A stretch of DNA of 64,000 nt, from the NCBI RefSeq assembly GCF_009017275.1, contig NZ_WBZC01000031.1:1-64000 (forward strand), read 5' to 3'. Each line of letters opens with the position of its first letter. Position 1 is the first letter of the stretch. The notes below the pieces were generated by a model. That model was not told the DNA's origin. It was given only the letters and a program-made list of their open reading frames with translations, and ran no database searches. Made by a program: the position numbers and the translations under genes. This document shows, piece by piece, positions 1 through 64,000 of the stretch. Origin of the DNA: Alkaliphilus pronyensis (GTDB lineage: Bacteria > Bacillota > Clostridia > Peptostreptococcales > Natronincolaceae).

Positions 1-452
1 AAAACTGAATAGTCTCTGGCATTTTCCTTAAAGGCTTCACCCCTTGCTTCAACAGCCCTAACTATAATTTTAGCCATTTGATAACGGTTAATTGGTTTGT
101 TTAAGTCATCTTCCCTATACTCTCCACCATCTATATAGCCTAGCTTTTCAGCTTCTCTAATATAGTTCATTCCCCAGTGTTCATCTTCTGCTATAGGCTC
201 TTCTTCATGTAATGTGGCAACTACAGTTTTAATAAATTCAGCCTGTGTCATGGTTCTATTGGGCTTAAAGGTTCCATTGGAGTAACCCTCTATACCTCCC
301 ATTTCAACAAGCTTTGCTACTGTTGGTGCAAACCAGTCGCCTTTACTTACATCACTAAATCGATTAACTGTTTCATTAATACTTCCGTAGGTAATTGTTA
401 AGGTTGATGCTAAAACCATAGTAATTAAAATAAATAGTATTGCTTTTCTCAT
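1..452 (-). CDS. SLH-domain surface protein, 3' end outside window
   Basis: The ATG at 452 (reading leftward) follows an AAGGAGGA Shine-Dalgarno at 461-468. The first ~24 residues are a hydrophobic signal peptide (MRKAILFILITMVLAST). Two S-layer homology modules follow: one at about residues 32-80 with the motifs FSDVSKGDWFAP and GYSNGTFKPNRTMTQAEF, and one at about 95-145 with the motif KPINRYQMAKIIVRAVEA. SLH modules bind pyruvylated secondary cell-wall polymer, so the protein is probably exported and held on the peptidoglycan. The CsaB gene at 55163 in this window encodes the enzyme type that makes that ligand. The gene runs off the left edge, so the total length and any catalytic domain are unknown. 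Confidence 0.9.
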   Translation of the reverse strand, partial: MRKAILFILITMVLASTLTITYGSINETVNRFSDVSKGDWFAPTVAKLVEMGGIEGYSNGTFKPNRTMTQAEFIKTVVATLHEEEPIAEDEHWGMNYIREAEKLGYIDGGEYREDDLNKPINRYQMAKIIVRAVEARGEAFKENARDYSV

Positions 453-909
453 TATTAAACTCCTCCTTTAAAATGTAACAAAATAACAAAGAATGACTTT
501 ACTAATTTGTTAATTTATGGATTTTATTACTATGGTTATTATAGCATTATATTTTTCTATTAACAACCGAAAAAACCATAAAAGCAAGTAATAAGGAATA
601 GGGAATAAGTAAGTAAAGAATCAAAACCATAAAAGAAAATTAAAAGTTAAAAGTTAAAAATGCAAACAACAAAATAATAATTGAAAATTGAAAATGGAAA
701 ATTACAAATCACAATTAAGAATTAAGAGTTAAGAATTATGTATTAAGAGTTAAGAGTTAAAAATGAAAAACCCCAAATAAAGAAATGTTGAATGTTGAAT
801 GAATAATCAAAAAAGAAAAACTTAAAAACAGAAAACAAAACATTACATTAAAAGAAAAATACAAACCTTAAAACTAATTTAAAGTACAAAACCAAAGCAA
901 AAGCATAGT
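453..909. repeat. AT-rich intergenic region with degenerate short repeats
   Basis: This 457-base gap holds no convincing gene. From about 560 to 900 it is a purine-rich run of imperfect repeats built on TTAAGAGTTAAGAATT, AAAGTTAAAAGTT and GAAAATTGAAAATGG units. Stretches like this are common between clostridial genes and usually reflect slippage. I see no terminal inverted repeats, transposase remnant or strong terminator. Confidence 0.6.
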
Positions 910-1113
910 GTGAAATGGTCAAGCTGTTTGCGGCATAAGCTAGTAGAGGGTGATGCTTTGCTGGTTACAGTAATACAAGGTGAAAAAGACTCAGCTGAAC
1001 TACAGACAATATTTATTGCCCAGACAATTCACCATAAAATAATGGATATGCCAGAGGAATTATGGATAAAGGCCTATGAAGAAATATTAAAGGAAATTAA
1101 AAGCACAATATAA
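910..1113 (+). CDS. Small hypothetical ORF, possibly a gene remnant
   Basis: This is a 67-codon reading frame beginning with GTG. It has no recognisable Shine-Dalgarno and sits directly after the repeat-rich gap. The product is soluble-looking, with an acidic/basic helical C-terminus (EELWIKAYEEILKEIKS). I do not recognise a family. The open frame extends upstream only to a stop at 880, with no ATG available, which suits a 3' remnant of a larger gene as well as a real small gene. The pyr promoter begins 10 bases after its stop codon. Confidence 0.3.
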   Translation: MKWSSCLRHKLVEGDALLVTVIQGEKDSAELQTIFIAQTIHHKIMDMPEELWIKAYEEILKEIKSTI

Positions 1114-1123
1114 GCATTTACTG

Positions 1124-1152
1124 TTGACATAAATAATTTCCTGTGCTAATAT
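1124..1152 (+). promoter_or_regulatory. Sigma-A promoter of the pyr operon
   Basis: A perfect -35 TTGACA (1124-1129) and a -10 TAATAT (1147-1152) are separated by 17 bases. A TGC triplet just before the -10 makes it an extended -10. Transcription would start near 1159, just upstream of the PyrR-type RNA motif. Confidence 0.75.
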
Positions 1153-1170
1153 TATCTAAATGTGTGTATA

Positions 1171-1203
1171 CCTTTAATTTGGTCCAGAGAGGCCAGAAAG
1201 GAA
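1171..1203 (+). promoter_or_regulatory. PyrR-binding RNA hairpin in the pyr leader
   Basis: The sequence GGTCCAGAGAGGCC (1181-1194) matches the conserved PyrR binding-loop core (TCCAGAGAGG). CCTTT (1171-1175) can pair with AAAGG (1198-1202), and TGG with CCA, closing a hairpin around the core. In Bacillus, PyrR with UMP binds this element and promotes termination. Here the 3' strand of the lower stem (AAAGGA) also looks like the Shine-Dalgarno of the ORF at 1211, so PyrR binding could block translation as well. No pyrR gene is in the window. Confidence 0.8.
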
Positions 1204-1210
1204 GATGATT

Positions 1211-1363
1211 ATGAGAATGTCAAATGCAACTCATTGTTTTTGCTATGTAAAAGTACATTATTGTAAGGATAACATAAGAACCGTAGGAAATAAGAGTTTC
1301 TTGTTTAATTTTTCTATTGATAAAGAAATATTGGAAAAGATAAGAGCAATAGAGGGAAGATAA
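1211..1363 (+). CDS. Putative pyr leader ORF (50 aa) overlapping the attenuator
   Basis: The ATG at 1211 lies 8 bases after AAAGGA (1197-1202) and opens an uninterrupted 50-codon frame ending TAA at 1361-1363. The product starts MRMSNATHCFCYVKVHYC and ends EKIRAIEGR; I know no family for it. The Shine-Dalgarno lies in the PyrR hairpin stem, the last codons form the 5' arm of the terminator, and the stop codon lies in the terminator loop. A translating ribosome would therefore mask the terminator. That is inference. An upstream in-frame ATG at 1205 is too close to the Shine-Dalgarno to be likely. Confidence 0.5.
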   Translation: MRMSNATHCFCYVKVHYCKDNIRTVGNKSFLFNFSIDKEILEKIRAIEGR

Positions 1364-1389
1364 AAATCTTCTTTCCATTGCTCTTTTTG
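1342..1389 (+). terminator. pyr leader attenuator (intrinsic terminator)
   Basis: Arms 1342-1360 and 1367-1385 pair over 18 of 19 positions around a six-base TAAAAA loop, followed by a T run. It lies about 40 bases before pyrC, where a PyrR-controlled attenuator is expected. The loop contains the stop codon of the leader ORF. Confidence 0.85.
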
Positions 1390-1426
1390 TTTGCTTATTT
1401 AAGAAAAATTTGGAAGGAGGTTTACC

Positions 1427-2734
1427 ATGAAGCTATTAATTAAGAATGGAAGGATTATTGACCCAGCTTCGAAAACAGACAAAAAAGCAGATGTACTATT
1501 GATAGATGGAAGAATTGCTGAAGTAAAAGAAAACATCAATATTGAAGCAGCTGAGGTTATAAATGCGGAAGGTAAGTGGGTGGTTCCTGGCTTAATCGAC
1601 ATCCACGTACATTTAAGGGAGCCTGGTTATGAGCATAAGGAAAATGTATTGACCGGCTGTAAAAGTGCAGTAATGGGTGGCTTTACTACCATTTGCTGTA
1701 TGCCAAATACAAAGCCTGTAATTGACTCAACAGAAGTAATTGATTTCATCAATAAGAAGACTAAAGTGGCAGACCTAATAAGGGTTTTACCAATAGGTAG
1801 TATTACAATAGGGCAACAGGGAAAAGAGTTAGCCCCCATAAAAGATATGCTTGAAGCAGGAATATGTGCCATAAGTGAGGATGGTAAGACAGTAATGGAT
1901 ACAGGGCTAATGGAGAGGGCTATGTCATTAGCCGCCCAATTAAACATAGGAGTATTTTCCCACTGTGAAGACCATGAAATAGCACAAAATGGAGTAATGA
2001 ATGGAGGAGAATTAGCAAAAAGGCTAAAGCTACAGGGGATACCAAGTGCTGCTGAAGATAACATAACCAAAAGAGATATACAACTTGCTAAAAAAACAGG
2101 TGCTAAGCTTCATTTATGCCATGTAAGCACTAAGGCTTCAGTAAAGTATATAAAAGAAGCAAAGCTTAGGGGAGAGAATGTAACGGCAGAGGTCTGCCCC
2201 CATCATTTCACCCTAACAGAAGAAGCAGTAATGAGTAAAGATCCCAATACTAAAATGAACCCACCCCTAAGAAGCAGAGGGGATGTAGAAGAGATAATTA
2301 GAGGATTAAAGGAGGGTACCATTGATGTAATAGCAACAGATCATGCTCCCCATCACGCAGATGAAAAGTCTGTTGGCTTTGAGGAGGCTCCCTTTGGAAT
2401 TGTTGGTTTAGAAACAGCTGTTGCTCTAGGAATATCAGAGCTAGTAAATAAAAATGTCTTAACACCTATGGAGCTTATAGAGAAAATGAGCACCAATCCA
2501 GCCCGAATATTGGGGATAGAGGGTGGCAGCCTAGAGGTTGGAAAAAGAGGAGATATAACAATAATAGATCCCGAGGCTGAGTACCAAATTGATAAAAACA
2601 AATTCCTATCAAAAAGTAAAAATACACCTTTTAACAATCGTCTAGTACAGGGGAAAGTTACCCATACAATTGTAGCAGGTAAAGTGGTTATGGAAAATGG
2701 AAAATTGAAGGGAGAGACTGAAAATGATAGATAG
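1427..2734 (+). CDS. pyrC: Dihydroorotase (PyrC)
   Basis: This 435-residue cytosolic enzyme cyclises N-carbamoyl-aspartate to dihydroorotate, the third step of UMP synthesis. The zinc-binding HxH motif is in GLIDIHVHLREPG (about residues 55-67), the metal-site CEDHE segment is mid-protein, and the late DVIATDHAPHH motif carries the catalytic Asp of class I dihydroorotases. The length is normal for the family. A strong GGAAGGAGG lies just upstream of ATG 1427. It is the first structural gene of the operon, and its end overlaps pyrF by 11 bases, suggesting translational coupling. Confidence 0.97.
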   Translation: MKLLIKNGRIIDPASKTDKKADVLLIDGRIAEVKENINIEAAEVINAEGKWVVPGLIDIHVHLREPGYEHKENVLTGCKSAVMGGFTTICCMPNTKPVIDSTEVIDFINKKTKVADLIRVLPIGSITIGQQGKELAPIKDMLEAGICAISEDGKTVMDTGLMERAMSLAAQLNIGVFSHCEDHEIAQNGVMNGGELAKRLKLQGIPSAAEDNITKRDIQLAKKTGAKLHLCHVSTKASVKYIKEAKLRGENVTAEVCPHHFTLTEEAVMSKDPNTKMNPPLRSRGDVEEIIRGLKEGTIDVIATDHAPHHADEKSVGFEEAPFGIVGLETAVALGISELVNKNVLTPMELIEKMSTNPARILGIEGGSLEVGKRGDITIIDPEAEYQIDKNKFLSKSKNTPFNNRLVQGKVTHTIVAGKVVMENGKLKGETENDR

Positions 2735-3659
2735 ACTTATAGAAAAGATTAAAGAAAAGGAAAGTCCAATTGTAGTAGGACTAGACCCAAGATTAAGCTT
2801 TGTTCCAGAGTGGATTAAGGAAGAATGCTATGGAGAATACGGAAAAACTCCAAAGGCAGCAGCAGAAGCATTCTTAAAATTCAACATGGAAATAATTGAT
2901 GCTACCTATGATTTAGTTCCAGCAGTAAAGCCTCAAATTGCAATGTATGAGCAATATGGTGCCCATGGAATAGAAGCATATATAAAAACGATAGAGTATT
3001 CCAAGAAAAAGAGCTTAATTGTAATAGGTGATATTAAAAGAGGAGATATAGCATCCACAGCAGAGGCATATTCCCATGGTCACATAGGAAGAGTTGGAGT
3101 AGAGGAGATGGAATTTGAAATCTACAAAGAGGATGCTATAACCATAAATCCATATTTAGGCTTCGATTCTATTGAGCCCTTTTTAGCAGATTGTAGTAGG
3201 TATGACAAAGGCTTATTCCTTTTGGTTAAGACATCAAACCCCAATAGTGGTGAAATACAAAACTTAGATATAGGTGGTGAGCTGCTATATGAAAGAATCG
3301 GACAGCTTGTATCGAAATGGGGTAAAGGCTTAATCGGAGCCTCTGGCTACAATAGCATTGGAGCAGTAGTAGGTGCCACCCATCCTGAGGAGGCAAAGAA
3401 ATTAAGGAAAATAATGCCCAATACCTATTTTCTTGTACCAGGCTATGGGGCTCAGGGAGCAACAGCAGCCGATTTAGCAGGTTGCTTTAATAAAGATGGG
3501 CTAGGAGCAATTATAAATTCTTCAAGAGGAATTATAGCTGCCCATAAAAGTAAAGAGTACGAAAACAAGTTTTCAAAAAAAGACTTTGCTTTGGCATCAA
3601 GAGAGGCAGTTATTAAGATGAAGCAGGACTTACAAAATGTATTAAGGACATTTGTATAA
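2724..3659 (+). CDS. pyrF: Orotidine 5'-phosphate decarboxylase, long type (PyrF)
   Basis: It decarboxylates OMP to UMP, the last step of the pathway. The catalytic D-x-K-x-x-D array is visible in VIGDIKRGDIAS (about residues 91-102), and VGLDPRLSF near the N-terminus is substrate-binding. At 311 residues it belongs to the longer OMP decarboxylase family found in clostridia and mycobacteria rather than the ~235-residue Bacillus type. The ATG overlaps the pyrC stop region. The stop lies 28 bases before the chosen carA start. Confidence 0.96.
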   Translation: MIDRLIEKIKEKESPIVVGLDPRLSFVPEWIKEECYGEYGKTPKAAAEAFLKFNMEIIDATYDLVPAVKPQIAMYEQYGAHGIEAYIKTIEYSKKKSLIVIGDIKRGDIASTAEAYSHGHIGRVGVEEMEFEIYKEDAITINPYLGFDSIEPFLADCSRYDKGLFLLVKTSNPNSGEIQNLDIGGELLYERIGQLVSKWGKGLIGASGYNSIGAVVGATHPEEAKKLRKIMPNTYFLVPGYGAQGATAADLAGCFNKDGLGAIINSSRGIIAAHKSKEYENKFSKKDFALASREAVIKMKQDLQNVLRTFV

Positions 3660-3687
3660 CATTTTAACTATAGGAAGAGGTGGAGAA

Positions 3688-4773
3688 ATGAAGGCAAAAC
3701 TAATACTAGAAAATGGAACTGTCTTTATAGGCAAGGCTTTTGGACATATAGACGAAACATTGGGAGAAGTTGTTTTCAACACTGCTATGACAGGCTATCA
3801 AGAGGTTTTGACGGATCCCTCCTATACAGGGCAAATTGTCACCATGACTTACCCACTAATAGGAAATTACGGAATTAATTTAGAGGATAATGAGTCTACT
3901 GCCCCGAAGGTAAAGGGATTAATTGTTAGAGAAAGGGCTACAAAGCCAAGCCATTGGCGATGCGAGATGGATATAGATGGATATTTAAAGCATCATAGAA
4001 TTATGGCTATAGAAGGGATTGACACTAGAGCCTTAACAAAGATTATCAGAACCCAGGGTACCATGAAGGGAATAATAATCACCAGTGAAATGAAGGAAAG
4101 TGAAGTACAACAAAGGTTTAACTCCTTCTGTAATAAAGAAGCAGTAAAAAGGGTTACAGCTAAAGAGATATATAACATTGAAGGAAATGGAAAGAAGATT
4201 GCAGTATTAGACTTTGGTGTAAAACAGAATATAATAGCCTCCCTAAGAAGAAGAAACTGCAATATTACAGTATTCCCAGCCTACTCAAAGGCAAAGGAGA
4301 TTTTAAGCATAAATCCAGATGGAATACTTCTTTCAAACGGACCAGGAGACCCAAAGGATTTACCAGAGATAATTTATACTGTTAAAGAACTAATGAAGCA
4401 AAAACCAATATTCGGTATATGCTTAGGTCATCAGCTTTTAAGCCTTGCCTTAGGTGGAGATACAGAAAAGCTAAAGTATGGACATAGGGGCTGTAATCAT
4501 CCTGTTAAGGATATAAACAATAACAGAGTATATATAACATCACAAAATCATGGATATGTAGTAAAAAGCCATAGTCTTCCAGAGGATGTAATTATAAGTC
4601 ATATAAACCTAAATGACAATTCCATAGAGGGTATACAGCATGTGAAATTACCTTTGCTAAGCGTACAATTTCATCCAGAAGCTTCACCGGGACCAAAGGA
4701 AAATGATTATTTATTTGACAGATTTTTAGGAATGGTAAAGGAGGAGAAGGTATGCCAAGGGATAACAGCATAA
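3688..4773 (+). CDS. carA: Carbamoyl-phosphate synthase small subunit (CarA)
   Basis: CarA is the glutaminase subunit that supplies ammonia to CarB. The N-terminal CarA domain ([15 protein letters not shown]) is followed by a class I glutamine amidotransferase domain with the nucleophile Cys in [10 protein letters not shown] and the His/Glu pair in [12 protein letters not shown] chose ATG 3688 (361 aa) because GGAAGAGGTGGAG lies just upstream and residue 1 then matches the family. An in-frame start at 3652 would add 12 unrelated residues. It overlaps carB by 22 bases. Confidence 0.96.
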
Positions 4774-7700
4774 AAAAAGTACTGGTTATTGGATCGGGTC
4801 CTATTATCATTGGACAAGCAGCAGAGTTTGACTATGCAGGAACTCAAGCCTGTAAAGCCCTTAAAGAAGAAGGAATTGAGGTTGTATTAGTTAATAGCAA
4901 TCCTGCCACAATAATGACTGACAAAGAAGTAGCTAATAAAATATACATTGAACCCCTAACCATAGAATTTATTGAAAAGGTCATTGAAAAGGAAAAGCCC
5001 GATAGTCTTATTGCGGGAATGGGTGGACAAACAGGCTTAAACCTAGCTGTAGAATTACATGATAGGGGTATCCTAGAAAAACACAATGTAAGAATTATTG
5101 GTACCTCCATTGCTTCAATAAAGCAGGGGGAGGACAGAGAATTATTTCAGAAGCTTATGAAGAAAATTAATCAGCCGGTTATAGAGGGTAAGATTGTTAC
5201 AAACCTTGAAGAGGGCTTGCAACTTGCCGAAGAAATTGGGTATCCAGTAGTGGTTAGACCAGCCTATACCTTAGGAGGAGCAGGAGGAGGTATAGCAGAA
5301 GAAAAGGAAGCCCTAAGAGAAATTTTGGCACAAGGACTTCAGTTAAGTCGTGTTGGACAGGTTTTGATTGAAAGATCAATAAAGGGCTGGAAGGAAATTG
5401 AATATGAAGTAATGCGTGATGGTGATGGAAATTGCATTACTGTATGTAATATGGAAAACCTTGATCCTGTGGGAGTCCATACAGGAGACAGTATAGTAAT
5501 TGCCCCTTCTCAAACCTTGACAGATAAAGAATACCAAATGTTAAGAAGTGCAGCAATTGATATTATAAACGCTATTAATATAGAAGGCGGCTGCAATGTA
5601 CAGCTGGCTCTTGACCCTAAAAGCTTAGATTATATAGTTATTGAAATAAACCCTAGGGTTAGTCGCTCCTCTGCATTAGCATCTAAGGTGACGGGTTATC
5701 CCATTGCAAAGGTAGCAGCTAAAATTGCATTAGGCTACAGCTTAGACGAGATATTGAACACAGTTACTGGAAAAACCTACTCCTGCTTTGAGCCAACCCT
5801 AGACTATGTAGTTATCAAGATACCCAAATGGCCATTTGAAAAGTTCTCTGGAGTAACGAAAAGTCTGGGAACAAAGATGATGGCAACAGGTGAGACTATG
5901 GCAATTGCAAACAACTTTGAAGCCGCATTGCTTAAGGGCATTAGATCATTGGAAATAGGACAATACAATCTGGAAAGAAAAGCCTCAAAGGAAAAGAGCT
6001 TAGAGGAGCTAAAAAGAAGAGTACAGGTACCAGATGATGAACGGATTTTTGATATAGCAGAGATGCTACGAAGAAATTACAGGGTAGATAAAGCCTGCGA
6101 AATAACAGGAATGGATGTATTCTTTATAGAAAAGCTTAGGGATATTGTTATGGAGGAGGAAAAGCTAAAGGAGACTAAGCTAGAGGATTTAACCTATGAT
6201 AGACTACATTGGTTAAAGAGAAAGGGCTTTTCTGACAAAGGAATAGCAGACCTAATGAATATTTCACCAGAAAAAATATACAAGCTAAGAAAGAGCTTTG
6301 GGATAGAAGCAGTTTATAAAATGGTGGATACCTGTGGTGGAGAGTTTGATGCAATATCCCCCTATTATTACTCAACCTATGATGAAATAGATGAAGTAGA
6401 GGTATCGGAAAGAAAAAAGGTGTTGGTGGTGGGCTCTGGACCTATTAGAATAGGGCAAGGTATTGAATTTGATTATTGCTCTGTCCATTGTGTTATAGCT
6501 TTGAAGGCCATGGGAATAGAAACAATTATAGTTAATAATAATCCTGAAACAGTAAGTACGGATTTTGATATATCCGACAAGCTTTATTTTGAGCCATTAA
6601 CTGAAGAGGATGTACTAAACATAATTGAGAAAGAAAGGCCAGATGGAGTAGTCCTTCAATTTGGAGGACAAACGGCTATAAAACTAGCAGGTTTTTTAAG
6701 GGAAATGAATATACCAATTTTGGGAACACAGCCTCAACAGATAGATATGGCAGAGGACAGAGAAAAATTTGATACAATGCTGGAGGAACTAAATATAAAA
6801 AGGCCTAAAGGTAAAGGAATATGGAAGGTTGAGGAGGGACTAGAGGAGGCAAAAAAGCTTGGTTACCCTGTGCTAGTTAGACCCTCCTATGTGTTAGGAG
6901 GACAGGGCATGGAAATAACCTATGGAGAAGGGGAGCTTAAACCATATCTTGAGGAGGCCCTACAAAGAGACAAGAAAAACCCTGTGCTTATAGATAGCTA
7001 CCTGTTGGGGAAGGAAATTGAAATAGATGCAATATGTGACGGAGAAGAGGTTTTAATACCTGGAATAATGGAGCATTTAGAAAGGGCTGGTGTCCATTCT
7101 GGTGACAGTATAACTATTTTTCCAAGCAACAATATCTCCAATAAGATAGAAGAAAAAATACTGAGCTATACAAAAAAAATAGCCAAGAGTCTTAAGGTTA
7201 AGGGCATGATAAATATTCAGTTTATTGAATACCAAGAGGATTTATATGTTATTGAGGTAAACCCCAGGTCCAGTCGAACTGTTCCCTATATAAGCAAAGT
7301 AAGTGGGGTACCTGTTATTAACCTAGCAACAAGAGTAATGATGGGGGAAAAGCTAAAAAACCTTAAGTATGGTACAGGAATATATAAAAAGCCCCAGCTG
7401 GTGGCGGTAAAGGTACCGGTTTTCTCCACAGAAAAGCTTCCAATGGCAGAAATAAGCCTAGGTCCCGAAATGAAGTCAACTGGTGAGGTTTTAGGTGTGG
7501 GAAAAAGCTTTTCTGAAGCTATGCTTAAAGGGTTTACAGCCGCTGGAGTAAAGCTGCCAAAAGAAAAGGGTAATATAATAGTTACAATAAATGACCATCA
7601 TAAACAGGAATTTCTGCCACTGGCAAAGAATTTTATTAAATTAGGCTATCAATTATTTGCAACAGAGGGAACAGCAAAGTTTTTAGAGGCTAATGGCTTA

Positions 7701-7964
7701 CAAACCACTAGGGTTAAGAAAATACAAGAGGGAGTACCCAATATATTAGATTTAATAAGAAGTGGAACAGTAGATTTAATAATTAATACACCTACAAAGG
7801 GCAAGGATAGCAAAAGGGACGGCTTTAGGATAAGAAGAACAGCTGTAGAAACATCTGTAAAGGTGTTGACCTCATTAGACACAGCCAACACTATGCTTAA
7901 GCTCATTGAAAAAAATGTTTCAATAGATTCCCTAGAGGCAATAGAAATAGGAGGTGGAGATTAA
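4752..7964 (+). CDS. carB: Carbamoyl-phosphate synthase large subunit (CarB)
   Basis: CarB makes carbamoyl phosphate from bicarbonate, ammonia and two ATP. The 1070-residue length and two homologous halves are typical. Each half opens with a nucleotide-fold signature ([19 protein letters not shown] at the start, [19 protein letters not shown] near residue 558) followed by an ATP-grasp domain with the metal-site motifs [15 protein letters not shown] and [17 protein letters not shown]-terminal MGS-like allosteric domain (from about residue 935, [13 protein letters not shown]) binds UMP or other effectors. An AAAGGAGGAGAAGG ribosome site precedes ATG 4752 inside the end of carA. Confidence 0.97.
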
Positions 7965-8732
7965 TTGAAGAAAAAACTAACGGCAATCATAAAGAAAAAT
8001 CAACAAATTGCACATGGAATGTTTGAGATGCTTTTATCAGTGGGAGAAATAGCAGCTTTAGCCTCCCCGGGGCAGTTCATAAATCTTTATAGCAATAGAA
8101 AAGACCTGTTACTACCAAGACCCATCAGTATTTGTGAAATAGACAAAGAAAAGGGCTTCATTAAGCTTGTATATGCAGTTGTGGGGAAGGGAACATCCGA
8201 TATCAGCAAAATGCATGTGGGGGATATTATAGAAGTAATGGGTCCACTGGGCAATGGCTTTACAATTTCTAAAGAGATAAAGGGACACATAATAATAGGA
8301 GGTGGAATTGGAGTACCACCCCTATTAGAGCTGGCTAAAGGACTAACAGGTGAAATGTCAGTGTATTTAGGCTTTAGATGTGAGCCAATACTGGTGGAGG
8401 AGTTTAAAAAATATACTGATAAGGTCTACATTGCAACTGAAGATGGAGGCTGGGGAATAAAAGGGAATGTAATAGGCCTACTAAAAAGCAATCACCCAAA
8501 GGGTGAAATGATATATAGCTGTGGACCAAAGCCAATGCTAAAGGCTGTTGCAAGTTGGGCAGAAGATAATGATATAAAGGCACAGCTTTCATTAGAAGAA
8601 AGAATGGCCTGTGGTATAGGAGCCTGTTTAGTATGTACCTGCAAAGCTAAGGATAATAACGATTGGCAATACAAAAGGGTATGTAAGGATGGACCAGTTT
8701 TCCTTAGAGAAGAGGTGATTTGGAATGAATAG
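7965..8732 (+). CDS. pyrK: Dihydroorotate dehydrogenase electron-transfer subunit (PyrK)
   Basis: PyrK carries electrons between the PyrD flavin and NAD through FAD and a 2Fe-2S cluster. The ferredoxin-reductase-like FAD site is RPISICEID (near residue 50), and the NAD site contains IIGGGIGVPPLLELA. The cluster ligands form a C-x4-C-x2-C-x(n)-C pattern in ACGIGACLVCTC plus a later Cys in RVCKDG. The start is TTG at 7965, immediately after the carB stop, preceded by GGAGGTGGAGA. Its end overlaps pyrD by 8 bases. Confidence 0.95.
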   Translation: MKKKLTAIIKKNQQIAHGMFEMLLSVGEIAALASPGQFINLYSNRKDLLLPRPISICEIDKEKGFIKLVYAVVGKGTSDISKMHVGDIIEVMGPLGNGFTISKEIKGHIIIGGGIGVPPLLELAKGLTGEMSVYLGFRCEPILVEEFKKYTDKVYIATEDGGWGIKGNVIGLLKSNHPKGEMIYSCGPKPMLKAVASWAEDNDIKAQLSLEERMACGIGACLVCTCKAKDNNDWQYKRVCKDGPVFLREEVIWNE

Positions 8733-9639
8733 ACCGGGTCTTAAAGTAAATATAGCTGGAGTAGAGCTAAAAAACCCCGTAATGACAGCATCTGGCACCT
8801 TTGGTTCGGGGCTAGAATACGGTGAATATGTTGATTTAAACAAACTAGGAGGAGTAGTTACAAAGGGGGTGGCCAGTATCCCATGGAAGGGAAATGCCGG
8901 TGTTAGGGTGGCAGAAACCTACGGTGGAATGCTAAATAGCGTGGGACTACAAAACCCAGGAATAGAAGAATTTATTAAGAAGGACATTCCATTCCTAAGA
9001 AAGCATGATACAAAAATAGTTGTCAATATAGCTGGAAAAACCCTAGAGGAGTATTGTAGTGTGGTGGAAAGACTTGCAGGAGAGGATGTAGATTTACTTG
9101 AGCTAAATATATCCTGTCCTAATGTAAAAGAGGGTGGAGTTTGCTTTGGAACCGACACAAAAATGGTGGAATATATGGTGAAGGAAGTTAAAAAAATTGC
9201 AAAGCAACCACTTATAGTAAAGCTTACACCTAATGTTACAGATATTGTCTCTATTGCAAAGGCAGCGGAGGCAGCAGGGGCAGATGCAATTTCATTAATT
9301 AACACCCTGTTAGGTATGGCAATTGATATTCATAAAAGAAGGCCAGTTTTAGGTAATATTGTAGGTGGCCTGTCGGGACCTGCAATAAAGCCAGTGGCCC
9401 TTCGAATGGTATATCAAGCTGCTAATGCAGTAAAGGTACCGATCATTGGTATGGGGGGTATAATGACGGGAGAAGATGCTATAGAATTTCTTTTAGCTGG
9501 GGCAACAGCAATTGCTGTCGGTACAGCAAATTTTGTTAACCCTAGAGCCACTATTGATATATTAAATGGAATTGAAGACTATATTATAAAGCATAAGGAA
9601 AAAGACATTACATCTATTATAGGTAGCTTAAACAAATAA
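8725..9639 (+). CDS. pyrD: Dihydroorotate dehydrogenase class 1B (PyrD)
   Basis: This FMN enzyme oxidises dihydroorotate to orotate. With PyrK next door it is the NAD-linked class 1B heterotetramer, a soluble form suited to anaerobes, rather than the quinone-linked class 2. Visible motifs are NPVMTASGTFGSG at the N-terminus, the catalytic-base Cys in LNISCPNVKEGG, and the FMN phosphate site IIGMGGIMTGEDAIEF near the C-terminus. The 304-residue length is normal. ATG 8725 overlaps the pyrK end. Confidence 0.96.
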   Translation: MNRPGLKVNIAGVELKNPVMTASGTFGSGLEYGEYVDLNKLGGVVTKGVASIPWKGNAGVRVAETYGGMLNSVGLQNPGIEEFIKKDIPFLRKHDTKIVVNIAGKTLEEYCSVVERLAGEDVDLLELNISCPNVKEGGVCFGTDTKMVEYMVKEVKKIAKQPLIVKLTPNVTDIVSIAKAAEAAGADAISLINTLLGMAIDIHKRRPVLGNIVGGLSGPAIKPVALRMVYQAANAVKVPIIGMGGIMTGEDAIEFLLAGATAIAVGTANFVNPRATIDILNGIEDYIIKHKEKDITSIIGSLNK

Positions 9640-9651
9640 GGAGGTAGTAAA

Positions 9652-10236
9652 GTGTTAAATAAAGAGAGGGTTTTAGAAATTTTTAAAGAAACAAATATGC
9701 TATTGGAGGGACACTTCCTCTTAACATCTGGAAGACACAGTAATCAATATATGCAGTGTGCTAGACTACTTCAGTACCCCTGGTATACAGAGGAAATTAC
9801 AGCAGGGCTGGCAGAGGAGTTTATAAATGATAACATAGACATAGTAATAGGTCCAGCAATGGGAGGGATTATATTAGCCTATGAGTTAGCAAGAAAGCTA
9901 AAGGCCATCAACATATTTGCAGAAAGAGAAAATGGCACTATGACCTTAAGAAGAGGCTTCACTATTCCAAAGGGAGCTAGAGTGTTGGTGGCAGAGGATG
10001 TAATAACCACCGGTGGCTCAGTAAGAGAAACCATTGATATAGTTAAAGAACATGGGGGGGGATTAGTGGGAGTTGCTTTGCTGGTGGATAGAAGCAACGG
10101 TAAAATTGATTTTGGAACAAAGCAAAGGGCTGCATTGACAACAGAGGTAAAATCTTATACAGCAGAAGAATGTCCTATATGTAAAGAAGGTAACTTTGAA
10201 TTAGTAAAGCCTGGTAGTAGGAAAGTAAACCTATAG
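9652..10236 (+). CDS. pyrE: Orotate phosphoribosyltransferase (PyrE)
   Basis: PyrE joins orotate and PRPP to give OMP. The 13-residue PRPP-binding signature is in VLVAEDVITTGGSVRET (about residues 112-128), and the N-terminal LLEGHFLLTSGRHSNQY motif is typical. The 194-residue length includes a short C-terminal extension with CPIC, which may bind metal. The GTG start at 9652 has GGAGG eight bases upstream. It is the last pyr gene here. I could not find a clear terminator in the 150 bases that follow. Confidence 0.96.
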   Translation: MLNKERVLEIFKETNMLLEGHFLLTSGRHSNQYMQCARLLQYPWYTEEITAGLAEEFINDNIDIVIGPAMGGIILAYELARKLKAINIFAERENGTMTLRRGFTIPKGARVLVAEDVITTGGSVRETIDIVKEHGGGLVGVALLVDRSNGKIDFGTKQRAALTTEVKSYTAEECPICKEGNFELVKPGSRKVNL

Positions 10237-10388
10237 TTTTGGTAATGATTTCTTTAATAGGAAAACAGCTATCTCTATTGCAAACGCAAATCATAATTTT
10301 CCCTTTGGTTTATCTCTAAATTTATGGAAACAACCATACAACTATATAATATAAACATAAAGTAGAAAAATTTGTTGGAGGGGTGATT

Positions 10389-10958
10389 ATGAAAAAAGGG
10401 CTGAAAAGATTTATATGGATTTTGCTATTAGCAGCATTAGTTATAGTTTTGCATCCCAAAAAATATGAAATCGATAAGGCTGTAGTTGGAAATAAGATAT
10501 CTATGGAAAGCAAAGAAAAAAGTAAGCCAATAGAGATTTCTATTAAAGGTGTTTATAATTGGAATTGGTTTTCAGACGATACCTTTGAAGGGCAAATAAT
10601 ATTAGAGGGTTACGAGATAACCCAAGAAGGTCTTATGAAAATAACCTTTAATAAAACAAGAGGAGTGTACCCAATAGAAGAAAGCTATGGGATTATGGAC
10701 TATTATTGGGAAGATGAAACATATGAAAGCTCTATATCTCAGGCACCCAGATATGATATTGCTATGTTTGGGTTTTTGAGTATGGACAGAAGGGCAGATG
10801 ATATAATTATTCTGATTTATCCAAATTGGCCAATGGATAGAGAGGATTGGGATGAATTTAGATTAGGGCCAGTTAATAGGGGAACAGTTGTTACTTATCC
10901 CAAACGAGACTTTGAAGAAATTAAGGAAAGGGTTAATATACGTAAGGAAGAACCGTAA
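10389..10958 (+). CDS. Hypothetical membrane-anchored protein
   Basis: I do not recognise the family. ATG 10389 follows a GGAGGGG site; an in-frame GTG at 10383 is too close to it. The 189-residue product has an N-terminal basic stretch and a single hydrophobic segment (FIWILLLAALVIVLHP, residues 8-23), followed by a mainly beta-type extracytoplasmic domain rich in Trp, Tyr and acidic residues. The segment may be a signal anchor since no cleavage site stands out. It stands alone and converges with the WG-repeat gene across a GC-rich hairpin. Confidence 0.7.
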   Translation: MKKGLKRFIWILLLAALVIVLHPKKYEIDKAVVGNKISMESKEKSKPIEISIKGVYNWNWFSDDTFEGQIILEGYEITQEGLMKITFNKTRGVYPIEESYGIMDYYWEDETYESSISQAPRYDIAMFGFLSMDRRADDIIILIYPNWPMDREDWDEFRLGPVNRGTVVTYPKRDFEEIKERVNIRKEEP

Positions 10959-11040
10959 TTTTCCAAATTATTGCTCTTTACCAAAGGGCAAAATGATTAC
11001 AACATGTATAAGCATCAATAGATTAAAGCTTTTATCTGCA

Positions 11041-11078
11041 GATATTATCAGGGGGAAGATACCCCCCCTAATAATATC
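11041..11078. terminator. Bidirectional terminator between convergent genes
   Basis: GATATTAT (11041-11048) pairs with ATAATATC (11071-11078), with a GGGGG/CCCCC inner stem. It sits between the converging genes ending at 10958 and 11077 and overlaps the last codon of the minus-strand gene. A clear U-run is lacking. Confidence 0.6.
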
Positions 11079-12585
11079 AGTAATTTAAGCTCTCTTGATT
11101 ATTATTAATGTAATACCATCCGTCCTTTTCCTTTACCCTTGCATATCCTTCTGAAAATTTACCTACATCTTCGTATTTAGCATCAATCACTAACTCACCC
11201 TGATTGTTTGCAAAGCCCCAAAACTCACCTTCCTTTATACCAATCAATTCTTCAGAAAAGCTACCATGTATATTATCTCTAGGTAAAAAGTCTATAATTA
11301 TATTACCCTTAAGGTCGGTAAAGCCAATCATATTTTCTTTTATCAACTTAATAACATTGGTATCTGTATATACCCGTATACTATCATAGTCAGGTTCAAT
11401 TATAGTTGTATTAGAATTAATATCAACTATACCCTTTTTACCATTTTCTTCGACAATGCAATAGGAAGTATTTGAATCAACTTTCTTTATAGAATCATAA
11501 ATAGGCTCTAATAGAATATCGCCTTTTTCGTTAACCAAACCATACCTATTATCTTTTATAACACGACCATAACCATATTCAAAGGGTAAGGTTAAATCAA
11601 ATTGTAAATCAGTAATTAGCTCTCCCTCCATATTAATATAGCCTGCTCCTTCATTAAATATTTGAACAGCAGAAATGCCATCAGTAGGAGGTACAACTGT
11701 ATGGAACTGGGGTTCAAGTATTATAGTACCTGTCCTGTCAATCATTCCCCATTTACCATTTGAACTAAAAAATCCCTTGTCATCATAAAAGCCGTCGAAG
11801 TCATCAAAATCCATCTCAAAAACAATGGTTCCATCTCTATTTATTAGACCGCTGAAATCTTTGTTTTTTACGAAGGCTTCTCCCTCTATAAAGTAGCGAA
11901 CTCCATCATAAATAGCTGGAATTACCTCTTCACCCATTGGATTTAAGTAACCCCATTTTGATCCTGTAGTAAAGGCAGCCCTATTATCCTTAAAGGGTCC
12001 AATATCCTTATACTTAAATTCAGTTTCAATATTCTCCTTAAAGTTAATTACTTTAAAATTACCATCAAGACCCACTGCAAATATATCAGGTGACAAAAGT
12101 ACTATTTCTTGATATATAGGTTCAAGAACAACTCCTTCTCTTACATGAATAAGCCCAGTTCCGTTCCCCTTCTTAACAATAAAATACTCTTCTTCATATG
12201 ATGAATCTGTATCTATATCAAAATATATTGGGTTTAATGAGAATGTATAAATAAGAGATGGCAATACCATATCGTATATAGGCTTTACAATGGTATTGCC
12301 CTGATTGTCTATACACCCTAATTTAGAATCCATAGATATCATAGCTAGACCATCACTAAAGTCGTGGGCTTCATCATAAATAGGTTTAATGATTACTTCA
12401 CCTTTACTGTCAATATATCCCCATTTTTCATCGATTTTTATTGCTGCTAACCCCCCGCTAAAATCTTTAGCTTCATGGAAGAATTCATATTTAGATTTAG
12501 ATTCTAGCGGACTTTGGCATCCTATTAATGTAAAGGCAATTACTATAACCACACTAATAAGCATTAAACTGTGATTTCTCTTCAT
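11077..12585 (-). CDS. WG-repeat lipoprotein
   Basis: This 502-residue protein starts with a lipoprotein signal peptide whose lipobox is LIGC (Cys at residue 23), so it is probably anchored outside the membrane. The rest is a chain of at least eight WG (KWG) repeats of roughly 35-50 residues, for example AAIKIDEKWGYIDSKGEVII, AFTTGSKWGYLNPMGEEVI and GEFWGFANNQGELVI. WG-repeat proteins are widespread in Firmicutes, and their molecular role is mostly unknown; adhesion or ligand binding is often assumed. It is a lone gene, divergent from the DUF2087 regulator. Confidence 0.88.
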   Translation of the reverse strand: MKRNHSLMLISVVIVIAFTLIGCQSPLESKSKYEFFHEAKDFSGGLAAIKIDEKWGYIDSKGEVIIKPIYDEAHDFSDGLAMISMDSKLGCIDNQGNTIVKPIYDMVLPSLIYTFSLNPIYFDIDTDSSYEEEYFIVKKGNGTGLIHVREGVVLEPIYQEIVLLSPDIFAVGLDGNFKVINFKENIETEFKYKDIGPFKDNRAAFTTGSKWGYLNPMGEEVIPAIYDGVRYFIEGEAFVKNKDFSGLINRDGTIVFEMDFDDFDGFYDDKGFFSSNGKWGMIDRTGTIILEPQFHTVVPPTDGISAVQIFNEGAGYINMEGELITDLQFDLTLPFEYGYGRVIKDNRYGLVNEKGDILLEPIYDSIKKVDSNTSYCIVEENGKKGIVDINSNTTIIEPDYDSIRVYTDTNVIKLIKENMIGFTDLKGNIIIDFLPRDNIHGSFSEELIGIKEGEFWGFANNQGELVIDAKYEDVGKFSEGYARVKEKDGWYYINNNQESLNY

Positions 12586-12753
12586 AAATTCTGACTCCCT
12601 TTCTAACTTATTAAATTAAACAACTAATGACATTATACAATATTTAACAGGGTTTTACTACCAAATTCAAAAAAAAAACATAAATGAAAGAATATACTAA
12701 TTATACCTAAGCAACTTAATTTTTTTAAGTTTATACTAATCACATAATTAAAG

Positions 12754-12782
12754 TTGACAAAACACAAACTATATAATAATAT
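12754..12782 (+). promoter_or_regulatory. Sigma-A promoter for the DUF2087 regulator gene
   Basis: TTGACA (12754-12759) and TAATAT (12777-12782) are separated by 17 bases. The gene starts 36 bases downstream. Confidence 0.65.
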
Positions 12783-12818
12783 GTCTATATAATAACTAAA
12801 CATTAGGAGAATTTGTTT

Positions 12819-13586
12819 ATGCAAAAATTAAGTGAAATGTTTTGGCGGGCATCGGTTGAAGAAATAACCAAAGGATATGTATATGATGAAAAAGAGAAGC
12901 TGTATATTTGCCTTATATGCGGTGAAGCCTTTGAAAAGGGCATAATTTATACACCTGATAACAATAAATATTTTGAAGCTGAGAAATATGCCAGTTATCA
13001 CGTTAGTAAAGAGCATAGCTCAATGTTTGAGTATTTAATTAATCTAAACAAGAAGCTTACTGGTTTAACAGATCACCAAAAAAATCTACTAAAATACTTT
13101 TATGAAGGCTATAGTGATTCAGATATTGTTAAAGCTACTGGGGGTGGAAGTACATCTACAGTAAGAAATCATCGCTTTACCCTTAGAGAGAAGGAAAAAC
13201 AGGCAAAAATATTTTTAGCTATAATGCAGCTGTTGGAGAGAAACCATTCTCCAAAGGAAAAATTTATTACTATACATAGGGGGGCAACCATGATTGATGA
13301 GCGTTATGCTACAACAGAGGAAGAAAAGCAAAAAATATTAAAGGCTTATTTTAGAGAAGGACTTGATGGGCCATTAGAAAATTTTCCAGCAAGGAAGGAA
13401 AAAAGAAAAATTGTAATTCTAAGTCATATCGCAAAAAAGTTTAAGACAGGAGTCAAATATTCAGAAAAAGAAGTTAATGACATACTAAAAAACATCTATG
13501 AGGATTATGTATTGATAAGAAGATATTTAATTCAATATGGATTTTTAGATCGTGAAAGGGATTGTAGCCAATATTGGGTTAAATAG
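12819..13586 (+). CDS. DUF2087-domain putative transcriptional regulator
   Basis: The protein has 255 residues. The N-terminal third has a zinc-ribbon-like start (ICLICGEAF) with a later His-rich segment. The middle (about residues 75-130) resembles a LuxR-type helix-turn-helix (LTDHQKNLLKYFYEGYSDSD and STSTVRNHRF). The C-terminal ~80 residues match DUF2087 (KILKAYFREGLDGPLENFPA and RRYLIQYGFLDRERDCSQYW), which is often fused to HTH domains. The ATG at 12819 follows TTAGGAGA. The target is unknown. It has its own promoter and divergently faces the WG-repeat gene. Confidence 0.82.
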   Translation: MQKLSEMFWRASVEEITKGYVYDEKEKLYICLICGEAFEKGIIYTPDNNKYFEAEKYASYHVSKEHSSMFEYLINLNKKLTGLTDHQKNLLKYFYEGYSDSDIVKATGGGSTSTVRNHRFTLREKEKQAKIFLAIMQLLERNHSPKEKFITIHRGATMIDERYATTEEEKQKILKAYFREGLDGPLENFPARKEKRKIVILSHIAKKFKTGVKYSEKEVNDILKNIYEDYVLIRRYLIQYGFLDRERDCSQYWVK

Positions 13587-13792
13587 TACTTCACATAATT
13601 CAACTTTTGTGGTAATATATGTATGTATTAGCATGAAAAGTATTTTGCAGATATAGCTTTATTACTGCCTTTATATTAAATATTATGAATATTGTTACGT
13701 TTTTGTAAATTGTAAACCGTTACATAAAGGTCTAAAATAGTTTATAATAAACAAGAGTAGAAGTATTTAGCAGGTAACTAGGGGGGATTAAA

Positions 13793-14239
13793 ATGGAGAA
13801 AATATCAGACTTTATAGAAAATATTTTTTCTGTTAGCTACACTAAGCAAACAAGGGGAAAAACATTTTTTGCATTAGTACTTGCAGTTATTGGTGTTTTT
13901 ATGCTACCAATTTTCTTCAAAATTGAAGATTATAACTATGCTAAGTATAAAGAGGAATATTCGTTAGCCGAAGAAATTGTTAATGAGTATTACAGCCAGA
14001 GTAATACTTATCCTATTGGGGGTCCTATTGAATGGGATAAAGAAAAGAAGCTATATAAGTTTTTTAAAGAGGGCAACTTAAACATGAATCGCAGGCTTTA
14101 CTATATTAATGCAGACCTTGTTCCAGAAATAAAGGATTTTAAGCATAAATATCTAGTAGATATTGACAAAGGCACACTATATACACAAAAATCTGTAGCC
14201 TACAGATTTAGAAGATGGCACTTTGCCCTTTTAGAATAG
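13793..14239 (+). CDS. Hypothetical single-span membrane protein
   Basis: This 148-residue protein has a cytoplasmic N-terminus, one transmembrane segment (ALVLAVIGVFMLPIFF, about residues 26-42) and an extracytoplasmic domain. The region after the span (AEEIVNEYYSQSNTYPIGG and KYLVDIDKGTLYTQK) reminds me of the globular part of type II pseudopilins, but there is no prepilin peptidase site, so I do not name it so. The start has AGGGGGGATTAAAATG. A strong terminator follows, isolating it from the agr genes. Confidence 0.65.
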   Translation: MEKISDFIENIFSVSYTKQTRGKTFFALVLAVIGVFMLPIFFKIEDYNYAKYKEEYSLAEEIVNEYYSQSNTYPIGGPIEWDKEKKLYKFFKEGNLNMNRRLYYINADLVPEIKDFKHKYLVDIDKGTLYTQKSVAYRFRRWHFALLE

Positions 14240-14266
14240 ATTTTAAATGTAGCAGTGGATATATAA

Positions 14267-14316
14267 TAAAACGCAAAAATACCTGTTTCACTAAGCAGGT
14301 ATTTTTGTGTTTTATT
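14267..14316 (+). terminator. Intrinsic terminator before the agr locus
   Basis: CAAAAATACCTG and GCAGGTATTTTTG form a long stem around a TTTCACTAA-type loop, followed by TGTTTTATTT. Confidence 0.85.
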
Positions 14317-14386
14317 TGTCGAAAATAGAGGAAAAAATAATTTATTAGCGAATAGATAATATGGATTAAGCAAGGAGGATTTGATA

Positions 14387-15109
14387 GTGAAGATTACTAT
14401 CGCAATTTGTGATGATCAGCCTAAACAGGTGAATTTATTAAAAAGCTATATTGAAGAAGTAAAGCCACCATTTAATGTGGAGTTTCTAGAGGCATACAGT
14501 GGAGAAGAACTATTATATAAACTAGATGAAAAATGGATAGATGTATTCTTTCTTGATATAGAAATGAAGAGACTAAACGGAATAGAGACAGGACGTGCTA
14601 TTAGAGAAAAATTTCCTGATTCCATAATTGTGTTTATTACCGGCTATAGAAACTATGCTTTAGAAGCCTTTGAGGTATATTCCCTTCAATATATTTTAAA
14701 GCCCATAACAATAGAAAAAATGAAGCAGCTAATGGGTAAAATCACCCTAAGAATTGAAGAAAAAAATGCCTTAAACACTAGAAATAAAGTATTTACTTTT
14801 AAGAATAAGGAAGAGGTAGTGCAGCTGCAATATAATGATATATACTTCTTTGAAAAGCAATTAAGAAGGATAAGAATATGTGCAAAAAAAGGCGACTTTA
14901 AGTTCTATGGAACCATGAAGGTATTATTAGAGGAGCTGGACTCTGACTCTTTTATACAATGTCAACAGGGGTTTATTGTTAGTAAAGCTAAAATACTAGA
15001 AGTAAAGGACTACTTTATTTACTTTCGAGATATAAAAGAAAAGGTTCCAATTAGTAGAAGGTTTAAGAAAAAAGTTGTTGAAGCATTTGAAGAAAACCTT
15101 TTTAGATAG
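14387..15109 (+). CDS. LytTR response regulator, AgrA-like
   Basis: This 240-residue protein has a receiver domain with the acidic pair D9-D10, phospho-acceptor D57 in FFLDIEM, T85 and K105, followed by a LytTR DNA-binding domain (VVQLQYNDIYFFEKQLRRIR). AgrA-type regulators activate their own quorum-sensing promoters when phosphorylated by AgrC. I chose GTG 14387 because AAGGAGG at 14372-14378 is 8 bases away; an in-frame TTG at 14381 is too close. The kinase gene follows 10 bases later. Confidence 0.92.
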   Translation: MKITIAICDDQPKQVNLLKSYIEEVKPPFNVEFLEAYSGEELLYKLDEKWIDVFFLDIEMKRLNGIETGRAIREKFPDSIIVFITGYRNYALEAFEVYSLQYILKPITIEKMKQLMGKITLRIEEKNALNTRNKVFTFKNKEEVVQLQYNDIYFFEKQLRRIRICAKKGDFKFYGTMKVLLEELDSDSFIQCQQGFIVSKAKILEVKDYFIYFRDIKEKVPISRRFKKKVVEAFEENLFR

Positions 15110-15119
15110 GAGTGATGTA

Positions 15120-16436
15120 ATGGATGGTATGATTATGAACCTTGCTACCAGTACAATTGATACATTTCTTATTTATTACTCTATTCAAACATTGGCTAAG
15201 GAAAAGCCCAGAATTATTTATATTATCCCTGCGGTGGCTACAGTAATACTATTAAATACATTTTCAAATATAGTTTTTGGTTTAGCCAATGCCATTGCTA
15301 CTCTAATTGTACTTTTTTTGACTTCATTAATTTATTCACTAATATTAAAAAAAGGTCCGTTATATATTTTCTCATTAACTCTAATTACTGCAGTACTTAT
15401 TTTTGCAATTGAAATAATATTTATTAATATAATTGTAATTGTATTTGGCTTATCACCTGCCGACCTTTTATCGGTAAACCTCTATAAGATATTGGCAATT
15501 ATTATAACGAAATCTCTATTTTTTATAATAATTCGGTATGGCTTAAGTAAGATAAATGTACAAAGAGCCTTTGATAGAAAGGCTATTGTTCCCATAACTG
15601 TAGTATTATTATTTAATATGATTATTACCTTTATGACCTTTCTTTTGTTTAAAAACATAGAGATAACATCATTAATAGATTACATTAGTTTAATAGGTAT
15701 GGCGGCAGGTACTATTACCTTTAGCTGGGTTGTAATAATGATAATGAGAAGAATTATAGCTCAAAATGAAAAAGAATTGATATGGACCATGAGGGAAAAA
15801 GAATATCAAAATCAAAGGGTTTACTTCAGTAGCCTTGAAGAAATAGTTAACACCATGAAGGCACAAAGGCATGACTTTAATAATCATATTAGTATAATTT
15901 ATGGAATGATACACCTTGGGAAAAACAAAGAGGCAGAAAAATACATAAAGGAGCTAGGGGAAAGTGTCTCTGAATTAAACGATATAGTACAGGTAAACCA
16001 TCCAGTTATTACAGCCTTAGTTAATGTAAAAAAGCAGAAGTCCAGTAGTGAAGGAATTACAATGGACTTAGATATAGAGCTTCCACAAGAACTGTCCTTC
16101 GATTATATAGACCTATCTATTATTTTGGGAAATTTACTGGATAATGCAATTGAAGCAGGTAAAGAAGCCGATGAAAAGGAAATAGATGTACGTTTATATA
16201 CTAAGGGTAATTACATGATAATAAATATAGTCAATACCAAGTCACAGGTAAACATTTATCAAGAAAATGATGGCAGCAATAGATTCACATCCAAGAAGGA
16301 TTCAGACAATCATGGCTTTGGACTATTAAATGTTAAACAGGTTGTCTATAGATATAAGGGTATAATAAGAATTGAGGATAAAGGGGATTTATTTGAGGTA
16401 AATATTGCTTTACCCTTAGGGGATGATGGATATTAA
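15120..16436 (+). CDS. GHKL sensor histidine kinase, AgrC-like
   Basis: The 438-residue protein has about six hydrophobic spans in residues 1-210. A cytoplasmic coiled linker and an H-box with H251 in QRHDFNNHISIIYG follow. The GHKL ATPase domain has the N-box NLLDNAIEAG and the G-box HGFGLLNVKQV. This is the AgrC/ComD layout, which senses a cyclic peptide. The ATG at 15120 follows AGGAG (15108-15112); a longer frame would run into agrA. With the AgrB and AgrD genes downstream, its ligand is very likely the AgrD-derived peptide. Confidence 0.92.
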   Translation: MDGMIMNLATSTIDTFLIYYSIQTLAKEKPRIIYIIPAVATVILLNTFSNIVFGLANAIATLIVLFLTSLIYSLILKKGPLYIFSLTLITAVLIFAIEIIFINIIVIVFGLSPADLLSVNLYKILAIIITKSLFFIIIRYGLSKINVQRAFDRKAIVPITVVLLFNMIITFMTFLLFKNIEITSLIDYISLIGMAAGTITFSWVVIMIMRRIIAQNEKELIWTMREKEYQNQRVYFSSLEEIVNTMKAQRHDFNNHISIIYGMIHLGKNKEAEKYIKELGESVSELNDIVQVNHPVITALVNVKKQKSSSEGITMDLDIELPQELSFDYIDLSIILGNLLDNAIEAGKEADEKEIDVRLYTKGNYMIINIVNTKSQVNIYQENDGSNRFTSKKDSDNHGFGLLNVKQVVYRYKGIIRIEDKGDLFEVNIALPLGDDGY

Positions 16437-16451
16437 ATTCATCATCTTTTT
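16421..16451 (+). terminator. Terminator after the agrA-agrC pair
   Basis: GATGATG (16422-16428) and CATCATC (16440-16446) form a stem followed by TTTTTAC. It overlaps the end of the kinase gene. Confidence 0.7.
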
Positions 16452-16501
16452 ACTTTCATTCACCAAATATAGCAATAAACATACCGATGATGAAAAAAAG
16501 C

Positions 16502-16530
16502 TTGTTTCAAGAATGATTAAATAGTATACT
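16502..16530 (+). promoter_or_regulatory. Candidate agrBD promoter
   Basis: TTGTTT (16502-16507) and TATACT (16525-16530) are spaced by 17 bases. The -35 is weak, as expected for an activator-dependent promoter, and lies within the inverted repeat CTTGTTTCAAG. I did not find convincing paired LytTR boxes upstream. Confidence 0.45.
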
Positions 16531-16568
16531 TACTGTGTATATATTTATGTTTTTGGGGGGAGTGTCAA

Positions 16569-17162
16569 ATGATTAATGAATGGGCACAAAATGTTGCAAA
16601 GGCCCTTGAAACAAACAGCCTTATAGATAGTGAAGAAATAGATTACTATAGATTTGGGCTAGAGTTAATTATCATTGTTTTATTAAAAACAACGGGTATT
16701 CTAGTACTATCATTACTACTAGGTGTACTTATAGAGTCAATCGTGTTTATTATCTTTTTCAGCTCCCTAAGGGTACAGGCTGGGGGTAGTCATTCACAAT
16801 CCCCATTAAAATGCTTTATTATAACTTGTTTGATTACCTTTACTGCTGTCTATATAGGAAGGCTAATACCAATTAATTATTATCGGATAATTCAGATTAT
16901 TCTAATTATAAGCTCTTTATTAGCTGTTTACATATTCGCACCAAAGGACACACCAAATAGAAGATTAGATGCGGAAGAGAAAAAGACCTATAGAAAAAGA
17001 AGCCTTATAACTGCCGTAATAGCCAGTGTAGTCATAGTTGGCATTGGGTATTTAATACCTAGCTGGCACTATTATGGTAATATAGCAGCATTGGCTTTAG
17101 CCTTTGAAGGGGTTACACTAATACCAATTAACATAAAATCAAATTTTAAGGAGGTGTTTTGA
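16569..17162 (+). CDS. agrB: AgrB-type peptide-processing membrane protease
   Basis: AgrB cleaves and cyclises the AgrD prepeptide in the membrane. The 197-residue protein has the catalytic His75 and Cys82 in AGGSHSQSPLKC, preceded by Arg68, with the same seven-residue H-to-C spacing as staphylococcal AgrB. Four to six hydrophobic segments follow. ATG 16569 has a GGGGGGAGTG site. The stop codon directly abuts the agrD ATG, which is typical of agrBD pairs. The clear family motif makes this call firm. Confidence 0.93.
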   Translation: MINEWAQNVAKALETNSLIDSEEIDYYRFGLELIIIVLLKTTGILVLSLLLGVLIESIVFIIFFSSLRVQAGGSHSQSPLKCFIITCLITFTAVYIGRLIPINYYRIIQIILIISSLLAVYIFAPKDTPNRRLDAEEKKTYRKRSLITAVIASVVIVGIGYLIPSWHYYGNIAALALAFEGVTLIPINIKSNFKEVF

Positions 17163-17282
17163 ATGAAAAAAATGATCCTGAATTCGATTGCTGATGTAGC
17201 TTTGGTTGTTGCAAATGTTGGAACTGGTATAAACTGCATAGGTTTCCTTTATACGCCTAAGTTTCCAAAAATAAAAAAATAA
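17163..17282 (+). CDS. agrD: AgrD-like autoinducing peptide precursor (39 aa)
   Basis: The ATG at 17163 follows the agrB stop with no gap, and AAGGAGGTG lies 6 bases upstream. The product has the three AgrD parts: an amphipathic N-terminal helix (MKKMILNSIADVALVVANVG), a core with one Cys (INCIGFL), and a C-terminal tail with proline and charge (YTPKFPKIKK). By analogy with clostridial AgrD, AgrB would cut after the fourth residue past Cys, giving a thiolactone ring C-I-G-F-L. The ring and N-terminal trimming are predictions. The gene is short and easily missed. Confidence 0.82.
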   Translation: MKKMILNSIADVALVVANVGTGINCIGFLYTPKFPKIKK

Positions 17283-17292
17283 GAATATTACT

Positions 17293-17321
17293 AAAAAGGT
17301 GTCTAGCTAGACACCTTTTTT
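17293..17321 (+). terminator. Terminator after agrBD
   Basis: A perfect palindrome AAAAAGGTGTCTAGC / GCTAGACACCTTTTT ends in a T run. Confidence 0.9.
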
Positions 17322-17375
17322 AATGCTAAGTAACTAATAGACTTGAATCTATTATCAAGGAGGAATTAGATAAAA

Positions 17376-18284
17376 ATGAGGAAAAGCATAATTATATTTC
17401 TAATTTTTCTAAGTTTAATTAGTTTAACAGGGTGTAATTTAAGTAAAATCAATATACAGGATGATAATTCTTCTAACATAGCTAATGGTATGACATTTTT
17501 TGAGTATAACAATCATATTTATCATAGTGGCATGAATGGAATATTCAAGTTTAATATGAACATGAAAAACAGCAAAAGAATTATTGAGGGTAATTTTTCT
17601 ACTATTAACATTGACAATGACTGGATATATACAGGTTTGTATTCAAAAGATAGACAGGGAATATACAGAGTAAAAATAGATGGTTCTACATTAGAGGAGT
17701 TAACTAATTTACCTGGAACCTTTATTAACAAAAAAGATAATTATCTATATTTTTCTTATAATGGTATAAATAAATTAAATATAGAAAATAAAAAAATTGA
17801 AAAACTGGCAGAAGATAACTCACGCTATATGTATATATTTGAAAACTCTTTATATTATATCAACCTATCAGATAATAGCAAGTTATACAAGATAAACTTA
17901 GCAACTGATGAAAAGAAGGTAATAATAGAAGATGAAATTACTTTTATGGTAATGGAAGGAGATTCTATTTATTATTTATCCGATGGATACATTAAAAAGA
18001 TTAAAGCTAATGGAAATGAAAATACAGTTATAAGAGAAAATGAGGGAGTTGTGAGTTGGTTAAATGTAAAAGATGGAATTATCTATTTTTCAGAGCGTGA
18101 CCTGAAAGATAATGCTTGGAAAGTCTATAAAATAGACCCCAATAAACAAGAAACTATGCTTATACATGAGGGTATAGCCAAAAACTTAAATATTGTAGAT
18201 AAATATATATTTTATTACTCAGAAGGTAATTATCATAGAATGAAGTTAGACGGTAGTGATAATGAAACTGTGAAGGTACAATAA
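17376..18284 (+). CDS. DUF5050-like beta-propeller lipoprotein
   Basis: The 302-residue protein opens with a lipoprotein signal peptide (lipobox LTGC, Cys at about residue 20). The mature part is a series of short beta-repeats with YxSxNG-like and DGS-like turns, such as IYRVKIDGSTLEEL and YHRMKLDGSDNETV. This is the pattern of DUF5050/propeller proteins exposed on Firmicute surfaces. The function is unknown. AAGGAGGA lies 10 bases before ATG 17376. The terminator at 17293-17321 separates it from agr, but regulation by agr cannot be excluded. Confidence 0.78.
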   Translation: MRKSIIIFLIFLSLISLTGCNLSKINIQDDNSSNIANGMTFFEYNNHIYHSGMNGIFKFNMNMKNSKRIIEGNFSTINIDNDWIYTGLYSKDRQGIYRVKIDGSTLEELTNLPGTFINKKDNYLYFSYNGINKLNIENKKIEKLAEDNSRYMYIFENSLYYINLSDNSKLYKINLATDEKKVIIEDEITFMVMEGDSIYYLSDGYIKKIKANGNENTVIRENEGVVSWLNVKDGIIYFSERDLKDNAWKVYKIDPNKQETMLIHEGIAKNLNIVDKYIFYYSEGNYHRMKLDGSDNETVKVQ

Positions 18285-18415
18285 AGATAATGTTGATAAA
18301 TACCTTTTTTAATGAATAAAAATAATTAAATCTTTATTTTTTTTTGTTTTATATAAAAAAATATAAGATTCATGTTATAATTAATGGGAAAGTTTGTTAA
18401 TTAGGAGGGAATAAA

Positions 18416-35263: not shown

Positions 35264-35503
35264 GTGGAGCTTCTGAATGTTATTTTAGTTGTATTTTTGA
35301 TAGTTTGTGCTATAGCTGTAGAGCGTACAAAGGATTTACTCAGTGCTGTGATAATATTTGATGCCTATAGCTTAACCATGGCAGTGCTATGGTTGCTGCT
35401 AAAAGCACCTGATATTGCACTAACTGAAGCAGCAATTGGAGCGGGAGTAACTACAATATTGTTTGTAAGTGTTATTAGTCGTACTAGGAGGGTGAAAAAA
35501 TGA
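35264..35503 (+). CDS. MrpA C-terminal-like / MbhD-like subunit (DUF4040)
   Basis: This 79-residue protein has three spans with DLLSAVIIFDAYSLTMAVLW and APDIALTEAAIGAGVTTILF, the DUF4040 signature. In classical Mrp this domain is the C-terminal part of MrpA. Here it is a separate gene, as in archaeal Mbh/Mrp-like complexes. GTG 35264 is favoured; GTG 35255 is possible. The stop overlaps the next ATG. Confidence 0.88.
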   Translation: MELLNVILVVFLIVCAIAVERTKDLLSAVIIFDAYSLTMAVLWLLLKAPDIALTEAAIGAGVTTILFVSVISRTRRVKK

Positions 35504-35805
35504 AAAAGGCTTTAGTTATATTGGTTCTATTAGGGCTTTTTGTACTTCTAACCTCCAGTGTCTTAAAAATGCCCTCATTGGGTAGTATAGATAATCCATC
35601 CTATAATGAAACCTCTGTTTATTATATTGAAAATGCTATAGAGGATACCCATGCCCCCAATGCTATAGCCTCTATAATAACAGACTATAGATCCTTTGAT
35701 ACACTGGGGGAAACAACAGTACTTTTTACCTCTATCGCTGCAGTATTATCGGTTTTAAGATTAAATCATAACTCAAAGGAAAAGGGTGACAAAAACAATG
35801 GATAA
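35500..35805 (+). CDS. MbhE-like subunit of the Mrp complex
   Basis: This 101-residue protein has an N-terminal span, an extracytoplasmic stretch and a second span. The motif SIITDYRSFDTLGETTVLFT is the hallmark of the MbhE/MrpA-C-terminal family. Its gene overlaps both neighbours, so expression is coupled. Together with the previous gene it replaces the C-terminal part of MrpA. Confidence 0.88.
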   Translation: MKKALVILVLLGLFVLLTSSVLKMPSLGSIDNPSYNETSVYYIENAIEDTHAPNAIASIITDYRSFDTLGETTVLFTSIAAVLSVLRLNHNSKEKGDKNNG

Positions 35806-36220
35806 CTTGATAGTTAAAACTATTACCAGATTAATTGTTCCCTTTATTCAAATCTATGGAATATTTATTATTCTACATGGACATATTTCTCCGGGTGGTG
35901 GGTTTTCAGGTGGTGCAGTATTAGGTGCTAGTATGATACTATATACATTATCCTATGGCTTGACGGCAGCAAATAAAAAGCTCCCCCACAAGGTTACTGG
36001 GGTTTTTGAGTCAGGAGGAATTATATGGTATGTACTACTGGGATTAGTAGGTATCTTCCTTGGAGGAAGTTTTTTGTCTAATAAAGAGGTAGGGTTTTTT
36101 ATGGGGAAAGCAGGTGATGTAATTAGCGGCGGCTTTATACCATTAATTACTGCTGCAATTGGATTAAAGGTTGCCAGTACAATGATAACATTATTTCATA
36201 CCATAATAGAGGAGGACTGA
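35798..36220 (+). CDS. mrpB: Mrp antiporter subunit B
   Basis: The 140-residue protein has four spans and the MrpB motif GHISPGGGFSGGAVLGAS. ATG 35798 lies about 10 bases after AAAGGG and gives the family's usual start (MDNLIVKTITRLIVPF). An in-frame GTG at 35786 would add four residues. It ends in a TGATG junction with mrpC. Confidence 0.92.
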   Translation: MDNLIVKTITRLIVPFIQIYGIFIILHGHISPGGGFSGGAVLGASMILYTLSYGLTAANKKLPHKVTGVFESGGIIWYVLLGLVGIFLGGSFLSNKEVGFFMGKAGDVISGGFIPLITAAIGLKVASTMITLFHTIIEED

Positions 36221-36603
36221 TGGTGGAATTTATTAAATCAATTATTGACAATATAAATTATGTGGCTTCAGTTGCCCTCTTTGTTATTGGATTGTATACC
36301 GTACTAACCCATAGTAATCTCTTAAAAAAGGTAATAGGTCTAAATATTATGGAGACAGCGATATTTTTATTTTTTGTCTCAATTGGCTATGTTAATGAGG
36401 GTAGATCTCCTATTATAAATCTAGGGGGAGATAAAATGCTGTATATAAATCCATTACCCTCGGCGATTATTCTTACAGGTATTGTAGTTGCTGTTAGTAT
36501 TACTGCCTACTCATTAAGCTTAATAATAAAGATACATGAAGCATATGGTACTATTGACCTTAATGAGATAATGGAAATTAAGGGGGAAAAGTCCAATGGA
36601 TAA
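36220..36603 (+). CDS. mrpC: Mrp antiporter subunit C (NuoK-like)
   Basis: The 127-residue protein has three spans homologous to complex I subunit NuoK (IGLYTVLTHSNLLKKVIGLN, then METAIFLFFVSIGY). The buried Glu of the second span, in METAIFL, is conserved in the family and important for ion movement. It overlaps mrpD by 8 bases. Confidence 0.93.
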   Translation: MVEFIKSIIDNINYVASVALFVIGLYTVLTHSNLLKKVIGLNIMETAIFLFFVSIGYVNEGRSPIINLGGDKMLYINPLPSAIILTGIVVAVSITAYSLSLIIKIHEAYGTIDLNEIMEIKGEKSNG

Positions 36604-38080
36604 TATACATTTTCCAATATATAGTATAGTGCTGTTACTAACGGCTTCTGTATTGATACCCCTTTTAAATATAGAGTTTAAAAAAATAAAGCTTTTTTTA
36701 GTATCTGTTTTAGCAATTGCTTGGCTATTGACATTAAAGGCATTATTATACGTTTATAAAGTCGGCTCCTTCACCTATAACTTCGGTAATTGGAATGAAG
36801 CAATTGGAGTACAGCTTCTGGTGAACGAGTTTTCCGCATTTATGTCACTATTTATTTTAACCCTATCTTTATTAATACTAATTTATTCCTTTAAAGACAT
36901 GGAGCATGTAATAAATAACCACAAGCTTAATGATTACTATACACTAGTTTTTATTCTTATCTTCTCTATGATAGGAATAACCTACACCAACGATTTGTTT
37001 AATATGTACGTGTTTATGGAGATATTATCATTAACCTCCTGTAGTATTGTATCTATTAAAAATAAAAAAGAAACCTATATGTCTTCATTTAGATATTTAG
37101 TAATAAGCACTATTGGCTCCCTATCAATTTTGTTTGGTATTGCAATGCTATATATGGTTACAGGACACTTAAATATAGGGAAATCATACGAAATAATATC
37201 TGTAGCTTGGCAGCTGTTTCCAACCAATATATTAACAGCAGTGGGATTCATTCTTACGGGGCTAGCTATTAAAGCTGCCATGTTTCCCCTTCATGTATGG
37301 CTGCCAGATGCCCATTCGTCAGCACCATCAGCATCAAGTGCATTGTTGTCAAGCTTAGTTGTAAAGGTTTATATATTCTCAGCCTACAAAATATTATTTA
37401 ATGTGTTGGGTGAAACCATAGTTAATGCTTTAGGCATACCAGCCTTTATAACCTTCTTTGCTGCAATGGGCATGATTATGGGTTCAGTTTTTGCAATAGG
37501 ACAAAAAGATATAAAGAGAGTACTTGCATATTCCAGTGTTGCACAATTAGGCTATATTTTTCTGGGACTTGGACTAGTTTCCACCGATGGATTAGCTGCC
37601 TCTATGTTTCATATTATATCCCACGGTTTAATGAAGTCAGCACTGTTTTTAAGTGCAGGAGCAATTATATACTATAAAGATAAACGTAATATAAATGATT
37701 TAGATGGTATTGGCTATGAAATGCCTATAACAATGCTAGTGTTTACTGTAGCTGCCCTGGGTATGATTGGAATACCAGGAATTAATGGCTTTATGAGTAA
37801 GATATATTTAAGCTTTGCAGTTTTAGGGGCCGATAAGCCAATATATCTTATTTTGATACTGGTTAGCAGCTTCTTAAATGCTATTTATTATTTACCAATA
37901 ATTATTTCTGCATTCTTGAAGGAAAGCAAAGAAAGAAAAAATATTATGGTATTGGATAAGCTGCCTAAAACTATGATTGTTCCTATGGTTATTTTGGCAC
38001 TAGGGAGCTTGATATTAGGGTTTTATCCCCATCTGATAATGGAAGCAATAGAAAAAGCTGTACCAACCTTTTTACAATAG
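36596..38080 (+). CDS. mrpD: Mrp antiporter subunit D (ND4-like)
   Basis: The 494-residue membrane protein has about 14 spans. The key acidic residue is in MYVFMEILSLTSC, the Lys in LAIKAAMFPLHVWLPDAHSS, and the second Lys in SSLVVKVY. These match the proton-channel residues of MrpD/NuoN-type subunits. A terminator follows it, so the next two ND5-like genes are separately transcribed. Confidence 0.94.
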   Translation: MDNIHFPIYSIVLLLTASVLIPLLNIEFKKIKLFLVSVLAIAWLLTLKALLYVYKVGSFTYNFGNWNEAIGVQLLVNEFSAFMSLFILTLSLLILIYSFKDMEHVINNHKLNDYYTLVFILIFSMIGITYTNDLFNMYVFMEILSLTSCSIVSIKNKKETYMSSFRYLVISTIGSLSILFGIAMLYMVTGHLNIGKSYEIISVAWQLFPTNILTAVGFILTGLAIKAAMFPLHVWLPDAHSSAPSASSALLSSLVVKVYIFSAYKILFNVLGETIVNALGIPAFITFFAAMGMIMGSVFAIGQKDIKRVLAYSSVAQLGYIFLGLGLVSTDGLAASMFHIISHGLMKSALFLSAGAIIYYKDKRNINDLDGIGYEMPITMLVFTVAALGMIGIPGINGFMSKIYLSFAVLGADKPIYLILILVSSFLNAIYYLPIIISAFLKESKERKNIMVLDKLPKTMIVPMVILALGSLILGFYPHLIMEAIEKAVPTFLQ

Positions 38081-38092
38081 TTAAAACTTAGC

Positions 38093-38124
38093 TCAGGTGG
38101 CCATTTTGCCACCTGAATTTTATT
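38093..38124 (+). terminator. Terminator after mrpD
   Basis: TCAGGTGGC and GCCACCTGA form a strong stem around CATTTT, followed by ATTTTATTT. Confidence 0.85.
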
Positions 38125-38335
38125 TGCCAATGTTTTAAAGCTTGTTGGCACCTAACTACCTCTAAAGAGGGTGAAGAAATAGTAAACACCGTGGGACAGA
38201 ATATTTTACTTGCAATAACTCTAGCATATAGTACAATATATTATGGACCATTAATATAATATTGTATATACCATTAACTAAAAGGCATAAAAACCAGTGG
38301 TCAGCACTTGCTTCTAACTGTTTGGAGGAGATTAA
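38125..38335 (+). promoter_or_regulatory. Possible structured leader before an ND5-like gene
   Basis: This 211-base gap contains the hairpin CCTCT-AA-AGAGG nested within CACC...GGTG (about 38144-38173). It also has an AT-rich hairpin ACAATATATTA...TAATATTGT (about 38231-38264). The arrangement could be a regulatory RNA, perhaps sodium- or pH-responsive given the context. I do not recognise a known riboswitch and see no terminator. A 22-codon GTG frame at 38191 has no ribosome site. Confidence 0.3.
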
Positions 38336-40504
38336 ATGAAAAGTGATGAAAATGTCAAGCTGTCATCAAGGAATAATAATCTATTACCGGTTAAAAACAG
38401 TAGATTTAACTCCTTTTGCATCGATTGCATAGTTATTTTTATTGCATCAGCTGCTATAATTTTAGGTTTTATTACTATTACTAATGTAGGCTTAGGAGAA
38501 ACGGTTTTAAAAATAAAAATTGATTTATTAAAGAGGATTTTATATAGTATAACCCATTTTAAGTATCTACCCCTTTTCATTATAGGAACTCCCTTTTTAG
38601 GAAGCCTTATAGAGTTATATTGGGGGAGGAAATCTGATGATTTAAGGGATGTGACAGTTGTAAATACTACCTTCATATCCCTAATACTTGTTTTGGCCTT
38701 ATATCCCCAGGCTATAAATGGTGGGCAGATATTGGAAATTTCTAAGGTGTTAGGCTTTGGCCTGCATTTCAAGGTGGATATGCTTAGCTTCTCAATGCTA
38801 TTCACAACATCTATTTTGTGGTTATTGGTTATGATTTACTCCCACGATTATATGCTAATAGAGAACCATAGAAGCCGATTCTACTTTTTTATGTCGGTCA
38901 CCTATGGAGCAGTTTTAGGCACTGTAATGGCGGCGGATTTATTTACAATGTTTTTATTCTTTGAAATTATGACATTTAGCTCCTATATGCTGGTTTCTCA
39001 TTGTGAGCATGATGATTGTATTGTTGCAGGCTATAATTATATTTATATGGGTGTTATAGGGGGACTAAGCATTCTATTAGGAGGTATATTACTTTATGTG
39101 AAGACTGGAACCCTAGAGTTTATTCCCATGGCCTCTATGCTGCAGGATATAGGGCCCTTAAAGTATTGGATTATAGGTCTATTTGTATTTGGCTTCGGTA
39201 TTAAGGCAGGTATGGCACCTGTTCATATATGGCTACCAAAGGCCCATCCAGTTGCTCCAACACCAGCCAGCGCTTTATTATCTGGTATTATGATAAAAAT
39301 TGGCGCTTATGGAATACTTAGGGCCTCAACCACAATCTTTTTTCCAGCCAGCTTTGAGATATCAAGCTATAAGGATATTCTATGGATACCAGCCCAAAGC
39401 TTAGGGGGATTTATAATATGGCTTGGAATAGCTACAATGGCACTTGGGGTGTTTTTGGCTTTACAGCAATCTAATATTAAAAAAATGTTGGCATATCATA
39501 GTGTTAGTCAAATGGGATATATAGTTATGGGAATAGGTGTAGCAGTTTATTTAGGCTATAAAGGAGGTATGGGTTATTCAGGTGCCCTATATCATATAAT
39601 TAATCATGCACTGTTTAAATCTCTGTTGTTTATGGTTGCAGGAGTCGTTTATTTACAGACCCGTGAAGTGGATATGTATAAGCTGGGTGGTCTTTGGAAA
39701 AAGATGCCCATTACTGCTATAGTATGCCTAATTGCAGCATTAGGAATTACAGGAATGCCTGGCTTTAATGGCTTTGCCAGTAAATCCTTATTACATCATG
39801 CCATAATAGAAGCCTATCAATATGGACATTACTCCTTTAAGTATGCTGAAATAATTTTTACAATAATAAGTGCAGGAACAGTGTGTTCATTTATTAAGCT
39901 CTTTGGATTTGTTTTTCTAGGAAAGCTACCCCAAAAATATAATAATATTAAGAGCAATTATAGAATGATGGAAATGGCTATGGGTGGTATGGCCTTAATG
40001 ATTATAGGTATAGGATTAAAGCCCGATTACCTACTAAACAAATTCATTATACCAGCTGTAAGAAATGTCACCTATGATCCAGCCTTTATTGATAAATATC
40101 TTGTAGATATAAATTTCTTTAACAGCTTTGATATGACAGCTATGATTTGGGTATATATACTTGGAATAATAACCTTCGCTTTGGGGATAAAATTTCATTT
40201 ATTTCATATCCAACTGCCAAAATGGCTTAATATAGAATATATTTTCTTTTTACCATTATTAAAGACAGTTCAGCTCATTAGAAAACTTATGCTCAAAGGC
40301 AATGGTGTAGATAATGGAGAATTACACGTGATTACAGAAGATGATGATGACTTAGCAAATGAAAAAGAAGGTGGCTTACAAAAATTTGTAGCTACAGTCC
40401 ATATCTTTACCAATAAATATGAAACCAGGATTATAAGAAGTGATGTAGTTATATATTCAATTGTATTAACTAGCATAATGGTATTGCTTATTATTTTTAA
40501 GTAA
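38336..40504 (+). CDS. ND5/MrpA-like antiporter subunit, 722 aa
   Basis: This polytopic protein of the NuoL/MrpA/MrpD superfamily has the conserved Glu in LFFEIMTFSSYMLV, Lys in FGIKAGMAPVHIWLPKAHPV, the AHPVAPTPASALLSG motif and a following Lys in GIMIKIGAYG. An N-terminal extension of about 90 residues precedes the core, and a C-terminal charged loop (VITEDDDDLANEKEGG) leads to a last span. It likely supplies the second large ion-channel subunit of the Mrp complex. GGAGGAG precedes ATG 38336. Confidence 0.88.
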   Translation: MKSDENVKLSSRNNNLLPVKNSRFNSFCIDCIVIFIASAAIILGFITITNVGLGETVLKIKIDLLKRILYSITHFKYLPLFIIGTPFLGSLIELYWGRKSDDLRDVTVVNTTFISLILVLALYPQAINGGQILEISKVLGFGLHFKVDMLSFSMLFTTSILWLLVMIYSHDYMLIENHRSRFYFFMSVTYGAVLGTVMAADLFTMFLFFEIMTFSSYMLVSHCEHDDCIVAGYNYIYMGVIGGLSILLGGILLYVKTGTLEFIPMASMLQDIGPLKYWIIGLFVFGFGIKAGMAPVHIWLPKAHPVAPTPASALLSGIMIKIGAYGILRASTTIFFPASFEISSYKDILWIPAQSLGGFIIWLGIATMALGVFLALQQSNIKKMLAYHSVSQMGYIVMGIGVAVYLGYKGGMGYSGALYHIINHALFKSLLFMVAGVVYLQTREVDMYKLGGLWKKMPITAIVCLIAALGITGMPGFNGFASKSLLHHAIIEAYQYGHYSFKYAEIIFTIISAGTVCSFIKLFGFVFLGKLPQKYNNIKSNYRMMEMAMGGMALMIIGIGLKPDYLLNKFIIPAVRNVTYDPAFIDKYLVDINFFNSFDMTAMIWVYILGIITFALGIKFHLFHIQLPKWLNIEYIFFLPLLKTVQLIRKLMLKGNGVDNGELHVITEDDDDLANEKEGGLQKFVATVHIFTNKYETRIIRSDVVIYSIVLTSIMVLLIIFK

Positions 40505-40529
40505 CTTATGTAACTAAACAAAATCTACT

Positions 40530-40568
40530 GAAGGGTTTAATGGGGTATACCTATTAGGCCTTTTTTTA
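40530..40568 (+). terminator. Terminator after the 722-aa ND5-like gene
   Basis: AAGGGTTTAATGGG can pair imperfectly with CCTATTAGGCCTT around GTAT, followed by seven T's. Confidence 0.65.
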
Positions 40569-40695
40569 CAGATTTATTTATAGCCACTAAATAATAATTA
40601 TTCAATGAAATTTAAAAATATTCATAAACTTTAAAAAAATAGCTTTAAAGGTAGAAAAATCGGGATATTAAGAGAAAAATCAGGACACAGTTTAT

Positions 40696-40723
40696 TTGAC
40701 AATTGTTATTGTAAGCATATAAG
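40696..40723 (+). promoter_or_regulatory. Sigma-A promoter of the 618-aa ND5-like gene
   Basis: TTGACA (40696-40701) and TATAAG (40718-40723) are 16 bases apart. The gene starts about 73 bases downstream, so this paralogue can be expressed apart from the rest of the operon. Confidence 0.65.
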
Positions 40724-40795
40724 ATTAATAGATAATTATATTAAATTAGTAGCTTCAGTATATATAAAACATACTCTATTAAGGGAGGGGTAAAA

Positions 40796-42652
40796 ATGGA
40801 GGACTTAAGACTAATTATACTATTTTGGTTGCCTGCAGTTATCATATTTTTTGGACTGCTTGAGGCAATAATAATTCCCTTGCTTAGTGATAATCATCGA
40901 TTAGTCAGAAGAATTTCTGTAAATGCCTTTATTATCTCCACTACCATTCTTATTATGCTAACCTTTAACCACGTCATGGAAGCTCCTATTATTTACAAGT
41001 TTGATAAGGTTTTTTCAATTGGAATTTTCTTTAAAATAGACTTATTGAATTATATATTAATGGTTTTTACAGGAATCATTTATACTATTTCAAGTATTTA
41101 TAGCCTTGATGATATTAATCATAGAGATAGAGAAAGAACCTTTTATTTTTTCTATATAATTACCTATATAACAACAATAGGAACCTTGATGGCTGGAGAC
41201 CTATTAAGCTTTTTCTTATTTTTCGAAATAATGACCTTCAGCTCCTATGCTTTAATGGTTCATTATAGAGGTAATAAAGTATTAGAGGCAGGAAATGTAT
41301 ATATTTATATGGGAATTATCGGAGGTCTCAGTATTCTAAGTGGAATAATATTATTATCTGCCTATACCCAAAGCTATGAATGGATAAATCTAGCTGAAAA
41401 ATTCAGTCAAATGGGTATAGTTAAGTATGTGATTGGAGGCTTATTCATTTTCGGCTTTGGTATCAAGGCTGGTATGGTTCCCTTTCATTTCTGGTTGCCC
41501 AAAATATATAGGGAGTCTCCTAATACTGTAAATGCAATATCCTCTGGTATTTTAACTAAAGTAGGAGCCTATGGAATATTAAGGGTGGTAACCATAATAT
41601 ATTCAGTAAATGCTGTTAAAGCCTCTACCGCCAATGAAGTTCTATGGAATACATCAGCAAATTTAGGGATTATAATTATATGGCTTGGAATTGCTACAAT
41701 GGTTGTTGGAGTATTTTTAGCACTTCTGGAAAGCAATATAAAGAAGATGCTGGCATACCATAGCATAAGTCAAATGGGATATATAATTATGGGTATAGGA
41801 GTAGCAGCCTATCTGGGCTATCAAGGGGCTATGGGTTTTTCGGGAAGCATATATCATATGATTAATCATGGACTCTTTAAATCACTGCTGTTTATGGTGG
41901 CTGGAGTTGTCTATATATTTACTAAGGAGTTAAACATGTATAAACTGGGTGGTCTATGGAGAAAAATGCCATTTGCTGCTTTTGTTGCATTAGTTGCTGT
42001 ATTGGCGATAACTGGAATGCCTGGGCTTAATGGCTTTGCCAGTAAAACTATATTACATCATGGAATTAAAGAAGCCTATGAATACGGACATCCCTCCTTC
42101 CGTTATGCTGAACTGGCATTCAAGGTAGTAAGTGCAGGAACTGTATCCTCATTCATAAAATTCTTTGGATTTATTTTTATGGGTGAGTGTCCACCGCAGT
42201 ATAAGAATTTAAAGCCTAAATATACTCGAATGTCGTTTGCCATGGGGGCTTTAGCAATAATTATAATTATAATAGGTATAAACCCCTATATGTTTTTAGA
42301 AAAATTAATAATACCTGCTGTGCTTTCCTTTACCTATGATCCAGAGTTTGTAGGAGAATATATTGTGGGTATGAGCTTTTGGAACATGAAGAATTTTATG
42401 GATACCATATTGGTTTTTGGATTAGGTATCAGCTTTTTTATAGTAGGTGTAAAGTACCATCTATTCAAGCGTCACATACCTAGATGGATTAATGCAGAAA
42501 AGCTTATATTTAAGCCAATTACTAAAGTATGTGAAGAGTTCCCAAACATGTGTGTTGAAAGGTATGAGAAATCAATGATATTGGGGGATGTGTTTATATA
42601 TGTAATGCTACTGACAATAATACTTGCAGCATTTATTTTTACTGTATTATAG
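40796..42652 (+). CDS. ND5/MrpD-like antiporter subunit paralogue, 618 aa
   Basis: It is a close paralogue of the preceding gene, sharing long stretches such as SQMGYIIMGIGVAAYLGYQG. The Glu in LFFEIMTFSSYALM and Lys in FGIKAGMVPFHFWLPK are kept. The normally strict AHPxAPxxASALLSG motif is replaced by IYRESPNTVNAISSG, while the second Lys in GILTKVGAYG remains. This points to a changed ion pathway or a structural role. GGGAGGGG precedes ATG 40796. Confidence 0.85.
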   Translation: MEDLRLIILFWLPAVIIFFGLLEAIIIPLLSDNHRLVRRISVNAFIISTTILIMLTFNHVMEAPIIYKFDKVFSIGIFFKIDLLNYILMVFTGIIYTISSIYSLDDINHRDRERTFYFFYIITYITTIGTLMAGDLLSFFLFFEIMTFSSYALMVHYRGNKVLEAGNVYIYMGIIGGLSILSGIILLSAYTQSYEWINLAEKFSQMGIVKYVIGGLFIFGFGIKAGMVPFHFWLPKIYRESPNTVNAISSGILTKVGAYGILRVVTIIYSVNAVKASTANEVLWNTSANLGIIIIWLGIATMVVGVFLALLESNIKKMLAYHSISQMGYIIMGIGVAAYLGYQGAMGFSGSIYHMINHGLFKSLLFMVAGVVYIFTKELNMYKLGGLWRKMPFAAFVALVAVLAITGMPGLNGFASKTILHHGIKEAYEYGHPSFRYAELAFKVVSAGTVSSFIKFFGFIFMGECPPQYKNLKPKYTRMSFAMGALAIIIIIIGINPYMFLEKLIIPAVLSFTYDPEFVGEYIVGMSFWNMKNFMDTILVFGLGISFFIVGVKYHLFKRHIPRWINAEKLIFKPITKVCEEFPNMCVERYEKSMILGDVFIYVMLLTIILAAFIFTVL

Positions 42653-42674
42653 TCACATTTAGCTTTTTCATCAG

Positions 42675-42705
42675 TATAAAGCAGGGACTATGACCCTGCT
42701 TTATA
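42675..42705. terminator. Bidirectional terminator between convergent genes
   Basis: TATAAAGCAGGG pairs with CCCTGCTTTATA around ACTATGA. It lies between the plus-strand antiporter gene and the minus-strand lipoprotein gene. Confidence 0.85.
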
Positions 42706-42706
42706 T

Positions 42707-43645
42707 TTACTTACCAGACTCAAAAACCTCTATCATTTTTTCTATGTTTTCCATGACAATTGAACCCTTAACCTGTGTAATGTAAAAGCTTTCAACTGCT
42801 AACTGCTGCATGTAATCCTCAATTGACAGCTTAAATTGTTGATACACATCCCCTTTATTTTTTTCCACTAATGGTTGCTTTAAGTCGCCTCCAACATCGT
42901 TTGCCTTTTTAATCTCAACCTCTGCCCCTAAAAAGTCCTCCTGAGATGCCATTAAAACTGACTGCCGAAGATGGTACTTAACCTCATACACCTGCATTGG
43001 TGACTTAGAGGTGAAATTTTCACGAAAATCATTTAGGTATGAGGATAATCTGTTAAGCTTCATTAAGCTTTGAAGGGTGTCCTTGTTGGATACCGTAACA
43101 GAAGTGTCACTTAAATAATTTTCAAACCTTCTTATTGAATCATCAGATGCACCTGCTTTTTTTAAGGAAGGCTCCAAAGAATTCCAGTTTTTGTGAACAG
43201 AAGCAACTAAATTATCTATTTGATACCATATGCTGTCTATGTTTTCTGGGGGATCATCAACCATAACTATATCACTTTCTATACCCTCCTCTTCAAGTAA
43301 CGGAATAACTGTAGATTCCTGATAAAGAAACATATTTATGTCTATTGCTTTTTTTTTTGGCTCCTTCTTTTCCTCTGCATCAAGCTCTACCTCCGACTCC
43401 ATTTCTACCTGTTTCTTTGCCTTCTCAACCTCTTCTATTACCTTTTCAAGTCCAGCGACACCATCAATGGCAAACATGGTTGTTAGAAGCTCCTCCTCCA
43501 TCCTAGTAAAGGTTTCTGGTACTTCAGGAGGCTTGCTTTTATTCTCCTCGGGACTAGGCCTTTGATTCCCATTACATCCCCATATAAGCAGTAAAACAAT
43601 TATTAATACAATACTTAATTTTCCTTTTTTACAATTTATCTTCAC
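42707..43645 (-). CDS. Hypothetical lipoprotein
   Basis: This 312-residue minus-strand product has a signal peptide ending in the lipobox LLIWGC (Cys near residue 24). A low-complexity acidic/basic linker (VELDAEEKKEPKKK) precedes a largely helical C-terminal domain. I do not recognise a family. It has its own promoter side near 43660 and converges with the ND5-like gene. It is likely attached to the outer face of the membrane. Confidence 0.75.
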   Translation of the reverse strand: MKINCKKGKLSIVLIIVLLLIWGCNGNQRPSPEENKSKPPEVPETFTRMEEELLTTMFAIDGVAGLEKVIEEVEKAKKQVEMESEVELDAEEKKEPKKKAIDINMFLYQESTVIPLLEEEGIESDIVMVDDPPENIDSIWYQIDNLVASVHKNWNSLEPSLKKAGASDDSIRRFENYLSDTSVTVSNKDTLQSLMKLNRLSSYLNDFRENFTSKSPMQVYEVKYHLRQSVLMASQEDFLGAEVEIKKANDVGGDLKQPLVEKNKGDVYQQFKLSIEDYMQQLAVESFYITQVKGSIVMENIEKMIEVFESGK

Positions 43646-43790
43646 AGTATCACCTCTAAACTAGTTTTTCCATTTAATAAAATTTAATTACTATAATTAA
43701 AATTAGGACAGGAGACTAGCAGGATAAATGGAATAATAATATAATAATAAAGACAGAAGTCTGCACTTTTTTACAGAAAAGAGGGATAAA

Positions 43791-44420
43791 ATGTTCTTCA
43801 AGAAATCTGCTAAGGATATAATATTAAATGAAAAGGTTATTAAAAAGAGTAAAGTACCAATACTTATAAAAGATAAAGGATGGAAAAATCTATTCGAAGA
43901 TAAAAAAAATAAACTAATGGAAAAGCTATCCCAAGAGCTGGAAGCCCTTTTGAAGGAAGAGGGTGATCTAAAAAAACAGTTGAAAATCAAAAATCAACGG
44001 AAGCTTACTCTTATTAAAAAGATATTAAAGCTATCTGAACTAGTTAATAGAGATGATAGGGACGACGCACTAGAGGAAATGGAGAAATCAAAGCTTGAGA
44101 TGGAACAGACCAATGAAGAGCTAGATGCTCTTTATGTTAGATTAGAAGAGCTACCAGGGCAAATTGAGGAAGTTAATTTAGCACTCTTAAAGGAAACAAT
44201 AAGAATAGCCTATGAAGATTTATCAGCAAGTGTAAGCCACTTAAAGGAAACAGATGAAAAAATAACTGATTTAAGAAATGCTTTAGGAGAGCTAAGGGAG
44301 AAGAAGGAAGAGTTAGAAGAAAGGATAGATTTTTTATATTCATTCCTACATACAATGCTGGGACATGAAGAAATGGAGAATCTTGATGATCAGCTATTGA
44401 AAAAAAACAGTAACAATTAA
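43791..44420 (+). CDS. Coiled-coil hypothetical protein
   Basis: The 209-residue soluble protein is almost entirely Lys/Glu/Leu-rich heptads from about residue 40 to 185 (for example QELEALLKEEGDLKKQL and LGELREKKEELEERIDFLYS). It has no signal peptide or enzyme motif. It is followed by acpS, with 23 bases to that gene's proposed start. The role is unknown; a scaffold or cell-envelope-linked function is plausible. AGAGGG precedes ATG 43791. Confidence 0.75.
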   Translation: MFFKKSAKDIILNEKVIKKSKVPILIKDKGWKNLFEDKKNKLMEKLSQELEALLKEEGDLKKQLKIKNQRKLTLIKKILKLSELVNRDDRDDALEEMEKSKLEMEQTNEELDALYVRLEELPGQIEEVNLALLKETIRIAYEDLSASVSHLKETDEKITDLRNALGELREKKEELEERIDFLYSFLHTMLGHEEMENLDDQLLKKNSNN

Positions 44421-44443
44421 TAACCCTTGAAGGAGTGATTTCT

Positions 44444-44830
44444 ATTATTATTGGAATAGGTATTGATATAGTAGAAATAAAAAGAATAGAAAATGCTATG
44501 AAAAAAAATCCAAGATTTATTAATAGAATCTTAACAGATAACGAAATACAAGCTTTAAAGGAAAGTAATATGAAGCCAGAATCTGTAGCAGGTTTTTTTG
44601 CTGCTAAAGAAGCAGTAGTTAAAGCAATTGGCACTGGGTTTAGAGATATCCAGTGGCAGGATATAGAAATATATAAAGACTCCTTAGGCAAACCAATGGT
44701 ACATTTCCATAATAATGCATCAAAGCTTGCATATAGTAAAAATATAGATAATATATTAATATCAATTTCCCATAGCAGGGAAAATGCAGTTGCACAGGCA
44801 ATTGCTTTAGGATTCAATAATAAACAATAG
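44444..44830 (+). CDS. acpS: Holo-acyl-carrier-protein synthase (AcpS), probable ATT start
   Basis: AcpS transfers 4'-phosphopantetheine to apo-ACP. The family start pattern is M-I-I-G-I-G-x-D-I-V, and here the DNA reads ATT ATT ATT GGA, with no ATG, GTG or TTG at that point. A strong AGGAG (44431-44435) lies 8 bases before the first ATT at 44444. The only upstream in-frame start, GTG 44435, overlaps that site. The motif GFFAAKEAVVKA (Mg/CoA) and ISHSRENAVAQAIA are clear. A non-canonical ATT start is therefore likely. Confidence 0.85.
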   Translation: MIIGIGIDIVEIKRIENAMKKNPRFINRILTDNEIQALKESNMKPESVAGFFAAKEAVVKAIGTGFRDIQWQDIEIYKDSLGKPMVHFHNNASKLAYSKNIDNILISISHSRENAVAQAIALGFNNKQ

Positions 44831-44842
44831 GGAGGCTTTAAA

Positions 44843-45475
44843 TTGAGGCTTATAAAGGTTGCCATAATAGGAGTTCTATGTTTTTTATGTTTAACAGCCT
44901 GTAAACAGCCTACAAATGAAGAAATTTATTACAAAGCCCAGAAAAAAATAAATGCAATGGAGAGCTATAGCTGTATTGCACGTATTATTGCAAAGGGAGA
45001 AACCGGTTCAAGAGAGTATGTTATGGAGCAAATCTTCAAGTACCCAAACAAGTATAGATTAGAAATAATTATGCCAGAAGAGCTTAAAGGGAATGCAACC
45101 ATATATAATGGGAAAATGGCTTGGGTAATTGATCCATCAATTAATGAAATTTGGAGAATGAACTCCTTTGAAGGGTCTAAGGAGCAGCTACTATTTATAG
45201 GCTATTTTATGGAAAATGTGTTTAGTAATGGTTCATCTACAATATTGTCTAAAAATGAAGAAAAACAGCTTTTGACCATAGAAACAGAGCTGCCAAAAAA
45301 CAACTATTATTTCCATTCACAAAAGCTTTGGATAGATACCAGAACCCTTAAACCAGTAGAGCTTCAAATATTAGATGAAGACAAAGTCATTAAATTTAGT
45401 GTAGCCTTTGAAAATTTTCAGTATAATCCTAAGCTAGATGACAAGCTTTTTTACATACATAGTGAAGTACAATAA
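44843..45475 (+). CDS. GerS/YdcC-like LolA-fold lipoprotein
   Basis: The 210-residue protein begins with a lipoprotein signal peptide (CLTAC, Cys near residue 20) and has a LolA-like beta-fold (YRLEIIMPEELKGNATIYNG). Its place between acpS and alr is the same as ydcC in B. subtilis and matches gerS, which lies beside alr2 in C. difficile and is needed for spore-cortex hydrolysis. A role in sporulation or germination is inferred. A GGGAGG site precedes TTG 44843. Confidence 0.8.
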   Translation: MRLIKVAIIGVLCFLCLTACKQPTNEEIYYKAQKKINAMESYSCIARIIAKGETGSREYVMEQIFKYPNKYRLEIIMPEELKGNATIYNGKMAWVIDPSINEIWRMNSFEGSKEQLLFIGYFMENVFSNGSSTILSKNEEKQLLTIETELPKNNYYFHSQKLWIDTRTLKPVELQILDEDKVIKFSVAFENFQYNPKLDDKLFYIHSEVQ

Positions 45476-45506
45476 TCTATAACAAAGGATGAAAGGATGT
45501 GGGAGG

Positions 45507-46679
45507 ATGCTAACAAAGCGAGATTTAAGACCCGTTTGGGCAGAAATAAATCTTGATAACCTGAAAAACAATATTTCTGAGGTAAGAAGGGTTGTAAAAA
45601 AAGACACACTAGTTTGTGCAGTTATTAAAGCTAATGGGTACGGACATGGAGCTGTTGATATAGCAGCTACGCTTTTGAGTAATGGTGCTGATCGATTAGC
45701 TGTGGCAACCTTAACAGAGGCTATGGAACTAAGGAGAGCAGCAGTAGATGCGCCATTACTAGTTCTTGGCTATACTCCTGAAGAACAAGCCCATATAGTT
45801 ATAGAAAATAATATACTTCAGACAGTATATTCCCTTAGTCAAGCAAAGGAACTTTCTGAAGCTGCAAAAACCTTAAATAATACAGTTAAGCTACACTTAA
45901 AAATTGATACCGGTATGTCTCGATTAGGTTTTAATGTGTCTGATGAAACTATTGAGGAAATCAAAGAAATATCTATGTTATCCAATGTTGAAATTGAGGG
46001 AATTTATACTCATTTTGCTACAGCCGATGAGGAGGATAAATCCTTTACTCTTCTTCAGTTCAATAGGTTTAAAGGGTTAATTGAAAGGCTTGAAGCTATA
46101 GATATTTTCATTCCAATAAAACACGTGTCAAATAGTGCTGCAATTATAGACCTGCCAGAAATGAACCTTGATATGGTCAGGGCTGGCATTATGCTTTATG
46201 GCTTATATCCATCTAAGGAGGTTAACCATAATGCGGTTAATCTGAAGCAAGTAATGTCATTAAAGGCTAGAGTATCTCAAGTGAAAAATTTACCCCCTAA
46301 TACTGGTGTAAGCTATGGCTTAGTATATAAAACAGAGGGAGAAAGGAAAATAGCTACCCTACCTATCGGTTATGCAGATGGATTTACTAGACTCCTTACT
46401 GGGAAAGTAAAGGTCTCCATAAATGGCAAAAAGATTCCGATAGTTGGTAGAATTTGCATGGATCAATCCATGGCTGATGCTACTGGGTTAGAGGTAAAAG
46501 CAGGAGATGAAGTAATTATATTTGGTGAAGATACTAAAGTGGCACCAACAGTTGATGATTTTGCTGAAATATTAAAAACCATCAATTATGAGATAGTATG
46601 TATGGTGGGAAGAAGAGTGCCACGGGTTTACTTGGAAAATAATAAGCTTTTACACATAAGAGATAATTTGTTAGAATAA
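45507..46679 (+). CDS. alr: Alanine racemase
   Basis: It makes D-alanine for peptidoglycan; Alr can also affect spore germination. PLP-binding Lys41 is in AVIKANGYGHG, and the catalytic Tyr is in NTGVSYGLVYK. The IGYADGF and RICMDQSMAD motifs are typical of fold-type III racemases. The 390-residue length is normal. I chose ATG 45507 because AAAGGA is 9 bases upstream and residues fit the family; ATG 45489 is possible. Confidence 0.95.
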   Translation: MLTKRDLRPVWAEINLDNLKNNISEVRRVVKKDTLVCAVIKANGYGHGAVDIAATLLSNGADRLAVATLTEAMELRRAAVDAPLLVLGYTPEEQAHIVIENNILQTVYSLSQAKELSEAAKTLNNTVKLHLKIDTGMSRLGFNVSDETIEEIKEISMLSNVEIEGIYTHFATADEEDKSFTLLQFNRFKGLIERLEAIDIFIPIKHVSNSAAIIDLPEMNLDMVRAGIMLYGLYPSKEVNHNAVNLKQVMSLKARVSQVKNLPPNTGVSYGLVYKTEGERKIATLPIGYADGFTRLLTGKVKVSINGKKIPIVGRICMDQSMADATGLEVKAGDEVIIFGEDTKVAPTVDDFAEILKTINYEIVCMVGRRVPRVYLENNKLLHIRDNLLE

Positions 46680-46736
46680 TAAAGAGTACCTAAATAATAA
46701 CTTTTTATCAGTCTTTTGTATAAATTTTCTATCATA

Positions 46737-46766
46737 TTGACACACTTTAAATGAATAATATATAAT
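46737..46766 (+). promoter_or_regulatory. Sigma-A promoter before mazE
   Basis: TTGACA (46737-46742) and TATAAT (46761-46766) are 18 bases apart. mazEF can thus be made apart from alr. The -10 is followed by TGGG, as at the CBS and addB promoters. Confidence 0.65.
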
Positions 46767-46840
46767 TGGGTATATATTTTTTACTGCAATTTTATTGACT
46801 TTAATATGTATTTTTTACTCATGTTTCTAGGAGGTGCCAA

Positions 46841-47116
46841 ATGGCTGAATCAAAACGTATTATGATAAGCCTACCCGATAGCCTGCTGAAGGAGATCGAT
46901 AACATTGTTTCATCAGAAAGAACAAACAGAAGTGAATTTATCAGAAAAGCAATGAAGCTGTATCTTAGAGAAAAAAGCAAGATAGAGCTAAGGGAGAAAA
47001 TGAAAGCCGGATACCAAGAAATGGCTAATATTAATGTTTCATTGGCAGAATTGGGATTAAGCCTCGATATATCTTCTTTAGAAAACTATGAGGTAAAAAT
47101 GGCGGAGTGTGAGTAA
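46841..47116 (+). CDS. Ribbon-helix-helix antitoxin (MazE/NdoAI-like)
   Basis: The 91-residue protein has an N-terminal ribbon-helix-helix ([20 protein letters not shown], then [15 protein letters not shown]) for DNA binding and self-repression. Its C-terminal tail should wrap the toxin. The position after alr and before mazF matches ndoAI. GGAGG precedes ATG 46841. Confidence 0.92.
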
Positions 47117-47117
47117 T

Positions 47118-47468
47118 GTGAATGTTAAAAGAGGAGATATATACTATGCAGATTTAAGCCCCGTTATTGGTTCGGAACAGGGGGGTGTAAGACCTGTACT
47201 AGTAGTACAAAATGATATAGGTAATCGGTATAGTCCTACAATAATAATTGCTGCCATAACGTCACAAATAAACAAAGCAAAATTACCAACCCATATTGAA
47301 ATTATTGCCTCAGAATATGGACTTCCAAAGGACTCAGTTGTTTTACTGGAACAGATACGTACAATAGATAAAAGACGACTAGAAGAAAAGGTGGGTCACT
47401 TGAGTGAGGAGATGATGGAAAAGGTAAATGAGGCTTTATTAATAAGTTTGGGATTAATTGATTTCTAA
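47118..47468 (+). CDS. ndoA: mRNA interferase toxin MazF/NdoA
   Basis: The 116-residue endoribonuclease has the classical start [20 protein letters not shown], then [15 protein letters not shown] and the [16 protein letters not shown] strand. It cuts single-stranded RNA at short sites when not bound by the antitoxin. GTG 47118, 10 bases after GGAG, fits the family start; GTG 47109 is possible. The pair lies in an order conserved with B. subtilis. Confidence 0.94.
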
Positions 47469-47473
47469 GGAAG

Positions 47474-47503
47474 AAGGCTTAAGTATAACTTAGGTCTTTT
47501 TAT
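47474..47503 (+). terminator. Terminator after mazF
   Basis: AAGGCTTAAGT pairs with ACTTAGGTCTT around ATA, followed by TTTATT. Confidence 0.8.
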
Positions 47504-47543
47504 TATGTTTCACTTTAACATTTTAAAATGTATTTTTATGGTG

Positions 47544-47572
47544 TTCACTTTTGATATTTTTAAGTATATAAT
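47544..47572 (+). promoter_or_regulatory. Promoter of the polysaccharide cluster
   Basis: TTCACT (47544-47549) and TATAAT (47567-47572) are 17 bases apart, 65 bases before the first DUF4330 gene. Confidence 0.55.
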
Positions 47573-47636
47573 AAAGAGGTTAGAAACCATTAAAATAAAC
47601 AAAGAAATTTAACTGTTAGTAGAAGGAGCGATATAT

Positions 47637-48128
47637 ATGAAGCTATTTGATAAGGAAGGCAGATTGTTTGGTAAAATAAGCTGGATTGACTTAATGGTAT
47701 TATTTGCTGTTGCTACAATGGCTATATTCTTAATATATCAAGGATATATGTCTTCTGAGTTGAAGGAAAATGCTGGACAAGAGCAAAACGTTACGGTAAC
47801 TGTGTTTTTACCACAACTAACCTCCTTTCAGGTTGAGGCTTTAGAAAAAGGGGCAGGTAGACTTCAACGTACAGGTAGAAATGCAAATATTGAAGTTTTA
47901 GATATAGAGGTTGAAGCAGCAAAGGAGCCAGTAGAAACAGGGGAAGGCTCTATTGTGTTAGCCAGTATTCCAGATAAATTTGATGCAAAGGTTAAAGTGA
48001 CTGGAGTAGGTGAGGTTATGACCGACAGAATAACAATAGGAACCATCGAAATAAAAGTAGGTACAGACTTAAGGCTATTAACCAAATATTTTGAAGGCGT
48101 TGGTGTGGTTTTTAGTATAGAAGAATAG
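47637..48128 (+). CDS. DUF4330-domain membrane-anchored protein, copy 1
   Basis: The 163-residue protein opens with the DUF4330 motif KLFDKEGRLFGKISWIDLMV and one membrane segment, followed by an extracytoplasmic beta-domain. A paralogue with the same start lies at 54629 in the same cluster. DUF4330 proteins are found in clostridial cell-wall polysaccharide loci; the activity is unknown. An AAGGAGCG site precedes ATG 47637. Confidence 0.88.
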   Translation: MKLFDKEGRLFGKISWIDLMVLFAVATMAIFLIYQGYMSSELKENAGQEQNVTVTVFLPQLTSFQVEALEKGAGRLQRTGRNANIEVLDIEVEAAKEPVETGEGSIVLASIPDKFDAKVKVTGVGEVMTDRITIGTIEIKVGTDLRLLTKYFEGVGVVFSIEE

Positions 48129-48145
48129 CGAAGGGAGAAGCAATT

Positions 48146-49747
48146 ATGGAGAATAGTATAATTATTAAATCCTTTGCAATAATATATGGCATTTTTACCG
48201 ACAGCATTGCCTTTAAAAGCATGATGAGATTAAGGGATTTTATTGGAGTAGCCATAAAAAATAGTGTATTCTATTGGCTTTTAATAAAGGATTATAAATT
48301 TTATGAGGCATGGCGAGGTAGTCTATTGGGTACTGGTTTTTACAAGTCAATAACATTTCTTTGGCTATATATAAAAAGAGTAACTAACACAATAAAAAAA
48401 TCAGCACCATATAGTTGGAGCTATAGAATTTTTTGTATTCCCTATGAAGTAATAAGTAAATCATTACTTAGGAGCTATAGTATTCTAGCCTTGTCGGTGC
48501 TGCTGACAGTATTATCAACAAATCAAGTGCTACAGTTATTGGGGCTGGCTTATATTATATACAGCTCTCTCTTCCAAATAGAGAGGGGTATATATACTAT
48601 AGCCTTTATTATTCCCTTCACCAGTTCAACCAATTTGATTTTACTAGCATTAGGGCTTTTTGTTAGCTTTGTCTTTAACAATATAAAGGTTAAATCCCTA
48701 AAGATAGAGCCTTTTTTTCTACTGTTTTTTGCATTTCTTTTAATTTCCGTAGCTACCTCTCCATTTAAGGTTAATAGTCTAATGACTTTAATATTATATG
48801 GAAGTGGAATTATTTTTGGCTATATAATAATTTATACTTTAAACAATAGACAAAAGCTATTAAGCTTTTTAAAGGCAAATGTGTGGGCTGCTGTACTACA
48901 AAGCTTTTATGCTATTTTGCAATATAGATTTGGAATAACCATGGGGGGTACATGGGTGGACTTAGAGGAATTTGGTGAAATTACAACAAGGGCTATGGGA
49001 ACCCTGGGAAATCCTAATGTACTTGCTAAATATTTAGTTATTACTATTATGATGGGTATAATTATTATGCTGACGGAGGAAAAGTTAGTAAATAAAATTG
49101 GATATGGGCTACTGAACCTAGTAATTGCCACAGGTTTAATTCTATCCCTATCAAGGGGAGGCTGGTTAGCATTTATTTTTGCTGTAATAGTAATGGCAAT
49201 TTTAATAGACAAGAGATTAATTTTTTTAATGGCTGTTTTAGGTGTAGGAGTGTTATTTATCTCCCCAGACTTAATAATGAGGAGATTAGGCTCTATAACT
49301 AATCTACAGGACACATCAAATGCCTACAGGATATCTATTTGGATAGGGACACTAGATTTGATTAAAAGCAATTGGCTAAAGGGTACAGGACTAGGGCTTC
49401 CTGCCTTCTCCAATATGTATCAGTACTTTGTTTATGGAAGTGCTTTAGCTGTACATTCCCACAATCTGGTTTTACAGATTGCTGCAGAGCTTGGAATACC
49501 CGGTTTTATTTCCTTTATGGTTATGCTGCTGGCATTAATAAAATGGGCAATACTATCGGCTGTAAAGATGCTTAATAGCAAAAGCAGATTCATAGTATTT
49601 GGTCTACTGGCAGCAATAGCAGGTCATATGCTACATGGCTTTGTAGATTATGTCTGGTATGATCCAAGAATATTGTTTTCCTTTTGGATGCTTTTGGGTG
49701 CAACAATATGTAGTGTGGTTCTAGGACAGGAGGCTAGACATGGTTAA
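48146..49747 (+). CDS. O-antigen ligase/polymerase-like membrane protein
   Basis: This 533-residue protein has about twelve spans. The Wzy_C-type segment is at roughly residues 390-440 (YRISIWIGTLDLIKSNWLKG and VHSHNLVLQIAAELGIPG), with the conserved HN pair that marks this family. In a Gram-positive it would polymerise or ligate cell-wall polysaccharide. GAAGGGAG precedes ATG 48146. The end overlaps the next glycosyltransferase gene by 8 bases. Confidence 0.87.
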   Translation: MENSIIIKSFAIIYGIFTDSIAFKSMMRLRDFIGVAIKNSVFYWLLIKDYKFYEAWRGSLLGTGFYKSITFLWLYIKRVTNTIKKSAPYSWSYRIFCIPYEVISKSLLRSYSILALSVLLTVLSTNQVLQLLGLAYIIYSSLFQIERGIYTIAFIIPFTSSTNLILLALGLFVSFVFNNIKVKSLKIEPFFLLFFAFLLISVATSPFKVNSLMTLILYGSGIIFGYIIIYTLNNRQKLLSFLKANVWAAVLQSFYAILQYRFGITMGGTWVDLEEFGEITTRAMGTLGNPNVLAKYLVITIMMGIIIMLTEEKLVNKIGYGLLNLVIATGLILSLSRGGWLAFIFAVIVMAILIDKRLIFLMAVLGVGVLFISPDLIMRRLGSITNLQDTSNAYRISIWIGTLDLIKSNWLKGTGLGLPAFSNMYQYFVYGSALAVHSHNLVLQIAAELGIPGFISFMVMLLALIKWAILSAVKMLNSKSRFIVFGLLAAIAGHMLHGFVDYVWYDPRILFSFWMLLGATICSVVLGQEARHG

Positions 49748-50816
49748 GGTAATTCACGTTATTTCTGATCATAACTTTGGTGGTGCAGGACAATATCTCA
49801 TGAGTATTTTGAAACACTATAATAGACAAGAGTTCGATCTTCAGGTCATTTGTCATGGAAAGGGTCAGCTGTATCATAAGCTGATTGAAGAAGGTAACAT
49901 CAAGGTTCACTTAGCCTCTGAAACTATTGGCCCTAAAAGCTTTGATCCAAAGCTATTTGTTAAAATTACTAAAATATTAAAGGCAGAAAGTCCACAAATA
50001 CTTCATGCCCATGCAAGCTTAGCAGGAAGATTAGCTGCGAAATTTCTTGGCATTAAAGTAGTTATGACAAAGCATTGGAAGCAAAAACCAGGTAATAATT
50101 ATTTTGTAAAGCTAATGACGAGGCAGCTTACTGAAAAAATAATTGCAATATCTAATGCAGTAGCTAAATCACTGATAAATGCGGGGGTACCAGAAAAATA
50201 TATAGAGGTAATACACAATGGCATTGATATTGAAAGCTTTCAAAGTTTACCAGAGACAAGCTTAAAGAAGCAGCTTAATATAAACACCTCCATAGTCATT
50301 GGTATGACAGCAAGACTTGAAGCTGAAAAGGATCATAAAACCTTTTTAAAGGCGGCAAAAATAGTATTAGACCATACAAATGATGTAACCTTTATAATTG
50401 CAGGCAAAGGCTCAAAGGAGATGGAGCTAAAAAAGCTAAGTCAGGAGCTTAAAATAAGTGAAAATGTTATATTTACTGGTTTTGTGAATAATATAAAGGA
50501 ACTAATAAATATTTTAGATATTTCAGTGTTAACCTCTGTAAATGAGGCATTTGGTTTAGTGCTGGCAGAGGGAATGATACTGGAAAAGCCAATAATCGCA
50601 ACTAGCTTAGACAGTATTCAAGAGGTGGTTGGAGAGGCAGGCTTGTTTTTTAAAGCAGGTGATGAAGAGGAATTAGCAAAGCATATGCTTGAGCTAATAA
50701 TGAATGAGGAATTAAGAAGAGATTTAGGTAAACAAGGAAAAAAAAGAGTTCTTAAGCTGTTTGACTCAAGGATAATGGTTAAAAGGCTAGAAGAAACCTA
50801 CAGAAATATCCTATAG
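49740..50816 (+). CDS. GT4-family glycosyltransferase
   Basis: The 358-residue GT-B enzyme has an N-terminal glycine-rich start (VISDHNFGGAGQYLMSIL), a donor-site IPNGID-like IEVIHNGIDIESF, and the EX7E motif in NEAFGLVLAEGMI. It transfers a nucleotide-activated sugar to a cell-wall polymer precursor in the cytoplasm. GGAGG lies before ATG 49740 in the end of the ligase gene. Confidence 0.9.
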   Translation: MVKVIHVISDHNFGGAGQYLMSILKHYNRQEFDLQVICHGKGQLYHKLIEEGNIKVHLASETIGPKSFDPKLFVKITKILKAESPQILHAHASLAGRLAAKFLGIKVVMTKHWKQKPGNNYFVKLMTRQLTEKIIAISNAVAKSLINAGVPEKYIEVIHNGIDIESFQSLPETSLKKQLNINTSIVIGMTARLEAEKDHKTFLKAAKIVLDHTNDVTFIIAGKGSKEMELKKLSQELKISENVIFTGFVNNIKELINILDISVLTSVNEAFGLVLAEGMILEKPIIATSLDSIQEVVGEAGLFFKAGDEEELAKHMLELIMNEELRRDLGKQGKKRVLKLFDSRIMVKRLEETYRNIL

Positions 50817-50832
50817 AAATAGAGGTAGAGTA

Positions 50833-51888
50833 ATGGCATTAATAAGAGAGTATAAACCAGGTGATGAGGCTAAAATACTAAAGCTATTTAACGATATATT
50901 TAAAATGGACAGAAGTATGGAGCATTGGCTATGGAAGTTTAGAGATAACCCCTTCAATACTTCAACTATTGCACTAGCAGAAGAAGCAGATGAAATTATT
51001 GGACAATGCACCCTATTGCCATCAGCAATGAAAATTGGAGAAGATAATATTACAGGGGGGCAATCAATTGATGCTATGATCCATAAGGATTATAGACGGC
51101 AGGGATATTATGAAAAGCTTTCTCTTTATTCCTATGAGTTGGGAGAGAAAAAGAGTATTAAATTTAGATATAGCTTCCCTAGCCCTTCAACCCTTGAGGG
51201 TATCTTAAAAAAGCTAGGTGGTACACTAGTATGTAAAATACCTGTATATGTTAAGGTTATTAATGCCAATGGCTTTGTTGCTATATTTATAAAAAATAAA
51301 ACCTTGGCAAAGCTGTTCTCACAGCCAATAAATACTTTGCTGAGAATAATAAAAAAAAGCAAATTAAAAACAGATTACAAATATAAAATTAATGAAGTAA
51401 ATGACTTCGATAAAGGCTTTAATGAGCTATGGTTAAGCTTTAAGGATAGGTTTAAAAATTTAACAGTACGTGACAGCCAGTATCTTAATTGGCGAATATG
51501 TAGTCATCCAGACATTAATTACAGGGTTTTTAAAGCTACAGATGAAAAGCTAATGGGTTATATAGTCTTAAAGCTTGAAGAGAAAAGGGTAAGGGGTAAA
51601 TATCCAATGAAGGTGGGTACTATAGTTGATTTGATAGCTTTAAACAGCACAGCTACAGAGGAGTTAATAAGTAAGGCTGTAGAGTTTTTTCAAGAAAACA
51701 AGGTGGATTATGGTGCTGCGTGGGGCTTAGAGCATATGCAGCAAACACCTATATTAAAAAAAGCAGGTTTCATTAAGACTAAAGGAAGTATACCCTTTGC
51801 TGTTAAAGGCTTTGATAATAGCCTAGATGAACTATTATACAATAAAAGCAACTGGTACCTTATGCCAATAGAAACAGATACCTATTAA
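50833..51888 (+). CDS. GNAT-family acetyltransferase
   Basis: The 351-residue protein has the N-terminal GNAT fold with the acetyl-CoA-type motif HKDYRRQGYYEKLSLYSYEL (about residues 79-98) and a second, weaker domain. It probably acetylates an amino sugar or a lipid-linked glycan in this cluster. AGAGGTAGAG precedes ATG 50833. Confidence 0.82.
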   Translation: MALIREYKPGDEAKILKLFNDIFKMDRSMEHWLWKFRDNPFNTSTIALAEEADEIIGQCTLLPSAMKIGEDNITGGQSIDAMIHKDYRRQGYYEKLSLYSYELGEKKSIKFRYSFPSPSTLEGILKKLGGTLVCKIPVYVKVINANGFVAIFIKNKTLAKLFSQPINTLLRIIKKSKLKTDYKYKINEVNDFDKGFNELWLSFKDRFKNLTVRDSQYLNWRICSHPDINYRVFKATDEKLMGYIVLKLEEKRVRGKYPMKVGTIVDLIALNSTATEELISKAVEFFQENKVDYGAAWGLEHMQQTPILKKAGFIKTKGSIPFAVKGFDNSLDELLYNKSNWYLMPIETDTY

Positions 51889-51902
51889 AGGAATGAAAAG
51901 AT

Positions 51903-52835
51903 ATGGTAAAAGATATAATTAAAGCAATAGTAAAATATCCCATAGCTGTAGTTAATTATGCTATATTATGGAATTACTATAGGTGGAGTGAAAGGAATAA
52001 TAACTCTATTGAAAACATGCAGGAGGGTAAAAGGGAAAGGGTTTTAGTAATTGCCCCCCATGTAGATGACGAAACTATAGGTCTTGGGGGAACACTGCTT
52101 AAACATGTTGAAGATAATAGCTCTATCCATTGTGTATATATAACAGATGGAAGTGGTAGTAATACAGAGCTGCCTAAAGAGGAAATTACAAAGGCTAGGC
52201 AGCAGGAGGCTAAAAAAATTCAGGAGCTTATAGGCATTAATGAATTATATTTTATGAATGAGGTGGATGGTAGTATACAACCATCAGAAAGCTTACAAAA
52301 GCGTATTTATAGCATTGTAGATAAGGTGAAGCCAGATGTTATTTATACACCCTTTCTAATTGATGCCCACAGTGACCATGTAGAAACAACCGTTAATATA
52401 ATTAAGGTGCTAAAGCAATGGAACCCTAGCTTTGATAATATATACATGTATGAGATAAACTGTCCTATAATACCTAAACTAGTAAATGTTGCTATGGTAC
52501 TAGATGAAAAGACCTTTAATAGAAAAATTAAGCTATTAGATGTCTTTAAGACTCAAGAGTCTATGGAGTTTGACGGCTTCATATCCCTTAATCGAAGGAA
52601 GGGACTACTTGTAAAGGGTAAAGCCGCAGCAGTAGAGGTTTTTGTTAAAGTAAACCTACAGCAAATAGAAGAAATATATGAAATACTTAAGCTTGAAGGC
52701 TTTTCATACCACCAGTTTAGGCAGCTAAGCAACAGGTATAACCTTTTATTAGGCTTCATTCAAGGCTATGGTAAAAAAGCTTTATATACCAATAAAATAC
52801 AAGCAGTATTAAATAGAAGCCATAGCTCCAGGTAG
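51903..52835 (+). CDS. PIG-L family deacetylase
   Basis: The 310-residue protein has the zinc-site motif APHVDDETIGLGGTLL (about residues 52-67) and the later HxxH in DAHSDHVETT. PIG-L enzymes remove N-acetyl groups from sugars. Beside an acetyltransferase and glycosyltransferases, it likely adjusts acetylation of the cell-wall polymer or its precursor. AAAGGAATG lies upstream of ATG 51903. Confidence 0.9.
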   Translation: MVKDIIKAIVKYPIAVVNYAILWNYYRWSERNNNSIENMQEGKRERVLVIAPHVDDETIGLGGTLLKHVEDNSSIHCVYITDGSGSNTELPKEEITKARQQEAKKIQELIGINELYFMNEVDGSIQPSESLQKRIYSIVDKVKPDVIYTPFLIDAHSDHVETTVNIIKVLKQWNPSFDNIYMYEINCPIIPKLVNVAMVLDEKTFNRKIKLLDVFKTQESMEFDGFISLNRRKGLLVKGKAAAVEVFVKVNLQQIEEIYEILKLEGFSYHQFRQLSNRYNLLLGFIQGYGKKALYTNKIQAVLNRSHSSR

Positions 52836-52916
52836 TTCTTTAATTATTGGAAATAGTGTAGTATAATAAGAAGGACACAGATGCTATTTGAGCTGAGATA
52901 ACAAGGAGGAGTACAT

Positions 52917-53402
52917 ATGTTGAATACTCAAAGAAAAAGGATATTAACCTCACTTTTAGTTGTAGGATTTTTACTTTTCGTTGCACAGTTCGTATATGCT
53001 AATCAAGGGGAGCCTGGTTCTACAGAAGATCCTTTAGTAACACAATCATATGTTGAGCAAAGAATAGAGCAGTTCAAATACTATGTAGACCAAAAGCTTG
53101 CTAATAATGAAACAGGTCAACCAAGTGAGGCGGCAAGTACCTTTAAAGTTGTTGAGTTGAAAAACGGTGAAAGGCTTATTACTGGTGGGGGAACAGAGCT
53201 AATATTAAGAAGTGGCAAAGCAAAGGCTATTGTAAGTGAGCTAGGCGGATTGTCTAATGTTACAGAAGGATATGATATAGGCAAAGATCAATCTATACCA
53301 ACTAACCACCTGTTGATAATCCCTAGAGATGACGGAAGAGGGGTAATTGCTACAACAGATGCTATATTGATGGTTAAGGGAGCCTATACTATTCAGCAAT
53401 AG
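52917..53402 (+). CDS. Hypothetical secreted protein
   Basis: The 161-residue protein has an N-terminal signal peptide (ILTSLLVVGFLLFVAQFVYA) with a likely cleavage after AxA-type residues. A short coiled segment follows (VEQRIEQFKYYVDQKLAN), then a beta-type domain (LITGGGTELILRSGKAKAIV). I know no family for it. It has a TATAAT at 52862-52867 upstream and its own terminator, so it is a separate unit among the glycan genes. AAGGAGGAG precedes ATG 52917. Confidence 0.75.
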   Translation: MLNTQRKRILTSLLVVGFLLFVAQFVYANQGEPGSTEDPLVTQSYVEQRIEQFKYYVDQKLANNETGQPSEAASTFKVVELKNGERLITGGGTELILRSGKAKAIVSELGGLSNVTEGYDIGKDQSIPTNHLLIIPRDDGRGVIATTDAILMVKGAYTIQQ

Positions 53403-53426
53403 ACTTAGCTACTCTATAACCTATAG

Positions 53427-53459
53427 GACTTCCTCCAAATTGAATGGAAGTCTTTTTTT
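53427..53459 (+). terminator. Terminator after the secreted-protein gene
   Basis: GACTTCC (53427-53433) pairs with GGAAGTC (53446-53452), followed by seven T's. Confidence 0.9.
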
Positions 53460-53501
53460 CGATAAACTGTTATTATTTAAATATCGAAGGAGCGTTAATA
53501 T

Positions 53502-54632
53502 ATGAATAAGTTAAAAGTCCTTCTACCAACAACAGGACTTGATATTGGTGGAGCGGAAACCCATGTTACAGAGCTAGCAAAGCAATTAAAGGAAATGGGA
53601 CACCAACCTATAGTTATGTCTAGCGGGGGTATTTATGTTGATGAATTGCAAAACTATGATATAGAGCATGTACAGAGTCCACTAAATAGCAAAAGTCCAA
53701 AGGATATGCTTGTATCCATAAAGTGCTTTTATGATACAGTAAAACAATATAGACCCCATATAATCCATACCCATGGAAGAATAGCAGCTCTAATTTCAAG
53801 GCTAATTAGTGCTAGATTAAAAGTGCCCTTCATGACCACCTCCCATGCACTTTTTACCTATAGGTGGCCATTGAAGCATTTAACTTTTTGGGGTGATGAA
53901 GTAATAGCAATTAGTGATGATGTAAAGCAGCACCTAATAAATAGATTTGATGTTAAAAAGGATAAAATAACTGTTATACCTAATGGTATTAACATGAAAA
54001 GATTCAGCCCTGATATTGAGGATAATAACATAATGAAGGAGCTTTCTCTAAGAGAAAAAAGTAAAAAAGTTGTCTATGTCAGTAGACTAGATGGGCCATT
54101 GGCAGAGCTTGCTGCTAGGGTTGTGGAAATAACACCAAGGCTACAGGAAGCATTTAATGATATAGAAGTTATTATAGTCGGTGATGGAGAAGGATTAAAT
54201 AAAATAAAAGAACTTGCCAGTAAAATAGATAATAGTCATGATATAGTAAAGATAACAGGAAAAAGGACAGATATTCACAATATCCTAAATATAGCCGATG
54301 CTGTTATTGCAGTAGGTAGAACTGCTATCGAAGCTATGGCAATAGAAAAAACAGTAATTATAGCAGGTGGAGAAGGCTACATGGGAATACTTTCGGAACA
54401 AAACTTTGAATTAGCTCTCGGAACAAACTTTACAGGGAGAGGAATTAACACAATAGAGTCAAGCCATCAATTAAGTCAAGACATTATTAATCTACTACAA
54501 TTACCTAAAGAAGAAATAATAAACAGAGGAAAGTTCTTTAGAGATAAGGTGCATCAGATATACTCTGTTGAAGAAACCACAAGACAAACCATTGAGGTAT
54601 ACTATAAACTGTTGAGGGGTGACTCAAAATGA
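53502..54632 (+). CDS. GT-B glycosyltransferase
   Basis: The 376-residue protein has a GT4-type N-terminus (GLDIGGAETHVTELAKQL), a middle IPNGINMKRFSPD donor region and a C-terminal GRTAIEAMAIEK segment. The usual EX7E acidic pair is not clear, so it may be a divergent member. It is the second transferase of this cluster. GAAGGAG precedes ATG 53502, and its end overlaps the second DUF4330 gene by 4 bases. Confidence 0.88.
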   Translation: MNKLKVLLPTTGLDIGGAETHVTELAKQLKEMGHQPIVMSSGGIYVDELQNYDIEHVQSPLNSKSPKDMLVSIKCFYDTVKQYRPHIIHTHGRIAALISRLISARLKVPFMTTSHALFTYRWPLKHLTFWGDEVIAISDDVKQHLINRFDVKKDKITVIPNGINMKRFSPDIEDNNIMKELSLREKSKKVVYVSRLDGPLAELAARVVEITPRLQEAFNDIEVIIVGDGEGLNKIKELASKIDNSHDIVKITGKRTDIHNILNIADAVIAVGRTAIEAMAIEKTVIIAGGEGYMGILSEQNFELALGTNFTGRGINTIESSHQLSQDIINLLQLPKEEIINRGKFFRDKVHQIYSVEETTRQTIEVYYKLLRGDSK

Positions 54633-55120
54633 AGCTTATAGACAACAAAGGAAGAATTTTTGGTAAAATAAATATTTTCGATTTATTAATAATTGTTATA
54701 ATATTATATGGTGGCTTCTGGGGTTACCAACGCTACAATGAAGTTCAACCAGCCAACAGTGAAGAATCTGAAATACATTTACAACTTTTTATACACGAAG
54801 TAAGGAATGTTACAACCGAAGCAATTCAAGTGGGGGATATGCTTTACTCTTCACAGAATAATAGATTTATTGGTGAAATAATAGACAAACAGGTTAATGG
54901 AGCAGAGAAGCTAGTAGAAACTAAGGATGGCAAAGTTGTAAAGTCAGAAATACCAGGTAAATATGATATGTTAATTACAGTCAAAAGCTTTGGTACAGTA
55001 AATGATAGAAACATTATTATAGGCTCAAAGGAAGTTCGTGTCGGCATGCCTTTAAAGGTATACACTAATTTGTATGAGGTTAGTACAACGGTGTTTGTAG
55101 TAGATGAAGTAGAAAAGTAA
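54629..55120 (+). CDS. DUF4330-domain membrane-anchored protein, copy 2
   Basis: The 163-residue protein is a paralogue of the one at 47637, with a matching start (KLIDNKGRIFGKINIFDLLI), one membrane segment and a beta-rich outer domain. It ends with VFVVDEVEK. Having two copies around one cluster suggests different partners in one assembly. Activity is unknown. ATG 54629 overlaps the preceding stop. Confidence 0.87.
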   Translation: MKLIDNKGRIFGKINIFDLLIIVIILYGGFWGYQRYNEVQPANSEESEIHLQLFIHEVRNVTTEAIQVGDMLYSSQNNRFIGEIIDKQVNGAEKLVETKDGKVVKSEIPGKYDMLITVKSFGTVNDRNIIIGSKEVRVGMPLKVYTNLYEVSTTVFVVDEVEK

Positions 55121-55162
55121 CTGACAAAAGAAAATTTAATGTCGGGAGAGGAAGAGCAACGG

Positions 55163-56248
55163 ATGAAGGTATTCTTATTTGGCTATTATGGCTTTCAAAA
55201 CACAGGAGATGAAGCTATACTAGAGGTTATTGTAGAGCAGCTTAAAAAAAGCATTAATGATGTAGAAATTACTGCTATGACCTATAAGGCTAAAGATACA
55301 GAAGACAAATATAACATTAAAGCAGTTAGTAGAAACGATTTTACTAAGGTTTTAAGGGCTATAAAGGAGTCAGATATTGTAATTAGCGGTGGGGGTTCAA
55401 TTCTTCAGGATGTAACCAGTAGTCGCTCCTTAATATATTATCTGGCAATTGTTTATGTTGCAAAAAAAATGGGGAAAAAAGTTATGTTTTATGGAAATGG
55501 CTTTGGCCCTGTAAAAAACACCATAAACAGAAGGCTGGCTGCTTATGTAATAAATAATGTTGATTCAATTACAGTCAGAGATTTTGAATCTAAAGAGCTT
55601 ATGAAGTCTATAGGGGTTAATAAAAATATAACAGTAACAGGAGATACAGCCTTCAATCTACAGCTATTAGACCAGCATCTTATCGATATAATTCTTCAGC
55701 AGGAGGATATATCTAAGGAGAAGAGGCTAATAGGGATTTCGGTACGAAGCTGGAAGGAGGAAGCCCATAAGGAAGTAGTGGCTCAAATTGCAGATTATTT
55801 GAACAAAATGAATTACCAAGTGATATTTATTCCAATGCAATACCCTGACGATATTAAAATATCCTATGAAATAGCAGCTATGATGGGAACGAAGGCTAAG
55901 ATATTAGATAAATACTATACACCAAAGGAAATTTTAAGCATAATTAGCAGCTTCCACCTATTAATAGGTATGAGGCTCCATGCCTTAATCTTTGCAGCAA
56001 TAGCATTAGTACCAATGGTTGGTTTAGAGTATGACCCTAAAATTAACAGCTTCTTAAAAATTGTATCACAGCAAAACGGAGGTAATGTTGAAAAGCTTGA
56101 TTTCATTCATTTATGTACAATAATAGAAGGAGTATTAAATAATAGGGAGTCATATATAGAAAAGCTAAAGAAGGCAAAGGAAGCTATGAAGCAAAAAACA
56201 GAAATGAACCTACAGATATTGCAACAGCTTGTAAAAGAGGGTGAGTAA
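55163..56248 (+). CDS. csaB: Polysaccharide pyruvyl transferase (CsaB)
   Basis: CsaB adds pyruvate to the secondary cell-wall polymer, which SLH domains then recognise. The 361-residue protein has the family start GYYGFQNTGDEAILEV, the ISGGGSILQDVTS motif and GMRLHALIFAA near the C-terminus. I chose ATG 55163, after GGGAGAGGAAGAG; an in-frame ATG at 55139 would add eight residues. The SLH protein at the left edge is a likely client. Confidence 0.94.
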   Translation: MKVFLFGYYGFQNTGDEAILEVIVEQLKKSINDVEITAMTYKAKDTEDKYNIKAVSRNDFTKVLRAIKESDIVISGGGSILQDVTSSRSLIYYLAIVYVAKKMGKKVMFYGNGFGPVKNTINRRLAAYVINNVDSITVRDFESKELMKSIGVNKNITVTGDTAFNLQLLDQHLIDIILQQEDISKEKRLIGISVRSWKEEAHKEVVAQIADYLNKMNYQVIFIPMQYPDDIKISYEIAAMMGTKAKILDKYYTPKEILSIISSFHLLIGMRLHALIFAAIALVPMVGLEYDPKINSFLKIVSQQNGGNVEKLDFIHLCTIIEGVLNNRESYIEKLKKAKEAMKQKTEMNLQILQQLVKEGE

Positions 56249-56249
56249 A

Positions 56250-56972
56250 ATGAGGGAAAGAGTAGAAATACTGAAGGTACCAATAGATGCGGTAACGGTA
56301 GATGAAGCAATGGAGGAGCTTATTGGATTTATAAATCAAGATGATTTTATGAAGGTCTATACCCCTAATCCAGAAATTGTTATGCTGGCACAAGCAGATA
56401 AGAAATTATTTAATATACTTAAGGAAGGAAACCTCGTAGTACCAGATGGTATTGGCTTAATTCTAGCTTCAAAGCTTAAGGGCTTAGGATTAAAAGAAAG
56501 GGTAACAGGAGTAGACTTAACAGATAGGCTTTTGAAGCATTGTAGCACTAATAATAAATCTATTTATATTCTTGGTGGCAAACCCAATGTACCAGAAAAG
56601 GCTGCCGAAAACATAAGCAAAAAATATAAGGGAATAAAGATAGCAGGGGTATGCAACGGATATTTTGAAAGTAATGAGAATGAAAGGATAATACATGAAA
56701 TAAATAGCTCTGGTACTGATGTGTTATTTGTTTGCTTAGGCTCGCCAAAGCAAGAGCATTGGATAGATGACAACAAAGATAAATTAAAATGCAAGTTGGC
56801 TATTGGAGTAGGTGGAAGTGTTGACATTTATGCTGGAACAGCAAAAAGGGCCCCCATAGTATTTCAAAGGCTAGGCTTAGAATGGTTCTACCGACTAATA
56901 AAAGAACCAAAACGTTATAAAAGAATGCTTTTGCTCCCTAAGTTTTTAGTAAAGTTTGTATTAAAGGGATAA
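56250..56972 (+). CDS. WecG/TagA-family glycosyltransferase
   Basis: The 240-residue protein has the GT26 motifs TPNPEIVMLAQ, VPDGIGLILASKL and CLGSPKQEHWIDDN. This family transfers N-acetylmannosamine or an aminosugar to a lipid-linked acceptor at an early step of teichoic-acid-like polymers. ATG 56250 lies after AGAGGGTGA; GTG 56241 is less likely. It overlaps no neighbour but follows csaB closely, so it belongs to that unit. Confidence 0.92.
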   Translation: MRERVEILKVPIDAVTVDEAMEELIGFINQDDFMKVYTPNPEIVMLAQADKKLFNILKEGNLVVPDGIGLILASKLKGLGLKERVTGVDLTDRLLKHCSTNNKSIYILGGKPNVPEKAAENISKKYKGIKIAGVCNGYFESNENERIIHEINSSGTDVLFVCLGSPKQEHWIDDNKDKLKCKLAIGVGGSVDIYAGTAKRAPIVFQRLGLEWFYRLIKEPKRYKRMLLLPKFLVKFVLKG

Positions 56973-56986
56973 ATGGGGGAGATGGA

Positions 56987-57859
56987 ATGGTAATGAGTAA
57001 TAAAAACAGAAAAATCATTGAATATATTGGAATTACTATTGGCTGTGGATTAATGGCAATAAGTCTTATTTTTTTTCTTGAACCAAATACTATTGCTCCA
57101 GGTGGAGTTACAGGCTTAGCAATACTAATACAAAAACTAACGGGAATACCTATAGACGTTACAAACCTAGCCTTTAACATACCACTGTTTATTACTGGTA
57201 TATATGTGCTAGGTAAACTTTTTGGTATTAAGACAGCATATGCAACCATTGCATTATCTGGCTTTATACGACTTTTTATAATTATGTTTGGAAGTGGAGC
57301 AATGCTGACGGGGGATTTGCTCTTATCCAGTATTTATGGTGGAGTTATTATGGGGGTTGGTCTAGGCTTAGTTTTCCTATATGGAGGAACAACAGGAGGT
57401 ACCGACCTAGCAGGTGCTATATTAAATCATTTTTTCCCTACCATTAGCACAGCTAAGCTAATGATGCTACTAGACTTAATTATTGTTGCGGCTGCTGGCT
57501 TGGTTGAAAAAAACATCGAAACCTCCTTATATTCTATTATAGCTCTGTACATATTAGTTAAAGTAGCAGATTTTATTGTGGAGGGACTTAGCTATGCTAA
57601 AGCATTTTATATTATATCCAACAGTCCAAATGAAATTGCAAAAAGGATAATTGATGAAATGGGAAGAGGAGTCACAGCCCTAGAGGGGAAAGGGTTGTAT
57701 ACAGGTACAAAAAGAGATATACTTTTGTGTGTGGTGAATAGGGCACAGGTGGCGAAGCTTAAGAAGCTGGTCTATGAAATAGATGATAAGGCCTTTATTA
57801 TGGTTACAACTATTCATGAGGTTTTAGGTGAAGGCTTTAAGGAGATTAAGAAGAACTAG
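56987..57859 (+). CDS. YitT-family membrane protein
   Basis: The 290-residue protein has about five to six spans (DUF161) and a C-terminal DUF2179 domain (GLYTGTKRDILLCVVNRAQV). Members are common in Firmicutes and have no agreed function. GGGGGAGATGG precedes ATG 56987. It may be co-transcribed with wecG upstream. Confidence 0.88.
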   Translation: MVMSNKNRKIIEYIGITIGCGLMAISLIFFLEPNTIAPGGVTGLAILIQKLTGIPIDVTNLAFNIPLFITGIYVLGKLFGIKTAYATIALSGFIRLFIIMFGSGAMLTGDLLLSSIYGGVIMGVGLGLVFLYGGTTGGTDLAGAILNHFFPTISTAKLMMLLDLIIVAAAGLVEKNIETSLYSIIALYILVKVADFIVEGLSYAKAFYIISNSPNEIAKRIIDEMGRGVTALEGKGLYTGTKRDILLCVVNRAQVAKLKKLVYEIDDKAFIMVTTIHEVLGEGFKEIKKN

Positions 57860-57899
57860 TATAGGGTACAACAATACTGATAGGAGGAATAAGTAAATA

Positions 57900-58721
57900 A
57901 TGAATAATTATGATGCATTAAAAGAAAAAGCAACATCAATTAGGAAAAATATTATAAAAATGCTGACGGAGTCTGGCTCAGGACATCCTGGTGGTTCCCT
58001 ATCGGCAGCAGATATTATGACAGTTCTTTACTTTCATGTAATGAAGACAGACCCCCAGAATCCAGCCTGGGAAGATAGAGACCGTTTTGTTTTATCAAAG
58101 GGCCACGGTGCACCAGTATTATATGGAACCCTAGTAGAAAAAGGATTCTTCCCAGAAGAAGAGCTATTTAACTTAAGAAAAATAAACTCTATGCTTCAAG
58201 GACATCCAGATATGAAGGGAACTCCCGGAGTAGAAATGTCAACAGGTTCGTTGGGACAGGGATTTTCAGCCTCCTGTGGAATGGCTTTGGCCAATAAATT
58301 AGACAAAAGAGACTCTAGGGTTTATACACTACTAGGTGATGGTGAGCTTCAAGAGGGATTAGTTTGGGAAGCTGCTATGGCGGCGGCTCATTTTAAGCTA
58401 AACAACTTAACAGCAATTGTTGACTATAATGGACTTCAAATAGATGGGCCTAATGACGAAGTTATGGCTATTAATTGTATAGCTGGGAAATTTAAAGCCT
58501 TTAACTGGCATGTAATTGAATGTGATGGACACGACTTAAATAAACTAATTGAAGCTTTTGAGGAAGCAAAGAGTATAACAGACAAGCCAACAGTATTAAT
58601 AGCTAAAACCATTAAAGGTAAAGGAGTTTCCTTTATGGAAAATCAAGTTGGTTGGCATGGTAATGCTCCCAAAAAAGAAGAGGCTGAAGAAGCATTAAAG
58701 GAACTGGGAGGTGTATTGTAG
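57900..58721 (+). CDS. Transketolase, N-terminal subunit
   Basis: The 273-residue subunit carries the thiamine diphosphate site: SGHPGGSLSAADIMTVLY, then GDGELQEGLVWEAAM and the distal VDYNGLQIDG. With the next gene it forms a split transketolase of the non-oxidative pentose phosphate pathway, common in clostridia and archaea. AGGAGG precedes ATG 57900. Confidence 0.95.
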   Translation: MNNYDALKEKATSIRKNIIKMLTESGSGHPGGSLSAADIMTVLYFHVMKTDPQNPAWEDRDRFVLSKGHGAPVLYGTLVEKGFFPEEELFNLRKINSMLQGHPDMKGTPGVEMSTGSLGQGFSASCGMALANKLDKRDSRVYTLLGDGELQEGLVWEAAMAAAHFKLNNLTAIVDYNGLQIDGPNDEVMAINCIAGKFKAFNWHVIECDGHDLNKLIEAFEEAKSITDKPTVLIAKTIKGKGVSFMENQVGWHGNAPKKEEAEEALKELGGVL

Positions 58722-59651
58722 ATGATAAATAAAATAGCAACTAGAGATGCTTATGGTGAGGCATTAGTTGAGCTAGGTAAAAACAATCCTAATGTAGTTG
58801 TGTTAGATGCTGACTTATCTAAGTCCACTAAAACCCATGGATTCAGCAAGAAATACCCAGAAAGATTTTTTAATGTAGGAATAGCAGAGCAAAACCTTAT
58901 AGGTATGGCAGCTGGCTTAGCAGCAGCAGGTAAAATTCCCTTTGCAAGCACCTTTGCAATGTTTGCCACCGGTAGAGCCTTTGAAATAATAAGGAATTCT
59001 GTGGCTTATCCCAAATTGAATGTTAAAATATGTGCTACCCATTCAGGCTTAACAGTAGGTGAAGATGGCGCATCACATCAATCATTAGAGGATATTGCAT
59101 GTATGAGGGCTATTGCTAATATGACGGTTATAGTTCCGGCAGATGCAGTAGAAGCTAAAAAAGCAATATTTGCGGTGGCAGAAAAAGAGGGCCCAGTTTA
59201 TGTAAGGCTAGGTAGACCCAGTGTGCCAGTAATAAACGATGAAGGCTATAATTTTGAAATTGGTAAGGGTGTGACCTTAAGGGCAGGAGATGATATTACT
59301 ATAATTGCCACAGGAATTATGGTTAGCAAAGCACTGGCCGCAGGTGAGGCACTGTCTAAAGAAGGTATTGAAGCTAGGGTAATTAACATACATACCATAA
59401 AGCCCATAGATAAAGATATAATAATAAAGGCAGCTAAGGAAACGGGTAAAATCATTACAGCAGAAGAGCATAATATAATTGGCGGTTTAGGCTCTGCCGT
59501 TACAGAGGTTGTAGCTGAAAACCATCCAGTACCAGTTAAGAGAATTGGGGTAGAAGATACCTTTGGAGAGTCTGGTAAACCAGACGAATTACTTGAGAAG
59601 TATGGATTAACAGTTGAAGCTATAATTGCAATGACAAAGAAAATGATTTAA
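58722..59651 (+). CDS. Transketolase, C-terminal subunit
   Basis: The 309-residue subunit has the pyrimidine-binding and C-terminal domains (VVLDADLSKSTKTHGF, NVGIAEQNLIGMAAGLAAAG, GPVYVRLGRPSVPV). The ATG directly follows the stop of the N-terminal subunit, so the two are made together. A terminator follows. Confidence 0.95.
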   Translation: MINKIATRDAYGEALVELGKNNPNVVVLDADLSKSTKTHGFSKKYPERFFNVGIAEQNLIGMAAGLAAAGKIPFASTFAMFATGRAFEIIRNSVAYPKLNVKICATHSGLTVGEDGASHQSLEDIACMRAIANMTVIVPADAVEAKKAIFAVAEKEGPVYVRLGRPSVPVINDEGYNFEIGKGVTLRAGDDITIIATGIMVSKALAAGEALSKEGIEARVINIHTIKPIDKDIIIKAAKETGKIITAEEHNIIGGLGSAVTEVVAENHPVPVKRIGVEDTFGESGKPDELLEKYGLTVEAIIAMTKKMI

Positions 59652-59663
59652 CATAACTATATT

Positions 59664-59696
59664 AACCCCTTCAGGATAAAAACTTGAGGGGGTTTT
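59664..59696 (+). terminator. Terminator after the transketolase genes
   Basis: AACCCCTTCA pairs with TTGAGGGGGTT, followed by TTAATTTC. Confidence 0.85.
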
Positions 59697-59792
59697 AATT
59701 TCTTATTCTCAGTTTTGAATATTTTATTAACTGAAGGAATAAACATTAATTGAAGCCGATAGTCGATAGATCAGGAAAAAGGGGTGAGGAAC

Positions 59793-60269
59793 ATGAATAA
59801 GAAGTTAAAACTACCGAAATTTCCAAAGGTTAACTGGAAACTAATAATAGCAGTTTTAGTTCTAATTCTAATTGTTGCAGTGGTTGTTAAAGTTGTACCA
59901 AAATTATTCTCCAGTGACGACGAAGTAGCCTTTGTTATAGTAGAAGACCAAGATATTCCACAGAAAATACAGGAAATTTTACCAAGATACAGAATGCTGG
60001 AAAGGGCACTTGCAATAAAGATTGATGAGGATATCTATGTTGTAGTAACAAGGGGTGAAAAACTCACGGGGGGTTATTCAGTAGATATCGATGGTATGAC
60101 ACTAACAAAGGAAGATGATGAGACATTATTGACGGTATTTGCATTATTTAAGGACCCAAGGCCAGAGGAGCTGGTGACCCAAGTAATTACTTATCCCTAC
60201 ACAGTAGCGAAAACAAATCTTACAGAGCTACCAAAGAAAATAAGTCTACAGGTAGAATATGTAGATTAA
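59793..60269 (+). CDS. PrcB-like C-terminal-domain membrane protein
   Basis: The 158-residue protein has one N-terminal span (LIIAVLVLILIVAVVVKVV, about residues 17-35) and an extracytoplasmic PrcB_C-like domain (YVVVTRGEKLTGGYSVDIDG). The family includes protease-complex accessory proteins in other bacteria, but the role here is open. AAAGGGGTGAGG precedes ATG 59793. Confidence 0.8.
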   Translation: MNKKLKLPKFPKVNWKLIIAVLVLILIVAVVVKVVPKLFSSDDEVAFVIVEDQDIPQKIQEILPRYRMLERALAIKIDEDIYVVVTRGEKLTGGYSVDIDGMTLTKEDDETLLTVFALFKDPRPEELVTQVITYPYTVAKTNLTELPKKISLQVEYVD

Positions 60270-60298
60270 GTATTTAGTTTTTGTAATAAAATGAAGGG

Positions 60299-60333
60299 TG
60301 GTACAGTTTAAACATTGAATTGTACCATTTTTT
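60299..60333 (+). terminator. Terminator after the PrcB-like gene
   Basis: TGGTACA (60299-60305) and TGTACCA (60321-60327) form a stem with extra inner pairs, followed by TTTTTTC. Confidence 0.8.
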
Positions 60334-60397
60334 CTTTTGCAAAATCCTTGAGAATAATGTATTTACATTTATTCATTAAAATGTAATCTCCCTGTAA

Positions 60398-60425
60398 TAG
60401 ACATTTTATATAAATCAGATATAAT
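60398..60425 (+). promoter_or_regulatory. Promoter of the phosphodiester glycosidase-like gene
   Basis: TAGACA (60398-60403) and TATAAT (60420-60425) are 16 bases apart, about 45 bases before the GTG start. Confidence 0.6.
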
Positions 60426-60470
60426 GGGCTTAGTAATATATGTAAGACTGACAACTGGGAGGAGTGCCTT

Positions 60471-63284
60471 GTGAATAAAAGAACAAATAAGGGTTTAAAG
60501 AGAATAGCTTTGTTTTTTATGCTGATTGTTTTACTATCAACAAGTGTATATGGTAATGAAGCTACCATAGATAAAATTGAATCGGATCGTCTTGCACCAG
60601 GAGTTATCCATCAGAATATATTGAGATTTAGTAAGGATGGATGGTTAAATGCTAACGTTCTTTATGTGGATTTAACAGATAAAACTACGGAGCTGAAAAT
60701 ACTTAAGAGTGAAAATGGATTATCAACAAAGGAAACCCTTTCATCAATGGTTAAGAAGGAAGACAAGGTTATTGGAGCAATTAATGGAGATTTCTTTTTT
60801 ATGAATACTCCGGTAGCTTCACCCACCGGTACTATAGTAGAAAAGGGAGAAATCATCAGTAGTCCAGTTATCAACGAAGAGCTAGCTAGCTTTTACATAA
60901 ATGATAATGGTCAAGCATTTGCAGATTACTGGGATTATGAATTATATATAACAACAGATAAAGGTAAGAAAATTGAAATTGGTTCAATTAATAAATATAG
61001 ATGGATGTACCAAGAAATAATGCTGATAGATGGAAACTGGGGCAAAAAATCAGTTGGTGCAACAGAAGACCTTAAGGACATGGTTGAGGTGGTTGTAGTT
61101 GATGATGTAGTAACAGAAGTAAGGAAGGGCAAAGAAGCTATAGATATACCTAGAAATGGCTATATTATCCTTTCCGCTGGACCAAAGGCGGAGGAATTGA
61201 AAAAAATTGAGGTAGGCACAATAATTCAATTACACACCGATATTAAACCAAATATAGAGAGAATAGAGCTGGCAATGGGTGGCGGAACAATCCTAGTAAA
61301 GGATGGGAAGGTTGCTGACTTTACACAAAATGTTTCAGGTAATAATCCCAGAACAGCAATAGGTATAACAAAAAATCGACAGCAATTAATATTACTGACT
61401 GTTGATGGCAGACATGCCTCCTTTAAAGGGGTAGATGGTAAGCAGTTAGCCAAACTGTTGATTGAATTGGGAAGCCATGAAGCTATAATTATGGATGGTG
61501 GCGGATCCACTACCATGACTAAGAGGAATCTAGGAGAGCATAGCTCTAGTGTTATAAATTATCCATCCGATGGCTCGGAAAGAAGAATAGTAAACGGGCT
61601 GGCGGTTGTTTCAAAAACCGCAACAGGTGCTGTTCATGGCTTAATTGCAGAGGCTGAAAACTACAATGTTATTAAGGGTGGGTCAAGAGGAATAACCCTT
61701 AAGGCATATGACATGTATTTTAATCCCATTAATATAAACTATGACAATGTTAAGTATTGGATAAAATCAGGTGCTGGAACAGTGGAAAATAATAGATTTT
61801 TATCACAAGAGGCTGGGGAAACAGTTGTCACTGTCGAATATCAAGGGGTAACAACAGATATTGCCTTTGAGGTTTTAGACAACCTATCCCATATTGAAAT
61901 GAACCCTAGAACTCTACAGATAAATAATAACAGCAGCGCTAATTTCTTCATAACTGGTGTAACAGACTTAGGCTATAGAGTACCTATATTTGCTGGAGAT
62001 GTAATATTTAAAGATTTATATAGCCTAGGTAGCTTTAAAGGTGGAAAATACACCTCCAATACAGCTTCTGGGGAAACCGTAATCGAAGCTGCCTTTAGGG
62101 ATAAGACTACAAATGCTATAGTAGCTATAGGCAGTGACAAAAAAATACTAGATAATTTTGAGGCCATAAGGGGAACCTTTACAAAATATCCTGATGATGT
62201 GAAGGGTGCAATAAAGCTTGACAACAATCCATATACAGGAAAGCATTCTTTAAGGCTTGAGTATGACTTTAGTAAAACCGATGCTACGAGGGCTGCCTAC
62301 ATTGAATATGGTAACGGTGGGATAAAGGCAGAAGGCAAACCTAGTAAAATTGGTGTTTGGGTACACTCAAATGATAATGCCCCCCACTGGATAAGGGCAA
62401 GGTTAGTTGACGATAATGGGGAGCAGCATGTAATTGATTTAGCTAAAGGAATTAATTGGACAGGCTGGCAATACATAGAGGCTGCCATACCTACTAAGAT
62501 TAAATATCCAGTGGCTATAGATAGACTTTATGTAGTAAAAACAGACCCAAAGGAAAAACAAACAGGAAGCCTATTATTTGATGATTTACAGGCCCTGTAT
62601 CAACTGCCTTTGACAATGACAGATAAGCTAATTAACAATCCCCAAATAATAGATAAGGCTAACGGACCAGCAGAAACCGAGGGAACAAAACTATTTGTTC
62701 ATTCCGGTATTAATTTCAATAAAGAAACTCTTTTAGATAGAATGGTATCAAATAGAGTTATTAATAAGATTAATAGCAAGGCACAATATGCCCTTTTTAC
62801 AAACACAGTAAATAAAGCTGTTTCAGAAGAAATCACAGCACCCTACCTTGAGGCTAAGGAGGGTTACAGGGCAGAGGAGTTTGAAAACAATCTCTTTATT
62901 CAAATGAATAATAGCAAAAGAGGTTTTAGAGCTACAGACTTTCAACAATGGCCTTGGCTTATTAATAAATTAAATACAACTGAAAAAGAAAACATTTTTA
63001 TTGTCTTACCTAGTCCTGTATGGGGTGATAATGGGTTTTCAGACCAACTGGAGCTAAAGCTATTTACAGAAACCCTTACTAAAGAAGCAGAAAAGGGTAA
63101 AAACATATATGTTTTATATGGTGGAACAAAGGCACAAGTAAAGATTCAAGATGGTGTCCGTTATATTTCAACAGGGAAGTATAATAATGACACAAACATT
63201 AGTCCATCAGAAAACTACAAGTATATAGAGTTTAATATAGATGGTAATAATGTTACCTATGAGTTAAAACCACTTTTTGAATAA
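60471..63284 (+). CDS. Secreted phosphodiester glycosidase (NAGPA-domain) protein
   Basis: The 937-residue exported protein has a signal peptide (IALFFMLIVLLSTSVYG) and a NAGPA-type domain at about residues 60-380 with GAINGDFFF, IGITKNRQQLILLTVDGR and EAIIMDGGGSTTM. Then follow Ig-like/beta-sandwich regions and a carbohydrate-binding-like module (SLRLEYDFSKTD). The C-terminal ~200 residues resemble a calcineurin-type or other hydrolase tail that I cannot name. It probably edits wall glycan, perhaps glycosyl-phosphodiester bonds. GGGAGGAG precedes GTG 60471. Confidence 0.87.
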   Translation: MNKRTNKGLKRIALFFMLIVLLSTSVYGNEATIDKIESDRLAPGVIHQNILRFSKDGWLNANVLYVDLTDKTTELKILKSENGLSTKETLSSMVKKEDKVIGAINGDFFFMNTPVASPTGTIVEKGEIISSPVINEELASFYINDNGQAFADYWDYELYITTDKGKKIEIGSINKYRWMYQEIMLIDGNWGKKSVGATEDLKDMVEVVVVDDVVTEVRKGKEAIDIPRNGYIILSAGPKAEELKKIEVGTIIQLHTDIKPNIERIELAMGGGTILVKDGKVADFTQNVSGNNPRTAIGITKNRQQLILLTVDGRHASFKGVDGKQLAKLLIELGSHEAIIMDGGGSTTMTKRNLGEHSSSVINYPSDGSERRIVNGLAVVSKTATGAVHGLIAEAENYNVIKGGSRGITLKAYDMYFNPININYDNVKYWIKSGAGTVENNRFLSQEAGETVVTVEYQGVTTDIAFEVLDNLSHIEMNPRTLQINNNSSANFFITGVTDLGYRVPIFAGDVIFKDLYSLGSFKGGKYTSNTASGETVIEAAFRDKTTNAIVAIGSDKKILDNFEAIRGTFTKYPDDVKGAIKLDNNPYTGKHSLRLEYDFSKTDATRAAYIEYGNGGIKAEGKPSKIGVWVHSNDNAPHWIRARLVDDNGEQHVIDLAKGINWTGWQYIEAAIPTKIKYPVAIDRLYVVKTDPKEKQTGSLLFDDLQALYQLPLTMTDKLINNPQIIDKANGPAETEGTKLFVHSGINFNKETLLDRMVSNRVINKINSKAQYALFTNTVNKAVSEEITAPYLEAKEGYRAEEFENNLFIQMNNSKRGFRATDFQQWPWLINKLNTTEKENIFIVLPSPVWGDNGFSDQLELKLFTETLTKEAEKGKNIYVLYGGTKAQVKIQDGVRYISTGKYNNDTNISPSENYKYIEFNIDGNNVTYELKPLFE

Positions 63285-63385
63285 GTATATATTAGCGAAA
63301 ATCAAATGACTTAGGGATGTTTAAACTACCACTTAGAACTACAGAGCTTCCCACATAATTATTAGGTAGAGAGGTGAAATATATT

Positions 63386-64000
63386 ATGTCAAATGTAGAA
63401 GAAAAGCTTGCTAAATCATTAACTGCAGAATCCACAGAGCTAATTCCATACCTTCCATATTTACTTCAGGATTTATGGGAGTTGGGCTCTTCACCCAAGG
63501 ATATTGCAAAAATGATCTCACAACATATAGAAATATCAGAAGGGACTAAGGTACTAGATCTGGCATGTGGTAAAGGAGCTGTAAGTGTTAATATAGCCAA
63601 GATATTTACATTTAAGGTTACTGGAGTTGATATTATTCCAGAGTTTATAGACTTTTCAAAAAAGAAGGCCAATGAGTATGGTGTAGGAAACTTGTGTGAT
63701 TTCAAGGTTGCAGACATAAATGAATCAATAGAGATTGAGAAGGATTATGATATTGCTATTTTTGGAGCTGTTGGAGATGTGCTGGGAAATGCAGAAGAAA
63801 CAGTAGAAAAGCTAAAAAATACAGTAAAAATAGGCGGATACATTTTTATTGATGATGCATATGGGAAAGATGATTTTAATGAAAGCTATCCGTCAAGAGA
63901 ACAGTGGCTCAAGATTTTTGATAAAACAGGTGTGAAATTGATTGATGAAATGATTATCAATGATAATGAACTCGAAAACATTAATAATGAGCAACAATCA
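63386..64000 (+). CDS. SAM-dependent methyltransferase, 3' end outside window
   Basis: The first 205 residues are present. The class I methyltransferase SAM site is VLDLACGKGAVSVNIAK (about residues 56-72), followed by VTGVDIIPEFIDFSKKKA and DYDIAIFGAVGDVLGN. An N-terminal helical part of ~50 residues precedes it. The substrate is unknown. AGAGAGGTG lies upstream of ATG 63386. The frame runs off the right edge. Confidence 0.88.
   Translation, partial: MSNVEEKLAKSLTAESTELIPYLPYLLQDLWELGSSPKDIAKMISQHIEISEGTKVLDLACGKGAVSVNIAKIFTFKVTGVDIIPEFIDFSKKKANEYGVGNLCDFKVADINESIEIEKDYDIAIFGAVGDVLGNAEETVEKLKNTVKIGGYIFIDDAYGKDDFNESYPSREQWLKIFDKTGVKLIDEMIINDNELENINNEQQS

Follow-up and report, generated by a model that had tools for sequence, protein, structure and literature searches.

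The pyrC operon of Alkaliphilus pronyensis is preceded by a leader in which a PyrR-binding loop, a short open reading frame (ORF) and an intrinsic terminator follow one another. The question raised by this locus is whether PyrR acts here through a swap of RNA structures, as in Bacillus, or through a ribosome translating the leader ORF. The locus was analysed in the window (the whole stretch of 64,000 nucleotides under study, to which positions refer unless another locus is named) and compared with PyrR leaders from related genomes.

The leader and its operon

The features of the locus are listed in Table 1. The -10 region of the predicted promoter was identical in the sister genome (L002), and from its position the 5′ end of the transcript is expected near 1159, about 12 nt ahead of the PyrR loop. 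Positions 560–900 of the window form a low-complexity, AT-rich spacer in which near-repeats occur, among them attaagagttaagaatt and aaaattgaaaatggaaaatt, and on the minus strand positions 3–452 hold the start of an S-layer-homology-like protein with a signal peptide, which is cut by the window end and unrelated to the operon.

The PyrR core CCAGAGAGG was located at 1184–1192. The conserved binding loop, CCUUU...GUCCAGAGAGGC...AAGG, was found to be present, its loop part matching RF00515 essentially in full, and the closing stem (CCUU 1171–1174, AAGG 1198–1201) showed a folding energy of -10.1 kcal/mol. RF00515 (Rfam) matched positions 1167–1262 with 41.2 bits (E 2.3e-4, 451-base search); the gathering score is 54, and because the PyrR site scores below this cut-off, an Rfam search at the gathering threshold gave no match. 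The model also spans the downstream antiterminator part of classic leaders, which this leader seems to lack. PyrR sites were found by RF00515 search in 20 of 20 genomes examined from the GTDB family of the window.

A preliminary description of this DNA had reported a PyrR core with AAAGGA in its closing stem and an ATG opening a 50-codon frame, and both were borne out. Besides the ATG at 1211–1213, further in-frame ATGs are found at 1205 and 1217, but the start codon in relatives aligns with position 1211. The distance from the Shine-Dalgarno sequence to this ATG was constant across the compared leaders. The overlap of the Shine-Dalgarno sequence with the PyrR stem was likewise present in the compared leaders, but it is partly built into the binding site, since the PyrR consensus itself includes AAGG and a Shine-Dalgarno-like element is thus expected for free in the stem. 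The peptide encoded by the leader ORF showed no Pfam match. The terminator, previously counted as 18 of 19 bp, was confirmed as a strong hairpin (-22.7 kcal/mol, z -6.45), for which we count 19 bp including one internal mismatch. The TAA said to lie exactly in its loop is found at the hairpin apex, where it spans the 3′-terminal base of the 5′ arm and two of the four loop bases. For this locus alone, the chance of a dinucleotide-shuffled leader being open up to the terminator was p 0.012.

The operon has the order pyrC-pyrF-carA-carB-pyrK-pyrD-pyrE, with contiguous or overlapping ORFs of which those after pyrC cover 2724–10236 on the plus strand; pyrC was the one operon gene searched against protein families. 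The pyrR gene was found elsewhere in the genome (C16:57902–58429; NF003549, 253 bits, cut-off 138), preceded by a classic PyrR leader.

Table 1. Features of the pyrC leader and operon, with positions in the window and the basis of each assignment.
Feature	Position	Strand	Description	Basis
Promoter	1124–1152	+	TTGACA 1124–1129, 17-nt spacer, TG and extended -10 TAATAT 1147–1152	Consensus scan 10/12 with TG; predicted
PyrR-binding loop	1171–1201	+	Stem CCUU...AAGG, core GGUCCAGAGAGGCC	RF00515, fold, family conservation
Shine-Dalgarno of leader ORF	1197–1202	+	AAAGGA, on 3′ strand of PyrR closing stem	Sequence
Leader ORF	1211–1363	+	50 codons, MRMSNATHCFCYVKVHYCKDNIRTVGNKSFLFNFSIDKEILEKIRAIEGR, stop TAA 1361–1363	Frame stop-free in 31/31 relatives
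T-tract	1237–1241	+	TTTTT then G (TTGTTT at 1234 fits TTNTTT); candidate RNA polymerase pause	Position conserved
Intrinsic terminator (attenuator)	1342–1385	+	19 bp, 4-nt loop, T-rich tail	Fold
pyrC (dihydroorotase)	1427–2734	+	Own Shine-Dalgarno AAGGAGG about 1414–1420	Pfam amidohydrolase/DHOase; reading frame
pyrF	2724–3659	+		ORF; name by sequence recognition
carA	to 4773	+		ORF; name by sequence recognition
carB	4752–7964	+		ORF; name by sequence recognition
pyrK	7965–8732	+		ORF; name by sequence recognition
pyrD	8725–9639	+		ORF; name by sequence recognition
pyrE	9652–10236	+		ORF; name by sequence recognition

Leader frame, peptide and antiterminator pairing

The comparison comprised 31 leaders of this ORF type from several families, of which 22 formed a core set and nine were added from named pyrC loci (uncultured Alkaliphilus, Epulonipiscium, Vallitalea, Sporanaerobium, a Tissierellia, and other Clostridia records). 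The core set had been extended by a pattern search at the order and class level, which gave carA leaders of three further families (G101/G038, G208/G143, and G583). In the GTDB family of the window, every pyrC leader that the PyrR model detected (15 genomes) was of the ORF type, and three carA leaders shared this layout. The pyrB and uraA leaders of those same genomes were of the classic type.

From the conserved ATG to the terminator, not a single stop was found in 1,037 codons of the 31 leaders, against 96 and 109 stops in the other two frames of the same leaders. The codon frame is thus conserved in related genomes. All compared leaders showed an ATG 25–34 nt past the PyrR core, with the Shine-Dalgarno sequence within the stem. 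In sister genome G001 the leader recurs; its ORF has 52 codons, encodes a protein with 42% identity and likewise stops in the terminator loop. Comparison with dinucleotide shuffles of the core leaders showed that 22 of 22 were open to the terminator (1.9 expected) and that 15 of 22 had a stop no more than 6.5 nt from the loop centre (1.35 expected), counts that are not independent given the kinship among many leaders, so that single p values must not be multiplied into a probability. The set nonetheless spans several families and includes peptides beyond alignment.

The terminator was reached by all 31 ORFs, with 19 stopping inside the hairpin and one ending on the first base at its foot. The remaining 11 read through it, so a stop in the loop, which lies at most 6.5 nt from the centre of the loop in 18 of the 31 leaders and had been singled out at this locus from the start, is common among the relatives but not required. 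As far as the sequences tell, the constant feature is the entry of a ribosome into the terminator rather than the stop in the loop. In Alkaliphilus transvaalensis (L044), two ORF-type leaders at 520 and 4065, about 3.5 kb apart, were found before pyrC and carA; their start regions and terminators are related and their ORF lengths differ, and the pair looks like a duplicated control region.

The conserved frame could in principle belong to a functional small protein, with the terminator merely overlapping the end of its ORF, and the open frame, the good Shine-Dalgarno sequence and some N-terminal likeness across genomes (an F-C/F-F motif) would fit such a protein. A protein under selection shows an excess of differences at the third codon position, but differences in seven close pairs were distributed as 86/79/91 over the three positions, with no third-position excess. 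In addition, the ORFs range from 18 to 76 codons, their C-termini are unrelated, the Pfam match is absent, and the N-terminal motif coincides with a T-tract that occurs in differing codon phases (see below). A functional product is therefore considered very improbable. Gaps in the ORF alignments are mostly multiples of three. The peptides thus drift freely while the frame is kept, which argues that translation is conserved rather than its product; this is the expectation if the ribosome, and not the peptide, acts.

A classic Bacillus-type swap would make the ORF incidental: PyrR would stabilise an anti-antiterminator and, without PyrR, an antiterminator would pair with the 5′ arm of the terminator. 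The protein and the binding motif are indeed the same as in Bacillus. Pairing between the 3′ strand of the PyrR loop and the 5′ arm of the terminator averaged -2.9 kcal/mol in 22 ORF-type leaders compared to -9.0 kcal/mol in 33 classic leaders (Mann-Whitney p = 3e-9), a comparison that describes the difference and is no blind proof, because the classes were set by layout and downstream hairpin. The classic leaders were those of pyrB, uraA, pyrF and some carA genes, many from the same genomes as the ORF-type leaders, and their terminator hairpins were read from individual leaders, replacing poor first automatic terminator calls. At this locus the pairing was -2.1 kcal/mol (p 0.76), and in none of the 31 leaders (22 core and nine added) was it better than with shuffled arms; an antiterminator formed directly by the PyrR strand was rejected on this ground.

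Pairing of the remaining leader with the terminator arm was not above shuffles either (p 0.10–0.97). Five of the longer leaders, this one included, contain a U-rich stretch that can form a duplex of -10 to -12.5 kcal/mol with the arm, which speaks for a swap. Such pairing is strong singly but does not rise above shuffles and is absent from the short leaders, where there is little room for it, and an antiterminator elsewhere in the leader was also rejected. A swap would besides leave the 1,037 stop-free codons unexplained. With no clear alternative antiterminator standing out, we consider the classic swap improbable here, and the sequence comparisons support the earlier proposal that this leader differs from the Bacillus scheme.

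A T-tract behind the start codon

A run of at least five Ts starting 15–44 nt past the ATG was found in 19 of the 22 core leaders, compared to a mean of 2.6 in base shuffles (maximum 8) and 4.4 in codon shuffles (maximum 10). No leader of the core set had such a run starting 0–14 or 45–59 nt past the ATG. The run is directly followed by G in 15 of the 19, and among classic leaders a T-tract was seen in 3 of 22. The motif TTNTTT was present in 16 of the 22 core leaders (codon-shuffle mean 4.8), and either TTNTTT or a T-run in 25 of the 31 leaders when the added loci were included (codon-shuffle mean 9.0); leaders with the tract include L035, L044, L047, L050, L053, L058, L077, L080, L086, L087, L100, and L101, among others. 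The conserved position of the T-tract in ORF-type leaders is new here.

The tract makes use of all three codon phases (5/4/10), which shows that a DNA or RNA tract is shared and not the residues Phe and Cys. This bears on a further explanation, according to which Cys or Phe codons would let translation respond to an amino acid or to a stalling signal, as in classic amino-acid attenuators, and PyrR would supply the second input. Many leaders do have F-C(-C) at codons 7–14, as such sensing would have it, but the codons vary (FF, FFD, FFG, LF, FV), an alternative hairpin is not conserved, and pyrimidine genes are unlinked to the supply of Cys or Phe. Amino-acid sensing is accordingly held to be a very unlikely basis of control. 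The F-C-C peptide motif, considered as a stalling or codon-sensing signal, was rejected and reinterpreted as a T-tract whose codon phase differs between leaders.

The motif TTNTTT, when it lies on the non-template strand, brings about NusG-dependent pausing in B. subtilis (PMC9226507, PMC12288461), for which the NusG residues N81/T82 are needed and which at tlrB buys time for translation of the leader peptide (PMC12288461). The NusG of this genome contains the NT pair (...LVRNTRGVTGF..., aligned by eye; N81/T82 numbering from PMC12288461). The T-tract is thus a candidate RNA-polymerase pause site that would let the ribosome catch up.

Proposed control and known systems

We propose, at a probability of roughly 85% and on the strength of the sequence comparisons, that a PyrR-gated, translation-dependent transcription attenuator controls this operon. 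When UMP is high, PyrR-UMP would hold the 5′-terminal loop of the growing transcript closed and hide AAAGGA; the leader ORF would then stay untranslated, the terminator would form and the operon would be off. When UMP is low, PyrR would depart, the weak closing stem would open and a ribosome would initiate at AUG 1211, trail the RNA polymerase into the terminator and cover its 5′ arm and loop, so that no hairpin would form and transcription would continue into pyrC. The T-tract probably pauses the polymerase just as the initiation site emerges: at a pause near +60 the ribosome site would only just have left the polymerase, and the pause would allow time for the choice between ribosome and PyrR and would keep the ribosome close. 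The preliminary description had already read the leader in terms of PyrR hiding the ribosome site and a ribosome masking the terminator, and the kept frame and the lack of an antiterminator that stands out lend support to that reading. The occurrence of ORF-type leaders at pyrC and classic leaders at pyrB and uraA in the same genomes is an internal contrast that favours it as well.

Work in E. coli has shown that a terminator is almost completely repressed when a ribosome sits at a stop codon located a few bases ahead of it (PMC4824070). Bacillota, Clostridia among them, have been classed as showing runaway transcription, in which lagging ribosomes could not block a terminator (PMC13323073). 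This is the main doubt on the model, and the T-tract is a possible answer to it. The balance tips slightly towards a distinct and widespread class of PyrR leaders in Clostridia that combines three mutually adjusted elements: a ribosome site occluded by PyrR, a T-tract at which RNA polymerase pauses until that site has emerged, and an expendable ORF leading into the terminator. Such a protein-gated switch would enforce local coupling of transcription and translation in bacteria otherwise regarded as uncoupled. If so, about 30 leaders of a central pathway rely on a timely ribosome, coupling must exist in Clostridia at least locally, and the T-tract is a concrete candidate for its cause.

Other PyrR layouts were found among the relatives. 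In L108 (carA of G103), L206 and L230 (pyrB), and L208, L231 and L232 (uraA), the Shine-Dalgarno sequence in the PyrR loop directly serves the pyr gene, without a leader ORF or terminator, and these leaders are, judging by their layout, apparent PyrR translational operators in Bacillota. The pyrB leader of the genome of the window (L033, 767–950) contains two tandem PyrR loops: the first belongs to a classic attenuator, and the second, at 883–918 with AAAAAGGGAG, lies near the start of pyrB, an arrangement that suggests double control. The direct form and the second loop before pyrB support the view that PyrR loops serve to mask ribosome sites in this group of bacteria.

Three carA leaders of family f153 (L227–L229) showed a PyrR loop with AAAGGAGG, ORFs of 9–25 codons and a GC-rich terminator, with the ORF stop of L229 in the terminator loop; from their sequences they possibly represent an independent origin of the same layout.

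PyrR of Mycobacterium smegmatis represses translation through a PyrR loop that contains the Shine-Dalgarno sequence of the structural gene. The leader described here is similar in that PyrR could block ribosome binding at a Shine-Dalgarno sequence within the loop, but this sequence serves the leader ORF, and pyrC has a Shine-Dalgarno sequence of its own more than 200 nt further downstream; the direct forms mentioned above show that the other arrangement is also present among the relatives. The pyrBI operon of E. coli likewise has a leader ORF reading into the attenuator, where the ribosome blocks the terminator and UTP is sensed through pausing of RNA polymerase. It shares with the present locus a pyrimidine operon, a leader ORF into the attenuator and a blocking ribosome, but it does so without an RNA-binding protein, whereas PyrR would gate initiation here.

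PyrR attenuation in Bacillus subtilis (RF00515; Lu et al., 1996, cited in PMC4347634) resembles the present case in having a PyrR loop near the 5′ end and an intrinsic terminator ahead of the pyr genes. It differs in that here the strand of the binding loop is not complementary to the terminator arm, and control through ribosome binding and leader translation is proposed instead. The B. subtilis tlrB and vmlR leaders, also from Bacillota, combine NusG-dependent T-rich pausing, a translated leader ORF and attenuation (PMC12288461, PMC9226507), but they depend on antibiotic-stalled ribosomes and an RNA antiterminator, whereas here PyrR-UMP would be the input and the ribosome itself would block the terminator. 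If the model is true, one RNA-binding protein is used in three mechanisms (antiterminator swap, direct blocking of a Shine-Dalgarno sequence and gating of a leader ORF) in one bacterial group, and two of the three occur in the genome studied here, which makes it a good test bed for the evolution of switches.

The principle is not new, and the antiterminator that defines the Bacillus type was looked for and not found in this leader. For the pyr operon of Thermus ZO5, Van de Casteele et al. are said to have proposed in 1997 a PyrR attenuation without an antiterminator, in which a translating ribosome prevents formation of the terminator hairpin, a model reportedly inferred from one leader. The anatomy of the present leader would agree with that proposal in the PyrR-controlled translation of the leader, the lack of an antiterminator and the masking of the terminator by the ribosome. 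In the open-access literature searched, no account of leader-ORF gating by PyrR in Clostridia was found. Thermus belongs to another phylum and its operon is pyrR-pyrB, whereas the leader described here is accompanied by comparative support from about 30 leaders, by the presence of classic and ORF-type leaders in one genome, and by a T-tract as a pause candidate.
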